64,000 nt of DNA from an uncultured Pelagibacteraceae bacterium (lineage in GTDB: Bacteria > Pseudomonadota > Alphaproteobacteria > Pelagibacterales > Pelagibacteraceae), in contig CACHTQ010000004.1 in the NCBI GenBank assembly GCA_902582845.1, positions 51,141 through 115,140 of the forward strand, written 5' to 3'. The position numbers and the translations under genes are program-made. The notes beneath the pieces are model-generated. The model made no database searches, was not told the DNA's origin, and saw nothing but the letters and a program-made list of their open reading frames with translations. This document shows, piece after piece, positions 1 through 64,000 of the stretch; the first letter of the stretch is position 1, and each line of letters starts with the position of its first letter.

Positions 1-597
1 ATTTGTTAGATCTTTTATTTCAGGTTCAATAGCACAATTTTTTAAAATAGAAGTACCATTTGCTAAACAAGCAGCAATTATAGAATTTTCAGTTGCTCCA
101 ACAGTTAGTTTAGGAAATTTAATAGTTGTTCCTTTTAATTTGCCTTTTGATTTAGCTAAAATATATCCATCTTTTAAAATATAGCTCATCCCAAGTTTTT
201 TAAGTGAGTCTAAATGATAATTAATTGGTCTAGCTCCAATTAAACATCCACCAGGTAAAGAAATTTTTGACTTACAATATTTTGCAATTAAAGGACCTAA
301 TACTAAAATTGAACCTCTCATCGTTTTTACAAGTGAATAACTTGCAAATGTTTTTAATTTTCTTTTATTGTGTATTCTAGCGACACTTCTGTCTTTAGAT
401 AAAATAATTTTTGAACCTAAAGATCTTAATAAACTAATCATTGTATTGATATCCTTTACCTTCGGTAAGTTTTTTAACACAACTGGTTGATTAAAAAGTA
501 AAGTCGCAGCTAAAATTGGAAGTGAGGAATTTTTTGATCCTGAGATTTTAACTTCTCCCCTTATCCTACTTGGGCCTTCAATAGAAAACTTATCCAT
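1..597 (-). CDS. murA: UDP-N-acetylglucosamine 1-carboxyvinyltransferase (5' part, cut by window edge)
   Basis: MurA transfers enolpyruvate from PEP to UDP-GlcNAc, the first committed step of peptidoglycan synthesis in the cytoplasm. Only the first 199 codons lie in the window; the rest continues beyond base 1. I see the N-terminal GSKNSSLP motif with the Lys-Asn pair at residues 22-23 and the loop PGGCLIGARPI with the catalytic cysteine near residue 118, the residue alkylated by fosfomycin in MurA. The start is ATG at 597-595, and the dcd stop follows 3 bases upstream of it, so the two genes are probably co-transcribed. Confidence 0.95.
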   Translation of the reverse strand, partial: MDKFSIEGPSRIRGEVKISGSKNSSLPILAATLLFNQPVVLKNLPKVKDINTMISLLRSLGSKIILSKDRSVARIHNKRKLKTFASYSLVKTMRGSILVLGPLIAKYCKSKISLPGGCLIGARPINYHLDSLKKLGMSYILKDGYILAKSKGKLKGTTIKFPKLTVGATENSIIAACLANGTSILKNCAIEPEIKDLTN

Positions 598-600
598 AAA

Positions 601-1161
601 TTATTTTTTTATTTTTGCTACCTGAATTGTAGTTTGACCCTGATATTTACCATTCTTAGACTTATATGTTGTGTCAGGTTGTGTATCTGATTTAAAAAAT
701 AAAAATTGAGCTATACCCTCGTTAGAATATATTTTTGCTGGATTGGGTGTAGTATTACTTAATTCTATAACTATATTTCCTTCAAATTCATTTTCGATTG
801 GTGTTACATTACAAATAATACCTGTTCGAGCATAAGTGCTTTTTCCAACACAAATACACAAAACATCTTTTGGAATCCTAAAATATTCAATTGTTTTGGC
901 TAAAGCAAATGAATTGGGTGGGATAATACAGTAAGGACCTTTTCTCTCAATAAAGTTATCATCTGAAAAATTTTTTGGGTCAACTAAAGAGCTATTTACA
1001 TTAGTGAATATTCTATATTCATCTGATATTCTTACATCATAGCCCATACTACTCAATCCATAGGAAATTTTACCCTCAGAGACTTGATGATCTAAAAAAG
1101 GTTCGATCATTTTGTGCTCTTTACACATTTTTTTTATCCAAGAATCAGGCTGGATAGACAT
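601..1161 (-). CDS. dcd: dCTP deaminase
   Basis: This 186-residue protein matches dCTP deaminase, which makes dUTP from dCTP to feed dTMP synthesis. The length is close to the 190-odd residues usual for the family. Conserved blocks include GYDVRIS, the [12 protein letters not shown] stretch, and the [13 protein letters not shown] segment that carries the catalytic glutamate, followed by GIAQFLFF. A bifunctional dCTP deaminase/dUTPase cannot be excluded from sequence alone. Its ATG overlaps the stop of the 33-residue gene upstream (TAATG), and murA follows 3 bases after its stop, pointing to one operon. Confidence 0.95.
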
Positions 1162-1262
1162 TATTTTGTTTTCTTTTTATTTTTTTTTTGAAAAATTTTT
1201 CTTTTTTTTAAATTTTTTTTTAGAGCATAACTCAAACGCTCATTTTTATCTTTTACAATCAT
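1161..1262 (-). CDS. 33-residue basic protein coupled to dcd
   Basis: A 33-codon gene lies exactly between the 66-residue gene and dcd. Its ATG overlaps the upstream stop (ATGA at 1262-1259) and its TAA overlaps the dcd start (TAATG at 1163-1159). The product starts [20 protein letters not shown] and ends in a run of lysines. The central pattern (ERL-x2-AL-x2-NLK-x-RK) resembles short conserved hypothetical proteins I recall from other Alphaproteobacteria. The two-sided start/stop coupling is the main evidence that it is translated. No function can be assigned; a basic helix suggests RNA or ribosome contact, which is inference only. Confidence 0.75.
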
Positions 1263-1459
1263 TCTTTATCTGGATTTGTAAGAAAATCTAAAGTAATTGG
1301 TTTAGATGTATCTAATACTTTTTCTTTATCATCATCTTTACGATTGCCATCTTTTGCAAGACGTTTAGCTTTTTTTTCAGCAAGTTTTCTCTCTCTTTTT
1401 GCTTGCTTTTCCATTAATTTAGCACTTTTAGTAGATTTATAATCGTAATGAATGCCCAT
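1259..1459 (-). CDS. 66-residue lysine-rich conserved hypothetical protein
   Basis: The product starts MGIHYDYKSTKSAKLMEKQA and is dominated by a charged helix of Lys/Arg/Glu/Ala up to about residue 48, then ends in a more ordinary segment with TLDFLTNP. There is no signal peptide or membrane segment. It is first in a small minus-strand group with the 33-residue protein, dcd and murA, coupled to the former by ATGA. I do not recognise a named family. Its position next to a nucleotide-pool enzyme does not by itself indicate a role. Confidence 0.75.
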   Translation of the reverse strand: MGIHYDYKSTKSAKLMEKQAKRERKLAEKKAKRLAKDGNRKDDDKEKVLDTSKPITLDFLTNPDKE

Positions 1460-1513
1460 AAAAATTTCCTAAGTAGATATAAATCATATTACACTAAAAA
1501 TTAAGGCAATAAT

Positions 1514-1543
1514 TTGAAAAAAATGCTTTATTATTAATAATAT
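1514..1543 (+). promoter_or_regulatory. Candidate sigma70-type promoter for the tRNA-like RNA
   Basis: TTGAAA at 1514-1519 and TAATAT at 1538-1543 are separated by 18 bases, and would start transcription near 1550, about 10 bases before the tRNA-like structure. In such AT-rich DNA a match of this quality can occur by chance. It is listed because it points in the same direction as the RNA, whereas both flanking genes lie on the other strand. Confidence 0.35.
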
Positions 1544-1559
1544 ACAATTTGTGATAATA

Positions 1560-1624
1560 GCTCCTGTAGTTAAATGGTCCTTGGTAAGGACTAATTCCCT
1601 GGTCAGTACAGGGTGGGAGCACCA
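1560..1624 (+). tRNA. tRNA-Thr(GGU)-like RNA lacking the D-arm
   Basis: A 65-base element folds as a tRNA without a D-arm. The acceptor stem is 1560-1566 with 1614-1620 (five Watson-Crick plus two G-U pairs), followed by A73 at 1621 and an encoded CCA at 1622-1624. The anticodon stem is 1576-1580 with 1588-1592 around loop TTGGTAA, giving anticodon GGU (Thr). The T stem is CCCTG with CAGGG around GTCAGTA, not the canonical TTCGAAT-type loop. Only nine bases (TAGTTAAAT) lie where the D-arm should be. G1-C72, C2-G71 and GGU agree with threonyl-tRNA synthetase recognition, and the anticodon arm and 3' end resemble ordinary bacterial tRNA-Thr. It ends directly at the stop codon of the neighbouring minus-strand gene. 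It could be a functional armless tRNA, a regulatory mimic, or a decaying tRNA. Confidence 0.6.
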
Positions 1625-2347
1625 CTAATTCTTATAAAATAATTTTCTAAGAAAGATTGTAATAAGGACTAAGCAAAAAAATGCTAAAATTGGGATGTAT
1701 ATTTCACTTGAAAAAATAACATCACTAAATTTTGGAATTTTTGCGTTTTTCTCAATAATTTTTTCCAACCCATCTCCAATCGAAACTACTAAAAAAATTT
1801 GAGGTATGATTCCAATAAATGTTGCAAAGAAAAAGTTTGATATTCTTACATTAAACAAGGTTGGTAAAAGACAACTTAATTGCCAAGGAACGCCACCTAC
1901 AAATCGATAAATTAATAAATAAATAAATTCTGAATTTTTAAAAATTCTTTCGAGTGATTTAAATCTATTCAAGAATTTATCTCTAATAATATTTTTTAAA
2001 AAGTAATTTCCAAAAGCATAAAGAAAAGTAGCACCTACACTCAACCCTAAGACTACAATAATAGTACCAACCCATTTACCTAAGATGAACCCACCTAAAA
2101 GAGCAATTGGAGATCCAAATCCTAAAAATGGAAATACCCATAAGATTGTTATAATTAAAAAGATTAAGGATATTAAAAATAAATTTGAATTTTTCAGCTC
2201 AAGAAAATATAATCTATTTTCTCTAATAAATTCATACGATGTTATCTCTTCAAGACTAAATTTTGAAAAAAACAACACTAAGAATATAATCACCAAAGTT
2301 AAATAAGATATACCTATGAATAATTTAATTTTTTTAGTTTTTTCCAT
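1625..2347 (-). CDS. TVP38/TMEM64-type (VTT domain) membrane protein
   Basis: This 240-residue integral membrane protein has an N-terminal helix (about residues 9-27), a second near 55-75, and the family core with FGSPIALLGGFILGKWVGT and the conserved YRFVGGVPWQLSCLLPTLFNV segment (about residues 147-170), then two further helices. These are hallmarks of the VTT/SNARE-associated family related to DedA proteins, some members of which act in lipid or phosphate handling. The precise substrate is not visible. It has its own ATG at 2347, divergent from rpmH, and its stop abuts the tRNA-like RNA. Confidence 0.85.
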   Translation of the reverse strand: MEKTKKIKLFIGISYLTLVIIFLVLFFSKFSLEEITSYEFIRENRLYFLELKNSNLFLISLIFLIITILWVFPFLGFGSPIALLGGFILGKWVGTIIVVLGLSVGATFLYAFGNYFLKNIIRDKFLNRFKSLERIFKNSEFIYLLIYRFVGGVPWQLSCLLPTLFNVRISNFFFATFIGIIPQIFLVVSIGDGLEKIIEKNAKIPKFSDVIFSSEIYIPILAFFCLVLITIFLRKLFYKN

Positions 2348-2438
2348 TATTAGCTATCGTATTTGTAAAATCTAATATTTGCTATTTATATATTTAATTA
2401 CTATAAAGATCGAAATTTTAATTAACTTAAATCACTTT

Positions 2439-2579
2439 ATGAAAAGAACATATCAACCTTCTAAAATTAAAAGAGCTAGAAAACATGGTTTTAGATCTAA
2501 AATGAAGACAAAAGGTGGAAAAAAACTTTTGGCTAGAAGAAGGGCTAGAGGCAGAAAGTCATTAACTGTTTCTGGTTAG
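2439..2579 (+). CDS. rpmH: Large ribosomal subunit protein bL34
   Basis: The 46-residue product starts [20 protein letters not shown] and ends with [13 protein letters not shown], the standard bL34 sequence and length. I chose ATG at 2439; the open frame extends upstream to 2379, but the added residues do not resemble bL34. It opens the classical bacterial order rpmH, rnpA, yidD, yidC, with rnpA 3 bases downstream. Confidence 0.97.
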
Positions 2580-2582
2580 TCA

Positions 2583-2924
2583 ATGAAAAGCAAATTTCTT
2601 GCTCTTTCAAAAAATGAAGACTTTCGTACTTTGCTAAAAAGCAAAAAAGCCTCCAATAAATATGTTACGATTTTTTTTGGACGTCTTAAAAATAAAAATA
2701 AAAATAATTTAAATATCTCATTTGTTACTAAAAAAAAAATTGGAAATGCTGTGAAAAGAAATAAAATAAAAAGGCGGCTTAGAAATATAATGAATGATGC
2801 GTATAAAAAAATATCAATAAATCTTAATTATTCATATCTTGTTATTGCCAAGCCAACTATGCTAAACAATGAGTTTAAAAAAATGAAAGAAATATTGTTT
2901 CTAGAATTTGAAAAAATAAAATAA
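2583..2924 (+). CDS. rnpA: Ribonuclease P protein component
   Basis: This 113-residue basic protein is the protein subunit of RNase P, which matures tRNA 5' ends with the catalytic RNA (not in this window). It shows the N-terminal [15 protein letters not shown] segment, a central [23 protein letters not shown] block holding the conserved RNR-like motif ([10 protein letters not shown]), and a C-terminal helix. Its TAA overlaps the yidD start (TAATG at 2922-2926), so the two are translationally coupled. Confidence 0.95.
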
Positions 2925-3163
2925 TGAATTTTGTAACTCTTATATTAATTAAATTAATCAAATATTATCAATATCTAATAAGTCCTTTAATTGGTCATTC
3001 ATGTAGATATTTACCAACTTGCTCAGAATACAGTATTGAGGCACTCAAAACATTTGGTTTTTTTAAAGGCCTTTCATTAAGCATTAAAAGAATTTTATCA
3101 TGTCACCCATGGGGAAATGGGGGGTTTGATCCAGTTAAAAAAGAAATGAAAGTAAAAAAGTAA
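2924..3163 (+). CDS. yidD: Membrane protein insertion efficiency factor YidD
   Basis: The 79-residue product contains the family signature: [20 protein letters not shown], a second conserved stretch and [12 protein letters not shown], including the conserved cysteines. YidD is thought to assist YidC-dependent membrane insertion at the inner membrane via an N-terminal amphipathic helix. It overlaps rnpA upstream and yidC downstream, each by a TAATG junction. Confidence 0.95.
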
Positions 3164-4842
3164 TGGATTCAAAAAATACAATAGCAGCTATTGCATTATC
3201 TTCAGCAGTAATAGTTTTATACTCATTATTTTTTGTTCCTGAAAAACCAGTAACAAATCAAAATCTAGTTGAAAAAGAAAAAATTGAACAAAGTACTGAT
3301 ACACCAAGCTTAGAACAAAAAGATGCTTTTATTAAAATTTCGAGAAAAGACGCTTTAACTGAAAGTGAGAGAGTTGATTTTGAAAATTCTAATGTGATTG
3401 GTTCGATATCTTTAAAAGGTGCAGCAATAGATGATTTAACTTTTAAAAATTATAATGTTGAACTTGAGAGTAATGAAAAAATAACACTATTGGGACCAAG
3501 AAATATTAAAGATGGTTATTTAATTGAGAGTGGATTTGTAACATCAGATAAGAATATTGACATTCCCACATCAGAGACTGTGTGGTCTATTAAAGGAAAT
3601 AGAAAATTAACTGAAAATTCTCCTATTAAATTATTCTGGACTAATAATCAAGGAATTACCTTTGAAAAAGAAATTTCTTTAGACGATAAATATCTATTTT
3701 CAATCAAACAAAGAGTTGTTAACAAAACAAGTGGTAAATATGATTTTTATTCTTATGGTCAAATTATAAGAAATGAGATCCCAGACATTATAGACTTTTT
3801 AATTCTTCATGAGGGTTTAATTGCAACTCTAGATGATGAATTAATCGAAGAAGATTATGATGATATTCAAGAAAAAAAGTTTGCAAGAATTGCTCAAAAA
3901 GGTTGGTTAGGTATCAGTGACAAATATTGGATTACATCATTAATACCTCCAAAAGATAAAGAATTTAAAACAACCTTTGATTATAAAGATAAATTTAGGG
4001 CTAATTTTATTGCAACTGAACCTCTTGAATTAGGTCCAAATAGTTCTATTGAAGAAAATTTACAAATAATTGTTGCTGCTAAAAGAGTAGACGTTATTGA
4101 TGGCTATGCAAAAAGCTTGGCCATAGATAAGTTTGACCTAGTTATTGATTGGGGTTTTTTATATTTCATAACAAAACCTTTATTTTTTGGTATTGATTAT
4201 TTTTTTAAATTACTTGGTAATTATGGATTAGCAATTATAGCTATAACAATTTGTATACGTTTAGTTTTCTTTCCTTTGGCGAATTTTTCTTTTAGGAGCA
4301 TGGCAAAAATGAAAGCGCTTACTCCAGAAATGGCAAGATTAAAAGAACTTCATAAGAATGATAAAATGAAGTTACAACAAGAGATGATGGCTCTATATAA
4401 GAAAGAAAAAGTCAATCCAATGTCAGGATGTCTTCCTATTCTTGTTCAAATCCCTGTTTTTTTTGCTTTGTATAAAGTTTTATTCGTGACAATAGAAATG
4501 AGACATATGCCTTTTTATGGATGGATTCATGACTTAAGTGAACGTGATCCTACAAGTATATTTAATCTATTCGGGTTACTACCTTATGATGTGCCAGGCT
4601 TCTTGGTAATAGGAGTGTGGCCCGTATTAATGGGATTATCCATGTATGTTCAACAAAAACTAAATCCAGCTCCCACAGATGATCTCCAAAAAAAGATCTT
4701 TGCGTTTTTTCCACTTTTCTTGACAGTAATACTTGCGCCATTTCCAAGTGGGTTAGTAATTTACTGGACAGTGAATAATATACTAACTATGGCTCAACAG
4801 GTTTTCATCATGAAGAAGACAACTGTTAAGACTGTCACTTAA
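3163..4842 (+). CDS. yidC: Membrane protein insertase YidC
   Basis: The 559-residue YidC/Oxa1 insertase has an N-terminal membrane anchor (about residues 8-27), a large periplasmic beta domain typical of Gram-negative YidC (about 60-330), and the conserved membrane core from about residue 340. Recognisable core segments are NYGLAIIAITICIRLVFFPL, the NPMSGCLPILVQIPVFFALY block, and the final FPSGLVIYWTVNNILTMAQQ helix. The length matches Gram-negative homologues. The essential GTPase gene engB, often between yidC and argB in Alphaproteobacteria, is not present here. Confidence 0.97.
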   Translation: MDSKNTIAAIALSSAVIVLYSLFFVPEKPVTNQNLVEKEKIEQSTDTPSLEQKDAFIKISRKDALTESERVDFENSNVIGSISLKGAAIDDLTFKNYNVELESNEKITLLGPRNIKDGYLIESGFVTSDKNIDIPTSETVWSIKGNRKLTENSPIKLFWTNNQGITFEKEISLDDKYLFSIKQRVVNKTSGKYDFYSYGQIIRNEIPDIIDFLILHEGLIATLDDELIEEDYDDIQEKKFARIAQKGWLGISDKYWITSLIPPKDKEFKTTFDYKDKFRANFIATEPLELGPNSSIEENLQIIVAAKRVDVIDGYAKSLAIDKFDLVIDWGFLYFITKPLFFGIDYFFKLLGNYGLAIIAITICIRLVFFPLANFSFRSMAKMKALTPEMARLKELHKNDKMKLQQEMMALYKKEKVNPMSGCLPILVQIPVFFALYKVLFVTIEMRHMPFYGWIHDLSERDPTSIFNLFGLLPYDVPGFLVIGVWPVLMGLSMYVQQKLNPAPTDDLQKKIFAFFPLFLTVILAPFPSGLVIYWTVNNILTMAQQVFIMKKTTVKTVT

Positions 4843-4871
4843 ATAATTGATTATCTTAAGACAATAAATAA

Positions 4872-5720
4872 ATGGATTTAAAAAAAATACTTCCACAAAA
4901 TGGTCCACCAATAAATGAGGTTTCAAAATACATAGAAAAATATAAAAACGATCTCATCGTAATAAAATACGGAGGAAATGTTTTTATAGACAGAAAAATC
5001 TTTGATAATTTTATAACAGATATAAACATACTAAATAAACTAGGTATTTCTTTTACAGTTGTTCATGGAGGAGGTCCTAGAATAAAAAGAGAATTAGATA
5101 AATCAAATATTCAATCAAAATTTATCAGAGGCTTAAGGGTGACTGATGAAAAAATCATAAGCATCGTTGAGTCAGTTTTAATTGATTTTAATAATGATAT
5201 TGTTGACTCTTTGAAAAAGTTTGGAACTGATGCTGTCTCAATCCACACACAAAAAAATAATATTATTAAAGTAACCCCAGAGGCTAAAGAGCTCGGATTT
5301 GTAGGAATACCTAATCAAATTGATAATAATCTTATTGAAAAAATTCTTAATAAAAAACAAGTCCCAATAATTTCACCATTGGGTTTAGGAAATGACAATC
5401 GTCCATATAATATCAATGGAGATACAGCCGCCGGTGCAATTGCGAAGTCTTTAAAATCTAGAAGATTACTTTTAATGACTAACGTTGAAGGAGTTTTAGA
5501 TAAAAACAAAAAATTAATTAATGAAATCTCTTCATCGGAAATTTTGAAAATGATTGAGGATAATACAATTACCGAAGGTATGATACCTAAAATCAACACT
5601 TGTTTGGATGCTGTAAATAATGGAGTAACAGCAGTTGGAATAATTGATGGTAGAAAACAACACTCTATATTATTTGAAATTTTTTCCGACAAGGGCTCTG
5701 GAACTTTAATTAGAAGATGA
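4872..5720 (+). CDS. argB: Acetylglutamate kinase
   Basis: ArgB phosphorylates N-acetylglutamate, the second step of arginine synthesis. The 282 residues contain the kinase motifs IKYGGNVF (phosphate-binding lysine), VHGGGPRIKRELDK (substrate loop), NINGDTAAGAIAKSL and LLLMTNVEGVLD. Length and motifs are typical. It follows yidC after 29 bases and overlaps the HAD hydrolase start by ATGA at 5717-5720. argH lies far away at 60239. Confidence 0.96.
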   Translation: MDLKKILPQNGPPINEVSKYIEKYKNDLIVIKYGGNVFIDRKIFDNFITDINILNKLGISFTVVHGGGPRIKRELDKSNIQSKFIRGLRVTDEKIISIVESVLIDFNNDIVDSLKKFGTDAVSIHTQKNNIIKVTPEAKELGFVGIPNQIDNNLIEKILNKKQVPIISPLGLGNDNRPYNINGDTAAGAIAKSLKSRRLLLMTNVEGVLDKNKKLINEISSSEILKMIEDNTITEGMIPKINTCLDAVNNGVTAVGIIDGRKQHSILFEIFSDKGSGTLIRR

Positions 5721-6409
5721 AAAATTTTAAAGAAATGAAGTATCTTCTGTTAGATCTTGATGGGGTTTGTTACGGTAAACATAATAACTACTCTTTAGAG
5801 AAAGTGTTTGGACAAGTATCGCAAAGAATGACGATGTTCATATCTGAGAGACTAAAAATAAATATGGAAGAAGCAAAAAAATTACAGACTGATTATTTTT
5901 ATAAATACAATACCAGTTTAAATGGTCTAATGATACATCATGATATACCTCCAGAAGAATTCCTAAAATATGTTCACACAATAGATCTTTCATTTATGAA
6001 AGAGGACAAGGTTATGAGGAGTGAACTTGAAAAATTAAAAATGGAAAAGTTTATTTTTACTAATGGAAGTGCTGAACATGCGGAAAATATTTTAAGTCAT
6101 TTGGGCGTTTATGATCTTTTTGGAAGAGATAAAGTTTTCGATATTAAGGATGCTGGGTATGTGCCAAAACCTGAGGCTAAAACTTTTGATCTAATGGTTA
6201 AAAAATTTGGATTAAATCCTAAAGAAACCATTTATATAGAAGATATCGCAAAAAACCTAAGTATTGGTTATGAACGAGGTTGTGCAACTGTTTGGTTAAT
6301 TAATGACGAACATTTTGGCAAGATGGATTCTGATAAAGATTATATTTCTCATAAAATTGAAAATCTGTCTTTATTTCTCAAAGAAATAAGGTTATTAAAA
6401 AGTCAGTAA
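5717..6409 (+). CDS. HAD-superfamily hydrolase, pyrimidine 5'-nucleotidase-like
   Basis: This 230-residue cytoplasmic HAD phosphatase has motif I DLDGVCY (residues 13-19; nucleophile and general acid Asp), motif II FTNGSAEH, motif III lysine in GYVPKPE, and motif IV YIEDIAKN. The cap insertion after motif I is helical, and the layout matches the SDT1/phn1-like pyrimidine 5'-nucleotidase group found next to argB in other Alphaproteobacteria. The substrate is inferred from family only. It is coupled to argB and followed 3 bases later by dapD. Confidence 0.85.
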   Translation: MKNFKEMKYLLLDLDGVCYGKHNNYSLEKVFGQVSQRMTMFISERLKINMEEAKKLQTDYFYKYNTSLNGLMIHHDIPPEEFLKYVHTIDLSFMKEDKVMRSELEKLKMEKFIFTNGSAEHAENILSHLGVYDLFGRDKVFDIKDAGYVPKPEAKTFDLMVKKFGLNPKETIYIEDIAKNLSIGYERGCATVWLINDEHFGKMDSDKDYISHKIENLSLFLKEIRLLKSQ

Positions 6410-6412
6410 ATT

Positions 6413-7240
6413 ATGTCTTTAGAAAAAATTATAAATGATGCTTGGAAAAACAAAGATCAAGTAAATCCAAATTCGGATCAATCTTTAAAGGATGCAATCA
6501 ATCAAGTAATAGGTGAATTGGATAGTGGTAAATCAAGAGTTGCTGAAAAAATAAATGGAGAATGGGTAACTCATCAACACCTAAAGAAAGCGATTATGTT
6601 AAGTTTTAGAATCTATCCAATGGAAAATTTAAATGGGCCTTATTCCAGTTGGTATGATAAGGCACATTTGTTAAAAGGAAAAACAGCTGGCTGGACGAAA
6701 GAAGATCATGAGAGAGCAGGATTTAGAATGGTGCCAAACTCACCTGTTAGAAAAGGATCATTTGTAGGTAAAGATGCTGTTCTTATGCCATGTTATGTAA
6801 ACATTGGTGCTTACATTGGAGCTAAAACGATGATGGATACATTCAGTCGTGCTGGTAGTTGTTGCCAGATTGGGGAGAATTGCCATATATCTGCTGGGTC
6901 AGGAGTTGGAGGGGTGTTAGAACCTGCTCAAGCATTACCCACAATAATAGAAGATAATGTATTTTTAGGAGCAATGTCTGAGGTGGTTGAGGGAGTGATT
7001 GTTGGAGAAGGATCTGTGTTAAGCATGGGAATGCTGATTACACAATCTACAAAAATTGTAAATAGATCAACTGGTGAGATCACGTATGGAAAAATTCCTC
7101 CATACTCAGTTGTTGTACCAGGTTCTCTTCCCGATAAAAAAAATCCATCTGCTCCATCACTAAGCTGTGCAGTAATAATCAAGCAAGTAGACGAAAAAAC
7201 TAGATCAAAGACATCAATTAATGATCTTTTAAGAGATTAA
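6413..7240 (+). CDS. dapD: 2,3,4,5-tetrahydropyridine-2,6-dicarboxylate N-succinyltransferase
   Basis: DapD succinylates tetrahydrodipicolinate in the succinylase route to meso-diaminopimelate and lysine. The 275-residue length is standard. Conserved segments include RIYPMENLNGPYSSWYDK, FRMVPNSPVRKGSFVGKDAV, and a left-handed beta-helix of hexapeptide repeats (about residues 115-215) with VGEGSVLSMGM and IPPYSVVVPGSLP. dapE follows after 2 bases, and lysA at 61758 completes part of the same pathway elsewhere. Confidence 0.97.
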   Translation: MSLEKIINDAWKNKDQVNPNSDQSLKDAINQVIGELDSGKSRVAEKINGEWVTHQHLKKAIMLSFRIYPMENLNGPYSSWYDKAHLLKGKTAGWTKEDHERAGFRMVPNSPVRKGSFVGKDAVLMPCYVNIGAYIGAKTMMDTFSRAGSCCQIGENCHISAGSGVGGVLEPAQALPTIIEDNVFLGAMSEVVEGVIVGEGSVLSMGMLITQSTKIVNRSTGEITYGKIPPYSVVVPGSLPDKKNPSAPSLSCAVIIKQVDEKTRSKTSINDLLRD

Positions 7241-7242
7241 AA

Positions 7243-8400
7243 ATGCAAAAAATTAATGAATTACAATTAGCTAAAGAGCTAATTAGGTTTCCAAGTATTA
7301 CTCCAGTAGACGCTGGGGTGATGAAATTTTTAGAAAAAAAATTGAAAAAACTTGGTTTCAAAACAAAATTACTTGAATTTAAGGAGAAAAATTTCAAACC
7401 AGTTAAAAATTTATATGCAAGGTTGGGAAGAAAAGAACCTAATTTTTGTTATGCAGGTCACCTAGATGTTGTTCCCCCGGGTAATATAAAAGATTGGACT
7501 ATAAATCCATTTAAACCATCTGTAAAAAATAATCATCTAATTGGAAGAGGTGCAAATGATATGAAAAGTTCTGTTGCAGCTTTTGTTTCTGCTGTAAGCA
7601 ATTTTTTATCAAAAAATGAAAAATTTAATGGATCAATTAGTCTATTAATTACTGGAGATGAAGAGGGTGATGCAATAAATGGTACCAAAAAAGTTGTAGA
7701 ATATTTAAAAAAAAGAAAAGAGAAAATAAATTTTTGTCTTGTTGGTGAACCAACTAATCCAAATAAATTAGGTGAGATGATTAAAATTGGGCGTAGGGGA
7801 AGTTTGACTGGTAAATTGATTATATTTGGTTTACAAGGTCATGTTGCATATCCTGCTAGAGCAAATAATCCTTCAACTATAATTGTTAATATTTTAAAAG
7901 AACTGAAAAATATTAATTTTGATAAAGGAACTAAAGATTTTCAGCCTACAAACTTAGAAGTTACTCGGATAAATATAAATAATACTGCAGATAACGTTGT
8001 TCCAGCGATAGCTGAAGCAACATTTAACATAAGATTTAACAATAAACATTCATCAACTTCTCTTAAAAAAAAACTTAATAAGATTTTCAGAAAAATAACT
8101 AAAAAGCATAAATCAAAATTTAAAATAGAATATAGAGTTTCTGGTGAAGCTTTTTTAACAAAACCTGATAAAACGACATTTATGATACAAAATGTCATTA
8201 AAAAAATAACAAAAATAAAGCCAAAATTATCTACGACAGGTGGAACTTCAGACTTAAGATTTGTAAGAAATATATGTCCTGGTCTTGAATTTGGTTTAGT
8301 TGGAAAAACTATGCATAAAGTTGATGAGGCAGTATCTTTAAAAGATTTAAAAAATCTAACTAAAATTTATGAAAGCATTTTAAAAAATTATTTTAAATGA
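7243..8400 (+). CDS. dapE: Succinyl-diaminopimelate desuccinylase
   Basis: This 385-residue M20 metallohydrolase removes succinate from N-succinyl-diaminopimelate. The metal site is visible: YAGHLDVVPPG (His and the following Asp), GRGANDMKSS (bridging Asp), TGDEEGDAINGT (general base Glu and ligand), LVGEPT, and a C-terminal STTGGTSDLRF block. It is directly downstream of dapD, and its stop overlaps the start of the deacetylase-like gene (ATGA at 8397-8400). Confidence 0.96.
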   Translation: MQKINELQLAKELIRFPSITPVDAGVMKFLEKKLKKLGFKTKLLEFKEKNFKPVKNLYARLGRKEPNFCYAGHLDVVPPGNIKDWTINPFKPSVKNNHLIGRGANDMKSSVAAFVSAVSNFLSKNEKFNGSISLLITGDEEGDAINGTKKVVEYLKKRKEKINFCLVGEPTNPNKLGEMIKIGRRGSLTGKLIIFGLQGHVAYPARANNPSTIIVNILKELKNINFDKGTKDFQPTNLEVTRININNTADNVVPAIAEATFNIRFNNKHSSTSLKKKLNKIFRKITKKHKSKFKIEYRVSGEAFLTKPDKTTFMIQNVIKKITKIKPKLSTTGGTSDLRFVRNICPGLEFGLVGKTMHKVDEAVSLKDLKNLTKIYESILKNYFK

Positions 8401-9320
8401 ATACAGCGATTATAAATTCTGATTCTTATGAAAAACATGACACTGGTAACGGTCATCCTGAACAACCTAAAAGAGTAATTGCAATAAAAGAAAAATTAAA
8501 AAAAAGAAGTGATCTGATTTGGGAAAAACCAAGTAGTGTGCCTGATGATGTATTGGCAATGACGCACTCAAAAGAATATATTCGTAACTTAAATAATTCC
8601 TTTCCTCAAAAAGGTCTAAAGTTTTTAGATGGGGATACCGTCGTATCACCAGGCAGCAAAAAAGCAGTATTTGATGCTGCTGGCTCAACAATTAGGGCGA
8701 TAGATGGAATTGAAAATAAAGAGTTTAAGAACGCATTTTGTTTAGCAAGACCTCCTGGACATCACGCAGAAAAAGATAAGGCAATGGGATTTTGTTGTAT
8801 ATCAAATGCTGGAGTAGCCACTAATTATTTGATTAAAAAATATAAATATAAAAGAGTAGCATGTGTAGATTTTGATGTGCATTGGGGAAATGGAAATTAT
8901 GATGTCATGCGTAATAACAAAAATTCGTTATATATATCAACACATCAGTATCCTTTTTATCCCGGAGGAGGTACGGACAAAGATAAGGGTGACTTTAATA
9001 ATTCTTTGAATATACCTTTGCCAGCAGGCACAAACTCCGAGGAATACTTTAATGCTTTCGATAGAGTTTTAGATAGATTAGTCAATTATAAACCTGATTT
9101 TCTTATATTCTCAGCAGGTTTTGATGCACATAAAGATGATCCTTTAGCTCAGTTTAAATTAAAATCAAAAGACTTCTACGAAATTACCAGAAGAACTTTG
9201 GCTGCCACCAACGAGTTTACTAAAGGGAAAGCTATTTCTATTCTTGAAGGTGGTTATGATTTAAATGCGTTATCTGAAAGTGCTAATGAACATGTTAACG
9301 CACTTGTAGAATTCAATTGA
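8397..9320 (+). CDS. Histone-deacetylase-family hydrolase (class II-like)
   Basis: This 307-residue protein has the full zinc deacetylase core: PPGHHAEKDKAMGFC (catalytic His pair near residues 121-122), DFDVHWGNG (zinc ligands Asp160 and His162) and FSAGFDAHKDDPLAQ (third zinc Asp). Bacterial members act on acetylpolyamines, acetoin-related substrates or acetylated proteins; the sequence does not decide which. It overlaps dapE by 4 bases, and a SET-domain methyltransferase gene starts 30 bases downstream, a pairing discussed under findings. Confidence 0.9.
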   Translation: MNTAIINSDSYEKHDTGNGHPEQPKRVIAIKEKLKKRSDLIWEKPSSVPDDVLAMTHSKEYIRNLNNSFPQKGLKFLDGDTVVSPGSKKAVFDAAGSTIRAIDGIENKEFKNAFCLARPPGHHAEKDKAMGFCCISNAGVATNYLIKKYKYKRVACVDFDVHWGNGNYDVMRNNKNSLYISTHQYPFYPGGGTDKDKGDFNNSLNIPLPAGTNSEEYFNAFDRVLDRLVNYKPDFLIFSAGFDAHKDDPLAQFKLKSKDFYEITRRTLAATNEFTKGKAISILEGGYDLNALSESANEHVNALVEFN

Positions 9321-9350
9321 TTTGATCTAAGTAAATAATAAATCTCTCAA

Positions 9351-9842
9351 ATGAAACTTTATAGAATTAAAAGATCTAAAATTGATAAGAAAGGACGAGG
9401 TCTTTATGCTACACGTGATATCAAAGAGGGAACAAAAATAATAAATTATGTTGGCAGAATTATTACAAATAAAGAAGTAGATGAATCAACTAAGTTTGAT
9501 AATAAAAAACCTATTTACTTATTCACATTAAATAAAAAATATACCCTCGATGGAGATTTTTCATGGAATATCGCAGGTCTAGTAAACCATAGTTGCAATA
9601 ATAATTGTGATTATAATGGCAAAGGTCTTAAAGTATGGATTACTACAATTCGCGATATTAAAAAAGGAGAGGAGTTTACGTGTGATTATGGATTTGGTTA
9701 TGATGAAGACTATAAACAATTTCCTTGCAAATGTGGTTCAAAAAATTGTTGTGGTTATATTGTAAGAGCTGAGTCTAGATGGAGAATAAATAAAAAGTTT
9801 GCAATGAGTAATAAGAAAAAATTAATAAATAACTCTTGCTAG
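9351..9842 (+). CDS. SET-domain protein lysine methyltransferase-like
   Basis: This compact 163-residue SET protein has KGRGLYATRDIKEG (GxG motif, residues 14-27), the pseudoknot motif NHSCNNNC (79-86), FTCDYGFGYD (110-118), and a post-SET cysteine cluster CKCGSKNCCGYI (126-137) expected to bind zinc. In this family such residues bind S-adenosylmethionine and form the lysine channel, so the enzyme looks intact. The target is unknown; a ribosomal or other abundant lysine-rich protein is more likely than a histone. Its 3' end overlaps truA on the opposite strand by 21 bases. Confidence 0.88.
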   Translation: MKLYRIKRSKIDKKGRGLYATRDIKEGTKIINYVGRIITNKEVDESTKFDNKKPIYLFTLNKKYTLDGDFSWNIAGLVNHSCNNNCDYNGKGLKVWITTIRDIKKGEEFTCDYGFGYDEDYKQFPCKCGSKNCCGYIVRAESRWRINKKFAMSNKKKLINNSC

Positions 9843-10562
9843 ATAAAGTCCTTCAGGTGGTGCTGGCGGTGCACACAAGATCCTTTTTTTTGAGTTCATA
9901 ACAAAATTGAATTTTTTTAAAGTCCATTTTTTTTCACCTACATATTTTAAACAACCAACCATTGATCTAACTTGCTGTTGTAAAAAAGATTGAGATTGAA
10001 ATTCAATTTCTATTTTATCATTTCTAGATTTTACTTTAACGGATTTGATAGTCTTAATTGGACTTTTGGCTCTACAACTAGAAGCTCTAAATGTAGAAAA
10101 ATCCTTTGTGCCAACTAATTTTTTTGCAGCTTTTTTCATTATTATTAAATCGAGTTTATTAATAATGTGCCATCCTCTATTTTTATCTAATACAGGTCTA
10201 CTTAAACGATTAATTATTATATATTTATATATTCTCATTCTTGCAGAAAATCTTGCGTGAAAATCTTTACTTCTTTTTTTAATTTTAATAATTGTAATCA
10301 TTTCCTTGTTTAAAAAATAATTTAAAGATTTGACAAATTTATTCAAATTTTCAATTTTTTTTTTACACTCAAAATGTGCAGATTGTTCAAGCGCATGTAC
10401 TCCTTTATCTAGTCTTCCAGCACCAAACAAAATAGTTTTTTCTTTTAATAATTTAGAAATTCTCTCTTGAATAAGACCTTGTATAGTTTTGCCTTTAGTT
10501 TGAATTTGCCAACCTCTAAAATCGGTACCTACATATTCTATCAATATTTGATATCTAAACAT
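9822..10562 (-). CDS. truA: tRNA pseudouridine(38-40) synthase
   Basis: TruA modifies uridines 38-40 of the tRNA anticodon arm. I start it at ATG 10562 (MFRYQILIEYVGTDFRGWQI); the open frame extends further up to 10676, but those residues lie inside fmt and are not TruA-like. The product is 246 residues, normal for the family. The catalytic motif reads AGRLDKGVHA, keeping the essential Asp but with Leu and Lys where GRTDAGVHA is usual. It overlaps the end of fmt by 8 bases. Confidence 0.93.
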   Translation of the reverse strand: MFRYQILIEYVGTDFRGWQIQTKGKTIQGLIQERISKLLKEKTILFGAGRLDKGVHALEQSAHFECKKKIENLNKFVKSLNYFLNKEMITIIKIKKRSKDFHARFSARMRIYKYIIINRLSRPVLDKNRGWHIINKLDLIIMKKAAKKLVGTKDFSTFRASSCRAKSPIKTIKSVKVKSRNDKIEIEFQSQSFLQQQVRSMVGCLKYVGEKKWTLKKFNFVMNSKKRILCAPPAPPEGLYLARVIY

Positions 10563-11487
10563 TAGATATAATTGAGCCTTTTCTGATTTGGGATCCAAGC
10601 ATAAACTCTCCTGTTTTTTGAACCTTTTTTCCCTCTCTCTGTATTTCAAAAACTTTAATAGATTTTTCACCTCCACATGCTATTTCAAGATCGTCTGATA
10701 TAACCTCACCATTTTTACCAGTCCCGCTTCCGATTTCTGCTTTTAAAATTTTATATCTTTGGCCATTAAAATTGAAAAAAGCTCCTGGGGAGGGGTATAA
10801 ACCATTAATTTTTCCGATTATTTTTAAAGCATCACTTTTCCAGTCTATTTGTCCCTCATTTTTAGTAATTTTTTTTGCATAAGTTGCTTTAGAATTATCT
10901 TGTTCAACAAAATTTGATTTACCCTCAAAAATTTCATCTACAACATCTAAAATTTTATCCGCTGCTATTAGAGCAAGTTTTTCTGAGACCTCTTTTGCAT
11001 TGAGACTTTGGTCAAGTTTTATTTTATAAGTATTACTTACAGGTCCACTATCCAACTCTTCATTGATCTTCATTATACTGATCCCTGTTTCTGTGTCTAA
11101 ATTCATTATAGCTCTCTGAATGGGTGCAGCACCTCTCCATTTTGGAAGTATAGATGCATGAATATTTATAAAACCTTTTTTTGTTAAACTTAAAAATTCT
11201 TTTGGAATTATTTGACCATAGGCTACGACAATTGCAAGATCAGCATCCATCTTTTTTAAAAACTCATATTCATCAGAGTTATTTTTCAAGTTTTGTGGAG
11301 ATCTGAATTCTATATTTAAAGTTTCCGAAATACCTTGAACTGGTGATTTATTTATCCTCTGACCTCGGTGAGATTTCTGAGGTGGTTGTGTATAAACCAA
11401 ATTTATTGGAAAACCATTTTGATAGAGAGATTTTAATATTGGAACTGCAAACATGGGTGTACCCATAAAGATGATTTTCTTAGGCAT
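10555..11487 (-). CDS. fmt: Methionyl-tRNA formyltransferase
   Basis: Fmt formylates initiator Met-tRNA using 10-formyl-tetrahydrofolate. The 310-residue length is usual. The N-terminal fold starts IIFMGTPMFAVPIL, and the catalytic region has NIHASILPKWRGAAPIQRAI with the conserved Asn/His, followed by ETGISIMKINEELDSGP; the C-terminal OB-like domain holds GLYPSPGAFF. It lies directly downstream of def (2-base gap), so formylation and deformylation are encoded together. Confidence 0.96.
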   Translation of the reverse strand: MPKKIIFMGTPMFAVPILKSLYQNGFPINLVYTQPPQKSHRGQRINKSPVQGISETLNIEFRSPQNLKNNSDEYEFLKKMDADLAIVVAYGQIIPKEFLSLTKKGFINIHASILPKWRGAAPIQRAIMNLDTETGISIMKINEELDSGPVSNTYKIKLDQSLNAKEVSEKLALIAADKILDVVDEIFEGKSNFVEQDNSKATYAKKITKNEGQIDWKSDALKIIGKINGLYPSPGAFFNFNGQRYKILKAEIGSGTGKNGEVISDDLEIACGGEKSIKVFEIQREGKKVQKTGEFMLGSQIRKGSIISNV

Positions 11488-11489
11488 TT

Positions 11490-12014
11490 CTAAACCAATA
11501 TTCTATCTGGATTTTTTTTTGTTTTTGAAATTTTTTTAATGATTATATCTCTTTTTAATTTTGACAAATGGTCAATTATCAATTTTCCATCTAAATGATT
11601 TATTTCGTGTTGTAAACAAGTTGATAAAAGACCATTACACTTTAAATTTTTTTTTTCTCCATTTATATCAATATATTCCACTTCACAAATTTTTGGCCTT
11701 TCAATTTCTATGAATGTATCTGGAATTGACAAACAACCTTCTTCATAAATTGAGGTTTCATTACTAACTTTTTTAATAACAGGATTAATGAAACTTAAAG
11801 GCTCCCTCTTTTCATCTTTTGTGGACACATCAATTACTAAAATTCTTTTAAGGATACCTATTTGTACTGCAGCTAATCCTATGCCATTCGAAGCGTACAT
11901 TGTATCAAAGAGATCATTAATAAGTTTTTTTTCGTTAGTGCTAACCTTTTCTAATGGTTCGGAGATTTTTTTTAGAGTTTCGTCAGGAACTGTAATTATA
12001 TCTTTAATACTCAT
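11490..12014 (-). CDS. def: Peptide deformylase
   Basis: This 174-residue metalloprotease removes the N-formyl group from nascent proteins at the ribosome exit. All three family motifs are present: GIGLAAVQIG, EEGCLSIP (metal-binding Cys) and QHEINHLDG (HExxH). It pairs with fmt 2 bases downstream. The upstream neighbour on the same strand ends 23 bases before its start, so all may share a transcript. Confidence 0.96.
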   Translation of the reverse strand: MSIKDIITVPDETLKKISEPLEKVSTNEKKLINDLFDTMYASNGIGLAAVQIGILKRILVIDVSTKDEKREPLSFINPVIKKVSNETSIYEEGCLSIPDTFIEIERPKICEVEYIDINGEKKNLKCNGLLSTCLQHEINHLDGKLIIDHLSKLKRDIIIKKISKTKKNPDRILV

Positions 12015-12037
12015 TAGATGAATAAATAAACTAATTT

Positions 12038-13810
12038 TTAAACTTTTAAAGGAAGAACTTTTAATAGAATTTTATTACGTATAGAGTCTATGTTTAATTG
12101 ATTAAGTGCACTTATTATAAAAAATAGGGTATCCTCATCTAGGACACTTAGTTCATCTTGGCCAATAACCTCAATAATTCTTAAAATAGCTGAAGCTGAC
12201 TCATTATTATTTATCATGACTTGAATATCTGTTGGCATTTCAGAGTCTAGAATTTTATATAAATTTTCATATTTCTTATCAATTTTTATACCATCTGATT
12301 TTAATGACTCTATTAAAATAATATCTTTTTTTGAAATTGAATACTTTTTATCCTTTTTTATTTTTTTAAGAAAATTGTTGAGATCTTTTTCTATTTTTGT
12401 CTGATTATAATCATTATTAAAATATTTTATAAGTTTTGATTGATGTAAAAGATCGTCATTGTACTTTATTTTAGTTTGTTTATTCTCATCATTATTAATA
12501 TTTTCTAAATAAAAACTAGTGTGCTTTGAGGAAATTTGATCTAATTCAATATCTTGTAAGAGATCTTTTAGTTTCTCCTCAAAAGCGTTACCAATTTTAT
12601 CCTTGATGAATACTTCTTTAAGAAGTTTCATTAACTCTATTTTTTTATTTATGTCAGACTCTAGTAATATTGTTTGGTATAAAAGAGCCCTACTCTCAAT
12701 GTTGGTTAAAGATTTGAATACTGTTTTAACATTCAAAAATTGATCAATTGTAAACTGAAACCTTTTATAAATTTGAAATAAATCATCTTCGAGATAATTC
12801 TTGTTATGTGTGGCAAACTCAATTAATTCAATTTTTTCTAATTCATCCAAGTCAATTTCATTGGTCTGGTATAATAAATTTGAAGCAGCTAAATATTTCC
12901 ATATTAATGGATTAGTATTTTCTTTGGGTTCGAAAGAAAATTCTGGGTTTGTTTTATGGGCCAAATGAAAATCTAGGATACTTTTTTCAGAAATAGTTTT
13001 ATCAATTTCATTTGTATATCCAAAAAGATAATTTAGTTTATTTTCAAAATATTGTTCATTAAAACCTAATTCTTTTTTTAAATCAAAAATTAATTGTGCT
13101 TCATCTTTTTTTCCATTGTTTATCAAACAATAGATATTAAACTTTGACAAATAATTATCTTTTATCGGTTCTGAATTATTTAAAAAGATTTTACAAGCTT
13201 TATCTAGATTAGACTCGGATAAATACTTATCAATTAAATATTTACTTAGTTTAGGATGAAAATTTAAAATATCGTTTTTGATTAAATACTCCTCTATCAA
13301 CTCTAAGTTATCATGTTTGATCAACCAATCAGATTTGATTTTTAAAAAATCCTTTTCACTAATATTTTTTTTGGGATAATAAGCATTCGTTAATAAAACA
13401 ATATTCATAAGTTCTGAAGCATCTCGTGATAAGTTTATTTTAGCTAAATTAGAGAAAAGGTATTTTAATTGATCGCCATTAGAATTCGACCACATATCAA
13501 TTGTTAATCCAAAATCTTCAGGATCATAGAGACCTATTATTTTAATTTCTTTGGAATTTAAACTTTCATCAACTTTAATTGAGTCTGATCTATCTTTGGT
13601 TTGCATATTAAAAACATCAATTTTTTCAGTTTCAATTTCACTTTCTGTACTTGAAATTAATTCCTTATTTTCAGAACTTTCTTTTATTTGTTCTTTATCA
13701 ATATTCCATATATCCACAGGTTCATCTTGTGAAAGAGAATTAACTATCGAAAAGAAAAAAATAATTAGAATTGAAAAATATGTTTTATTTAACAATTTTA
13801 AAATTTTCAT
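12038..13810 (-). CDS. Large exported helical protein of unknown function
   Basis: This 590-residue protein begins with a signal-peptide-like segment (basic MKILKLLNKTY then a hydrophobic run, residues 12-27), followed by an acidic Glu/Ser-rich linker (about 30-95). The rest is predicted to be alpha-helical, with recurring paired-helix segments reminiscent of TPR or similar solenoids; I did not recognise a named family or catalytic motif. It is probably periplasmic or membrane-tethered. Its start overlaps the 59-residue membrane protein by 26 bases, suggesting coupled synthesis. def, fmt and truA follow. Confidence 0.8.
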   Translation of the reverse strand: MKILKLLNKTYFSILIIFFFSIVNSLSQDEPVDIWNIDKEQIKESSENKELISSTESEIETEKIDVFNMQTKDRSDSIKVDESLNSKEIKIIGLYDPEDFGLTIDMWSNSNGDQLKYLFSNLAKINLSRDASELMNIVLLTNAYYPKKNISEKDFLKIKSDWLIKHDNLELIEEYLIKNDILNFHPKLSKYLIDKYLSESNLDKACKIFLNNSEPIKDNYLSKFNIYCLINNGKKDEAQLIFDLKKELGFNEQYFENKLNYLFGYTNEIDKTISEKSILDFHLAHKTNPEFSFEPKENTNPLIWKYLAASNLLYQTNEIDLDELEKIELIEFATHNKNYLEDDLFQIYKRFQFTIDQFLNVKTVFKSLTNIESRALLYQTILLESDINKKIELMKLLKEVFIKDKIGNAFEEKLKDLLQDIELDQISSKHTSFYLENINNDENKQTKIKYNDDLLHQSKLIKYFNNDYNQTKIEKDLNNFLKKIKKDKKYSISKKDIILIESLKSDGIKIDKKYENLYKILDSEMPTDIQVMINNNESASAILRIIEVIGQDELSVLDEDTLFFIISALNQLNIDSIRNKILLKVLPLKV

Positions 13811-13964
13811 TAGGGATTATTTTTTCAATTGATTTTTTTGGTGCTGGAAAATCTAATTTACTTAAAAGAAAAACTATTCCAATAAATACAATTCCGATTG
13901 CAAATAACTTTATTAATAATCCAATTATACTTTTGCTATAACTTGTTTTTCTTGTAAATTGCAT
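13785..13964 (-). CDS. 59-residue single-span membrane protein
   Basis: The gene runs from ATG 13964 to TAA 13785. The product starts MQFTRKTSYSKSIIGLL, with a basic N-terminus, one strongly hydrophobic segment (about residues 13-35, rich in Ile/Leu/Val/Phe) and a polar tail with LDFPAPKKSIEKIIPNE. It overlaps the start of the 590-residue exported protein by 26 bases and diverges from aroK, 57 bases away. The clear topology and coupling support a real gene. I do not recognise a family; it may anchor or partner the exported protein, which is inference. Confidence 0.72.
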   Translation of the reverse strand: MQFTRKTSYSKSIIGLLIKLFAIGIVFIGIVFLLSKLDFPAPKKSIEKIIPNENFKIVK

Positions 13965-14021
13965 ATAGGTTTAATTAATTTCAAATTAAGACATATTTGT
14001 GTTTTTTCAATAAAGAAACTT

Positions 14022-14534
14022 ATGAAATCAAAGAAAAATTTAGTTTTTATCGGAATGATGGGTTCTGGAAAGAGCTCTATAGGCTCTATAGTTTCAAAAA
14101 AACTAAATCTTAATTTTTTTGATATTGATCAATTAATTGAAAATGATCAAAAAATGAAAATATCAAAAATCTTTAAAATTAAAGGAGAGGGCGCTTTTAG
14201 AGATATTGAAAAAAAGATGACTCTTAATATTTTAAAAAATAAGAAAGGTGTAATTGCACTTGGTGGAGGAGCATTTATAACTAGAGCAATTAAAAATGAG
14301 GTTCTAGATAATCACCTATCATTTTGGCTTAATTGTAATATCGATACATTGGTTAATAGGATTAAAAACAGCAAAAAAAGGCCGTTAGCAGTTAATTCTA
14401 CTAAAAATGAACTAGTAGAAATCATAAAAAAACGTTCAATTATTTATTCTAAAGCACTATATAAAATAGATTGTGAAAATTTTACAAAACAACAAATTGC
14501 AAAAAAAATCATAGATATTTATGAGGCCAATTAA
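14022..14534 (+). CDS. aroK: Shikimate kinase
   Basis: AroK phosphorylates shikimate in aromatic amino acid synthesis. I start it at ATG 14022 (MKSKKNLVFIGMMGSGKSSI), giving 170 residues, typical for the family; a further-upstream ATG at 13959 would add 21 unrelated residues. The Walker A is GMMGSGKSS, followed by FFDIDQLIE, EGAFRDIE and the LGGGAFI substrate motif. It overlaps aroB by 14 bases, the common aroK-aroB pairing. Confidence 0.95.
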   Translation: MKSKKNLVFIGMMGSGKSSIGSIVSKKLNLNFFDIDQLIENDQKMKISKIFKIKGEGAFRDIEKKMTLNILKNKKGVIALGGGAFITRAIKNEVLDNHLSFWLNCNIDTLVNRIKNSKKRPLAVNSTKNELVEIIKKRSIIYSKALYKIDCENFTKQQIAKKIIDIYEAN

Positions 14535-15627
14535 ACTGATAGTTAAAACTAATTCTGAGAAATATCCTATTATAATTGGAAGAAATTTAATTTCTAATTT
14601 ATCACAAATATTAAAAAAAAATTCTATTATCTTTAAAAAATGCTTTTTAGTTTTAGATAAAAATATTCCGAATAGATATATTAAGCAACTTTCAAACTCC
14701 CTCAAGAGATATGAGCTTTACAAATTTATTTACAATCCTAATGAGAAAAATAAAAATCAGAAAAATGTTAATAAAATTTTAGATCTTTTACTTAAAAAGA
14801 ATTTTTCAAGAGATGACTGTTTAATATCTATCGGAGGAGGAATTACTGGCGATGTGGCAGGTTTTGCTGCAAGTTTATTCAAAAGAGGTCTAAAGTTTGT
14901 AAATGTTCCAACAACATTATTATCACAAGTTGACTCATCTGTTGGTGGTAAAACAGGTATTAACACATCTCAAGGCAAGAATTTAATTGGAAGTTTTTAT
15001 CAACCTAAAATTGTTATCAGTGATGTAGACTTTTTGAAAAGTCTTCCTTTTAGAGAAATAGTTTGTGGTTACGCAGAAATAGTAAAACATGCATTAATTG
15101 CAAATAAAAAATTTTATAATTTTTTAGATAAGAATATTGACGAAATACTTAAACTCAAGTCTCCGACTATTGAAAAATCTATTTATGAAAGTTGTAAAGT
15201 CAAAAAATCAATAGTTGAAAAGGATGAAAAAGAAAAAAATCTTAGGAAAATTTTAAATTTTGGTCATACTTTTGCTCACGCATACGAGGCAAGTTTAAAT
15301 TTTTCTAAAAGATTAAATCATGGAGAGGCAGTAATTCTAGGTATGAAATCGGCGTTTGAATTTAGTCATAATAAAAAGATGATCACCTATAAAGAATTTG
15401 AATCTGCAATTAAACATCTTAATAATTCTCGTTTTCCAGGTTCAATTAAAAATTATTTTACAATAAAAAAAATTAATCAGATCATATCTTTTATGATGAG
15501 AGACAAAAAAAATAATTCCAAAAATATCAAGCTTATGCTTATTAGAAAAATTGGTGGTCCAATAATTGAAAAAGAATTTTCTAATGCTACAATAAAACTT
15601 TTTTTAAAAAAGAGATTAATTAATTAA
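14521..15627 (+). CDS. aroB: 3-dehydroquinate synthase
   Basis: AroB cyclises DAHP to 3-dehydroquinate. The 368-residue protein has the NAD-binding SIGGGITGDVAGFAASLFKR segment, the hallmark VPTTLLSQVDSSVGGKTGIN, metal ligands in CGYAEIVKHALI, and NFGHTFAHAYE and LNHGEAVILGM. It overlaps aroK upstream and, tail to tail, the BolA-like gene by 12 bases. Confidence 0.96.
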   Translation: MRPIKLIVKTNSEKYPIIIGRNLISNLSQILKKNSIIFKKCFLVLDKNIPNRYIKQLSNSLKRYELYKFIYNPNEKNKNQKNVNKILDLLLKKNFSRDDCLISIGGGITGDVAGFAASLFKRGLKFVNVPTTLLSQVDSSVGGKTGINTSQGKNLIGSFYQPKIVISDVDFLKSLPFREIVCGYAEIVKHALIANKKFYNFLDKNIDEILKLKSPTIEKSIYESCKVKKSIVEKDEKEKNLRKILNFGHTFAHAYEASLNFSKRLNHGEAVILGMKSAFEFSHNKKMITYKEFESAIKHLNNSRFPGSIKNYFTIKKINQIISFMMRDKKNNSKNIKLMLIRKIGGPIIEKEFSNATIKLFLKKRLIN

Positions 15628-15876
15628 AATTTGCAAAGAATGAATATGATTTTTTAATTCCTTATCTAATATTTTATAAATTTTTTTGTTACTATCAATT
15701 TTATTTAATTTCTTAAGCTCTTCAGACTCTATGGATATTTTTAAATGAAATTTATTACTTTCATGTCCTGGATGATTTTTATGTAAAAAAGTTTTGTCTT
15801 CTATTAAAATATTTTCAATATTAATATTTTTTTTTATTTTTTTTTTTACGTTTGTGATTAATTCATCTATATTCAT
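15616..15876 (-). CDS. BolA-like protein
   Basis: This 86-residue protein matches the BolA/IbaG fold: short N-terminal helix, conserved histidine-rich HKNHPGHESNKFHLKISI segment, helix with KKLNKIDSNKKIYKILDKEL and a final HSLQI. BolA proteins work with monothiol glutaredoxins in Fe-S cluster trafficking or regulation. It diverges from the J-domain gene 16 bases away. The BolA, J-domain, cobS, cobT order recurs in Alphaproteobacteria, which supports the call. Confidence 0.85.
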   Translation of the reverse strand: MNIDELITNVKKKIKKNINIENILIEDKTFLHKNHPGHESNKFHLKISIESEELKKLNKIDSNKKIYKILDKELKNHIHSLQILIN

Positions 15877-15892
15877 TTGATATATTTATATC

Positions 15893-16426
15893 ATGAAAAA
15901 TATCTGTGACTGGGATAATTGCAATGAAATTGGTGAATATAAAGCACCTGTTGAAAGAGATAATAGCAAAAAATATAGATTGCTTTGTCTAAATCATGTC
16001 AAAGAATTTAATAAAAATTGGAATTATTTTTCAGGAATGAATGATGACCAGGTTATGGATTTCATAAAATCAGACATGATTTGGCATAAGCCCACCCAAA
16101 GTTTTAGTTCATCAGATAATTTTTTTAAAGTTTTATGGAACAACACATTAAAAGATGAGCTTGATAAAGAAAAATTTAAAAGTGACTTTAATCATATGGG
16201 ACAATTTAGATACAATCATAAAGATATTAAAGCATTTGAAATATTAGGTATTTCAGTTGGATCAGAATGGAGGAAAATATATGACAAATTTAAAATACTT
16301 GTTAAAAAATTTCACCCTGATATGAATTCTGGAAATAAAAAATTTGAGGAAAAACTTAAATCAATAACGTTGGCTTATACCCAGCTTAAAAATACTTATA
16401 GAGAAAAGAATGACACCAAATATTGA
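15893..16426 (+). CDS. J-domain (DnaJ-like) protein
   Basis: This 177-residue protein has a C-terminal J domain (about residues 115-175) with [20 protein letters not shown] and the family tripeptide HPD in [11 protein letters not shown]. The N-terminal half carries two cysteines in the first dozen residues (CDWDNCNE), [11 protein letters not shown] and [13 protein letters not shown], a conserved alphaproteobacterial pattern that may bind metal. It probably recruits DnaK to a client, perhaps the CobST AAA machine whose gene overlaps its end by 17 bases. Confidence 0.88.
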
Positions 16427-17384
16427 TAATCAACCTGACATTAAGCTTTCCATTAAACAAACATTTGGGATCGACTCTAAAATGGAGGTGGATGCGTTCT
16501 CCAAAAAAAGTGAATATGTGCCAGAAATAGATAAAAATTATAAATTTGATAAAGATACTACTCTTGCAATTATTTCTGGTTTTGCTTTTAATAAAAGAGT
16601 TCTAGTTCAAGGGTATCATGGAACAGGCAAATCAACTCATATAGAACAAATTGCAGCTAGATTAAATTGGCCTTGTATAAGAGTAAATTTAGATAGCCAT
16701 GTTAGTAGAATTGATTTGATTGGAAAAGATGCAATTGTTTTAAAAGATGGTAAGCAAGTTACGCAATTTAATGAAGGGATTTTGCCTTGGTCCATACAAA
16801 ACCCTGTGGCTTTGGTATTTGATGAGTATGATGCGGGAAGACCTGATGTAATGTTTGTTATCCAGAGAGTGCTTGAAGCAGAAGGTAATTTTACTCTTTT
16901 AGATAAAAATAAAGTAATTAAACAAAATAAGTTTTTTAGATTATTTGCAACCTCTAACACTGTTGGTTTGGGAGATACAACAGGACTTTACCATGGAACT
17001 CAACAAATAAATCAAGGACAAATGGATAGATGGAATATTGTTACAACTTTAAATTATCTAAGCCTTGATAAAGAAATGGAGATAATCTTAGCAAAAAATA
17101 AAAGTTTGGATAATACAAAAGGTAAGGAAAAAGTTTCAAATATGATTAAAGTTGCATCATTAACTAGAAAAGGATTTATAGCTGGTGATATATCCACAGT
17201 TATGAGTCCACGAACGGTGTTGCACTGGGCTGAAAATGCAGAAATTTTTAAAGATACAGGTTATGCTTTTAGAGTGACGTTTTTGAATAAGTGTGATGAA
17301 ATTGAAAAAAATATAATTGCAGAGTATTACCAAAGATGTTTTGGTGAGGAATTACCAGAGTCCTTGTTAAATATTCAAATTTAA
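16410..17384 (+). CDS. cobS: CobS-type AAA+ ATPase (cobaltochelatase subunit family)
   Basis: This 324-residue MoxR/CobS-type ATPase shows Walker [10 protein letters not shown] (about residues 69-77), Walker B LVFDEYD, sensor-like [11 protein letters not shown] and the C-terminal [10 protein letters not shown]. In B12 producers CobS and CobT power CobN for cobalt insertion into hydrogenobyrinic acid diamide. No cobN or other corrin gene lies in the window, so the substrate here is open. It starts inside the J-domain gene and is joined to cobT at 17384 by a one-base overlap (TAATG). Confidence 0.9.
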
Positions 17385-19183
17385 TGAATAACAAAACTGA
17401 GAGTATAAAAGAAAAGCTTAGACAAGCTCTATCTTCTACAGCACGAGTAATATCAGATGATTTAGGTATCAATCCTAAAAAAAATATAAAAAATTCTGAA
17501 AAACAAGATTTAATTGAAATAGAAAATTTAGATTCAAAAAACGATTTTATAAAGGCAAGAGCAGAAACGGATTCGAAAGCTCTTAGAAAAAAATTTTCTA
17601 ATGAGTCAGTATTTAAGAAAAATTTACCATCCAACTCATCATGTAAATCACTTTATACAATTACAGAGAAAATAAGATACGAAAAATTGGGATCAAAAAT
17701 GTTAAAAGGAATAGATAAAAATTTAAAAGATAACTATACTCAATTAATTAATTACAAAAGAAAAGATCAAATTAAATCCAAAGATGATGTGCCTGTAGTT
17801 GAGGCTTTTGAATTATATATGCTGAAAAATTTCCACAATATCAAACTCAATTCTTTAACATCAAAAATGTTAAACTTCTGGGAAAAAGATTTTGATAAAT
17901 CAATTTTTGAACATATAGAATTTTTTAAACAAAATTTAGAAGATCAAAATGTTTATAGTTCAAAATTCTCTCAGATATTACAAGAAATGGATATTTTTCA
18001 ATCAGAGGAAAATGAGGAAAAAAAGGATGAAAACACTGAGGATAACCAAGAAAATCCATCAAGTGAAAATGATGATAGTGAGGATGAGGACAAAAAAGAT
18101 CCTGATAAGCAAGATCAAGCAGAAGCAAGTTTAGATTCTGATTATAACATTGATGAATATAAATTAGATGAACAGCTTGTAGATACAGAATCAGACGAAC
18201 AAAACTCTGAGCAAGTTATTCAGAAGAAAAATTTAAAAGATTCAAATATAAATTATAAAATTTTTACAACGCAGTTTGATGAAATTACGAGAGCTGAAAA
18301 TCTTGAAAACGCAGATGAAGCAAATAAGCTTCGAAAAACTTTAGATCAACAACTAATTGGTTTTCAAGATGTTATAACTAAACTTGCTAATAAACTTCAA
18401 AGACAATTATTGGCAAAACAGAATAGATCTTGGGAGTTTGATTTAGAGGAAGGATTACTTGATAGTTCAAAATTACCAAGAATTATAATGGATCCATATA
18501 ATTCATTATCTTTTAAAAAAGAAAAAGATTTGGACTTCAAGGACACTGTAGTAACACTTCTAATTGATAACTCGGGTTCAATGAGAGGTAGACCAATTAC
18601 AATTGCAGCTATTTGCGCTGATATTCTATCTAGAACTTTGGAACGTTGCTCAGTGAAAGTAGAAATATTAGGGTTCACAACAAAAAATTGGAAAGGTGGT
18701 CAAAGTAGAGAATTATGGAATAAAAATAATAAACCAAAGACGCCTGGAAGATTGAATGATTTAAGACATATTATTTATAAAGGAGCTGATACTCATTGGA
18801 GGCAGGCAAAAGATAACCTTGGGCTAATGTTAAAAGAAGGTTTACTAAAAGAAAATATAGATGGGGAGGCTATAACATGGGCTTTCAATAGAATAAAGAA
18901 AAGAAAAGAGGAAAGAAAAATTTTAATGGTAATTTCAGATGGTGCGCCAGTTGATGACTCAACCTTATCAGTAAATTCAGGAGATTTTTTAGAGAAACAT
19001 TTAAAAAAAATGGTTAAGTTTATAGAGGATAAATCTGAAATAGAAATTTTAGCTATAGGAATTGGCCATGATGTTTCTAGATATTATAAAAGAGCAATTA
19101 AGATCACTGATGTAAACGAACTTGGTGATGTAATGATTTCCCAATTAAGCTCATTATTTGATAAAAAAGCAAAATTACATTAA
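17384..19183 (+). CDS. cobT: CobT-type VWA-domain protein (cobaltochelatase subunit family)
   Basis: This 599-residue partner of CobS has an N-terminal helical region, a very acidic low-complexity stretch (about residues 205-275, rich in Glu/Asp/Asn/Gln), and a C-terminal von Willebrand A domain with an intact MIDAS motif (DNSGSMRG near residue 394) plus [13 protein letters not shown]. This is the normal CobT layout. It is tail to tail with the RegB-like kinase, overlapping by 4 bases. Confidence 0.9.
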
Positions 19184-20460
19184 ATTTTTTTTAAATCTTG
19201 ATTTTTCCATCTTATACTCACTTCAGCCCCATTTCTTGTTTTAGAATTTTCACAATTTAAAGAAGCAAAATTTTTTTCAAGTAAGTTTTTACCTATAAAT
19301 ATTCCAAGACCTAAACCCGGCTGATTTTTATTCTTATTCCTAAGTGATCTTAAATAAGGTTCACCTATTTTTGACAATATCTCGCTAGGATATCCTTCAC
19401 CATCATCTTCTATAATAATTTCAGTATATTCATTGTTGCTCTTTAGGGTTATAAATATTTTTTCTTTAGCAAATTTATTTGCATTTCCAATAAAATTTCT
19501 CAAACCATATATAATCTCTATTGATTTTGGAATTTTTCTAGGATTCGAGTCTTGATCAAAATTTAAGATAAATTTTTTATCACTTGTTTCTCTGAATGAG
19601 TTAACAATTTGATTTATATATTTCTTAAAATTAAAGTCCTCATCTATAAAATCATCTTCTTCAATAGGATTTAGAGACAACCTTTTCAAAATTTGATTGC
19701 ATCTTTCAACTTGACTTGATAACAATTCTATGTCCGAGGTTAGTTCTTTACGGTCCTTTAACATTTGTTTTAACTCTTGCGAGATAATTTTAATTGTGGA
19801 TAAAGGGGTTCCAAGAGAATGAGCTGCCGCTGCTGCTTGTCCTCCTAAAGACAGCATCTCATGCTCTTGAGCCATAATTTCCTCCATTTTACTTAGAGCC
19901 TCTTTTCTTTTTCTAGACTCCGAGCCAAATACTATCGCAAAATAATTCAAAAAGATCAGGGCAATTATTAAAGCGATTGGAATTGAATAGTAATAATAAG
20001 GATCAACATGAAAGTGGTTGTTTAAAGGCGCAGGTAAATCCTCTGAATAAAATGTTAGAAATGTAATCGTTAAAATTGTTGTAATAACAAGAAATAAATT
20101 AGTTCTAATGCCCAGATTTGATGACGCAAATACACTAGGAATTAATAAAAAAATTACAAAAGGATTTACGACACCTCCTGTTAGATATATTAATGAACCT
20201 AATTGAAATATATCAATCATCAAAAAAATTAGTGCTGACCTATCAGAAAGTTGTGTTTTATTGTAAATGAAAATCAAATAAAGATTACTTAAAATTCCGA
20301 TAAAGATAATCAAATTTGATAAAATAAAATTAAAATCAAAATTTAGAAAAAAATAAACAATGTAAACTGAAATTAATTGGCCTATTATACCAATCCATCT
20401 TAAAGAAATATAAGTAGATTTTTTTAAAGTATGAAATTTAGAAGTTTCAAAAAACTTCAT
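19180..20460 (-). CDS. regB: RegB/PrrB-type redox sensor histidine kinase
   Basis: This 426-residue kinase has about six N-terminal membrane spans (to about residue 178). The quinone-binding motif is TGGVVNPF (94-101), the phospho-accepting His is in [14 protein letters not shown] (His214), and VERCNQIL holds Cys254, in the place where RegB proteins carry a redox-active cysteine. An ATPase domain follows with [11 protein letters not shown] and [10 protein letters not shown]. RegB reads respiratory redox state in Alphaproteobacteria. The cognate regulator RegA is not adjacent. gyrB ends 3 bases upstream. Confidence 0.88.
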
Positions 20461-20463
20461 ATT

Positions 20464-22566
<2,103 letters not shown>

Positions 22567-22631
22567 TCAATTATAATTAGAAATTTCCAATAAAAATCTT
22601 AAATAAGGTAGATATATTAAGGCTTATTTGA

Positions 22632-22721
22632 TGGCGGAGAGAATGGGATTCGAACCCATGAAAGAGTTTCCCCTTTACACGCTTTCCAAGCGTGCGCCTT
22701 CAACCACTCGGCCACCTCTCC
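22632..22721 (-). tRNA. tRNA-Ser(GGA)
   Basis: A complete 90-base class II tRNA: 5' GGAGAGG pairs with the 3' acceptor strand, CCA is encoded at 22634-22632, and the anticodon loop TTGGAAA gives GGA. The long variable arm (AAGGGGAAACTCTTT region) is typical of serine, and the T loop TTCGAAT is canonical. It lies between gyrB and the GT61 gene. Confidence 0.95.
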
Positions 22722-22828
22722 TTCAAAGTATTCTAAACTAAATTTACTTATTTTGAATAATAATTTGATAACCTATTGAAACACTAGATTAATTATCTTA
22801 AAAAATTAAACTAGTTTCAACTTATTTT

Positions 22829-23884
22829 ATGAAGTTTTTTTATAGAATCATTCTTAAAAATATATTTGATATAATTTATGGTAAAATTTCAAAATTTAAT
22901 GAAAAATATAATAAAGATATTTTAAATATTACATATCTTCAATTTTTTAATAAGAATTATAAATTATACGAGTTAACGCAAGGAAGGATTTTTACAGATT
23001 GTAATACCAATGTAGCATATATAACTAAAAATAATAAATTGACAAATTTTTCATTTCAACAAAATAAAATTGGACTAAGCTCAATTGATCATAATTCAGT
23101 TTTAAAATATGGCACACCAAAAATTAAAAAAAAATTAAACGGGAATGTTTTGTCGCTAGTTCAGGGAGCAAGTGGGAACAATTATTGGCATTGGTTATTT
23201 GATTTATTACCAAAAATAGAAATTCTCGATATTAATAAAAAAATTAGTCTTTTTGATTATTATTACATTCCCAAGATTAATAAATACATAATTGATACTT
23301 TAAAAATTTACGGAATAAAAGAACATCAACTTATAAACAGTCAAGAAATTAAACATATTGAAGCAAACAAAATATTTTATTTAGAAAATATTTATCTCAA
23401 AAAAGGGAGCTTTCAAAAACAATTCGAAAATATTCCTTTAAATATTGTCAAAGCTATAAGAAATAAATTTTTACAATTTAAAAATAACAAGTTTAATCAC
23501 AAAAAAGTGTTCATTGACAGATCAGACTCCAAATTTATACATTACCAATTGTACAATAATGAAGAAATAATTAAGAAGTTAAAAAAAAAAGGATTTGCTA
23601 TCTACAAGTTGTCTACTTTAAGTATCTTGGATCAAATTTCACTTTTTAATTCATCAAAATTGATTTTAGGACTTCATGGAGCTGGTTTTGCAAATATCAT
23701 TTTTTGTAAAAAAAATACAAAAATTTTTGAAATATTAAGGAAAGAAGAGTCTAAAAGGAACGCAATAAAAACTATTTCTGGTCTTGTAGGCCTCAAACAC
23801 AAGAAAATTATTATTAAAAAATATAAAGAATTTGATGGATACAATCAGCTAATTTTTGAAAAAAAATATTATGACTTTTTTTAA
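22829..23884 (+). CDS. Glycosyltransferase family 61-like protein
   Basis: This 351-residue protein shows the GT61 (DUF563) signatures: NNYWHWLFDLLPKIEIL (about residues 117-133), KKVFIDRSDSKF, and LGLHGAGFANIIF near residue 285. GT61 enzymes add sugars such as xylose to surface glycans or glycoproteins; donor and acceptor are not visible here. It is monocistronic on plus, and its end is 9 bases from the end of the convergent GT17 gene. The region is especially AT-rich and may have been acquired. Confidence 0.85.
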   Translation: MKFFYRIILKNIFDIIYGKISKFNEKYNKDILNITYLQFFNKNYKLYELTQGRIFTDCNTNVAYITKNNKLTNFSFQQNKIGLSSIDHNSVLKYGTPKIKKKLNGNVLSLVQGASGNNYWHWLFDLLPKIEILDINKKISLFDYYYIPKINKYIIDTLKIYGIKEHQLINSQEIKHIEANKIFYLENIYLKKGSFQKQFENIPLNIVKAIRNKFLQFKNNKFNHKKVFIDRSDSKFIHYQLYNNEEIIKKLKKKGFAIYKLSTLSILDQISLFNSSKLILGLHGAGFANIIFCKKNTKIFEILRKEESKRNAIKTISGLVGLKHKKIIIKKYKEFDGYNQLIFEKKYYDFF

Positions 23885-23893
23885 GTTTTATCA

Positions 23894-24712
23894 TTAAATT
23901 ATCCAATTACTAAATTTATCTATATTTCTAATTATATAATCTGGATAAGATTTATTAATTTCAACTTTTTTATATTTATGACCTCTCCCAAATAAATCTG
24001 TGTGATCAAGTATCTTTGCATTTATAATTTCCTCGCTAGCAAATTTTTCACCTGAAAATTCAGTGTGTGCAAATGTTTTTAACTTTTTTGAAATTTCCTT
24101 AGGAGACATAATATTATTAAAATGCCATCCACCTTTCTCAAAAATTTTTATATTTTTTTCTTTATCGGCTCTAAAAAAACCATATTTTAAGTTTTTTGAT
24201 TTAATTTTTTGTCTTAGAAAATCTATAGACTTTAAATCTTTTTTTTTAGCTACTCTTGTTCCCTCCCAGGGAGACTCATACGGATTGAAAAGGTTAAATT
24301 TATAATTGAAACAATCCATCATAAATATCCCATATTTATTTTTTAATTCAAAGTTTATCAATAATTCAGGTCTAGCTATTTCATCTGGATCTGAAAAAAA
24401 AACATAATCTTCTTCGTCAGCAAAATCGGTACAACTCAAAAGAAATTCTCTTTGTATGGCCTGATTTTCCCATGGATTTGAACCTCTAGGAAAAGGTTTA
24501 TCTAATAAGAAATACTTTATCTTATCTTTGTTATATTCGTCTTTCCAAGTAAAATTTTGCTTCTTTGCTTCTCCTTTATGATCAAATAATGATTCACAAA
24601 TCACAAAATAATCTACGTAATTGACTAAGATGTTATATCTAATCTGAAACATAAAATTATTATCAAAGAATGTAATACAATCTAGTAATTTATGTTTTTT
24701 TAATTTAACCAT
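23894..24712 (-). CDS. Glycosyltransferase family 17-like protein
   Basis: This 272-residue protein resembles GT17, best known from eukaryotic beta-1,4-N-acetylglucosaminyltransferase III. Motifs include LLDCITFFDNNFMFQIRYNI, FVICESLFDHKGEAK, the aspartate cluster FFSDPDEIARPELL (metal/sugar-nucleotide region, about residues 107-120) and GGWHFNNIMSPKEISKKLKTF. It probably modifies surface polysaccharide. It overlaps the Gfo/Idh/MocA oxidoreductase by 13 bases, so the two are coupled at the end of the lepA operon. Confidence 0.85.
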   Translation of the reverse strand: MVKLKKHKLLDCITFFDNNFMFQIRYNILVNYVDYFVICESLFDHKGEAKKQNFTWKDEYNKDKIKYFLLDKPFPRGSNPWENQAIQREFLLSCTDFADEEDYVFFSDPDEIARPELLINFELKNKYGIFMMDCFNYKFNLFNPYESPWEGTRVAKKKDLKSIDFLRQKIKSKNLKYGFFRADKEKNIKIFEKGGWHFNNIMSPKEISKKLKTFAHTEFSGEKFASEEIINAKILDHTDLFGRGHKYKKVEINKSYPDYIIRNIDKFSNWII

Positions 24713-25716
24713 TTATCAATTATTTTCATATTAAGAAGCATATTGTCTAAGCTTTGGCCAATATTTTTATTTAGTAAGTCATCTGAAATTGTATTCAATT
24801 GATCTAAATAGATGTCGTCTATTTGATCAAAACTTATTATATTTTTGTCATTCTCTTTTTTAAGAATTATATTTGGTGAACCTGTCCATGTATTTAGTAT
24901 TTTTATGCTACCTCTGGACCCGTAAATCTCAGTTGTAGATCCAATATTTTTTTTGAAAGACGATGATATTTCTATAGAGATTTTTCCATTTACTTTCATC
25001 TCTATTTTAGAGTCAATATCAACTCCTGTTTCTCCAATCTCAACATTTTTTTTCAAAATTTGGTAATCCTCAAAATTTACAAAATTTAAATTTTCTAACA
25101 GCATTGTTATGAAGGATACTGGATAACAACCTAAATCCAAAATACTTCCTCCACCTAATTTTTTGTTAAATAATCTGCTTTCTTTGTCAATTTTCTTTTT
25201 TTTTTTAAAAAAATAAAAATAATTTTTTGTTAATAAATTTACCCCAAAATTCGAAACAATCTTTTTAATTTCACCTATTTCATTATTATGAACTAAATCT
25301 AAAACTTTTTTAATTTGAGGAAAATATTTGTACATAAATCCCTCATAAATCAAAATACTCGTTTTTTTTTGTAATAATTTACTTTTTATCTTTTCAAGTT
25401 GAAAAAGATTTTCTGTAATCGGCTTTTCAACCAATACATGTTTACCATGATCTATACATTTATTAATCCATTCATAATGATGTGAATTAGGTAATGTAAT
25501 ATAGATGATATCTATCTCTGAATTTTTTATTAGATCTTCATAATTATTAGAACAAAATATGTCTTGGATATTAATTTTTTTTCTAAAATTTTTTAACTTT
25601 TGTGAATTTTTGCTTGCTATACCTCTTAATTGACAATTTTTTGATTTTTCAAAACTTTTTAGGTGATGATTGGCCATGTTGCCGAGTCCAATAATTCCCC
25701 AATTTACTCTTTTCAT
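24700..25716 (-). CDS. Gfo/Idh/MocA family oxidoreductase
   Basis: This 338-residue NAD(P)-dependent sugar oxidoreductase has a Rossmann start IIGLGNMANHHLKSF, the conserved HVLVEKPITEN motif (Lys of EKP) and the family C-terminal domain with GGGSILDLGCYPV. Members oxidise or epimerise sugars, sugar nucleotides or inositols. Because it overlaps a GT17 gene it probably makes an activated or modified sugar for a surface glycan. It starts 4 bases after the lepA stop. Confidence 0.88.
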   Translation of the reverse strand: MKRVNWGIIGLGNMANHHLKSFEKSKNCQLRGIASKNSQKLKNFRKKINIQDIFCSNNYEDLIKNSEIDIIYITLPNSHHYEWINKCIDHGKHVLVEKPITENLFQLEKIKSKLLQKKTSILIYEGFMYKYFPQIKKVLDLVHNNEIGEIKKIVSNFGVNLLTKNYFYFFKKKKKIDKESRLFNKKLGGGSILDLGCYPVSFITMLLENLNFVNFEDYQILKKNVEIGETGVDIDSKIEMKVNGKISIEISSSFKKNIGSTTEIYGSRGSIKILNTWTGSPNIILKKENDKNIISFDQIDDIYLDQLNTISDDLLNKNIGQSLDNMLLNMKIIDKWLN

Positions 25717-25720
25717 TTAA

Positions 25721-27526
25721 TTACTCTTTATTTATTTTTAAAACACCAATAAAGGCCTCCTGCGGAATTTCAACTCTTCCAAATTGTTTTGATCTTGCTT
25801 TTCCTTTTTTTTGTTTTTCCAAAAGCTTTCTTTTTCGATCGGTCGCTCCACCACCATGAATTTTGGTTAAAACATCTTTTTTAAATCCTTTGATAGTTTC
25901 TCTGGCAATTATTTTACCACCTATTGCCGCTTGTACCGGTATCATAAAATTATGTCTTGGAATTAAATCTTTTAATTTTTCACAAACCTCTCTTCCTGTT
26001 CTTTGAGCAAAATCTTTATGTATCATCATTGCTAGCGCGTCAACTGGTTCAGCGTTTACTAAAATTCCCAGTTTAACTAAATCTCCCACTCTATGTTCAA
26101 TTATTTCATAATCAAAACTTGCATATCCACTTGTCATAGATTTTATTCTATCGTTAAAATCAAACACTACCTCATTCAAAGGTAACTCATAACTTAAAAC
26201 TGCTCTATTGCCTGAATAAGTTAAATTAGTTTGAATACCTCTTTTATCTTGGCATAATTTTATTATTGAACCTAAATATTGATCTGGTGTTATAATTGTA
26301 GCTTTTATCCAAGGTTCCTCTATAGATCTAATCAATGTTGGATCAGGTAAACTAGACGGATTTTGTAAATCAATTGTGTTTCCTTTGTTCAGATTTACTT
26401 TGTAAACAACGCCAGGGGTTGTTGTAAGTAAATTAACATCAAATTCTCTCTCTAATCTCTCTGTAATAATTTCAAGATGAAGTAGTCCCAAAAAACCACA
26501 TCTAAAACCCAAACCTAAAGCAGATGAAGACTCGGCCTCATATGAAAAGCTAGCATCATTTAATTGAAGTTTTGCTAATCCATCTTTTAATTTTTGATAT
26601 TCTGAACTATCAACCGGGAATAAGCCACAAAAGACAACTGGCTTACTTGGTTTAAAGCCAGGTAATGGATTTACTAATGGTTTAGATGCATCACAAATTG
26701 TATCTCCAACCTTTGTGTCGGATAAAACCTTTATTCCTGTTGTAATAAAACCAATTTCACCAGCATTTAATTCATTTATATCTTTTGGTTTGGGTGTAAA
26801 CACACCAACTTTTTCAACAATATAATCTTGATTTGTTGAGAGCATCTTTATTTTCATATTTTTAGTTATCTTTCCATTTATCACTCTAACCAATATAACT
26901 ACTCCAAGATATGTATCGTACCAGCTATCAACTAATAAACATTTTAAATCTTTCTTTGAGTCACCTTTTGGTCCTGGTAATCGATTTATTATTTGTTCTA
27001 ATATCTCATCGATACCTTCTCCAGTCTTTCCAGAACATGGGATAGCATTTTCTGTATCAATACCAATTACATCCTCAACTTGTTTGCTGGTTTTCTCTAA
27101 ATCTGATGCTGGTAAATCAATCTTATTTAAAACAGGAATTATTTCATGATTAGTATCCAGTGCTTGATAAACATTCGCTAGTGTTTGTGCTTCAACACCT
27201 TGAGTACTGTCAACAATAAGTATGGAGCCCTCGCATGCATAAAGAGATCTACTGACTTCATAACTGAAATCAACATGTCCCGGTGTATCTATGATATTCA
27301 ATATATATTCTTTTCCATCTTTGGCTTTATATTTTAGCTTAACAGTTTGGGCTTTTATTGTAATTCCTCTCTCTCTTTCAATATCCATAGAATCTAAAAC
27401 CTGAGCCTTCATTTCTCTTTCTGTTAAACCACCACATTTATGAATTATCCTATCTGCAATCGTTGATTTACCGTGATCAATGTGTGCAATTATTGAAAAA
27501 TTTCTTATATTATCGATAGTGTTCAT
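25721..27526 (-). CDS. lepA: Elongation factor 4 (ribosome-associated GTPase)
   Basis: LepA/EF4 binds ribosomes and influences elongation and initiation. The 601 residues start with the GTPase motifs [26 protein letters not shown] and NKIDLPAS, followed by the EF4-type domains; the C-terminal domain has [20 protein letters not shown] and [18 protein letters not shown]. Length is typical. It lies 7 bases downstream of pheT in a long translation operon. Confidence 0.97.
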
Positions 27527-27533
27527 TTAAATA

Positions 27534-29939
27534 TTAAGATCGAATTTTTGCGCCAGTTTTATTTTCAACAGTCTTGATTATCAAATTATTAATTTTTTCT
27601 AAATCATTCTCATTTAAAGTTCTTTCAGATGATTGTATCGTTACGCTAATTGCTATCGATTTCTGATTTTCAGGAATATTATCACCCTCATAAACATCAA
27701 AAACTTTAACATCTTTTACTAAACTTTTATCTACACTTGAAATGGAGTCTATCAAATCTTGAGCATTCACATCTTTGTTAACAATAAATGCAAAATCTCT
27801 CTCAGATTTTTGATAATCTGAAAATGAAAATTTTACTTTTAGATCTTTAAGGTTTTTTTCAGGTAATTTTAAATTTTCCATAAAGATCTCAAAACCAACC
27901 AGAGACTCTGTTTTAATATCAATTTCTTTTAAAATATTTGGGTGAATTTCTCCAAAATATGCGGCTATTTGATTCTTTCCATTATTTAAAAATAATCTTC
28001 CTGATTTACCAGGGTGATAATAATTGGGTGTCTCGTTATCAATAAAAAATTTTTCAGATTTATAACCTGCTTCAACTAAAGTTTGAACAAGGTCTCTTTT
28101 CGCGTCAAATACATCTACGTTTCTATCTTTTTCAATCCAAGATAATCGAGATTTTTTACCTGCTGACAAACCACAAACTACTGTATTTTGTTCACCAGGA
28201 TTAGAACCATTAAAAATAGGGCCTATTTCAAATAATGACAAATCTTTAAAACCTCTATCGAGGTTTTTATTGATATGCATTATTAAATTTGGAAAAATTG
28301 AATTCCTTAAAACACCAAGTTCTGAACTGATTGGATTAATAATTTTTATTTCTTTTTTTGTGTCTCTAAAATAATCGTTATAACGTTTGTCAGTAAACGA
28401 CCAGGTAATTGCCTCTAGATAACCTTTGGATGCAACTGATCTTTGCAAAAAATGAAATAATTTTTGAAATTTATTTAAAGTAGATTTTTTTCTTTGTTTG
28501 ATGGGATCTATATACTTTATCTTTTCATAACCACTTATTCTTACCAATTCCTCGACGATATCTACTTCCTGTGAAATATCTGGTCTCCATGAAGGAACAG
28601 ATAATTTGAGTTTTTTTTTATCCTTTTTTACCTCAAAACCAAGATCCTCTAAAATTTTAATCATTTCTTTTAAAGAAATTTTAAAACCAGATATTTTTTC
28701 AAAAATATTTGGGTCAAATGTAATTTTTTTTGTTTTGTGAGTTTCTATTTTTTGAATGTCAATTTTACTAATTTCACCACCACAAATCTCTTTTATTAAT
28801 TTTGCAGCTTTATTTAAACCATCTTCGATTGATAATGGATCTATACCTCGTTCAAATCTAAACTTTGCATCAGTATCAAGACTCAATTTTTTTGCTGTAT
28901 TTCTTATTGATCCCGGTTCAAAATAAGCTGACTCAAGTAATACATTTTTTGTAATAAATTCTGTACCGGATCTGGTACCACCAATAATTCCTCCGAGTCC
29001 TAAAACACCCTTGTTGTCACTAATAACACACATGCCACTTTCTAATTTATATTTTTTGTTATCTAGTGCTATAAATTCTTCTCCAAACTTAGAGTTTCGA
29101 ACAGTTATACCTTTTTCAATTTTATCAGCGTCATAAGCGTGTAATGGACGATTAATATCAAACATAACATAGTTTGTAATGTCAACTATTGCTGAGATAG
29201 GTTTTTGACCAATAGAAATTAATTTATCTTTAAGCCATTTAGGACTTTCAGAATTTTTCACATTTTTTATTAAACAGCTCCCAAACGCAATACAACCTTG
29301 TCCCTTTTCCTTATTAATTTTCACTTTTAAGGTGTGTTTATTTTTTGAATGAATCTTTTTTTCTTTTAAATCTACTAACTTTCCAAAACCTGATGCAGCC
29401 AGATCTCTTGCAATTCCCCTGAATCCAAGACAATCTGGTCTGTTAGGTGTAATAGATAGATCAATTAGATTTGATTTTGATTTTGAAAAATAATTTTTAC
29501 CAATATTTTTTCTAAATTCCTCAGTTAATTCAGTAATCCCATTACTTTCATTAGACAAATTTAATTCAGATTCTGAACAAAGCATTCCGTAAGAAGTAAC
29601 ACCCCTTATTTTAGCGACTACTAATTTTGTCTTGGTTTTGGGGATAATTGCACCTGGAGGAGCATATATAGTTAGCAATCCTTCTTTTGCATTTTCTGCA
29701 CCACATACAACTTTTTTAATTTCATTTTCTCCGATATTTACATCACAAACTTTTAGTCGATCTGCATTTGGATGTTTTTCAGTTTTTATGATTTCAGCTA
29801 CTTTAAATAACTCATTATCAGCAGAAAGACTCTCTACACTTTCTACCTCTAGACCTATGTTGGTTAGTTGTTCTAAAAGATTTTTTTCTTTTAGATTTGT
29901 CCTCAGATGATCTTTTAACCAATCAAATGTTATTATCAT
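27534..29939 (-). CDS. pheT: Phenylalanyl-tRNA synthetase beta subunit
   Basis: The 801-residue beta subunit starts [20 protein letters not shown], has a tRNA-binding (EMAP-like) domain (about residues 40-150) with [19 protein letters not shown]3/B4 editing domains with DITNYVMFD and [12 protein letters not shown]5 and core regions, and a C-terminal anticodon-binding FDX-ACB domain (about 705-801). It forms a heterotetramer with PheS; its start overlaps the pheS stop by ATGA. Confidence 0.96.
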
Positions 29940-31003
29940 CGACTAAGGCCTCTGTAATTCGTTGGTACATCCAATGGATCAAATCCAAAATGATTTAACC
30001 ATCTATAATCACAATCAAAAAAAGCTCTCAAGTCATTTATTCCATATTTCAGCATAGCAAGTCTATCTATCCCAATACCAAATGCGTATCCCTGAAACTT
30101 TGACGGGTCTACTTTAACATTTTTTAATACATTCGGATGAACCATTCCACACCCTAAAATCTCTAACCATTGATTTCCCTCTCCTATTATAATTTTTTCA
30201 TCTTTTATTTCGTATCCAATATCAACTTCAGCAGATGGTTCTGTAAAAGGAAAATGGCTAGGTCTAAATCTCATCTTAATTTTATCTACCTCAAAAAACT
30301 CTTTGATAAAATAATTTAAACACCCTTTTAGATGACCCATGTTTATATTCTTGTCTATATGAAGTCCCTCAACTTGATGAAACATTGGTGAGTGAGTTTG
30401 GTCACTATCTGACCTATAAGTTCTTCCAGGTGCAATAATTTTAAATGGTGGCTTATCTTTCAACATAGTTCTAATTTGAACTGGAGAAGTATGGGTTCGT
30501 AAAAGTTTCTGCTTTTTTTCATCTAGATAGAAAGTATCATGCATATCTCTAGCTGGATGATTTTCGGGTGTGTTTAACGCTGTAAAATTATTATATTCAT
30601 TCTCAACGTCTGGCCCTTCCTCAACACTAAAACCTATTTCAGAAAAAATTGATGATATTTCATCGATCGTTTGTGAAACTGGATGAATTTTTCCTCGAAC
30701 AAATGATCTTTCAGGTAATGTAATGTCAATTTTTTCTTTTTCTAATTTTTTGTTAATTTCAGCACTTTCAAGTTCATTTATTTTTGAAATTATTAAATTC
30801 TGGAGTTCATCTTTTATTATGTTTAAATCAGAAGCAAATTTTTTTCTTTCTGATTCTGCAATTGTACCTATCTTTTTAAACTGAGTTGAAATTAATCCGC
30901 TTTTGCCAAATAGATCAGATTTAATTTGGTTTATTTCTGAAATATCTAATTTTCTGCTAAGTTTTGTAAGAAATTCTTCTTTTATTTTTTTAAGATCTGA
31001 CAT
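29936..31003 (-). CDS. pheS: Phenylalanyl-tRNA synthetase alpha subunit
   Basis: The 355-residue catalytic alpha subunit has an N-terminal coiled coil (about residues 1-90) and class II motifs: [17 protein letters not shown], the [12 protein letters not shown] stretch (motif 2), [28 protein letters not shown] and the motif 3 region [18 protein letters not shown]. It attaches phenylalanine to tRNA-Phe. It follows rplT by 43 bases and overlaps pheT. Confidence 0.97.
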
Positions 31004-31046
31004 TTTTACAGATTATTTCTTCAGAGAAATAAAACAATAGGGAAGA

Positions 31047-31403
31047 TTAATTTAAAGCAGATTGAGCTTTTTGGACGATAGTTTTAAAGGCCTCTGGGCT
31101 ATCATAAGCTATCTCAGCTAGAATTTTTCTATCAATTTTTATTCCACATTTATTTAATCCATTAATAAACTTAGAGTATGTCAAACCCTCTGCTCTCACC
31201 CCAGCGTTTATTCTTTGTATCCACAGTGATTTAAAATCTCTCTTCTTGTTTCTACGATCTCTATATGCATATTGCATAGCTTTTTCCATAGCTTGCTTTG
31301 CAACTCTAATAGTATTTTTTCTTCTGCCCCATTGACCTTTAACAGCTTTTAAAACTTTTTTATGTTTTGCTCTGCTAGTTACGCCTCTTTTTACTCTTGC
31401 CAT
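31047..31403 (-). CDS. rplT: Large ribosomal subunit protein bL20
   Basis: The 118-residue basic protein starts [20 protein letters not shown] and includes [20 protein letters not shown] and [20 protein letters not shown], all bL20 hallmarks. bL20 is an assembly protein and, in some bacteria, represses its own operon; no clear operator was identified here. It is 1 base from rpmI. Confidence 0.97.
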
Positions 31404-31404
31404 T

Positions 31405-31611
31405 CTAACCTCTTAAGCTGTAAGGCATATATGATTTGACTATCTTGCCATCCTGTTTGGACATAGTGGTTGTGCCTCTTAATTTTCTTATTTGAGAATT
31501 TGTTCTTTTAATCATGCCATGTCGTTTACCAGCTTGAGCCATTATTACTTTGCCTCTAGCAGATATTTTGAATCTTTTTTTAGCTGAGCTTTTTGTTTTA
31601 AGTTTAGGCAT
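31405..31611 (-). CDS. rpmI: Large ribosomal subunit protein bL35
   Basis: The 68-residue protein starts [20 protein letters not shown] and includes [20 protein letters not shown], matching bL35 in sequence and length. It sits in the universal infC, rpmI, rplT order, 52 bases after infC and 1 base before rplT. Confidence 0.97.
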
Positions 31612-31663
31612 AATTTGCGATCTTATACAAAGAATAAAATTAATTTACAACTAATATTAAAGC

Positions 31664-32209
31664 TTATAAAGGCTGAATTACCATTATCATTTGCTTGCCA
31701 TCAAACTTTGGATGTAATTCTACCTTGCCAATTTCCTTCATATCTTCCTTAATTTTGGTCATTAGTTCGTTTCCTAGATGCGAATGCTGAAGTTCTCGGC
31801 CCTTAAACCTTATGGTAAATTTTACTTTGTCTCCCTTAGCAATAAATTTTTTTGCGTTTTTTACCTTAAATTCATAATCATGAGTTTCTGTTACAGGCCT
31901 CATTTTAATTTCCTTTAAAGCAATAATTTTTTGTTTTTTTTTTGCTAGATTGGCTTTTTTTTGTGCATCATATTTATACTTACCCATATCCATAATCTTA
32001 CAAACTGGAGGCTTTGCATTTGGAGCTATTTCTATTAAATCTAACCCTTGATTCCGTGCCATCGATATTGCTTCGTTTGTACTAATGACACCTAAATTTT
32101 CTCCATCACTGCCTATGACTTGAACTTCTGGAGACGAAATTCTATTATTAGATCTTGGACCTCGATCTTTAGTTTTTCTCTGAAAATAATTTTGCTTAAA
32201 ATCTGCCAC
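31664..32209 (-). CDS. infC: Translation initiation factor IF-3 (GTG start)
   Basis: IF-3 keeps ribosomal subunits apart and proofreads initiator tRNA and start codon. The 181-residue product has the N-terminal NNRISSPEVQVIGSDGENLG, the GLDLIEIAPNAKPPVCKIMDMGKYKY linker region and the C-terminal domain ending in VELHPKFDGKQMIMV. The start is GTG at 32209-32207, immediately after the in-frame thrS stop, so no earlier start in this frame is possible. A non-ATG start is typical of infC and fits autocontrol by IF-3. No clear Shine-Dalgarno sequence is seen. Confidence 0.95.
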   Translation of the reverse strand: MADFKQNYFQRKTKDRGPRSNNRISSPEVQVIGSDGENLGVISTNEAISMARNQGLDLIEIAPNAKPPVCKIMDMGKYKYDAQKKANLAKKKQKIIALKEIKMRPVTETHDYEFKVKNAKKFIAKGDKVKFTIRFKGRELQHSHLGNELMTKIKEDMKEIGKVELHPKFDGKQMIMVIQPL

Positions 32210-34129
32210 TTAAATTGACGAAACTTTATTTAAAGCAGAAAATGTTTTTAAAAATTTATTTAATTCCATATTTTCTTGTTTATTAGAATCCAATCTTCTA
32301 ATAGTTACGGAGTTGCTGTCAACTTCTTTTTTACCACAAATTAATAAAATAGGGACTTTTGCAAGAGAATGTTCTCTTATTTTATAGTTTAAATTATGAT
32401 TTTTTAAATCAACTATTGAGCTCATCCCAGCTTCTTTTATTTTTTTGGAAACTTTACTTGCGTATTCCTCAAAGTCTTCTGAAATCGGAATTACCACTGT
32501 TTGCAGTGGAGATATCCAAAATGGAAACTTCCCAGCATAATTTTCAATTAAAATTCCAATAAATCTTTCAAGAGATCCAAACAATGCTCTATGCAACATC
32601 ACTGGAACTTTTTTTGTTCCATCTTTATCAATATATGTTGCGTCTAGCCTTCCGGGTAAGTTTAAATCAACTTGTACAGTTCCACATTGCCAATCTCTAC
32701 CAATAGCATCTCTTAACACAAATTCTATTTTTGGACCATAAAAGGCACCCTCTCCCTTATTTATGCTGTATTCTAATTTCGTTGCTTTGACTGCCTCTAA
32801 TAAAGATGCCTCAGCTTTATCCCAAACTTTATCTTCGCCCACTCTTACTTCTGGTCTGTCGGCATATTTTAACACCACTTTTTCAAAACCTAAATCTTTA
32901 TAAATATCTAAAATTAAATTTGTTACATTTAAACACTCACTTGTAATTTGATCTTCTGAACAAAAAATATGTGCATCATCTTGTGTAAAAGCTCTTACCC
33001 TTAGAAGACCATGTAAAGCTCCCGATGGTTCATATCTGTGTACTTTACCAAATTCTGTTATTCTTAATGGTAAATCTCTATAACTTTTTAAACCTTGATT
33101 GAAAACTTGTATATGACCCGGGCAATTCATTGGTTTTATTGCAAAAACTTTTTCGTCAGGAGTCTCAGAAGTATACATGTTTTCACCATATTTTTCCCAA
33201 TGCCCCGATTTTTCCCATAATAATCTATCTAATACCTCTGGAGTATTCACTTCTTTATATCCTGCTGCATCTTGGCGTGCTCGCATATAATTAATCAATT
33301 TTTGAAACAATGCCCAACCCTTCTCATGCCAGAAAACAGATCCTGGGCTCTCCTCTCTAAAATGAAACAAATCCATCTCTTTACCAAGTTTCCTATGATC
33401 CCTTTTCTCAGCTTCCTCAATTCTTTTTAAATAATCATCTAAATCTTTTTGAGAGGCCCAGCCAGTCCCGTAAATTCTTTGTAACATTTCATTTTTTGAG
33501 TCTCCACGCCAATATGCTCCAGCAACTTTTGTAAGCTTAAAAGCCTTACCAATTTTGCTAGATGAAACTAAGTGTGGACCTCTACACAAATCATGCCATG
33601 TATCACCATGATGATAAACAGTTAGTTCTTCGCCCTCAGGTATACTCTCTATTATCTCTGCTTTATATTTTTCACCAATTTTTTTGAAATGGCTTATTGC
33701 TTTATCTCTTTTCCAAACCTCTCTTCTTGTTTTAACATCTTTGTCAATTATTTCTGACATTCTTTTTTCTATTTTTTCTAAATCATTCTCTGTAAAAGGT
33801 TCTTTCCGAGCAAAATCATAGTAAAAACCATTCTCAATTACTGGTCCAATAGTTACCTGTGTGCCAGGGTACAATTCTTGAACAGCCATCGCCATAATGT
33901 GAGCAGTGTCATGCCTTATAACTTCAAGACCTTCGGGATCTTTTGCAGTAAAAATTTTTACTGAACAATCTTTTTTAATTGAAAAATATAGATCTTTTAG
34001 CTCACCGTTCACACTCATTATCAATGCTTGTTTTGATAATGACTTACTTATTTTTTCTGCAATATCTAAACCTGTAACTTCTTTTGGGAATTCAATTTTT
34101 TTTCCATCTGGTAGTGTAATTATAGGCAT
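32210..34129 (-). CDS. thrS: Threonyl-tRNA synthetase
   Basis: This 639-residue class II synthetase has an N-terminal TGS domain (about residues 1-60), the editing domain with [19 protein letters not shown] and HDLCRGPHL, the catalytic core with [18 protein letters not shown]-like zinc-binding Cys and [13 protein letters not shown], and a C-terminal anticodon-binding domain. It charges tRNA-Thr and is of interest because of the tRNA-Thr-like RNA at 1560. Its ATG directly follows the GT4 stop, and its stop directly precedes the infC start. Confidence 0.96.
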
Positions 34130-35284
34130 TTAGTTTAATAGTCTTTTATACTCTGAATATGTAGAAAAACACATTTTTTCAACATTAAATTTTTTAATTA
34201 TATTACTTCTTCCTTCTTTGCCCATTAGACTTATAGATGTTTCATCCATTGTTAATCCACGAATTATTTTTTTACTTAAAGACTCTGCGTCTCCTGATTT
34301 AAATAAAAAGCCTGTTTTTTCATCATTAATTGTCTCGTTAGATCCTCCAATATTACTAGCTATAATTAATTTTTCCATTGATTGTGCCTCTACTGCCACT
34401 CTTCCAAAAGCTTCTGGTTCTATTGAGGCTGATACAATTATATCCGAAACTTTATAGGCTAACGCCATATCCTCACAGTGATCTATAAATTTTATTTGGT
34501 TTGTTAAACGATATTGCTCTGTAAGACGAATTAATTTTTTTTTATATAGATCTCTTCCTTGATCATTTCCAAGTATAACCGCGTGAAAAGCTTCATAACC
34601 TAATTCAATTTTAACTAAGTTAATTGCCTCAATAAACAATTCTTGTCCTTTCCATGAAGTAAGCCTACCAGGCATTAGAATTATTTTTTTTTCATCATTT
34701 ATATTCCATTTTTGAAGTAAATTTTTTTCATCATTTTCTAATTTTGTAGAAGAGTCAAAATAATCAACATTTATTCCTCTAAAAATAACTAAAAATTTTT
34801 TTCGACTTGTCAAAAATTCAGAATAATTTTCTTTAATATGAGAAAAAATAAAATTTGATCCCGCAATTATCAAATCAGATCTTACCATGACAGAATTATA
34901 AAGTTTTTTAATTTTACCACTAAAATTGTAAGTTCCGTGAAATGTGGTTACAAACTTTCTATTTGTTAACTTTGTTGCAAATAAACAAGACCAAGCTGGT
35001 GCTCTACTTCTTGCGTGAACAATTGAGATCTTAAAAAATAAGATTATCCCAATTAATAAAATTGTATTGATTAAAATTAATAATGGGTTTTTACTATGCA
35101 CTGGGAGTTTAATTAATTTTACTTTTTTTTTATCTACAAATTTTGTTAATTCCCCTCCACTAGTTACTATAAAAGACTCACAACCATTTTCTGGTAAAAA
35201 ATGAGCAATATCATAACATCCAGTTTCTGCCCCTCCGTAACCTAGTTTTGGTATTACCTGTAAGACTTTTATATTAGACGACAT
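34130..35284 (-). CDS. Glycosyltransferase family 4 protein
   Basis: This 384-residue GT-B enzyme has an N-terminal domain with QVIPKLGYGGAETGCYDIAH and a C-terminal nucleotide-sugar domain with LMPGRLTSWKGQELFIEAI and the GT4 motif SASIEPEAFGRVAVEAQSM (the acid EX7E type). It probably acts at the inner membrane in lipopolysaccharide or surface glycan assembly. It begins the long minus-strand run leading into thrS with no intervening base. Confidence 0.9.
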   Translation of the reverse strand: MSSNIKVLQVIPKLGYGGAETGCYDIAHFLPENGCESFIVTSGGELTKFVDKKKVKLIKLPVHSKNPLLILINTILLIGIILFFKISIVHARSRAPAWSCLFATKLTNRKFVTTFHGTYNFSGKIKKLYNSVMVRSDLIIAGSNFIFSHIKENYSEFLTSRKKFLVIFRGINVDYFDSSTKLENDEKNLLQKWNINDEKKIILMPGRLTSWKGQELFIEAINLVKIELGYEAFHAVILGNDQGRDLYKKKLIRLTEQYRLTNQIKFIDHCEDMALAYKVSDIIVSASIEPEAFGRVAVEAQSMEKLIIASNIGGSNETINDEKTGFLFKSGDAESLSKKIIRGLTMDETSISLMGKEGRSNIIKKFNVEKMCFSTYSEYKRLLN

Positions 35285-35335
35285 GCATTAAGATTATATA
35301 ATATATATAATAATAGAGATAACTAATAAACTTTT

Positions 35336-36082
35336 ATGAGTAAATTCAATTACTTAAAAATAAATAATTCTAAAAAGATTAGATATTTAAAAAATTACCA
35401 AAAAAATACAACTTATATTGTTTTTTTACATGGGTTTATGTCTGATTTAGAGGGAAAGAAACCTAAAGCTTTTTTAAATTTTGCAAAAAAAAATAAACTT
35501 GGTTTTCTTGGGCTAGAGTATTCTGGTCATGGTAAATCCTCTGGTAAATTTACTGACGGTAATATCTCTAAATGGACTAAAGATACAACTCTATTAATTA
35601 AAAAGATTGTCAAAAAAAATGAAATCATATTAGTCGGCTCAAGTATGGGCTCTTGGATCGCTTTAAATCAATTTAAGTTTTTTAAAAAACAAATTATAGG
35701 GTTTTTAGGAATTGGTTCTGCACCTCAATTTTTAGAGGGTTTGATGTGGAACAAATTCTCAAAAAAAATGAAAAAAGAAATAACAAAAAATGGGATTATC
35801 AATTTAAAGCATGGAAATTATGAATATCCAATCTCTTTACAACTAATTAAAGATGGGCGTAAAAATAAAGTATTTCATAAAAAAATTTACGACAAATTAA
35901 AGATTACTATGGTTCATGGACAAAAAGATGAGTCTGTCCCAGTCAGTTATTCAAAAAAAATTTTAAAAATTTTTGTAAATTCAAAAAAAAAATTAGTTAT
36001 CATTAAAAAAGGTGATCACAGCTTATCTTCACCTAAATGGTTAAGCATATTAAAAAAAGAGTTAAAAATTTTAATTAACTAA
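35336..36082 (+). CDS. Alpha/beta hydrolase (esterase/thioesterase-like)
   Basis: This 248-residue alpha/beta hydrolase shows FLHGFMSDLEG (oxyanion region), GLEYSGHGKSSG, the nucleophile elbow GSSMGSWIAL (Ser near 103-104), an acidic residue in HGQKDESVPVS and the catalytic histidine in KKGDHSLSSP. The pattern resembles the ABHD10-like carboxylesterase/thioesterase group; the substrate is unknown. It diverges from the GT4 gene and overlaps the end of gltB by 8 bases. Confidence 0.87.
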   Translation: MSKFNYLKINNSKKIRYLKNYQKNTTYIVFLHGFMSDLEGKKPKAFLNFAKKNKLGFLGLEYSGHGKSSGKFTDGNISKWTKDTTLLIKKIVKKNEIILVGSSMGSWIALNQFKFFKKQIIGFLGIGSAPQFLEGLMWNKFSKKMKKEITKNGIINLKHGNYEYPISLQLIKDGRKNKVFHKKIYDKLKITMVHGQKDESVPVSYSKKILKIFVNSKKKLVIIKKGDHSLSSPKWLSILKKELKILIN

Positions 36083-39000
36083 CTTCTTTAATCTTAGACT
36101 TAAATGTAATTGGATTTTTTAGTTTATTAATCATCTCTTTTGGACAAACCTGAATAAAATTTTTAATTTCAACTTCAAAGTTTTCAAAAATATCTTTTGA
36201 TATCAACGATCCTGTCTCTTTTGAATGCTCTAAAATTAATTCTTTTAAATAACTTGTCCAAAAATCTGTTTCAACATTTTGCCAAACAACTGAGTCTGGA
36301 TTAACTTTTTTTTCAAACTCATTCAATTTATCATAGATAAATGCCATTCCTCCAGTCATGCCAGCTGCAAAATTATCTCCGACACTTCCCAAAATAACCA
36401 CTGTTCCTCCAGTCATATACTCACAACCGTTTGAATCGCAACCCTCAATAACTGTAGTCGCACCAGAATTTCTTACAGCAAATCTATCGCCTGCTTGACC
36501 TGCAGCAAAAAGTTTGCCTGACGTAGCTCCATACAAAACTGTATTTCCGATGATTGTATTTTCATTAGAAACTAAATTACTTTCATCTGAAAGTTTTATC
36601 GTGATTGTAGCGCCTGACAATCCTTTGCCGACATAATCGTTTGCATCACCTTTAAGATTTAATTTTAATCCTTTCGAAGAAAAAGCTCCGAAAGACTGAC
36701 CTGCAGAGCCTTTAAAATTTAGTGTTAGGAAATTTTCATCTAGTTTTTCATAACCATACTTTTTATAAAGATAGTGTGAAATTCTTGTACCAACTGCTCT
36801 GTTTGTGTTTTTGATAATAAATTCTTTCTCAACCTTTTTAGAATTATCTAAAGATTTTTCAATCTCAGGCCAAATTTCTTGATCCAAGGTTTCAGGTACC
36901 TTGTTTATCTCTAGCGATTCACAATATCTTTTATTATCTCCTGGGTCTGCCTGAACAAATAATGGGTTAAGGTCTAAGTCGTCTAAATTTGGTGATGCTT
37001 TATTAACTTGCATTAGCAAGTCAGTTCTTCCAATAATATCGTTCAATGATTTAAACCCTAGTTCAGCTAAAATTTCTCTTACTTCGGAGGCAATAAAAGT
37101 AAACAAATTAACAACCTTGTCTGGGGTGCCAGTGAATTTTTCTCTTAATTTTTCATCTTGTGTACAAACACCTACTGGACAGGTATTTGAGTGGCACTGT
37201 CTAACCATTATACATCCCATTGCTACTAGAGCTGTTGTAGCAACTCCATATTCTTCTGCCCCCATCATTGCAGCAATAACAACATCTCTACCAGTTTTAA
37301 TACCACCATCAGTTCTTAATGTAACTTTATGTCTCAAATTGTTTAATGTTAAAACCTGATTTGCCTCTGTCAAACCCATCTCCCAAGGTATTCCAACATA
37401 TTTGACACTTGTTTGAGGAGTTGCACCTGTTCCTCCATTATGACCTGAAATTAAAATAATATCTGCCTTAGCTTTAGCTACTCCTGCGGCAATAGTTCCA
37501 ATTCCAGATGATGCAACTAATTTAACACCAACTCGTGCTTTTGGATTTATTTGTTTCAAATCATAAATCAATTGAGCCAAATCTTCTATCGAGTAAATAT
37601 CATGATGTGGAGGTGGAGAAATTAATGTTACTCCTGGTGTGGAATGTCGAAGTCTCGCAATTTCCTCTGTTACTTTAAAGCCAGGTAACTGTCCACCTTC
37701 CCCTGGTTTAGCACCTTGAGCCATTTTAATTTCTATTTCATTGCAATTATTTAAGTAATTTACAGTCACACCAAATCTAGCTGATGCAATTTGTTTAACT
37801 CTAGAATTCGCACTATCACCACTATCCATCACCTTGAATCTTTTTGCATCTTCTCCTCCCTCACCACTACAAGAGGCTCCTTTAATTCTATTCATTCCAA
37901 TAGCAAGTGTTTCATGCGCTTCTTTAGACAAAGCACCGTGGGACATGCTTCCACTACCAAATCTTTTCAATATTTTTTCTATTGGTTCAACTTCAGATAA
38001 ATTGATCGATGAGCCTAATTTTTTTTTTCTAAAATCAACTAGATCCCTCAAATTTATTGGTGGTAAATTATATATTCCATCAGCATATTTCTTATATGCT
38101 TCATATGAATTTGAGCCTACAGCGCTTTGTAATAAATGAATTAGCTTTCCTTGATATTGATGTGTTTCTCCGTTTTTCCTGTATCTATAAATACCTCCAA
38201 TTGGCAATACAGTTTCTGTACTTTCAAATGCCTCTTTATGAATTTCTCTTATTTTTTTTTCAATTCCAACTAAACCAATACCTGAAATTTTCGAGGTAAC
38301 TCCAGGAAAGTATTCATTTACAACTGTTCTGCTCAATCCTACCGTTTCAAAATTACATCCACCTCTATAAGAACTTAAAACTGAAATCCCCATTTTTGAC
38401 ATTATCTTTAGCAAACCTGCATTAACTGAATTAATGTAGCGTTGTACACACTCATCAAAACTAAATTGGCCAAAAAGTTTTTTTTCATATCTTTGATATA
38501 AACTATCAAAAGCCAGATATGGATTTACTGTAGTTGCTCCAACTCCAATTAATGTTGCAAATGAGTGAGTATCTATAGCCTCTCCAGACTGAACATTTAT
38601 AGAAACATAACCTCTTAATTTTTTTTGTATCAAAAATGTGTTTATGGCTCCAACACACAATAACATTGGCATTGGTAATCTTTCAGATGAAAGGTTTTTG
38701 TCACTTAAAATCAGTTGAGTAATACCTTGTCTTACTGCAATTTCAGACTCCTTTTGGATCCTGTTAATAGAATTTCCTAAATTGTCATTTTGTGAAAATG
38801 AGCAATCAATAATTACTGAATTTTTTCCAAAAAAATTGGTGAACTTATTAAATTGTGAATTTGATAGAATAGGGCTATTTAAAACATAAATATTCTCTTT
38901 GGTTAAAGTGTCAAAATCAAGAATATTACCTAAATTTCCAAATCTAGTTTTTAAACTCATCACTTTATTTTCTCTTAAAGAATCGATTGGTGGATTAGTT

Positions 39001-40580
39001 ACTTGGCTAAAATTTTGTCTGAAAAAATGGTAAAGTGGTCTATACTTATCAGACAACACTGCTAAAGGGGTATCATCACCCATTGAACCTGTTGCTTCTT
39101 TCGCATCTTCTGCCATTGGATGTAAGATAAGTTCTAGATCCTCTAAACTTATCCCGAAAGTATATTGTCTTCTCCTTAAGCTTTCGCCATCAAAATTATG
39201 TTTTTCATTGGAAATTGATAATTTTTCATCTAGATCAATTATTTGAGAGTTAAAATGTCTAAACTCTTTAGCTAAATAATCTTTTATTTGACTATTAGAA
39301 AAAACTTTACCTTTTTCAATTCTGACCCCAATAATTTCACCGGGACCAAGTCTTCCCTTGGTTAAAATTTTTTTTTCATTTAAATCAATCATCCCTGTTT
39401 CTGAGCCTGCAAAGATCATTTTGTCTTTTGTAATTGCATATCTCAAAGGTCTAAGACCATTTCTATCATTAGCAGCTATAACCCATTCATTGTCAGTAGC
39501 TGCAATAGCAGCAGGTCCATCCCAAGGTTCCATTGTGCTATTTAAAAAATTGAACAATTGCTGATGACTTTTTGATAGTGTCTTATTTTTCTTTGACCAT
39601 GCATCTGGTACTAGCATCAATTTAGCTAATGGTGCTGATTGGCCTGACTTATTTAATAATTCAAATACATTATCTAAAGCTGCAGAGTCGGAAATACCCT
39701 TTTGGATTACTGGTTTTAAATTTTCTATATCTTCGAAAAGTGGGCTGCTCATTTCTTGTTCGTGGACTTTCATCCAGTTTTTATTTCCTTTATAAGTATT
39801 TATCTCACCATTGTGCGCTATGGCCCTAAATGGTTGAGCTAAGCTCCAGCTTGGTGCAGTGTTTGTTGAAAATCTTTGATGAAAAATTGCATATCTCGAA
39901 ATAAATCTTGAGTCTTTAAGATCTAAATAAAAATCAGATAATGCCTCTGCTAAATATAGCCCCTTATAAATTATAGATTTTGAACTAATTGAACAAATGT
40001 AAAAATTATTTAGTGAAGCATCAAAAGCTTTATTTTCAATTCTCTTTCTTGTTTCGTAAATTCTTCTCTCTAAGTTTTTATCTAATAAATTTGGGTCATT
40101 GGGTTTAAAGATAACTTGTATGATTTCTGGCATGGTTTGAAGAGCTTTTTCTCCTAAAACTTTTGAATTAACTGGCACTTGTCGCCAACCATATATACTA
40201 AAATTATTCTTGGTTAGTTCGCTCTCAACTATTGTTTTACAACTCTCTTGCGCAGAATAGTCATTTCTAGGTAAAAAAATCATTCCTACACAGATTTCGG
40301 AGTTATCATAGTCGTGTCCAGTAACTTGTATTTTTTCTATGAAAAAATCTTTTGGAATTTCAACATGAATTCCAGCTCCATCGCCTGTTTTTCCATCGGC
40401 ATCAACAGCGCCTCTATGCCAAACAGCTTTTAAAGCCTCAATTCCATACTCAACTATAGCTCTAGATTTTTTTCCTTCCGTAGATGCAATTAAGCCCACT
40501 CCGCAAGCATCATGTTCCATTTCTTCTGAATAAACATGATTTTTTGTAAGTAACTCTAAATTTTTTTTATAATTTTCCAT
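36075..40580 (-). CDS. gltB: Glutamate synthase (NADPH) large subunit
   Basis: The 1501-residue alpha subunit has an N-terminal class II glutaminase domain whose catalytic cysteine follows a short propeptide (HDACGVGLIAS, Cys26), a central domain, the FMN-binding synthase domain (about 830-1210) with GSGSMSHGALSKEAHE and SGHNGGTGATP, the 3Fe-4S cysteines in VRQCHSNTCPVGVC, and a C-terminal beta-helix. It makes glutamate from glutamine and 2-oxoglutarate. It overlaps gltD by one base (TAATG). Confidence 0.97.
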   Translation of the reverse strand: MENYKKNLELLTKNHVYSEEMEHDACGVGLIASTEGKKSRAIVEYGIEALKAVWHRGAVDADGKTGDGAGIHVEIPKDFFIEKIQVTGHDYDNSEICVGMIFLPRNDYSAQESCKTIVESELTKNNFSIYGWRQVPVNSKVLGEKALQTMPEIIQVIFKPNDPNLLDKNLERRIYETRKRIENKAFDASLNNFYICSISSKSIIYKGLYLAEALSDFYLDLKDSRFISRYAIFHQRFSTNTAPSWSLAQPFRAIAHNGEINTYKGNKNWMKVHEQEMSSPLFEDIENLKPVIQKGISDSAALDNVFELLNKSGQSAPLAKLMLVPDAWSKKNKTLSKSHQQLFNFLNSTMEPWDGPAAIAATDNEWVIAANDRNGLRPLRYAITKDKMIFAGSETGMIDLNEKKILTKGRLGPGEIIGVRIEKGKVFSNSQIKDYLAKEFRHFNSQIIDLDEKLSISNEKHNFDGESLRRRQYTFGISLEDLELILHPMAEDAKEATGSMGDDTPLAVLSDKYRPLYHFFRQNFSQVTNPPIDSLRENKVMSLKTRFGNLGNILDFDTLTKENIYVLNSPILSNSQFNKFTNFFGKNSVIIDCSFSQNDNLGNSINRIQKESEIAVRQGITQLILSDKNLSSERLPMPMLLCVGAINTFLIQKKLRGYVSINVQSGEAIDTHSFATLIGVGATTVNPYLAFDSLYQRYEKKLFGQFSFDECVQRYINSVNAGLLKIMSKMGISVLSSYRGGCNFETVGLSRTVVNEYFPGVTSKISGIGLVGIEKKIREIHKEAFESTETVLPIGGIYRYRKNGETHQYQGKLIHLLQSAVGSNSYEAYKKYADGIYNLPPINLRDLVDFRKKKLGSSINLSEVEPIEKILKRFGSGSMSHGALSKEAHETLAIGMNRIKGASCSGEGGEDAKRFKVMDSGDSANSRVKQIASARFGVTVNYLNNCNEIEIKMAQGAKPGEGGQLPGFKVTEEIARLRHSTPGVTLISPPPHHDIYSIEDLAQLIYDLKQINPKARVGVKLVASSGIGTIAAGVAKAKADIILISGHNGGTGATPQTSVKYVGIPWEMGLTEANQVLTLNNLRHKVTLRTDGGIKTGRDVVIAAMMGAEEYGVATTALVAMGCIMVRQCHSNTCPVGVCTQDEKLREKFTGTPDKVVNLFTFIASEVREILAELGFKSLNDIIGRTDLLMQVNKASPNLDDLDLNPLFVQADPGDNKRYCESLEINKVPETLDQEIWPEIEKSLDNSKKVEKEFIIKNTNRAVGTRISHYLYKKYGYEKLDENFLTLNFKGSAGQSFGAFSSKGLKLNLKGDANDYVGKGLSGATITIKLSDESNLVSNENTIIGNTVLYGATSGKLFAAGQAGDRFAVRNSGATTVIEGCDSNGCEYMTGGTVVILGSVGDNFAAGMTGGMAFIYDKLNEFEKKVNPDSVVWQNVETDFWTSYLKELILEHSKETGSLISKDIFENFEVEIKNFIQVCPKEMINKLKNPITFKSKIKEVS

Positions 40581-42019
40581 TATGCTACTTTTGATCTTTT
40601 TAATTCCATACTTTCTAAATATGTTTTCATAGAAGAAGCTGCATCTCTTCCATCTTTAATTGCCCATACTACTAATGAAGCTCCTCTTACAATGTCTCCT
40701 GCAGCAAAAACACCTTTTAAATTTGTTTCCATTGTATTAAAGTCAGTTTTAATTGTTCCCCATTTTGTTACTTGCAACTCTTGTGCATCAAATAATGATG
40801 GTAAATTCTCTGGATCAAATCCAAGAGCTTTGATTACCATGTCGGCTTTTATCTCAAATTCTGACCCTTCTTTAATTTCTGGTTTTCGTCTTCCTGACTC
40901 ATCCGGTTCGCCCAATTCAATTTGATTTACCACTAAATTCTCAATTTTACTTTTTCCTCTGAATTCTTTTGGACTTGAAAGCCAAACAAACTCGACACCC
41001 TCCTCTTCAGCATTCGCAACCTCTCTAGCAGATCCAGGCATATTTTCTTTATCCCGTCTATACAAACATTTAACAGACTTTGCTTTCTGTCTTATAGATG
41101 TTCTCACACAATCCATAGCTGTGTCACCACCACCTATTACAACAACATCTTTTCCTTCTGCATTCAAAGTTCCTTTATCAAATAACTCGACTTTATCACC
41201 GAGGCCTTTCTTATTTGATGCTGTCAAAAATTCCATTGCTGGAAAAATGTTACCTAAATCGTTACCAGGTAGTTCAACTTCCCTTGGTTTATATACACCT
41301 GTAGCAATTAAAATTGCATCATGCTTTTTTCGTAACTGTTCTAAGGTTGCATCTTTACCAACTTCAAAATTTTGAACAAATTCTATACCACCATCTTTTA
41401 ATAACTTTGTTCTTCGTTCAACTACATGTTTTTCAAGTTTGAAATTGGGGATACCATAAATCAACAATCCACCCGCACGGTCATATCGATCATAAACGGT
41501 AATTTTATATCCATTTTTTCTTAACTGTTCGGCTGCTGCTAAACCTGCAGGCCCAGCACCAATTATTCCAACACTTTGATTTTTTTCGTGTTTTAAAGAA
41601 ATTGGCTTAACCCAACCTTGCTCCCACGCTGTATCATTAATATATTTCTCAACTGAACCAATAGTTACTGTTCCATGACCTGATTGTTCAATAACACAGT
41701 TACCTTCACATAATCTATCCTGAGGACAAATCCTTCCGCACACCTCAGGCATATTGTTAGTACTTTGAGATAATTCATAGGCCTCTTTTAATCTTCCTTC
41801 AGCAGTAAGTTTTAACCAATCCGGAATATTATTGCTTAAAGGGCAATGAACTTGGCAGAATGGAACCCCACACTGAGAACATCTGCTCGACTGTTCTTCA
41901 GCTTTTTTCTTTACAAATTCGTCATAGATTTCATTAAAATCTTCTTTTCTAGTGGCAGTCTCCCTTTTAGGTGGAGTTTGTTGACCTATTTTTACAAATT
42001 TTAACATTTTATCAGTCAT
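40580..42019 (-). CDS. gltD: Glutamate synthase small subunit
   Basis: The 479-residue beta subunit passes electrons from NADPH to GltB. It has N-terminal Fe-S cysteine clusters (RCSQCGVPFCQVHCP and CGRICPQDRLCEGNC), an FAD Rossmann motif GIIGAGPAGLAAAEQL, an NADPH motif VIGGGDTAMDCVRTS and the terminal AAGDIVRGASLVVWAI. It precedes gltB in the same operon. A perfect palindrome lies upstream at 42076-42096. Confidence 0.97.
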   Translation of the reverse strand: MTDKMLKFVKIGQQTPPKRETATRKEDFNEIYDEFVKKKAEEQSSRCSQCGVPFCQVHCPLSNNIPDWLKLTAEGRLKEAYELSQSTNNMPEVCGRICPQDRLCEGNCVIEQSGHGTVTIGSVEKYINDTAWEQGWVKPISLKHEKNQSVGIIGAGPAGLAAAEQLRKNGYKITVYDRYDRAGGLLIYGIPNFKLEKHVVERRTKLLKDGGIEFVQNFEVGKDATLEQLRKKHDAILIATGVYKPREVELPGNDLGNIFPAMEFLTASNKKGLGDKVELFDKGTLNAEGKDVVVIGGGDTAMDCVRTSIRQKAKSVKCLYRRDKENMPGSAREVANAEEEGVEFVWLSSPKEFRGKSKIENLVVNQIELGEPDESGRRKPEIKEGSEFEIKADMVIKALGFDPENLPSLFDAQELQVTKWGTIKTDFNTMETNLKGVFAAGDIVRGASLVVWAIKDGRDAASSMKTYLESMELKRSKVA

Positions 42020-42075
42020 AGAATCTTTAAATTTTAGGCAAATTATACATAGTTTTTAGTAATAAAAGTATTATT

Positions 42076-42096
42076 TAGGTCAATAATTATGACCTA
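42076..42096. promoter_or_regulatory. Palindrome upstream of gltD, candidate operator
   Basis: TAGGTCA at 42076-42082 and TGACCTA at 42090-42096 form a perfect 7-base inverted repeat separated by ATAATTA. It lies 57 bases upstream of the gltD start in the gap shared with divergent uppP. Size and spacing suit a dimeric transcription factor. The regulator is not known from the sequence; it could control gltBD, uppP or both. Confidence 0.5.
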
Positions 42097-42202
42097 TTAT
42101 TTGCATTATTTATTATAGAATATGTGAAATTTATTTTTTGCATACCTATTATGATTAAATCGAATTGTTTAAAATGAATATTTTTTGAGTTACGACATCT
42201 GT

Positions 42203-42982
42203 ATGCTTCAAGATTTTATAGAAATACTAATTCTTTCTGCAATACAGGGGATTTCTGAATTTTTACCTATTAGTTCTTCGGCTCATCTAATCTTAGTATC
42301 AAGCTTTTATGATTTCAGCTCAAGCTCTTTATTCATTGATATTGGTCTGCACTTGGGTTCTTTATTTGCAATAATCTATTACTTTAAAAAAGATTTACTA
42401 AATTTAAGAAACAATCAAAAACTATTGGTTTTGATTTTAGTTGGATCAATACCTCTTATAATTTTTGGATATATAATATATTCGTTCGAAATAATTAATC
42501 TTTTAAGAAATATAGAAATTATTGCATGGACAACTCTATTTTTTGGTTTAGTCCTATTTTTATCAGATAAAAGAGATGCTGATCAAAATATATCAACCAA
42601 CTTAAATATAAAATCAATATTATTCATAGGTTTATTTCAAATTTTAGCACTCATACCTGGTGTGAGTAGAGCAGGGATAACTTTAACAGCAGCTCGATTT
42701 CTAAAATTTAATAGAGTTGACTCAAGTAAAATCGCCTTTTTATTATCTATACCCGCGTTAGCAGGGGCAAGTTTTTTAGGCCTTCAAGATGCTGTACAAC
42801 AGTCTACTAAATTTAATTATTTATTATTAATTGCAGTTACTCTTTCTTTTATTTTCTCATTTATTACAGTCAAATATTTTATAAGATATGTAAGGAATTT
42901 TTCTTTAACCGTATTCGTAATTTATAGAATTATCATTGCTTTAGTTTTATTATTGATAATTTATTTTCCTCATCAAGGGTAA
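42203..42982 (+). CDS. uppP: Undecaprenyl-diphosphatase
   Basis: UppP recycles undecaprenyl diphosphate, the lipid carrier for peptidoglycan and surface glycans. I start it at ATG 42203 (MLQDFIEILILSAIQGISEF); a TTG at 42185 in the same frame is less likely. The 259-residue polytopic protein has the catalytic GISEFLPISSSAHLIL and the second motif PGVSRAGITLTAARFLKF. Its 3' end overlaps the convergent DMT exporter by 33 bases. Confidence 0.95.
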   Translation: MLQDFIEILILSAIQGISEFLPISSSAHLILVSSFYDFSSSSLFIDIGLHLGSLFAIIYYFKKDLLNLRNNQKLLVLILVGSIPLIIFGYIIYSFEIINLLRNIEIIAWTTLFFGLVLFLSDKRDADQNISTNLNIKSILFIGLFQILALIPGVSRAGITLTAARFLKFNRVDSSKIAFLLSIPALAGASFLGLQDAVQQSTKFNYLLLIAVTLSFIFSFITVKYFIRYVRNFSLTVFVIYRIIIALVLLLIIYFPHQG

Positions 42983-43846
42983 TAATTGAGAAATTAAAAC
43001 ACCACACAATATGAACAAGCACCCTAATATATTATTAAAATCTAAAATTTGACTTAATAAAAACCATGCTGCGATAGTTGCAAATACACCTTCTAATGAA
43101 AAAATTATTGCTGCTGGTGCAGGTGTTATATTTTTTTGAGCGTAAATTTGTAAAACGAATGCAAAACCACCTGATAAAATTCCTGCATAGAGTATAGAGT
43201 CTATCTCGTTGAAAATATTTTCAATTACAAATTCCTCATAAATCAAACCAATAATAAAAGAAAACAAAGCCACTAATAAAGTTTGAATTGCACCTAATGT
43301 TAAAGGTAAGTTATATGTTTTAACAATCATTCCAGTAAATATTATGTGAGTGCTCCAGAATAATGCTCCAAGAATGACCAATGTGTCTCCAAGTCTAACT
43401 GTAGCATCATAAAAATTGGTTAAAAGATATCCGCCAATCAAACATAAAATAACTGAAGGCCATACACTCCAATGCAATGAGTCTCTCTTAAATATAAAAA
43501 TAATAATTGGCACCATCGGAACATAAAAAATCGTAAAGAAAGCAGCATTAGCTACGTCTGTGTAAAGCAGAGCTACTTGCTGCAATGCTGATCCTAAAAA
43601 TAATGATAATCCTATTAAAAAAGATAGAATAGCAAAATATCTAAAACCAGTTTTTAATTCTAATTTAAATTTTTTAGTCTCAAATAATAATGCTAAAGGT
43701 AGAATTGCCAAAAAACCCACAAAAAATCTTACTGCATTAAATGTAAACGGACCAATATCATCCATGCCAGTGTCTTGAGCAATAAATGTAGTTCCCCAAA
43801 TAAATGTACACAGCAAAGCACTTAACAATGAAACGCTTTTAGACAT
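42950..43846 (-). CDS. DMT-superfamily (EamA) transporter
   Basis: This 298-residue protein has about ten hydrophobic spans arranged as two EamA repeats, beginning LLSALLCTFIWGTTFIAQ. The ATG at 43846 is preferred over an in-frame TTG at 43858 that overlaps aceF. Members export amino acids or other small metabolites; the substrate cannot be told here. It follows aceF by 8 bases and may be co-transcribed with the pyruvate dehydrogenase genes. Confidence 0.88.
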   Translation of the reverse strand: MSKSVSLLSALLCTFIWGTTFIAQDTGMDDIGPFTFNAVRFFVGFLAILPLALLFETKKFKLELKTGFRYFAILSFLIGLSLFLGSALQQVALLYTDVANAAFFTIFYVPMVPIIIFIFKRDSLHWSVWPSVILCLIGGYLLTNFYDATVRLGDTLVILGALFWSTHIIFTGMIVKTYNLPLTLGAIQTLLVALFSFIIGLIYEEFVIENIFNEIDSILYAGILSGGFAFVLQIYAQKNITPAPAAIIFSLEGVFATIAAWFLLSQILDFNNILGCLFILCGVLISQLLPLMRKINYQ

Positions 43847-43854
43847 AATTTTTA

Positions 43855-45120
43855 TCAAACGGCTAACTTATAAGCAAAATTTTTACCAAGATTTTCTTTT
43901 AAATCATTATTAAATCGAGCTGCCTCCGCACCATCAATAATTCTATGATCATAAGATAGTGAAAGTGGCAACATAGTGCGCGTTACAAATTTTCCATCCA
44001 TGAATACTTGTTTTTTTTCTACTCTTCCTACTCCTAAAATAGCAACTTCAGGATAATTTATAATTGGGGTAAAAAAAGATCCCCCGATTCCCCCTAGGCT
44101 TGTTATCGTCATAGAACCTCCGAATAACTCTTTTTTATCAATTTTAAGATCTCTACATTGCTGACTGATTTTTTTTAATTCTGTGCTTATTAAAGAAATA
44201 TTTTTATTATCTGCATTTCTTAATTTAGGAACCATCAGACCATTTGGTGTATCCACTGCTATGCCAACATGATAATACTTTTTAACAGTCATTTTACCGT
44301 TTTCAATTTGATCGATTGAGGTATTAAAATTTGGAAATTTTTTTAATGATGTTGTTAATGCTTTTACGATGAAAGCTAATGGTGTAATTTTTTTTTTTTC
44401 ACCAGTATATACGTCCGTAAGAGAAGTTCTAAATTCCTCTAATTCGGTTATATCAGCTTCATCATGATTGGTTACGTGAGGAATTTTTGTCCAAGAGTTC
44501 ATTAAATATTTGGATGACAATTTTTTCACTCTAGGAATGTCTTTAATATCTACTTCTCCAAAATCTGAATGGGAATATTCTAGTTCAATTTTTTTTTCAA
44601 TTGTATTTTGATCTTTGAAACTTTTATCAGATTTAGTTGCAACAAATAACTTTACATCACTCTCGGTAACTCTACCTTGTCTTTCACTACCTGGGACTTT
44701 GTTGATATTAACTCCAAGTTCTCTCGCAAATTTTCTTACTTTTGGTGAAGCAGAAGCTTTTGTGGAAAAATCTTTAGCTATTATATTTTCAGACTCATTG
44801 GTTTTTTTTAAATCATTTTTTTTTATTTCTTTTGGTAATTGACTTTTTGGTAATTCTTGAGCACTTGTTTCTTTTATTTCTTTCTCACTTTCAATTTCAA
44901 TAATTTTATCACCTTCCGATACCTTGTCTCCAATTTTAACATTCAAAGAAATTATGGTTCCGTCATCAGAAGATGGTATTTCCACACTTGATTTATCACT
45001 TTCTATAGTTATCAGTGGATCATTCTTTTTTATTTTTTGACCTTTTTTAATTAAAACTTCGATGACTTCCACATCTTTGAATTCACCAATATTTGGAACT
45101 TTTATATCTTTCTTGGACAT
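43855..45120 (-). CDS. aceF: Pyruvate dehydrogenase E2, dihydrolipoamide acetyltransferase
   Basis: This 421-residue E2 has one N-terminal lipoyl domain with the lipoylated lysine at residue 43 in IESDKSSVEIPS, a linker, a peripheral subunit-binding domain (ASPKVRKFARELGVNINKVP, about 130-165), and a catalytic acetyltransferase domain ending with SYDHRIIDGAEAARF. Its start overlaps the aceE stop (TAATG). The E3 lipoamide dehydrogenase is not in the window. Its lipoyl domain closely resembles the one fused to AceE upstream. Confidence 0.94.
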   Translation of the reverse strand: MSKKDIKVPNIGEFKDVEVIEVLIKKGQKIKKNDPLITIESDKSSVEIPSSDDGTIISLNVKIGDKVSEGDKIIEIESEKEIKETSAQELPKSQLPKEIKKNDLKKTNESENIIAKDFSTKASASPKVRKFARELGVNINKVPGSERQGRVTESDVKLFVATKSDKSFKDQNTIEKKIELEYSHSDFGEVDIKDIPRVKKLSSKYLMNSWTKIPHVTNHDEADITELEEFRTSLTDVYTGEKKKITPLAFIVKALTTSLKKFPNFNTSIDQIENGKMTVKKYYHVGIAVDTPNGLMVPKLRNADNKNISLISTELKKISQQCRDLKIDKKELFGGSMTITSLGGIGGSFFTPIINYPEVAILGVGRVEKKQVFMDGKFVTRTMLPLSLSYDHRIIDGAEAARFNNDLKENLGKNFAYKLAV

Positions 45121-48100
45121 TATAATTTTGTTGGCATTGGTTTTTCTTTATCAATTTTATATTTTTTTATTGCCTCTTGAGCATATTTAGATGTAATTAA
45201 TTGTTCTTTAGCTAAAACACTTAGTCCATAAGTAACAACATGTTCTTTATCAACTTCAAAAAACTTTCTTAAATTTTTTCTCGTGTCGCTACGACCAAAT
45301 CCATCTGTTCCTAACGAATAAAAGCTCTTGTTAATATAAGGTCTAATTTGGTCTGAATTCATCCTCATATAATCTGATGCAGCCAAAATTGGACCTTCAG
45401 TTTTGCCTAAACAGCTTTCAACATATGATTTTTTTGGTTCTTTTTCAGGATTTAATAAATTATACCTTTCAACCTCTAAGCCATCTCTTCTTAATTCATT
45501 AAAACTAGTTACACTCCAAACTTCACTATCAATTTGATATTCCTTTTGTAGAATCTCAGCACCAGCTATCATTTCTCTTAAAATTGTGCCTGATCCTAGA
45601 AATTGAATTTTGGTTTTTTTATATTTGTTAAATTCTTTAATTTTATACATTCCTTTTAAAATGCCTTCTTCACATGATTTTTCAGTTGGCATAGCAGGAT
45701 GAGGATAATTTTCGTTCATTGTCGTAATGTAATAAAAAATATTTTCTTTCTTCTCATGCATTCTTTTCAATCCTTCTCTAAAAATTGTTGCTAGTTCATA
45801 ATGAAATGTTGGATCATAAGACTTACAGTTTGGAATAGTTGATGCCATTAAATGACTATGTCCGTCTTGGTGCTGTAAACCTTCTCCCGCTAATGTTGTT
45901 CTACCAGCAGTAGCACCAATTAAAAACCCTCTTGATTGGCTGTCTGCTCCTGCCCAAGCAAAATCACCTATTCTTTGAAAACCAAACATTGAGTAAAAAA
46001 GATAGATAGGGATCATTTCAATATCATGATTTGTGTATGAAGTGCCTGCAGCAATCCATGAAGACATTGCACCTGCTTCATTAATTCCTTCCTCCAAAAC
46101 TTGTCCGCTTTTTTCTTCTCTATATGAACTTAATTGTGCTGAGTCCTCAGGTTCATATTTTTGTCCCTCGTGAGCATAAATACCAATTTTTTGAAAAAAA
46201 CCCTCCATACCAAATGTTCTCGCCTCATCAGGAATGATTGGTACTAATCTTGAGGCAACATTTTTATCTCTAAGTAGATTAGTAAGCATTCTTACTAATG
46301 CCATCGTAGTCGACATTTCTTTTTTACCTGTTGACTCTTTCATATTGTCAAAAATATTTTTTGGAGGAGCTTTAATGGGTTTTGCATAAGTAGTTCTCTC
46401 TGGGATAAATCCTCCTAATTGAAGTCTTCTTTCTTTGATATATTTTATTTCAGGTGAATTTTGGTCTGGCTTATAATACTCAATATTTTGTACCTGTTTA
46501 TCAGTTAAGGGAACATCAAACCTGTCTCTGTAATACATCAAATCGTCTATATCTAATTTTTTAGTTTGATGTGTAGTATTTACACTCTCACCACTTTTGC
46601 CCATCCCATATCCCTTTATGGTCTTGGCAATCACAACTGTTGGGCTTCCAATATTCTTTGAGGCTTTATCATAAGCTGCAAAAACTTTGTGAGGATCATG
46701 TCCGCCTCTATTCAATCTCCATATATCTTTGTCTGAAAGGCTTGAGATTAACTCTTTAGTTTCAGGATATTTGCCAAAAAACTTTTCTCGCACATAAGCC
46801 CCATCTCTTGCTTTCATTGCTTGATATTCTCCATCGACAGTTTCATTCATAACTTTAATTAAATGGCCAGTTTTATCGTTAGCCAATAACGGATCCCAAT
46901 AAGAACCCCAAATTACTTTGATAACATTCCATCCAGCTCCTCTAAAAATCCCCTCTAGTTCTTGTATGATTTTTCCATTACCCCTCACAGGTCCGTCCAA
47001 TCTTTGAAGGTTACAATTGATCACAAATATTAGGTTATCTAATTTTTCTCTAGCTGCTAAACCAATTGCTCCTAAAGACTCCGGTTCATCCATTTCCCCA
47101 TCTCCTAAGAAAGCCCACACTTTTCGTCCCTCATCTTTAATAAGACCCCTGTTAATTAAATATTTCATATATCTTGCTTGATAAATAGCCAACATTGGTC
47201 CTAAACCCATTGAAACTGTAGGAAATTGCCAAAAGTTTGGCATCAGCCAAGGATGTGGGTAAGATGATAAACCTCCTGGATCAACTTCTTGTCTAAAACT
47301 ATCTAATTGTTTTTCATTAAGTCTTCCCTCAAGAAATGCTCTTGCGTACATACCTGGAGCGCTATGTCCTTGAAAATAAATTAAGTCTCCTCCAAATTTA
47401 TTGTTTTTTGCTCTCCAAAAATGATTCATTCCTACATCATAAAGCGTAGCCGCAGATGCAAATGTTCCAATATGTCCTCCAAGTTCAGGAAATTTTTTAT
47501 TTGCGCGAACTACCATTGCTGCGGAATTCCATCTTATCAATGACCGAATTCTTCTCTCAATATTTTGATCACCATTTGATTTTTTCTCTTCATTTACTGG
47601 AATTGTATTTATATAAGGTGTGTTTTGTGTGTAGGGAATATTTGCACCTTCCATATAAGCTTTATTAATTAATTCCTTTATTAAATAATGAGCTCTTTGA
47701 TTTCCATCTTTTTCAATTACAGCGGTGAGTGATTCTAACCATTCATTAGTTTCTAATGGATCAATATCGCTTTCATTAACTACTTGAATTATTTCTGGTT
47801 TTTTTCTCTCAATATTATTTGTATGAATAATTTGCTCTTGTTTTTTTTCTAATGATTTTTCTGCTTCTTTAATTAAATTTTCAGTGTCTTTTGGAATAGT
47901 TTTTTTTGTAGATTGTTCTTCATTTGACCCTAAAATATTAAGAATTAAATCACCTTTTGAAACTTTATCACCTACTTTAACTTTTATTGTCTCAATTATG
48001 CCTGATAACGTTGAAGGTATTTCAACACTCGATTTATCACTTTCAATAGTGACTACTGGATCATTTTTGGCAATTTTTTGGCCTTCTTTGACAAGCAATT

Positions 48101-48158
48101 CAATGACCTCTACATTTTCAAAGTCACCTATATCTGGAACTAATAGTTTTTCGCTCAT
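45120..48158 (-). CDS. aceE: Pyruvate dehydrogenase E1 (homodimeric type) with N-terminal lipoyl domain
   Basis: This 1012-residue protein is AceE with an extra N-terminal module. Residues 1-75 form a lipoyl domain (LLVPDIGDFENVEVIELLVK, lysine 42 in IESDKSSVEIPS), followed by a charged linker to about 130. The E1 domain follows, with YFQGHSAPGMYARAFLEGRL, the thiamine diphosphate motif GDGEMDEPESLGAIG ending at NCNLQRLDGP, and VLEEGINEAGAMSSWIAAG. Ordinary AceE is about 890 residues without a lipoyl domain. The frame is continuous with no sign of a missed stop. It decarboxylates pyruvate and acetylates a lipoyl group. Confidence 0.93.
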   Translation of the reverse strand: MSEKLLVPDIGDFENVEVIELLVKEGQKIAKNDPVVTIESDKSSVEIPSTLSGIIETIKVKVGDKVSKGDLILNILGSNEEQSTKKTIPKDTENLIKEAEKSLEKKQEQIIHTNNIERKKPEIIQVVNESDIDPLETNEWLESLTAVIEKDGNQRAHYLIKELINKAYMEGANIPYTQNTPYINTIPVNEEKKSNGDQNIERRIRSLIRWNSAAMVVRANKKFPELGGHIGTFASAATLYDVGMNHFWRAKNNKFGGDLIYFQGHSAPGMYARAFLEGRLNEKQLDSFRQEVDPGGLSSYPHPWLMPNFWQFPTVSMGLGPMLAIYQARYMKYLINRGLIKDEGRKVWAFLGDGEMDEPESLGAIGLAAREKLDNLIFVINCNLQRLDGPVRGNGKIIQELEGIFRGAGWNVIKVIWGSYWDPLLANDKTGHLIKVMNETVDGEYQAMKARDGAYVREKFFGKYPETKELISSLSDKDIWRLNRGGHDPHKVFAAYDKASKNIGSPTVVIAKTIKGYGMGKSGESVNTTHQTKKLDIDDLMYYRDRFDVPLTDKQVQNIEYYKPDQNSPEIKYIKERRLQLGGFIPERTTYAKPIKAPPKNIFDNMKESTGKKEMSTTMALVRMLTNLLRDKNVASRLVPIIPDEARTFGMEGFFQKIGIYAHEGQKYEPEDSAQLSSYREEKSGQVLEEGINEAGAMSSWIAAGTSYTNHDIEMIPIYLFYSMFGFQRIGDFAWAGADSQSRGFLIGATAGRTTLAGEGLQHQDGHSHLMASTIPNCKSYDPTFHYELATIFREGLKRMHEKKENIFYYITTMNENYPHPAMPTEKSCEEGILKGMYKIKEFNKYKKTKIQFLGSGTILREMIAGAEILQKEYQIDSEVWSVTSFNELRRDGLEVERYNLLNPEKEPKKSYVESCLGKTEGPILAASDYMRMNSDQIRPYINKSFYSLGTDGFGRSDTRKNLRKFFEVDKEHVVTYGLSVLAKEQLITSKYAQEAIKKYKIDKEKPMPTKL

Positions 48159-48257
48159 TTAATATTTAGATCTTATACACTATATAATTTTACTTAATTG
48201 CTAATTTTAACACATTCTGCTCAATTTTTTGACACTCTTCTGAAGTATCCTTTAAAA

Positions 48258-48368
48258 ATGATTAAAAAGTTATTAAATACACTCCTGCAACCAAAAGAAA
48301 GCACTTACATTGATGCTAAAATTTGGATACAAAAAATTCTACTTGAAGAGAAATTTAAAAAAAATTAA
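48258..48368 (+). CDS. Possible 36-residue peptide
   Basis: An ATG at 48258 opens 36 codons (starting MIKKLLNTLLQPKESTYIDA, ending KILLEEKFKKN) that fit the gap between aceE and the thiolase. The composition looks like a short amphipathic protein and includes a Trp. There is no ribosome binding site, and the TTGACA at 48229 is too close to serve its start, so support is weak. Confidence 0.28.
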   Translation: MIKKLLNTLLQPKESTYIDAKIWIQKILLEEKFKKN

Positions 48369-48371
48369 TTC

Positions 48372-49547
48372 TTAAATTCTCTCAACACATATAGCTATGC
48401 CCATCCCTCCACCTATGCATAGTGTAGCGCAACCTTTATTCTTTTTCTGTTTTATCATTTCGTGAATGAGAGTGACTAATATTCTGGCACCTGATGCTCC
48501 TATAGGATGACCTAAAGCTATAGCTCCTCCATTAACATTAACTTTATTCTCGTCAATATTTAACTCACGTATTACCGCAATGCTTTGAGCGGCAAAAGCT
48601 TCATTAATTTCAAAAAGATCAATATCATTTAAATTCCATTTTGCTTTTTTAACTGCTTCACGCACAGCCTCAATTGGTCCAAGACCCATAAGAGTTGGGT
48701 CAACTCCAACTGAAGCCCATGAGATTATTTTTACTAAAGGTTGAATTGATCTTTTTTTTGCCTCTTCAAAGGTTGTTAATAATAAAGCAGCAGCACCATC
48801 ATTAATACCTGATGAGTTTCCAGGTGTAACGGTCCCATCTTTTAAAAATACTGCTTTTAGCCTGCCTAAATCTGATTTAGTAAGATCTTTTCTTGGATGT
48901 TCATCTTTCTCAAGATTAATACCAGATTGATTTATTTTAATTAGTTCTTCCTTAAATCTATTAGTATTAATTGCAGTTTCTGTTTTTTTTTGAGAATTTA
49001 ATGCAAAGTCATCTTGTTCAACTCGTGAAATATTAAATTTCTTTGCAACATTTTCAGCTGTTACACCCATATGATAATTATTAAATGCATCTATTAATCC
49101 GTCATTTATCATTGTATCTATCAAATGTTCTTCTAAAATTTTTTTACTATCCCGGTAAAAAATTGAATGTGGGGCTAATGACATGTTTTCTTGTCCACCA
49201 GAAATTACATTTTTTACCTCTCCTAATTTAATCGATTGATAACCTGAGATTACAGCTCTAAGTCCAGAGCCACAAACTTGATTTACTATGTGGGCTGGTT
49301 TAGAAATATTTATACCTGCATTTATCGCAGCCTGTCTTGCAGGATTTTGGCCTCCGCCAGCTGTGAGTACTTGGCCCATAATTACTTCATCAATATCATT
49401 TTTACCTAATTTACTTTTTCTTAAAATTTCCCTAATAACTATTGATCCCAACTTATCAGCACTTAATTCTTTAAGAGAACCTTTATAAGCTCCAATTGGA
49501 GTTCTAATAGCCTCTACAATTACAACTTCATTTATTGAATTATTCAT
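48372..49547 (-). CDS. Acetyl-CoA acetyltransferase (thiolase)
   Basis: This 391-residue thiolase begins VVIVEAIRTPIGAYKGSLKE and has the acyl-accepting cysteine in NQVCGSGLRAVISG (about residue 90), DLFEINEAFAAQ, the histidine in NGGAIALGHPIGASGARI and the second cysteine in CIGGGMGIA. The length suits the biosynthetic AtoB/PhaA type that condenses two acetyl-CoA, but degradative use is possible. No phaB or phaC gene lies nearby. Confidence 0.93.
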   Translation of the reverse strand: MNNSINEVVIVEAIRTPIGAYKGSLKELSADKLGSIVIREILRKSKLGKNDIDEVIMGQVLTAGGGQNPARQAAINAGINISKPAHIVNQVCGSGLRAVISGYQSIKLGEVKNVISGGQENMSLAPHSIFYRDSKKILEEHLIDTMINDGLIDAFNNYHMGVTAENVAKKFNISRVEQDDFALNSQKKTETAINTNRFKEELIKINQSGINLEKDEHPRKDLTKSDLGRLKAVFLKDGTVTPGNSSGINDGAAALLLTTFEEAKKRSIQPLVKIISWASVGVDPTLMGLGPIEAVREAVKKAKWNLNDIDLFEINEAFAAQSIAVIRELNIDENKVNVNGGAIALGHPIGASGARILVTLIHEMIKQKKNKGCATLCIGGGMGIAICVERI

Positions 49548-49619
49548 AATAATTTAAATTTGTCTTAGCATTAAAATACACTAAAAAATGATATAGAATA
49601 ATAAATAAAATTTAAAAAT

Positions 49620-49696
49620 GCGCCTGTAGCTCAACTGGATAGAGCGCTTGGCTACGGACCAGGAGGTTCTGGGTTCGACTCCTAGCAGGCGCACCA
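49620..49696 (+). tRNA. tRNA-Arg(ACG)
   Basis: A complete 77-base cloverleaf: acceptor GCGCCTG with CAGGCGC, D arm GCTCAACTGGATAGAGC, anticodon loop CTACGGA giving ACG, T loop TTCGACT and encoded CCA at 49694-49696. The A34 is expected to be edited to inosine by TadA to read CGU, CGC and CGA. Confidence 0.96.
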
Positions 49697-49711
49697 ATTA
49701 TAAGATAATTT

Positions 49712-49810
49712 ATGATGAAATGGTTGATTAAATCCTCTCTTCAAATGTCTGTTATTTATTTTTTTATAATTATTCTTATAGTTTTACTTATTTTAACTTT
49801 TATACTTTAA
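49712..49810 (+). CDS. Possible 32-residue membrane peptide
   Basis: ATG at 49712 opens 32 codons that begin MMKWLIKSSLQMSVIYFF and continue as an almost uninterrupted run of Ile, Leu, Phe and Val, a single membrane span with a basic N-terminus. It lies between tRNA-Arg and the thioesterase gene, which starts 6 bases after its stop. The clean topology is suggestive, but there is no obvious ribosome binding site, and AT-rich DNA easily encodes such residues. Confidence 0.35.
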   Translation: MMKWLIKSSLQMSVIYFFIIILIVLLILTFIL

Positions 49811-49816
49811 CAAATT

Positions 49817-50221
49817 ATGCCTAATTCATTTGAACAAATAAGTTTAAAGCACGGTTTTATGAAACATAATGGTGGTGTTATGTTTAGAAATATCTCTGAA
49901 AATGAATATGAATTCAAATCGATTATTAATGAAAACCATTTGAATGCGGCAGGGATAACTCATGGGGGATACTTGGCTGCTTTGATAGATGCGGGAGCAG
50001 GTACAGCAGCACACCGTAGTGCTCAAAATGCACCATGTGTAACAATTTCATTAGATCTTAAATATATAGGCGCTTCAAAAATTGGTGATGAGATTATCGG
50101 GCATGTAAAAATTCTAAAAAAGACAAAAACTTTAGTATTTTTATTTTGTGAACTGAAATGTAATGATAAAATTATTACTTCTGCATCTGGAGTTTGGAAA
50201 ATCCTTAAAATAAAATCTTAA
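49817..50221 (+). CDS. PaaI-type hotdog-fold thioesterase
   Basis: This 134-residue protein has the hotdog thioesterase signature LNAAGITHGGYLAALIDAGAGTAAH (conserved Asn/His-Gly-Gly and catalytic Asp, about residues 42-66), followed by TISLDLKYIGASKIGDEI and a terminal ASGVWKIL. PaaI-like enzymes hydrolyse acyl- or aryl-CoA thioesters; the substrate here is unknown. Length is normal. Confidence 0.88.
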   Translation: MPNSFEQISLKHGFMKHNGGVMFRNISENEYEFKSIINENHLNAAGITHGGYLAALIDAGAGTAAHRSAQNAPCVTISLDLKYIGASKIGDEIIGHVKILKKTKTLVFLFCELKCNDKIITSASGVWKILKIKS

Positions 50222-50394
50222 AACTTTTTGGTTGATAGTAATTTGAACTAAAAATCATATTATGTTAAATTTAACTTTTTAAGAATTGAAATGAGAACTT
50301 TTTGTGGAACGATTCGGTCATGTTTTAGTCTATTTTTGTTCTTTGCTAGTAACTATATCTTGTAGGTCAAATATTAAACATACTAATAATAGAA

Positions 50395-52872
50395 ATGAAC
50401 AAAAATAAAATCACAGCAGTACTTGGTCCAACAAACACTGGCAAAACCCATTTAGCAATAGAAACCATGCTATCTTTTGATACTGGAATGATTGGTTTTC
50501 CATTAAGACTTTTAGCTAGAGAGGTTTATGACAAAGTTATTAAAAAAACTAAATATGATGAAGTTGCTTTAATAACTGGTGAAGAAAAGATTATTCCTTC
50601 GAATGCAAAATATTTTTTATGTACAGTAGAGTCGATGCCAATAGACAAAGTTTTGGAATTTGTAGGTGTTGACGAAATTCAAATGTGTGCAGACCACGAG
50701 CGAGGTCATATTTTTACAGACAGATTACTTAACATGAGAGGAAGTAAACTTACAATGTTTATGGGTTCAAGCACAATTAAAGGAATAGTCTCAAAATTAA
50801 ACGAAGACATAGAATTCATAGATAGAAAAAGATTATCTAAACTTAATTACTCAGGTCACAAAAAAATTTCACGTATAAATAGAAAAACAGCAATTATAGC
50901 TTTTTCAACAGAGGAAGTTTATGCAATAGCAGAATTAATACGAAGGCAAAAAGGTGGAGCTGCAATTGTTATGGGATCTCTTAGTCCAAAAACAAGAAAT
51001 GCACAAGTAAACTTGTACCAATCAGGTGATGTTGATTTTTTAGTAGCTACAGATGCAATCGGAATGGGTATAAATATGGATTTGGATCATGTGTATTTCT
51101 CGAATCTTAAAAAGTTTGATGGAAAAAAATTAAGAAAATTAAATCTATCGGAAATAGGTCAAATTGCTGGGAGAGCAGGTAGATATCTCAATGATGGTAA
51201 TTTTGGTATCACAGGCGATTGTAAAGATATTACAGCTGAAGAAGTTGAACTTTTAGAAAATCATAAATTTGAAAATATCAGAACATTGTTTTGGAGAAAC
51301 TCAGATTTAAATTTTAACAATCCAACTTCATTATTAAAATCACTTGAGGAAAAACCAAATAAAGATTGGCTTAGAAAAATTAATGAGTGTGAAGATGAGA
51401 AAGTTTTAAAGTATTTTTTGAAAAAGTTAGACTTGTACAATGTACCAAATGTAAAAAATACACTGATGCTACTATGGGAATGCTGTCAAATTCCTGACTT
51501 TGTTAAGAAAACTTATGGAAATCACATTGATGTTGTCGAAAAGGTATTTAATTTTTTAAATAGTGATAAAGGGAAAATAACAGATAATTTTATGCATTTG
51601 CAACTCATGAAACTCAATAAATTGGACGGAAATGTAGATTCTTTAGCAAATAGAATTGCAAATGTAAGAACTTGGTCATATGTTTCAAATAAAAACAATT
51701 GGGTTGAAAATCAAAATTACTGGATTAAAAAAACTAAATTCTTAGAGGATAAACTTTCAGATAGACTTCATGAGGAACTCACAAAAACATTTATTGATAA
51801 AAGAGCAAGTGTACTTGCAAGAGGTTTAAAACAAGATATGGAATTTGATACTAAAATTTTAGAAAATAACAAAGTTATGATCGATGATCAATTTATAGGA
51901 AAAATAAATGGACTTAAATTAGAACTTGATCTTAAGAAAGGAGCCTTAGAGACTGATATTAAATCTCTAAAAAAAGCTGCAAGAAAGACAATAGGGCCAG
52001 AACTGGAAAAGAGAATCCAAATTATAATTGACACAGGTCTAGTGGAATTAAAAAATGACTCTAAGATATATTGGAACAATTCAACGATTGGTAAATTAAT
52101 TCCTGGCAAAGATTATTTGAGCCCTAACATAGAATTATTAGTAGATGACATGTTAGAGCAAAATCAAAAAAGTAAATTAATTAATTTTTTAGAAAAATGG
52201 TTAAAAAATAAAATTTCGTTAGTTTTAAAGAGTCTCTATGATTTAAAAGATCTAAAAGATAAGAACTCGTCGATAAAAGCCTTAGCTTATCAACTTTATG
52301 AAAATAATGGTGTTCTCAAAAGAGATAGGGTATCTGAGTATTTAAAGAAGTTAGAGCAAAATGATAGAAAAATTTTAAGAGACTTGGGCGTAAAATTTGG
52401 TAGGTACCATGTCTATTTATTTAAATTGATAAAACCAGAGCCAGTATCATTAAGAACTCTTTTGTGGAAAAATCATAATCAAAAATACTTTAATTTAAAG
52501 CCCCCAACTTTCGGTTTAAATTTTTTAAATGGTGACAAAATTCAAAATAAAAACTTTATGTTACTTTGCGGATTTGAAAAATTTAATAATTTCTATATTA
52601 GAATAGACATTTTAGAGAGATTATTTGTGCAAATAATAAATTCAAATACAAAGGATATGAAGGAAATAAAAATGGTACCAGAGATGTTAAATTTATTGGG
52701 ATGTAAAAAAGATGACTTTAAACAATTACTTAGAGCTATGAGTTATAAGATTTTGGAAAAAGATAACGAAGTTTTCTTTAAATATAATCCAAAAAAGAGG
52801 TTAAAGCTTCAAAATAAAGAAAATGTTAAAGAAAATCCTTTTGGTGTATTAAAAAATTTAAATCTTAATTAA
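50395..52872 (+). CDS. Suv3-like ATP-dependent RNA helicase
   Basis: This 825-residue superfamily 2 helicase resembles the alphaproteobacterial homologues of mitochondrial SUV3. It has Walker A GPTNTGKTHLA (residues 11-21), VDEIQMCADHERGHIFTDRL (DEIQ box), motif V ATDAIGMGINMDLDHV, and motif VI QIAGRAGRY. The C-terminal half is helical and Lys-rich. In mitochondria SUV3 unwinds RNA for degradation; a similar RNA turnover role is likely but unproven. It heads the set terB-like, fdxA, carD with gaps of 4 and 2 bases. Confidence 0.88.
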   Translation: MNKNKITAVLGPTNTGKTHLAIETMLSFDTGMIGFPLRLLAREVYDKVIKKTKYDEVALITGEEKIIPSNAKYFLCTVESMPIDKVLEFVGVDEIQMCADHERGHIFTDRLLNMRGSKLTMFMGSSTIKGIVSKLNEDIEFIDRKRLSKLNYSGHKKISRINRKTAIIAFSTEEVYAIAELIRRQKGGAAIVMGSLSPKTRNAQVNLYQSGDVDFLVATDAIGMGINMDLDHVYFSNLKKFDGKKLRKLNLSEIGQIAGRAGRYLNDGNFGITGDCKDITAEEVELLENHKFENIRTLFWRNSDLNFNNPTSLLKSLEEKPNKDWLRKINECEDEKVLKYFLKKLDLYNVPNVKNTLMLLWECCQIPDFVKKTYGNHIDVVEKVFNFLNSDKGKITDNFMHLQLMKLNKLDGNVDSLANRIANVRTWSYVSNKNNWVENQNYWIKKTKFLEDKLSDRLHEELTKTFIDKRASVLARGLKQDMEFDTKILENNKVMIDDQFIGKINGLKLELDLKKGALETDIKSLKKAARKTIGPELEKRIQIIIDTGLVELKNDSKIYWNNSTIGKLIPGKDYLSPNIELLVDDMLEQNQKSKLINFLEKWLKNKISLVLKSLYDLKDLKDKNSSIKALAYQLYENNGVLKRDRVSEYLKKLEQNDRKILRDLGVKFGRYHVYLFKLIKPEPVSLRTLLWKNHNQKYFNLKPPTFGLNFLNGDKIQNKNFMLLCGFEKFNNFYIRIDILERLFVQIINSNTKDMKEIKMVPEMLNLLGCKKDDFKQLLRAMSYKILEKDNEVFFKYNPKKRLKLQNKENVKENPFGVLKNLNLN

Positions 52873-52876
52873 AAAT

Positions 52877-53281
52877 ATGTTTTTTAAAAAAGATAAGAAT
52901 GAAAATAATGATTTCTCTAAAGTAGCTGCACTTTTAATTCACGCAGCTAAAATTGATGAAAACTTCTCAAAAACCGAGGAAACAATTATAAAACAAGCTC
53001 TTTTACAAATAGGTGCAAGCAAAGAAAATTTAGAAAAAATATTTTTAGATGGAAAAAAAATAGAAGAAAATTCTAATCAAATTCTAGAATTTACAAAAGA
53101 AGTAAAAAACATGGAAGAAAATGATAAAATAAAAATAGTTGAGACACTTTGGAGAATAATCTACTCAAATAATGAAGCAGATATTTATGAGACAAGTTTA
53201 ATGAGAAGACTTGGGGGGCTATTATATATTGATAGTAAATTAATGGGCGATATTAAAGAGAGAATTAAAAATAAAATCTGA
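52877..53281 (+). CDS. TerB-like helical protein
   Basis: This 134-residue acidic helical protein matches the TerB family pattern: [26 protein letters not shown] near the N-terminus and [32 protein letters not shown] later. TerB-like proteins can bind metals and act near membranes or nucleic-acid enzymes; no function is established for this subgroup. It lies between the helicase and fdxA, a location shared in related genomes as I recall. Confidence 0.8.
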
Positions 53282-53283
53282 TC

Positions 53284-53610
53284 ATGACTTACATTGTAAA
53301 TGACAAATGTATCAAATGTAAATTAATGGACTGTGTTGAGGTCTGCCCTGTAGATTGTTTCTATGAAGGTAAAAATATGCTTGTAATTAAACCTGATGAG
53401 TGTATAGATTGTGGCGTTTGCGAACCCGAGTGTCCAGTGGATGCAATTAAAGCTGATACTGAGCCGGGAAGTGAGAAGTGGTTAGAAATCAACAAACAAT
53501 ATTCTGAGATCTGGCCTAACATAAACGAAAAAAAAGATCCGCCTGAGGATCATGAAAAATTTAAAGATGAGCAAAATAAGTTTGAAAAGTATTTTAAAGA
53601 AAACCTTTAA
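53284..53610 (+). CDS. fdxA: Ferredoxin FdxA (7Fe type)
   Basis: This 108-residue ferredoxin starts [20 protein letters not shown]. Its N-terminal cysteines (9, 12, 17, 21) and second [12 protein letters not shown] set match the 7Fe [3Fe-4S][4Fe-4S] ferredoxin spacing. It carries electrons in the cytoplasm; the partner is unknown. The last 59 bases overlap the start of carD in another frame. Confidence 0.93.
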
Positions 53611-54400
53611 AAAAAAAACTAAATCTAAAAAGACAAAAAAAATAGTTAAAACAAAAAATATAAAGAAAATTAAAAAATCCTCAAAGATAACCAAAAAAGT
53701 ATCCAAAAAAATAAGCAAAAAAATTCAAACACAAACAGAGAACTTAAGAATACCGAAAAATAATGAACTAAAACCTGAAATTAAAAAAGTAAAAAAACAG
53801 AGTACTGAAAAAAGAGAATATAAAATAAAGGATTATGTTGTTTATCCTAAGCATGGAGTAGGTCAAATTACGGAATTTAAAAAGATAAATATTGGCGGTA
53901 TAGATGTTGAAACCTATATAATTAAATTTGAAAAAGATAAAGCAAATGGAATGGTTCCTGTAAACAAACAATCACATCTGCGTCCACTTTCTACAATAAA
54001 TCAAGTTAATAAAAGTATCTCGATTTTAAAAAGTAAACCAAAAATAAAAAGATCTATGTGGAGTAGAAGAGCTCAAGAATATGAGGCAAAAATATCATCT
54101 GGTAAGATTTATGAGTTAGCTGAAGTTGTAAGAGATTTAAATAAAGGAGATGATATCATGATAGATCAGTCTTATAGTGAAAGGCAGCTTTTTGAAAAAG
54201 CCTACGAGAGAATTATTTCTGAATTTCAAATTGTCTTAAATGTATCTAAGGAAGATACACAAAAAAAGTTAGATAAAGCTTTAAAAAGAAATCTTAATAA
54301 GGAAACTAATGAAGAGAGTAAACTTCCTAAAAAATCTGCTAGTGATGATTTACCTGTGGAAGAGCCTATATCTGATGTTGAGGAACAAATTGAAGATTAA
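53552..54400 (+). CDS. CarD-family transcription regulator with Lys-rich N-terminal extension
   Basis: The CarD/CdnL core runs from about residue 88 ([20 protein letters not shown], the Tudor-like RNA-polymerase-binding domain) through a helical DNA-contacting domain (about 155-245). Before it are about 85 residues that are mostly Lys/Ser/Thr, and after it an acidic tail (about 255-282). No ATG, GTG or TTG start exists between the fdxA stop and the core that would remove the basic segment, so the start lies inside fdxA, at 53552 or 53567. CarD stabilises the open promoter complex. A terminator follows. Confidence 0.88.
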
Positions 54401-54443
54401 AAAAAACGCCTCTCACACAAAAAGTTATGAGAAGCGTTTTTTA
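54401..54443. terminator. Bidirectional intrinsic terminator between carD and the polybasic gene
   Basis: AAAAAACGCCTCTCA pairs with TGAGAAGCGTTTTTT around a loop of about a dozen bases, with A-rich and T-rich flanks that give a U-run on either strand. It ends carD transcription (plus) and the 25-residue gene (minus). It is the only textbook intrinsic terminator I found in the window. Confidence 0.9.
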
Positions 54444-54460
54444 TAAAGAATACTAAGTTA

Positions 54461-54538
54461 TTATCTTCTTCTTCTTTTTTTAGCTTTTTTCTTAGCTTTT
54501 TTCTTAGCCTTCTTTGCTTTTTTTCTTCTCTTAGGCAT
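54461..54538 (-). CDS. 25-residue polybasic protein
   Basis: ATG at 54538 to TAA at 54461 encodes 25 residues, of which 13 are Lys, 6 Arg and 4 Ala. It starts MPKRRKKAKK, continues with Ala at 8, 11, 15 and 19 between lysines, and ends in four Arg. A strong ribosome binding site, AGGGAG (54550-54545), sits 6 bases before the ATG, rare in this AT-rich genome. A candidate promoter and a hairpin lie upstream, and a terminator follows the stop. I know no family for it; a nucleic-acid- or ribosome-binding role is inferred from composition. Confidence 0.7.
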   Translation of the reverse strand: MPKRRKKAKKAKKKAKKKAKKRRRR

Positions 54539-54561
54539 CTTTAGCTCCCTTTTTTAGTTAA

Positions 54562-54580
54562 ACGAATCAAAATGATTCGT
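54562..54580. promoter_or_regulatory. Perfect palindrome in the leader of the polybasic gene
   Basis: ACGAATCA at 54562-54569 and TGATTCGT at 54573-54580 are perfect 8-base arms around three A's (plus strand). It lies between the candidate promoter and the ribosome binding site of the 25-residue gene. It could be an operator or an RNA hairpin that controls translation. Confidence 0.5.
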
Positions 54581-54590
54581 AATTACCTTA

Positions 54591-54619
54591 TTTTTATTTT
54601 TTTATATACGTTATGTCAA
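54591..54619 (-). promoter_or_regulatory. Candidate promoter of the polybasic gene
   Basis: On the minus strand a consensus TTGACA (54619-54614) is followed after 17 bases by TAAAAA (54596-54591), a weak -10. Transcription would start near 54584, just upstream of the palindrome and about 46 bases before the ATG. Confidence 0.4.
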
Positions 54620-54737
54620 TTCTTTAATTGAAGTAAAAAATTTTAAAAAAAATTTTATAAAAATATTATTTTTTATATTTTTTAAAGTGTAAAAAAGTTA
54701 ATGTTTATGCGCATTATAATCAAATATTTTAAATAAC

Positions 54738-56438
54738 TTAATAAAGTTTTTCTAAATCATCTTTATATTTATTTAAAATTTTTTTTCTTTTTAGTTTTAA
54801 TGTTGGAGTTAACATTCCATTATCAATTGAAAATTCTTCTTGGATTAATTTAAATTTTTTAACTTTTTCTACTAAAGATAAAGTTTTATTTAAATTTTCT
54901 AAGAAAATTTCAATTTCTTTTCTATTTTCAGTATCTTCAGTTACGATTAATGCAACTAAATAAGTTTTCTTATCTCCATAAACAAAACTTTGTTTAATTT
55001 TTTCATTTAAACACAATAAATTTTCAATTTTAGATGGTGAAATGTTATCTCCACCAAGACTGACTATTATCTCTTTCTTTCTATCGGTAATTTTTAAATT
55101 TCCATCTTGTGTGATTTCTCCAATATCACCAGTATGCAACCAATCATTCTTTATGACATCAGCTGTCTCTTTTTTCATGTTCCAATAACCGAGCATAACA
55201 TTTTCACCTTTAACTAAAATTTCACCATCTTCAGCTATTTTTACCTGATTTGTTTTAAAAGGAGGCCCGACTGTATCGATTTTGATTTTTCCTGGAATAT
55301 TACAACTTACCACGGGTGAGGCCTCAGTAAGACCATAGCCTTGAAGGGTGGGCAATCCTATAGCATTTAAAAATTCTCCAATTTTTTTATCCAAAGCACC
55401 ACCTCCAGATACAAAAGCCTTTAGTTTTCCTCCAAACTGATTTTTTATTTTTTTTCTTACTAATTTTTCACAAAAAAAATTAATTAATTTTTCTCTCAAT
55501 TTTAAGTTCTCATTATTCAGTTTTTTTGTTCCAAGTGAGATAGTGGATGATATCAATTTTTTCTTAAAACCTTTTTGTTTTAAAAAATTCATTGAAATTT
55601 TACTGTATAAATTTTGATAGAATCTCGGAACAGCTGTCATAATTGTTGGTTTTGCAATAGACATATTTGATAATAACTTCTCTAAACTTTCAGCATAATA
55701 AATTTTTGCACCAAGTGAAATTTGAACAAATTGAACTGCGTGCTCATATGAATGAGATAATGGTAACCATGTTAAAAAAGTAGGTTCACTATCTTGAACT
55801 AATTGATTTAATATTTCTTGGGCTCCCTCACAATTTGATAAAATTCCTCCATGACTAAGCATTACCCCTTTAGGATTACCAGTCGTTCCAGATGTATAAA
55901 TTATACAAGCAAGATCTTTCCTTTCAAGATTTTGATTAAAACTTATATGAGTATCTGATTTCTTTTTTTCTAAATAGGCATCGAATATATTTTCTATGTT
56001 TTCAACTCTTTCATTTATATTTTCAATAGATAAAACTTTAATCTCTTCTGAAATAAATTTTTCAATTTTTTTTAATTGGATTTCATTAGAGACAATACAA
56101 ATTTTTGGCTTACAATCATTAATGATGTATTCATAATCTTTCTCTGAATAAGTTGTAAATAGTGGAACCGTTACTCCGCCTGCATTCATAATCGATATAT
56201 CAGAGATAAGCCACTCTGGTCGGTTTTCAGATAATAGTATACATCGGTCTCCATCAGCTAAATTTGTTCTTAAGTATTCAGACAAAATTTGAATTTTTAA
56301 CGCAACTTGTTCCCAAGTAAAAAAATTTTTTTCATTTTCTTTTAACCATTTTAAAAATGGCTTATCGGCAACTGAGTTTATTTCTTTATACTTATAAAAA
56401 AAAAGTTCTACTAAACTGTTTATTCTACTTAATCGCAT
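54738..56438 (-). CDS. Long-chain acyl-CoA ligase (AMP-binding)
   Basis: This 566-residue adenylating enzyme has the AMP-binding motif CIIYTSGTTGNPKGVMLSHGG, then FLTWLPLSHSYEHAVQ, LQGYGLTEASPVVSCN, and the hinge region WLHTGDIGEITQDGNLKITDRKKEIIVSLGGDN. These place it in the FAA1/COG1022-like long-chain fatty acyl-CoA synthetases, which activate fatty acids for lipid synthesis or oxidation. It is monocistronic, with tRNA-Leu just upstream. Confidence 0.92.
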   Translation of the reverse strand: MRLSRINSLVELFFYKYKEINSVADKPFLKWLKENEKNFFTWEQVALKIQILSEYLRTNLADGDRCILLSENRPEWLISDISIMNAGGVTVPLFTTYSEKDYEYIINDCKPKICIVSNEIQLKKIEKFISEEIKVLSIENINERVENIENIFDAYLEKKKSDTHISFNQNLERKDLACIIYTSGTTGNPKGVMLSHGGILSNCEGAQEILNQLVQDSEPTFLTWLPLSHSYEHAVQFVQISLGAKIYYAESLEKLLSNMSIAKPTIMTAVPRFYQNLYSKISMNFLKQKGFKKKLISSTISLGTKKLNNENLKLREKLINFFCEKLVRKKIKNQFGGKLKAFVSGGGALDKKIGEFLNAIGLPTLQGYGLTEASPVVSCNIPGKIKIDTVGPPFKTNQVKIAEDGEILVKGENVMLGYWNMKKETADVIKNDWLHTGDIGEITQDGNLKITDRKKEIIVSLGGDNISPSKIENLLCLNEKIKQSFVYGDKKTYLVALIVTEDTENRKEIEIFLENLNKTLSLVEKVKKFKLIQEEFSIDNGMLTPTLKLKRKKILNKYKDDLEKLY

Positions 56439-56442
56439 AATT

Positions 56443-56527
56443 TGGTGGGCGAAGAGAGAATCGAACTCTCACTTCTTGCGAAACACGATTTTGAGTCGTG
56501 CGCGTCTACCAGTTCCGCCATTCGCCC
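56443..56527 (-). tRNA. tRNA-Leu(CAA)
   Basis: An 85-base class II tRNA with acceptor GGGCGAA pairing with TTCGCCC, A73 and encoded CCA (56445-56443). The anticodon loop CTCAAAA gives CAA, the variable arm is long (GTTTCGCAAGAAGT region), and the T loop is TTCGATT. It lies 4 bases upstream of the acyl-CoA ligase start on the same strand. Confidence 0.95.
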
Positions 56528-56585
56528 CGATTGTTTAATAATTTATTAAATAGTATAAGAACTAAAATTATATTAAAACCAAAAA

Positions 56586-57191
56586 ATGTTTAAAAATCTT
56601 TACAAAAAATGTTTAGATTTAGCGGGTCACAAAAGTTCTAAATATTATTTAGCCATTGTGTCATTTGTTGAAAGTTCTTTTTTTCCTATTCCTCCTGACG
56701 TTATGGTTGTTCCGATGGTAATCTCCAAAAAAGCTGATTTTAAAAAAATTTTTTTTATAACAACAATATTTTCAGTTTTAGGTGGTATGTTTGGCTATGT
56801 AATTGGAGCATTCTTTTTCGAGTTTGGAGCACATATCATGAATTTTTATGGTTATGAGGATAAACTATATAGTTTAAAGGAAAGCTTGATAAAAAATGAT
56901 GGTTTTTATGCTTGGCTAGGAATACTTTTTTTAGCAGGTTTTACCCCTCTTCCTTATAAAGTTTTTACGATTGCAAGTGGTCTAATAGGATTTAATTTTT
57001 TAATATTTGTTTTAATAAGTTTAATTTCTAGAGGGTTAAGATTTTTTTTAGTGTCATATCTCTCTTATAAGTTTGGAGACTTGTTTAATGAATTTATGGA
57101 TAAACATGGGTCAAAATGGTTTACGATAATTGGGATATTAATTGTTATTGTTGGATTAGTGGTTTATCTAATTTCTAAATCTAATGTTTAA
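56586..57191 (+). CDS. DedA-family (YqaA-like) membrane protein
   Basis: This 201-residue polytopic protein has the DedA/VTT pattern: VESSFFPIPPDVMVVPMVI (about 27-45), a span with GGMFGYVIGAFFFEFGAHI, then LFLAGFTPLPYKVFTIASGL, and a final hydrophobic helix. The family includes undecaprenyl-phosphate and phosphatidylethanolamine flippases, but subgroup function is uncertain. The dsbB-like gene overlaps it by 8 bases. Confidence 0.9.
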   Translation: MFKNLYKKCLDLAGHKSSKYYLAIVSFVESSFFPIPPDVMVVPMVISKKADFKKIFFITTIFSVLGGMFGYVIGAFFFEFGAHIMNFYGYEDKLYSLKESLIKNDGFYAWLGILFLAGFTPLPYKVFTIASGLIGFNFLIFVLISLISRGLRFFLVSYLSYKFGDLFNEFMDKHGSKWFTIIGILIVIVGLVVYLISKSNV

Positions 57192-57669
57192 TTTTAAAGC
57201 TGAATTTTATTTAAAAATAATTTTTTTATTTAGCTTTATTGCTTTAATTTCTGCTTTTTTTATAGAATATATTCTTGGACATCAGCCTTGTAATTTATGT
57301 TTAATAGAGAGAATTCCCTATGGATTAAGCATTATGATAATAATGGTGATCTTTTTAATCAGAAAAAATCAGAAATTCTTAGTTATGTTATTAATCCTTA
57401 CTTTTGTCTTCTCTTTTGCAATTTCATTTTATCATTTTGGAATCGAAAAAGGTTTTTTTCAGGAGTCATCTGTTTGTGGAGTAAAGAGTTCGACAGAAAT
57501 TGTCACTAAAAAAGATTTGCTTAAACAATTAAGTGAGAAAACAATAAGTTGTAAAGATGTGACATTTAGGATTTTTGGATTATCGCTCACAAGCATTAAT
57601 ATTGTAATTAGTTTATTGTTTATTATAACACTTTTAAAAATTTTTAAGAAATATGAAAAAAACAAATAA
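57184..57669 (+). CDS. DsbB-like disulfide bond formation protein
   Basis: This 161-residue protein has four predicted membrane spans. The first periplasmic loop has the redox pair in HQPCNLCLIERIPYG, and the second loop has separate cysteines in SSVCGV and TISCKDV. This fits DsbB, which reoxidises DsbA and passes electrons to quinone. It overlaps the COQ7-like gene by 17 bases, so a quinone-dependent oxidase and a quinone biosynthesis enzyme are coupled. DsbA is not in the window. Confidence 0.88.
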   Translation: MFNFKAEFYLKIIFLFSFIALISAFFIEYILGHQPCNLCLIERIPYGLSIMIIMVIFLIRKNQKFLVMLLILTFVFSFAISFYHFGIEKGFFQESSVCGVKSSTEIVTKKDLLKQLSEKTISCKDVTFRIFGLSLTSINIVISLLFIITLLKIFKKYEKNK

Positions 57670-58183
57670 AAGAGTACAGGAATTTATTAGAGTTGATCAT
57701 GCTGGTGAGAGAGGTGCTGTCAAAATCTATGAAGGCCAATTGTTAGCTTTAAACACTATTGTAAAAAATGAAAGTTTAAAAAAAACAATTGAAGATATGA
57801 AAGAACACGAAATAGAACATTGTCAATTTTTTGAAAAAGAAATAAAAAAAAGAAATATAGAACCAACAAAATTTTTACCCTTATGGGATTTACTAGGTGT
57901 TGGTTTGGGTTTTGGCTCTACATTATTAGGCAAAAAAGCTGCGATGCTATGTACAGCATCCGTTGAAGAAGTTATTGATAAACATTATTTAGATCAAATT
58001 AATCAGCTTGGTCCTGAAGAGGAAGAATTAAAAAAGAAAATTACAAAATTTAGACAAGATGAATTAGATCACAAGGATATTGCTTATGAAGAGGGTGCAA
58101 CAAAAAAAGGCTTTTACGCTATAATGGACAGAATTATCAAAACTGGATCTAAATTAGCAATAAATATTTCTGAGAAAATTTAA
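57653..58183 (+). CDS. coq7: COQ7-type demethoxyubiquinone hydroxylase
   Basis: This 176-residue di-iron enzyme hydroxylates the benzoquinol ring late in ubiquinone synthesis. The start segment RVDHAGERGAVKIYEGQL and the ligands in KEHEIEHCQFFEKE, SVEEVIDKHYLDQI and DELDHKDIAYEEGA give the two ExxH motifs expected of COQ7. The length matches the alphaproteobacterial and mitochondrial enzyme. Confidence 0.94.
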   Translation: MKKTNKRVQEFIRVDHAGERGAVKIYEGQLLALNTIVKNESLKKTIEDMKEHEIEHCQFFEKEIKKRNIEPTKFLPLWDLLGVGLGFGSTLLGKKAAMLCTASVEEVIDKHYLDQINQLGPEEEELKKKITKFRQDELDHKDIAYEEGATKKGFYAIMDRIIKTGSKLAINISEKI

Positions 58184-58185
58184 TT

Positions 58186-58755
58186 TTAAGCTTCAAGCTC
58201 AACATCCCAATATAAATAGTCCATCCAACTTTTATGTAAATAATTAGGAGGAAAATTCTTTCCATTTCTATGTAAATCTTCAGTTGATGGTTGATAAGGA
58301 TATTGATTAAGTTTCATTCCTGAAGATTTTAATAATTTTCCACCTTTTTTAACATTACATGCTGAACATGCTGTTACAACATTATCCCAGTGTGTTTCTC
58401 CACCTTTTGATCTTGGTAACAAATGATCAAAAGTTAATTCCTCTCCACTTCCACAATATTGACAAGAAAATTTATCCCTTAAAAAAACATTAAATCTTGT
58501 AAAACTTGGTTTAGATTGTGGAACTATGTAATCTTTAAGAGCAATAACGCTTGGAAGCTGCATTTTGAATGATGGACTTCGTACAATTCTATCATAACTA
58601 CTTACTATAATTACTCTATCTAAAAAAACTGACTTTACTGTATCTTGCCAAGACCATAATGATAAAGGATAATAGCTTAAAGGTCTATAATCAGCATTTA
58701 AAACTAATGCAGGACATTTTTCTAATGATACATCTTGTTCAATAAAGTTGTTCAT
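58186..58755 (-). CDS. HNH nuclease-fold protein
   Basis: This 189-residue protein has an HNH domain: RDKFSCQYCGSGEELTFDHL (first CxxC and the His of DHL), RSKGGETHWDNVVTACSACN (the Asn and second CxxC) and KKGGKLL. The N-terminal part begins with PALVLNADYRPLSYYPL. This type is common in bacteria as a stand-alone housekeeping gene with unknown role. No methylase or phage gene is near, so a restriction role is unlikely. Confidence 0.88.
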   Translation of the reverse strand: MNNFIEQDVSLEKCPALVLNADYRPLSYYPLSLWSWQDTVKSVFLDRVIIVSSYDRIVRSPSFKMQLPSVIALKDYIVPQSKPSFTRFNVFLRDKFSCQYCGSGEELTFDHLLPRSKGGETHWDNVVTACSACNVKKGGKLLKSSGMKLNQYPYQPSTEDLHRNGKNFPPNYLHKSWMDYLYWDVELEA

Positions 58756-58792
58756 AAATTAATTTTAACTTAAATAAAAAATGATTTCAATA

Positions 58793-59455
58793 TTAAGAAC
58801 TCATTTTATTTTTTTTTAAAATATAATTTAATGCTATACTGGAAGCTTCGATAGGAATATGATGGTCGCAATTCTTAATTAAATGGGTCTCTATTTCAAT
58901 ATTAGATCTGATAAAAAAATCTTTTGCCTCTAACATATAATTGGGTGAGACAACTTGATCAGAATCACCATGAATTAAAAGAATATTTGTTGATGTTCTC
59001 TTTCTTTGTTTGAGATCCTCCTGATTAATAATCTTACCAGAGAAACCTACAACACAACTAAATTTATTTTTTGATGTAAGCCCTAAATTAATTGACATCA
59101 TACATCCTTGACTAAAACCAGACAAACAAATTTTATCGTTTTCAAGATTATATTTAATTTTTACTTCATCTATGAATTGATTGAGTTTTTTTTCAGCCTT
59201 GATTGTCTCATTTAAAATGTATTTTGGATCATCTTTTGTAAGATCAAACCATTGATACCCAGATGGATTTATTGAGCAAGGTTCATGACCATTCGGGCAG
59301 AGAAAAATTGTATTTGTAAGGTGTCTTTTCCAATTTAATGAGAGCATACTTATATCTTTACCATCACCGCCGTACCCATGTAGTAAAATGACTGCATTTT
59401 CAATTTTCACATCTTTTTCTGGTTTTATAATGGTTGTATCAAGGCAAAATGTCAT
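58793..59455 (-). CDS. Phospholipase/carboxylesterase-family hydrolase
   Basis: This 220-residue alpha/beta hydrolase has VILLHGYGGDGKDISML (oxyanion hole), the nucleophile GFSQGCMMSINLGL (Ser near 114-116), IHGDSDQVVSP (Asp) and CDHHIPIE (His). It matches the small carboxylesterase/lysophospholipase (YpfH-like) group. The physiological substrate is unknown. Confidence 0.88.
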   Translation of the reverse strand: MTFCLDTTIIKPEKDVKIENAVILLHGYGGDGKDISMLSLNWKRHLTNTIFLCPNGHEPCSINPSGYQWFDLTKDDPKYILNETIKAEKKLNQFIDEVKIKYNLENDKICLSGFSQGCMMSINLGLTSKNKFSCVVGFSGKIINQEDLKQRKRTSTNILLIHGDSDQVVSPNYMLEAKDFFIRSNIEIETHLIKNCDHHIPIEASSIALNYILKKNKMSS

Positions 59456-59504
59456 AGTAATTGATTTATGTTTTTTTATCTATAAAACAGCCTACTATAA
59501 TTTT

Positions 59505-59708
59505 ATGATTTCTGGAATATTAGTAAAAATTTTATCCATAATCTTACTTGTCGCTGTTGGTTTAGTTCTAATTCTTGGTATTGGAACTTTATTTAAAGGT
59601 GGAGAAACAAGTAAAAAATACTCTAATAAATTAATGCAATTAAGAGTCTTATTACAATTTATAGCAATTATTGCATTAGTAGCTTTTGCATATTTTTTTA
59701 AAAATTAA
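59505..59708 (+). CDS. HIG1-like twin-transmembrane protein
   Basis: I start at ATG 59505 (MISGILVKILSIILLVAVGL); the frame is open further up to 59388 but the extra residues overlap the esterase gene. The 67-residue product has two hydrophobic helices joined by a loop with LFKGGETSKKYSNKLMQLRV, typical of the alphaproteobacterial HIG1-like proteins related to mitochondrial respiratory supercomplex factor Rcf1. A role with cytochrome oxidase is plausible. It overlaps the TlpA-like gene tail to tail by 4 bases. Confidence 0.82.
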   Translation: MISGILVKILSIILLVAVGLVLILGIGTLFKGGETSKKYSNKLMQLRVLLQFIAIIALVAFAYFFKN

Positions 59709-60214
59709 TTAAAATTACTCAACCAATTAATAAACTTTTCATCCAGAAAGTCGATTGATCCGATTATTCTTGCAAACTCAAGTCCGTCTTTATTAAAAAG
59801 TATAGTTGTAGGAAGACCTCTTAATTTAAATTTCTTAGCTAATGTATTAGGTGGGTCAAAATATATTTCTAAATTTTTAATCTTCAAATCTTCAAAGAAA
59901 ATTAAAGATTTTTCATAAGTATCCTGGCCAATGTTTATGGGAAATATCTTGAGATTATCTAAATTAGGATTTTCACTTAATAAATCCAGAGATGGCATTT
60001 CATCTTTGCATGGAGCACACCAAGTTGCCCAAAAATTCAATATAACTAAATTTCCCTTATAATCATTTAAGTTTAATTCTTTATTTCTAATGTCTAAAAA
60101 CCTTATATCACTGTATTTTTTTAACTCTTTATTAATAACTAAATTTTTTATATCGGTAGCTTCGCTAGCAAAAGAATTTGATAGCATTAAAATAAATATT
60201 ATTAATAATCTCAT
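59705..60214 (-). CDS. TlpA-like exported thiol:disulfide reductase
   Basis: This 169-residue protein has a signal peptide (MRLLIIFILMLSNSFASEA) and a thioredoxin fold with active site NFWATWCAPCKDEMPSL (CAPC near residues 66-69) and a cis-proline region LRGLPTTILF. It likely reduces periplasmic cysteines, for instance in cytochrome c or oxidase assembly. It diverges from argH by 24 bases. Confidence 0.9.
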   Translation of the reverse strand: MRLLIIFILMLSNSFASEATDIKNLVINKELKKYSDIRFLDIRNKELNLNDYKGNLVILNFWATWCAPCKDEMPSLDLLSENPNLDNLKIFPINIGQDTYEKSLIFFEDLKIKNLEIYFDPPNTLAKKFKLRGLPTTILFNKDGLEFARIIGSIDFLDEKFINWLSNFN

Positions 60215-60238
60215 GTTAAATAGGTATAATTAATTATC

Positions 60239-61630
60239 ATGGTAAAAAATAAAAACAACCAGACAATATGGAATACAAGAATTAAAACCAATTTGTCTAA
60301 TCTCCCACAAAAAATAGGTAGTTCTATCGATATAGATAAAAGACTTTATAAAGAAGATATAAAAGGTTCTATTGCTCATGTGGAAATGTTATTTAAACAA
60401 AAAATAATTTCTTTTAGAGTAAAAAATAAAATTATTTATGGACTAAATAAGATTGAAAAAGAAATATCTAATAAAAAGTTTGAATTTAATAAAAAATACG
60501 AAGACATTCATATAAATATTGAAAAACGATTATTTCAAATAATTGGTGAAGAAGCTGGGCATATTCACACAGCAAGATCAAGAAACGACCAAGTAATAAC
60601 TGACTTTAAAATCTGGATTAAATCTGCAAATCAAAAAATAAGTGTGCTGCTAAATAACGTGATTGATAGTTCAATTAATTTAGCTGAAAAAAATGTAGAT
60701 ACAATTATGCCAGGTTTTACTCATTTAAAAAATGCACAAGCAGTTTCATTTGCACACTATCTAATGGCATATGTGGAAATGTTTGAAAGAGACAAAGACA
60801 GGTTTAAGAGTAATCTAAACAGTTTAAATGAAAATCCATTAGGTGTTGCTGCGTTAACTGGAACTTCATTTAACATTGACAGGAATTATACAACAAAAAA
60901 ACTTGGTTTTGAAAAACCTACAAATAATTCTATTGATACTGTAGCAGACAGAGATTTTGTTTTAGATTTTCTTTACAGTGTTTCTGTTTGTTCATTGCAT
61001 TTATCAAGAATTGCTGAGGAATTAATTATCTGGAATTCTGATGGTTTTAATTTAATTAACCTTTCAGATAAAATAGTGACTGGTTCCTCAATAATGCCGC
61101 AAAAAAAAAATCCTGATCTTTTAGAACACCTAAGAGGTAAATCAGGAATCTCTTTTGGTAATTTATTTTCAATGTTCACTATTTTGAAAGGATTGCCTCT
61201 TTCGTACTTCAAAGACCTTCAAGATGATAAAGAAATCATTTTTAGATCCTATGATATACTTTTTGAAAGTTTAAAAATATTTAATGAAATTCTTAAAAAT
61301 GTAAGTCCTAATAAAAAAAGAATGCTTGAATTAGCACACTCGGGATACATAACTGCAACAGATTTAGCCGATTATCTCGTTAAAAATAATTCAATGTCTT
61401 TTCGAGAAGCTTACCAAAAAACAGCTTTGCTAGTGAATTTAGCTGAAAAAAAAAAGAAAAAGCTAAATGAATTATCCTTGGACGACTTAAAAAAGATAGA
61501 ACCAACATTGAAAAATGATGTACTAAAAGTGTTTGATTTAAAGAATTCTGTTAATTCTAAAAAATCTTATGGTGGAACATCTTTTGATAATATTAAAAAG
61601 ATGATAAGGAAATATAAAAAATTAAGATGA
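60239..61630 (+). CDS. argH: Argininosuccinate lyase
   Basis: ArgH cleaves argininosuccinate to arginine and fumarate. The 463 residues contain HTARSRNDQVITDFKIW, the TIMPGFTHLKNAQAVSFAHY region, and the signature GSSIMPQKKNPDLLEHLRGK with the catalytic Ser. Length is standard. It is followed by the small lipoprotein (ATGA overlap) and lysA, a conserved alphaproteobacterial arrangement. Confidence 0.96.
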   Translation: MVKNKNNQTIWNTRIKTNLSNLPQKIGSSIDIDKRLYKEDIKGSIAHVEMLFKQKIISFRVKNKIIYGLNKIEKEISNKKFEFNKKYEDIHINIEKRLFQIIGEEAGHIHTARSRNDQVITDFKIWIKSANQKISVLLNNVIDSSINLAEKNVDTIMPGFTHLKNAQAVSFAHYLMAYVEMFERDKDRFKSNLNSLNENPLGVAALTGTSFNIDRNYTTKKLGFEKPTNNSIDTVADRDFVLDFLYSVSVCSLHLSRIAEELIIWNSDGFNLINLSDKIVTGSSIMPQKKNPDLLEHLRGKSGISFGNLFSMFTILKGLPLSYFKDLQDDKEIIFRSYDILFESLKIFNEILKNVSPNKKRMLELAHSGYITATDLADYLVKNNSMSFREAYQKTALLVNLAEKKKKKLNELSLDDLKKIEPTLKNDVLKVFDLKNSVNSKKSYGGTSFDNIKKMIRKYKKLR

Positions 61631-61761
61631 TTAAAAAAATTACATTTGTTATTTTAGTCTGTTGTATTTTAGTTTCTTGTGGATATAAAGGCGACCCTGA
61701 ATATAAAGCTTTGAATAAAGAAATTAAAACACCAACAACTATAATTAGCAAAACTACATGA
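61627..61761 (+). CDS. lptM: Small LptM-like lipoprotein
   Basis: This 44-residue protein is a lipoprotein precursor: basic start MIKKITFVILVCCILVSCGY with a lipobox LVSC (modified Cys18) followed by GYKGDPEYK. In enterobacteria LptM (YifL) sits upstream of dapF and helps assemble the LPS translocon LptD/E. Here it overlaps argH (ATGA) and lysA (ATGA), keeping the link with lysine genes. The call rests on motif, size and location; sequence similarity beyond the lipobox cannot be measured here. Confidence 0.78.
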   Translation: MIKKITFVILVCCILVSCGYKGDPEYKALNKEIKTPTTIISKTT

Positions 61762-62972
61762 AATACATTAACAAAAGACTAACTGTGGAAAAAGTTACTT
61801 TCCAGAGAATAGCTAAAAAGTTTGGGACGCCCTTTTATTGCTATTCATATTCAAAATTGAGAGAAAATATAAAAAGATTTAAGACAAACTTTAAATCTTT
61901 TTCTCCTTTAATTTGTTTTGCAGTTAAATCAAATACCAATGTTAATTTAATTAAAGAAATTAAAAAATTTGGTTTAGGAGCTGATGTGGTTTCTTTAGGT
62001 GAACTTATGATTGCCTTGAAAGCAGGAATAAAACCAAATAAAATAGTATTTTCTGGAGTTGGAAAAACCTCTAATGAATTAAATTTTGCAATAAACAAAA
62101 AAATACTACTCATTAATGCCGAGTCCTTAAGTGAGGTTATGGAAATAAATAAAATTGCAAAATTAAGAAGAAAAAAAGTAAGGATTGGAGTTAGACTTAA
62201 TCCCGACACAGATGCAAAAACACTTAGTCAAATTTCTACTGGAAAAAAAGAGAATAAATTTGGAGTAAACAAAAATACATTTCACAAAATTGTCGATTTT
62301 TGTAAAAATTCAAAAAATATAGACTTAACATGCTTAAGTGTTCATATAGGTAGCCAAATATTAGATCATAAACCCTATGGAAAAATGCTTAAAGCTGTTA
62401 GCCATATCTTAGACAAAACTAATCATCAATTCGAGTATATTGATTTAGGTGGAGGCATGGGGATTAATTATTCTGATAAAAACAAAACACTGAATTATAA
62501 AAAATACAATGATGCAATTAATATTTTTCTTAAAAAACATAAAGTAAAAATTATATTTGAACCTGGTAGATCTATAATTGGTAACACTGGTATGTTAATT
62601 AGTAAAGTCATTTACATTAAAGACAGTGGTAAAAAAAGATTTGTAATTTTAGATGCTGCTATGAATGATCTTATGAGACCTGCACTATATGGAGCATTTC
62701 ATAGAACTTTGCCAGTAATAAGATCTAATAAAATATCAAATAAAACTTATGAATTTGTTGGTCCAATTTGTGAGAGCACTGATAAATTTATAACTTTAAA
62801 AAAATTTCAAAAATTAGAAGAAAAAGATTTAATAGCTATATGCGATGTTGGCGCTTACGGTATGTCGTTGAGCTCAAATTATAATTTAAGACCTAAAGCA
62901 ATAGAATTATTAATTAAAGGTTCAAAAATAAATGTAATTAGAAAAAGACAAAAACACTCAGAAATAATCTAG
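61758..62972 (+). CDS. lysA: Diaminopimelate decarboxylase
   Basis: LysA decarboxylates meso-diaminopimelate to lysine. The 404-residue PLP enzyme has FAVKSNTNVNLIK with the PLP lysine (about residue 57), LSVHIGSQI, DLGGGMGINYSD, FEPGRSIIGNTG and the CDVGAYGMSLSSNYNLRPKA C-terminal active-site block. It overlaps the lipoprotein gene, is 12 bases from plsC and belongs with dapD/dapE at 6413-8400. Confidence 0.96.
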   Translation: MKYINKRLTVEKVTFQRIAKKFGTPFYCYSYSKLRENIKRFKTNFKSFSPLICFAVKSNTNVNLIKEIKKFGLGADVVSLGELMIALKAGIKPNKIVFSGVGKTSNELNFAINKKILLINAESLSEVMEINKIAKLRRKKVRIGVRLNPDTDAKTLSQISTGKKENKFGVNKNTFHKIVDFCKNSKNIDLTCLSVHIGSQILDHKPYGKMLKAVSHILDKTNHQFEYIDLGGGMGINYSDKNKTLNYKKYNDAINIFLKKHKVKIIFEPGRSIIGNTGMLISKVIYIKDSGKKRFVILDAAMNDLMRPALYGAFHRTLPVIRSNKISNKTYEFVGPICESTDKFITLKKFQKLEEKDLIAICDVGAYGMSLSSNYNLRPKAIELLIKGSKINVIRKRQKHSEII

Positions 62973-62984
62973 CTTTATAAAAAA

Positions 62985-63686
62985 ATGTTAAGAAATTTTA
63001 TATTTTCATTATTTTTTTTTACTGGGATTATTGTAATTTCAATATTTTTTTTACCTTCATTTTTCTTACCCAAACAAGTTGTGATACTAGGTGGAAAGTT
63101 GATGGGTCACTGGACCAGTTTCTGTCTAAAAATTTTCCTCTCCACAAAAATAATAATCAAAGGAACTGAAAACATTATTAAGAATGAAAAATTTTTTATA
63201 GCCTCATCACATCAATCGATGTTTGAAACTTTTTTTCTTCAAACTTTATTTAACTCACCAGTATTTATTCTAAAGAAAGAATTATTATTCATACCTATAT
63301 TTGGATGGTATCTAAAAAAAATTGGATCTATATCAATTAAAAGAGGTCATGTTACAAAAGATAATCTTGGTTTTTATGATGAAATTTCTAATATAGTTAC
63401 AAATTCAAATAGACCTCTTATAATTTTTCCTCAAGGAACTAGAGTTTTACCAAATGAGAGACCACCTTTTAAAAAAGGGGCATCTAAAATTTATGAGAAA
63501 CTTAAAATTGCTTGTCAACCAATTGCGATTAATTCTGGATATGTTTGGCCTAAATCTGGTAGAAAAATTAGTAATAAAACTATCACTATATCAATACTGC
63601 AAAGCATAAATAATGATTTAGACAAAGAGATATTTCTTAAAACTTTAGAAAATAAAATTTATACAGAATTAGATTTGATTAATTAA
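62985..63686 (+). CDS. plsC: 1-acyl-sn-glycerol-3-phosphate acyltransferase
   Basis: This 233-residue membrane-associated acyltransferase has an N-terminal hydrophobic anchor (about 5-29), motif I SSHQSMFETFF (H-x4-E in place of the usual H-x4-D), KKELLFIPIFGWYLKKIGSI, and motif III FPQGTRV. It makes phosphatidic acid for phospholipids; lyso-ornithine or other acceptors cannot be excluded. It overlaps the dnaN end by 4 bases tail to tail. Confidence 0.9.
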   Translation: MLRNFIFSLFFFTGIIVISIFFLPSFFLPKQVVILGGKLMGHWTSFCLKIFLSTKIIIKGTENIIKNEKFFIASSHQSMFETFFLQTLFNSPVFILKKELLFIPIFGWYLKKIGSISIKRGHVTKDNLGFYDEISNIVTNSNRPLIIFPQGTRVLPNERPPFKKGASKIYEKLKIACQPIAINSGYVWPKSGRKISNKTITISILQSINNDLDKEIFLKTLENKIYTELDLIN

Positions 63687-64000
63687 CCCTTCATCGGCAT
63701 CACCACGTAAATACTATCAAAATCACTTGGATCTTTTATTAATGCTGGTGATCCAGTATCATTGAAAAATATCTCTATTTTATCTCCATCAAGTTGTGAT
63801 GCTACATCAATTAGATATCTAGAGTTAAAACTTATTTCTAAATCATGATTAAAATTTACATTTAGTGAGTCGTTTCCATCTCCACTGTTAGTATTATTGA
63901 CCGAAAGATTTAGTAAATCATGAGATAACTGAAATTTCACCCCATCTTTTTTATCTTGTGAGACTGAAGCAACACGGTCAATGGATCCTAAAAAAGACTT
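63683..64000 (-). CDS. dnaN: DNA polymerase III beta clamp (3' part, cut by window edge)
   Basis: The last 106 codons of the sliding clamp are in the window, read from 64000 to the stop at 63683. KSFLGSIDRVASVSQDKKDG, NSRYLIDVASQLDGDKIEIF and the terminal YVVMPMKG match the DnaN C-terminal domain (usual ending is a similar VMPMR-type peptide). The start lies beyond the right edge. Confidence 0.94.
   Translation of the reverse strand, partial: KSFLGSIDRVASVSQDKKDGVKFQLSHDLLNLSVNNTNSGDGNDSLNVNFNHDLEISFNSRYLIDVASQLDGDKIEIFFNDTGSPALIKDPSDFDSIYVVMPMKG

Follow-up and report, generated by a model that had tools for sequence, protein, structure and literature searches.

The window, the whole 64,000-nucleotide stretch of DNA analyzed here, carries on its minus strand a 25-codon gene whose predicted product is MPKRRKKAKKAKKKAKKKAKKRRRR. 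The gene sits opposite the end of a carD-like gene, between this convergent neighbor and an acyl-CoA ligase gene (Table 1). The peptide contains 13 Lys, 6 Arg, and 4 Ala residues plus one Met and one Pro (52% Lys, 24% Arg, 16% Ala, and 4% Pro), giving a net charge of +19 over 25 residues. Among the 227 ATG frames of 20 to 60 codons in the window, it was the only one with at least 65% Lys plus Arg, and no such frame was found in 60 first-order Markov random windows. The organism's own genome (76.5% complete) yielded one match to the peptide gene.

Table 1. Features of the peptide gene locus and its two neighbors in the window
Feature	Position	Strand	Remarks
carD-like gene	53552..54400	plus	Start codon provisional; convergent; long Lys/Arg-rich N-terminal tail; named from reading of the sequence and by the initial annotation
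Intrinsic terminator	54401..54442	minus	Conserved in sequence; pair-keeping wobble changes on the minus strand
3' UTR element TTAGTATTCTTT	54445..54456	minus	Conserved; could pair with the coding region
25-codon gene, product MPKRRKKAKKAKKKAKKKAKKRRRR	54461..54538	minus	Stop codon TAA; conserved in SAR11
Ribosome binding site AGGGAG	54545..54550	minus	Inside conserved AGGGAGCTAAAG ahead of the ATG
Palindrome CGAATCATTTTGATTCG	54563..54579	minus	Holds two inverted GANTC sites; stem-loop predicted at the mRNA 5' end
CGAATCA	54573..54579	minus	Invariant; complement TGATTCG fits YGAKTCG; candidate GcrA/CcrM site
-10 candidate AAAAAT	54590..54595	minus	Weak; in a conserved A-rich stretch; putative
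-35 box TTGACA	54614..54619	minus	
Acyl-CoA ligase (AMP-forming) gene	54738..56438	minus	Named from reading of the sequence

The initial annotation of this DNA had described the frame, its composition, AGGGAG, the palindrome, TTGACA, and the terminator, and each was found where it had been placed. AGGGAG was called rare in this genome, but the motif is not depleted in the window, with 13 matches against 12.7 expected. The further argument that signals so complete are hard to explain by chance held for the terminator (1 found, 0.1 expected) but not for the promoter alone (4 promoter-like sites, 2.4 expected). Evidence for the gene that goes beyond chance comes from comparison with its relatives.

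The neighboring CarD frames of SAR11 had 78 to 132 residues before the PxHGVG motif, counted from the preceding stop codon, with 30 to 41% Lys/Arg in the eight loci shown (53552 to 53870 in the window). In other Alphaproteobacteria, 25 to 58 residues preceded this motif, with 12 to 18% Lys/Arg in three of the four frames shown; the fourth, L104, had 75 residues and 31%. The tail of L160 shows KKKVA repeats, and that of L152 includes an AT-hook-like KRGRPK. The SAR11 locus brings two H1-like features together, the basic CarD tail and the peptide. The CarD protein of Myxococcus also has a basic tail.

To collect relatives, carD protein relatives were located in genome contigs, and the best 80 of 567 loci were taken, comprising 57 from SAR11 (L031 to L087) and 23 from other Alphaproteobacteria (L088 to L110). 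Loci L001 to L030 had been fetched by the peptide itself and come partly from the same genomes again; they were used for the leader and excluded as evidence of presence. The peptide frame was found in 56 of the 57 SAR11 loci among these best 80 of 567, the exception being L083, which stops at a contig edge. Across 86 leader-plus-frame sequences, 77 were distinct. Ten distinct DNA sequences encoding 25-residue forms gave a pN of 0.008 and a pS of 0.157 (pN/pS, 0.051), and the other length classes, for which same-length sequences were compared without alignment, gave pN/pS values of 0.23 to 0.54. In 39 aligned units, picked from 85 for diversity, all 78 gap runs in coding columns were multiples of three. 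The -35 box, the leader, the ribosome binding site, the 3' UTR, and the terminator were conserved as well.

These comparisons bore out the prediction of the initial annotation that other SAR11 genomes would share the start, the ribosome binding site, and the terminator next to carD and would differ by silent codon changes. Frameshifts or loss of the ATG or ribosome binding site, which had been named as evidence against the gene, were not seen in the relatives, where only small departures occurred: TGGAG in place of GGGAG in G322 (L143) and a GTG start in L153 (genus g3). A chance frame was ruled out by the presence in 56 of 57 SAR11 loci (among the best 80 of 567), the low pN/pS, the in-frame gaps, and the unique Lys-plus-Arg content. 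We consider it almost certain that the gene is real and, to judge from its sequence record, translated.

For a wider survey, a strict pattern was defined as the palindrome together with AGGGAG. It was found in 143/201 genomes of the genus, including 24 of the 29 that are at least 90% complete, and in 198/297 genomes of the order; a reversed control of the pattern gave none among the matches listed. A tblastn search with the peptide detected the gene in 50/201 genomes, which is an undercount because low-complexity scoring drops variants. The strict pattern was absent from all 53 genomes of genera g2, g3, g4, and g7 and family f2, and a divergent gene was present there where carD was fetched. 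Of 28 genomes without the strict pattern that were searched for carD, 9 had no carD match. Eight of these nine belong to g1, g5, and g6, suggesting gaps in those assemblies. Among the 19 with carD, the peptide gene was found in 18, and the remaining one, G343, ends at a contig edge; in G004, only the C-terminal part is present before the contig ends. None of the SAR11 genera sampled through carD was without the gene.

At the same locus, the peptide was 36 to 38 residues long in g2, 31 in g3, 34 to 58 in g4, 21 in g7, 23 in the g6 loci, and 76 to 91 in family f2. An example of the g4 form is KPAAKKRKPAAKKKAPAKK, and part of an f2 form reads MEELKVIFAKARKKAKKKAAPKKKRKAAK; the longest versions reach 91 residues of KAAPKKK repeats. 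The shortest form seen has 19 residues (L132), so that repeat number varies the length from 19 to 91 residues, always in frame. In the fetched carD flanks of the 23 non-SAR11 alphaproteobacterial loci (among the best 80 of 567), no lysine/alanine-rich frame of 18 to 200 residues was found, and the leader-start pattern had no exact match in viral contigs. A class-wide search with the 85-residue f2 form gave 0/190 genomes and was uninformative, since the SAR11 genomes in the sample, G000 and G201, were also silent.

This genome contains a single copy of the palindrome and also a single copy of a reversed control pattern; the presence of the palindrome alone is unremarkable, and it is its conservation that is remarkable. 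TTGACA followed by CGAATC(N4-6)GATT(C/T)G was found in all 85 loci with enough leader (L054 is cut by a contig end), with 4, 5, or 6 nt between the CGAATC and GATTYG arms. The -35 box reads TTGACT in the leaders of g2, most of g3, and one of g4. As positioned from the -35 box, the palindrome probably lies at about the transcription start and hence in the mRNA leader. Folding of 23 leaders predicted a stem-loop in each, with pairs that differ between genera, and depending on the leader, 0 to 16 of 200 dinucleotide shuffles folded equally well. The g2 and g4 stems are formed by TCAC(A/T)TA..., leaving CGAA unpaired.

Some leaders also offer a partner for the ribosome binding site. A CTCC or CCTC/CCC pairs with it in the folded leaders of g2, g4, and most of f2 and is absent from the folded g1 leaders. 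The CTCC of the g2/g4 leaders (L145 to L147 and L149 to L151) can form this pairing in most folds; AACCTCTAACTAAACCC, present in f2 leaders L155 to L160 with small variants in L157 and L159, can do so too, though not in the L157 fold. These models suggest that translational or autogenous control through this pairing is possible in g2, g4, and f2.

Downstream of the frame, changes in the terminator among relatives preserve minus-strand pairs (U-G/U-A, with some double changes), which identifies the minus strand as the transcribed one. The 3' UTR element is nearly complementary to AAAGAAGGCTAAG in the coding region. The transcript might act mainly as a small RNA, with the frame secondary: sequence conservation extends to the 3' UTR and the 5' arm of the terminator, shuffled versions of the whole transcript fold less well (z, -3.3), and the SAR11-derived rhtB RNA family gives a weak plus-strand match that, at 26.8 bits, stays below the cut-off of 55 (E, 0.09). 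An Rfam scan gave no family above its cut-off, and the rhtB match was the best of three below it, all judged to be chance. Given the in-frame length changes, the silent substitutions, and the longer coding versions, we regard a mainly RNA-based function as highly improbable.

A GANTC or GcrA-type site had not been part of the initial annotation. GANTC is the sequence methylated by CcrM, and such sites connect genes with the cell cycle in relatives of SAR11. CGAATCA was found in 90 of 90 distinct leaders that had not been selected by the palindrome (54 from named carD loci, the rest fetched by peptide or carD; L054, L083, L142, and L144 were unreadable and left out), with GAATC lying 34 to 36 nt after TTGACN. 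Thirty further leaders had been selected via the palindrome's CGAATC; 29 of these have CGAATCA and one has CGAATCG (L117), both of which fit YGAKTCG. The final A is unable to pair in 12 of the 39 aligned leaders, yet it is A in all 12, and g2 to g4 retain CGAATCA though their hairpins use other pairs. The hairpin alone therefore does not explain the motif, and one GANTC appears to be kept for another reason. The second GANTC is missing in L085 and L086, in the leaders of g2, g3, g4, and g7, and in the four g6 leaders. In the window, GANTC is scarce (114 against 190 expected), and YGAKTCG is not enriched (5 against 6.35 expected). Besides this locus, no TTGAC-N28-42-CGAATCA promoter was found in the organism's own genome (76.5% complete), so this arrangement does not mark a shared regulon in that genome.

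The own genome encodes GcrA (profile match, E of 7.9e-38) and a 374-codon frame with a RAMA domain (E, 1.1e-19), a domain typical of CcrM and taken here as its mark. RAMA matched only Caulobacter among the controls, and the GcrA profile also matched a Sulfolobus control. Among the 17 SAR11 relatives tried, GcrA was matched in 16 and RAMA in all; G204 (f2) has no GcrA match, though its leader keeps CGAATCA. In G340 (g4), the RAMA match (G340:C1:621780-621971) is partial with an in-frame stop, possibly a decayed CcrM. These matches contradict PMC2877005, which seems to group Pelagibacter with bacteria lacking CcrM and GcrA. According to PMC9516812, GANTC methylation and a link to replication have been reported for Pelagibacter in general. 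YGAKTCG is quoted in PMC7987155 as the extended motif of GcrA-activated methylated promoters, and the same source describes few likely GcrA targets among conserved orthologs of "Ca. P. ubique," which is given as having no ctrA ortholog in PMC7987155 and PMC2877005. As judged from the predicted -35 box, the GANTC site would lie at about +5; in PMC3667746, methylated GcrA protected -35 to -10 of Caulobacter ctrAP1.

Since a GANTC in extended GcrA form stands at the promoter, we propose that transcription depends on GcrA together with methylation by CcrM, and we give this even odds. The palindrome could instead be merely an mRNA 5' stem-loop acting on stability or translation, or the operator of another regulator, with GANTC incidental. 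The hairpin predicted in every folded leader, in genera with different pairs and against most dinucleotide shuffles, fits a stem-loop, and the varying arm gap is unlike a rigid operator. Such a role would leave unexplained why CGAATCA is invariant where the outer bases are unpaired (g2 and g4) and where its A cannot pair (12/39), and we incline slightly against it.

As to what the peptide does, the initial annotation had suggested an H1-like or ribosome-associated role. The f2 form contains 48% Lys, 25% Ala, and 7% Pro and the g4 form 50% Lys, 24% Ala, and 9% Pro, and a low-complexity make-up rich in Lys and Ala, with or without Pro, which is an H1-like trait, is present in both as well as in the window form. 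The K/A/P repeats favor the H1-like half of the suggestion, and the free module number disfavors the ribosomal half. No match at E of ≤1 was found to Pfam or NCBIfam profiles (5 and 4 sequences scanned, respectively), and none was found in the PDB; such repeats often fall outside profiles. The peptide is therefore called H1-like in make-up and not a member of Hc1/Hc2. With one proline and no KAAP repeat in the window peptide, its link to H1 rests on the longer relatives at the same locus. The best reading is that it represents a very short H1-like lysine/alanine polycation, and an H1-like role in nucleic acid binding is likely.

In other bacteria, CarD acts as a transcription factor with a link to rRNA genes, and a neighbor of this kind, together with the size, the charge, and the strong expression signals, would also suit a ribosome-associated basic peptide that binds rRNA like small bacterial ribosomal proteins. 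These are expected to be fixed in length and sequence, which the SAR11 peptide is not: its length ranges from 19 to 91 residues and its AKK/KAAP modules change freely, whereas a protein built into the ribosome would be held to fixed contacts. In the 23 non-SAR11 loci (among the best 80 of 567), a frame of this kind was not seen beside carD, and we consider a ribosomal role unlikely. Similarly improbable is binding to another polyanion, such as polyphosphate or RNA granules. Pseudomonas AlgP, an H1-like KPAA-repeat protein, is described as sitting on polyphosphate granules (PMC9239181), and KPAA/KAAP repeats occur in the g4 and f2 forms; the window form is without proline repeats.

We therefore return to the H1-like reading, in which the locus would form a transcription unit with a single gene, encoding a very short histone-H1-like polycation of SAR11. 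This polycation would bind nucleic acid regardless of sequence, with the chromosome as the most likely target, and may neutralize or condense DNA, as the lysine/alanine tails of bacterial H1-like proteins are thought to do. The one invariant GANTC, in extended GcrA form just past the predicted transcription start, would tie peptide output to chromosome replication through GcrA and CcrM, and the predicted 5' stem-loop, strong ribosome binding site, and conserved terminator suggest high, stable expression. To the whole explanation, an H1-like polycation under GcrA/CcrM-linked transcription, we assign a probability of roughly 0.6. A bolder version, put forward tentatively, is that of a protamine-sized H1-like chromatin peptide with a CcrM/GcrA-gated promoter, its synthesis coupled to replication and the arrangement kept across the order as the peptide ranges from ∼90 to ∼20 residues. 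If true, this would make the gene a bacterial counterpart of replication-dependent histone genes.

Bacteria of the SAR11 group, which live in the ocean, are among the most numerous of all and have small genomes, and their DNA packing and cell cycle timing are little known. The gene is a concrete candidate for a chromatin peptide and for a GcrA/CcrM target in the clade of "Ca. P. ubique," with its missing ctrA ortholog. It falls below the usual annotation length, and its Lys/Arg-rich product would presumably be shredded by trypsin in proteomics. A literature search, mainly of freely accessible papers, found none naming the gene, and the word carD is absent from the main text of PMC2704228, a structured RNA search in "Ca. 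P. ubique." The size series from 91 to 19 residues offers a natural experiment on how far an H1-like tail can be reduced and still suffice.

Bacterial H1-like proteins are already known from Hc2 (PMC2848022) and AlgP (PMC9239181); new here are the size of the peptide, the GcrA-type site, and the conservation of the gene throughout SAR11 along with a cis-regulatory block that is itself strongly conserved. Chlamydia Hc2, reported to bind DNA and to span 165 to 237 residues according to repeat number (PMC2848022), and a similar Bordetella protein are likewise lysine rich, with module number setting the length as in the SAR11 forms. The latter differ in their length of 19 to 91 residues, with 25 for the window form, and in having no Pfam match, a free-living host, and DNA binding that is putative. 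Pseudomonas AlgP and the C-terminal domain of PhaF have KPAA-type repeats with an H1-tail composition (PMC9239181), as in the g4 and f2 forms; AlgP has in addition a 124-residue N-terminal domain and a role at polyphosphate granules, whereas the SAR11 forms are essentially the tail alone. The GcrA/CcrM promoters of Caulobacter, such as mipZ and ctrAP1, share GANTC sites, two of them juxtaposed in mipZ (PMC3667746), and the extended YGAKTCG (PMC7987155), and genes of the gcrA and ccrM type are present in SAR11. Compared with those promoters, the SAR11 candidate site lies just downstream of the predicted start and would represent a new kind of target.
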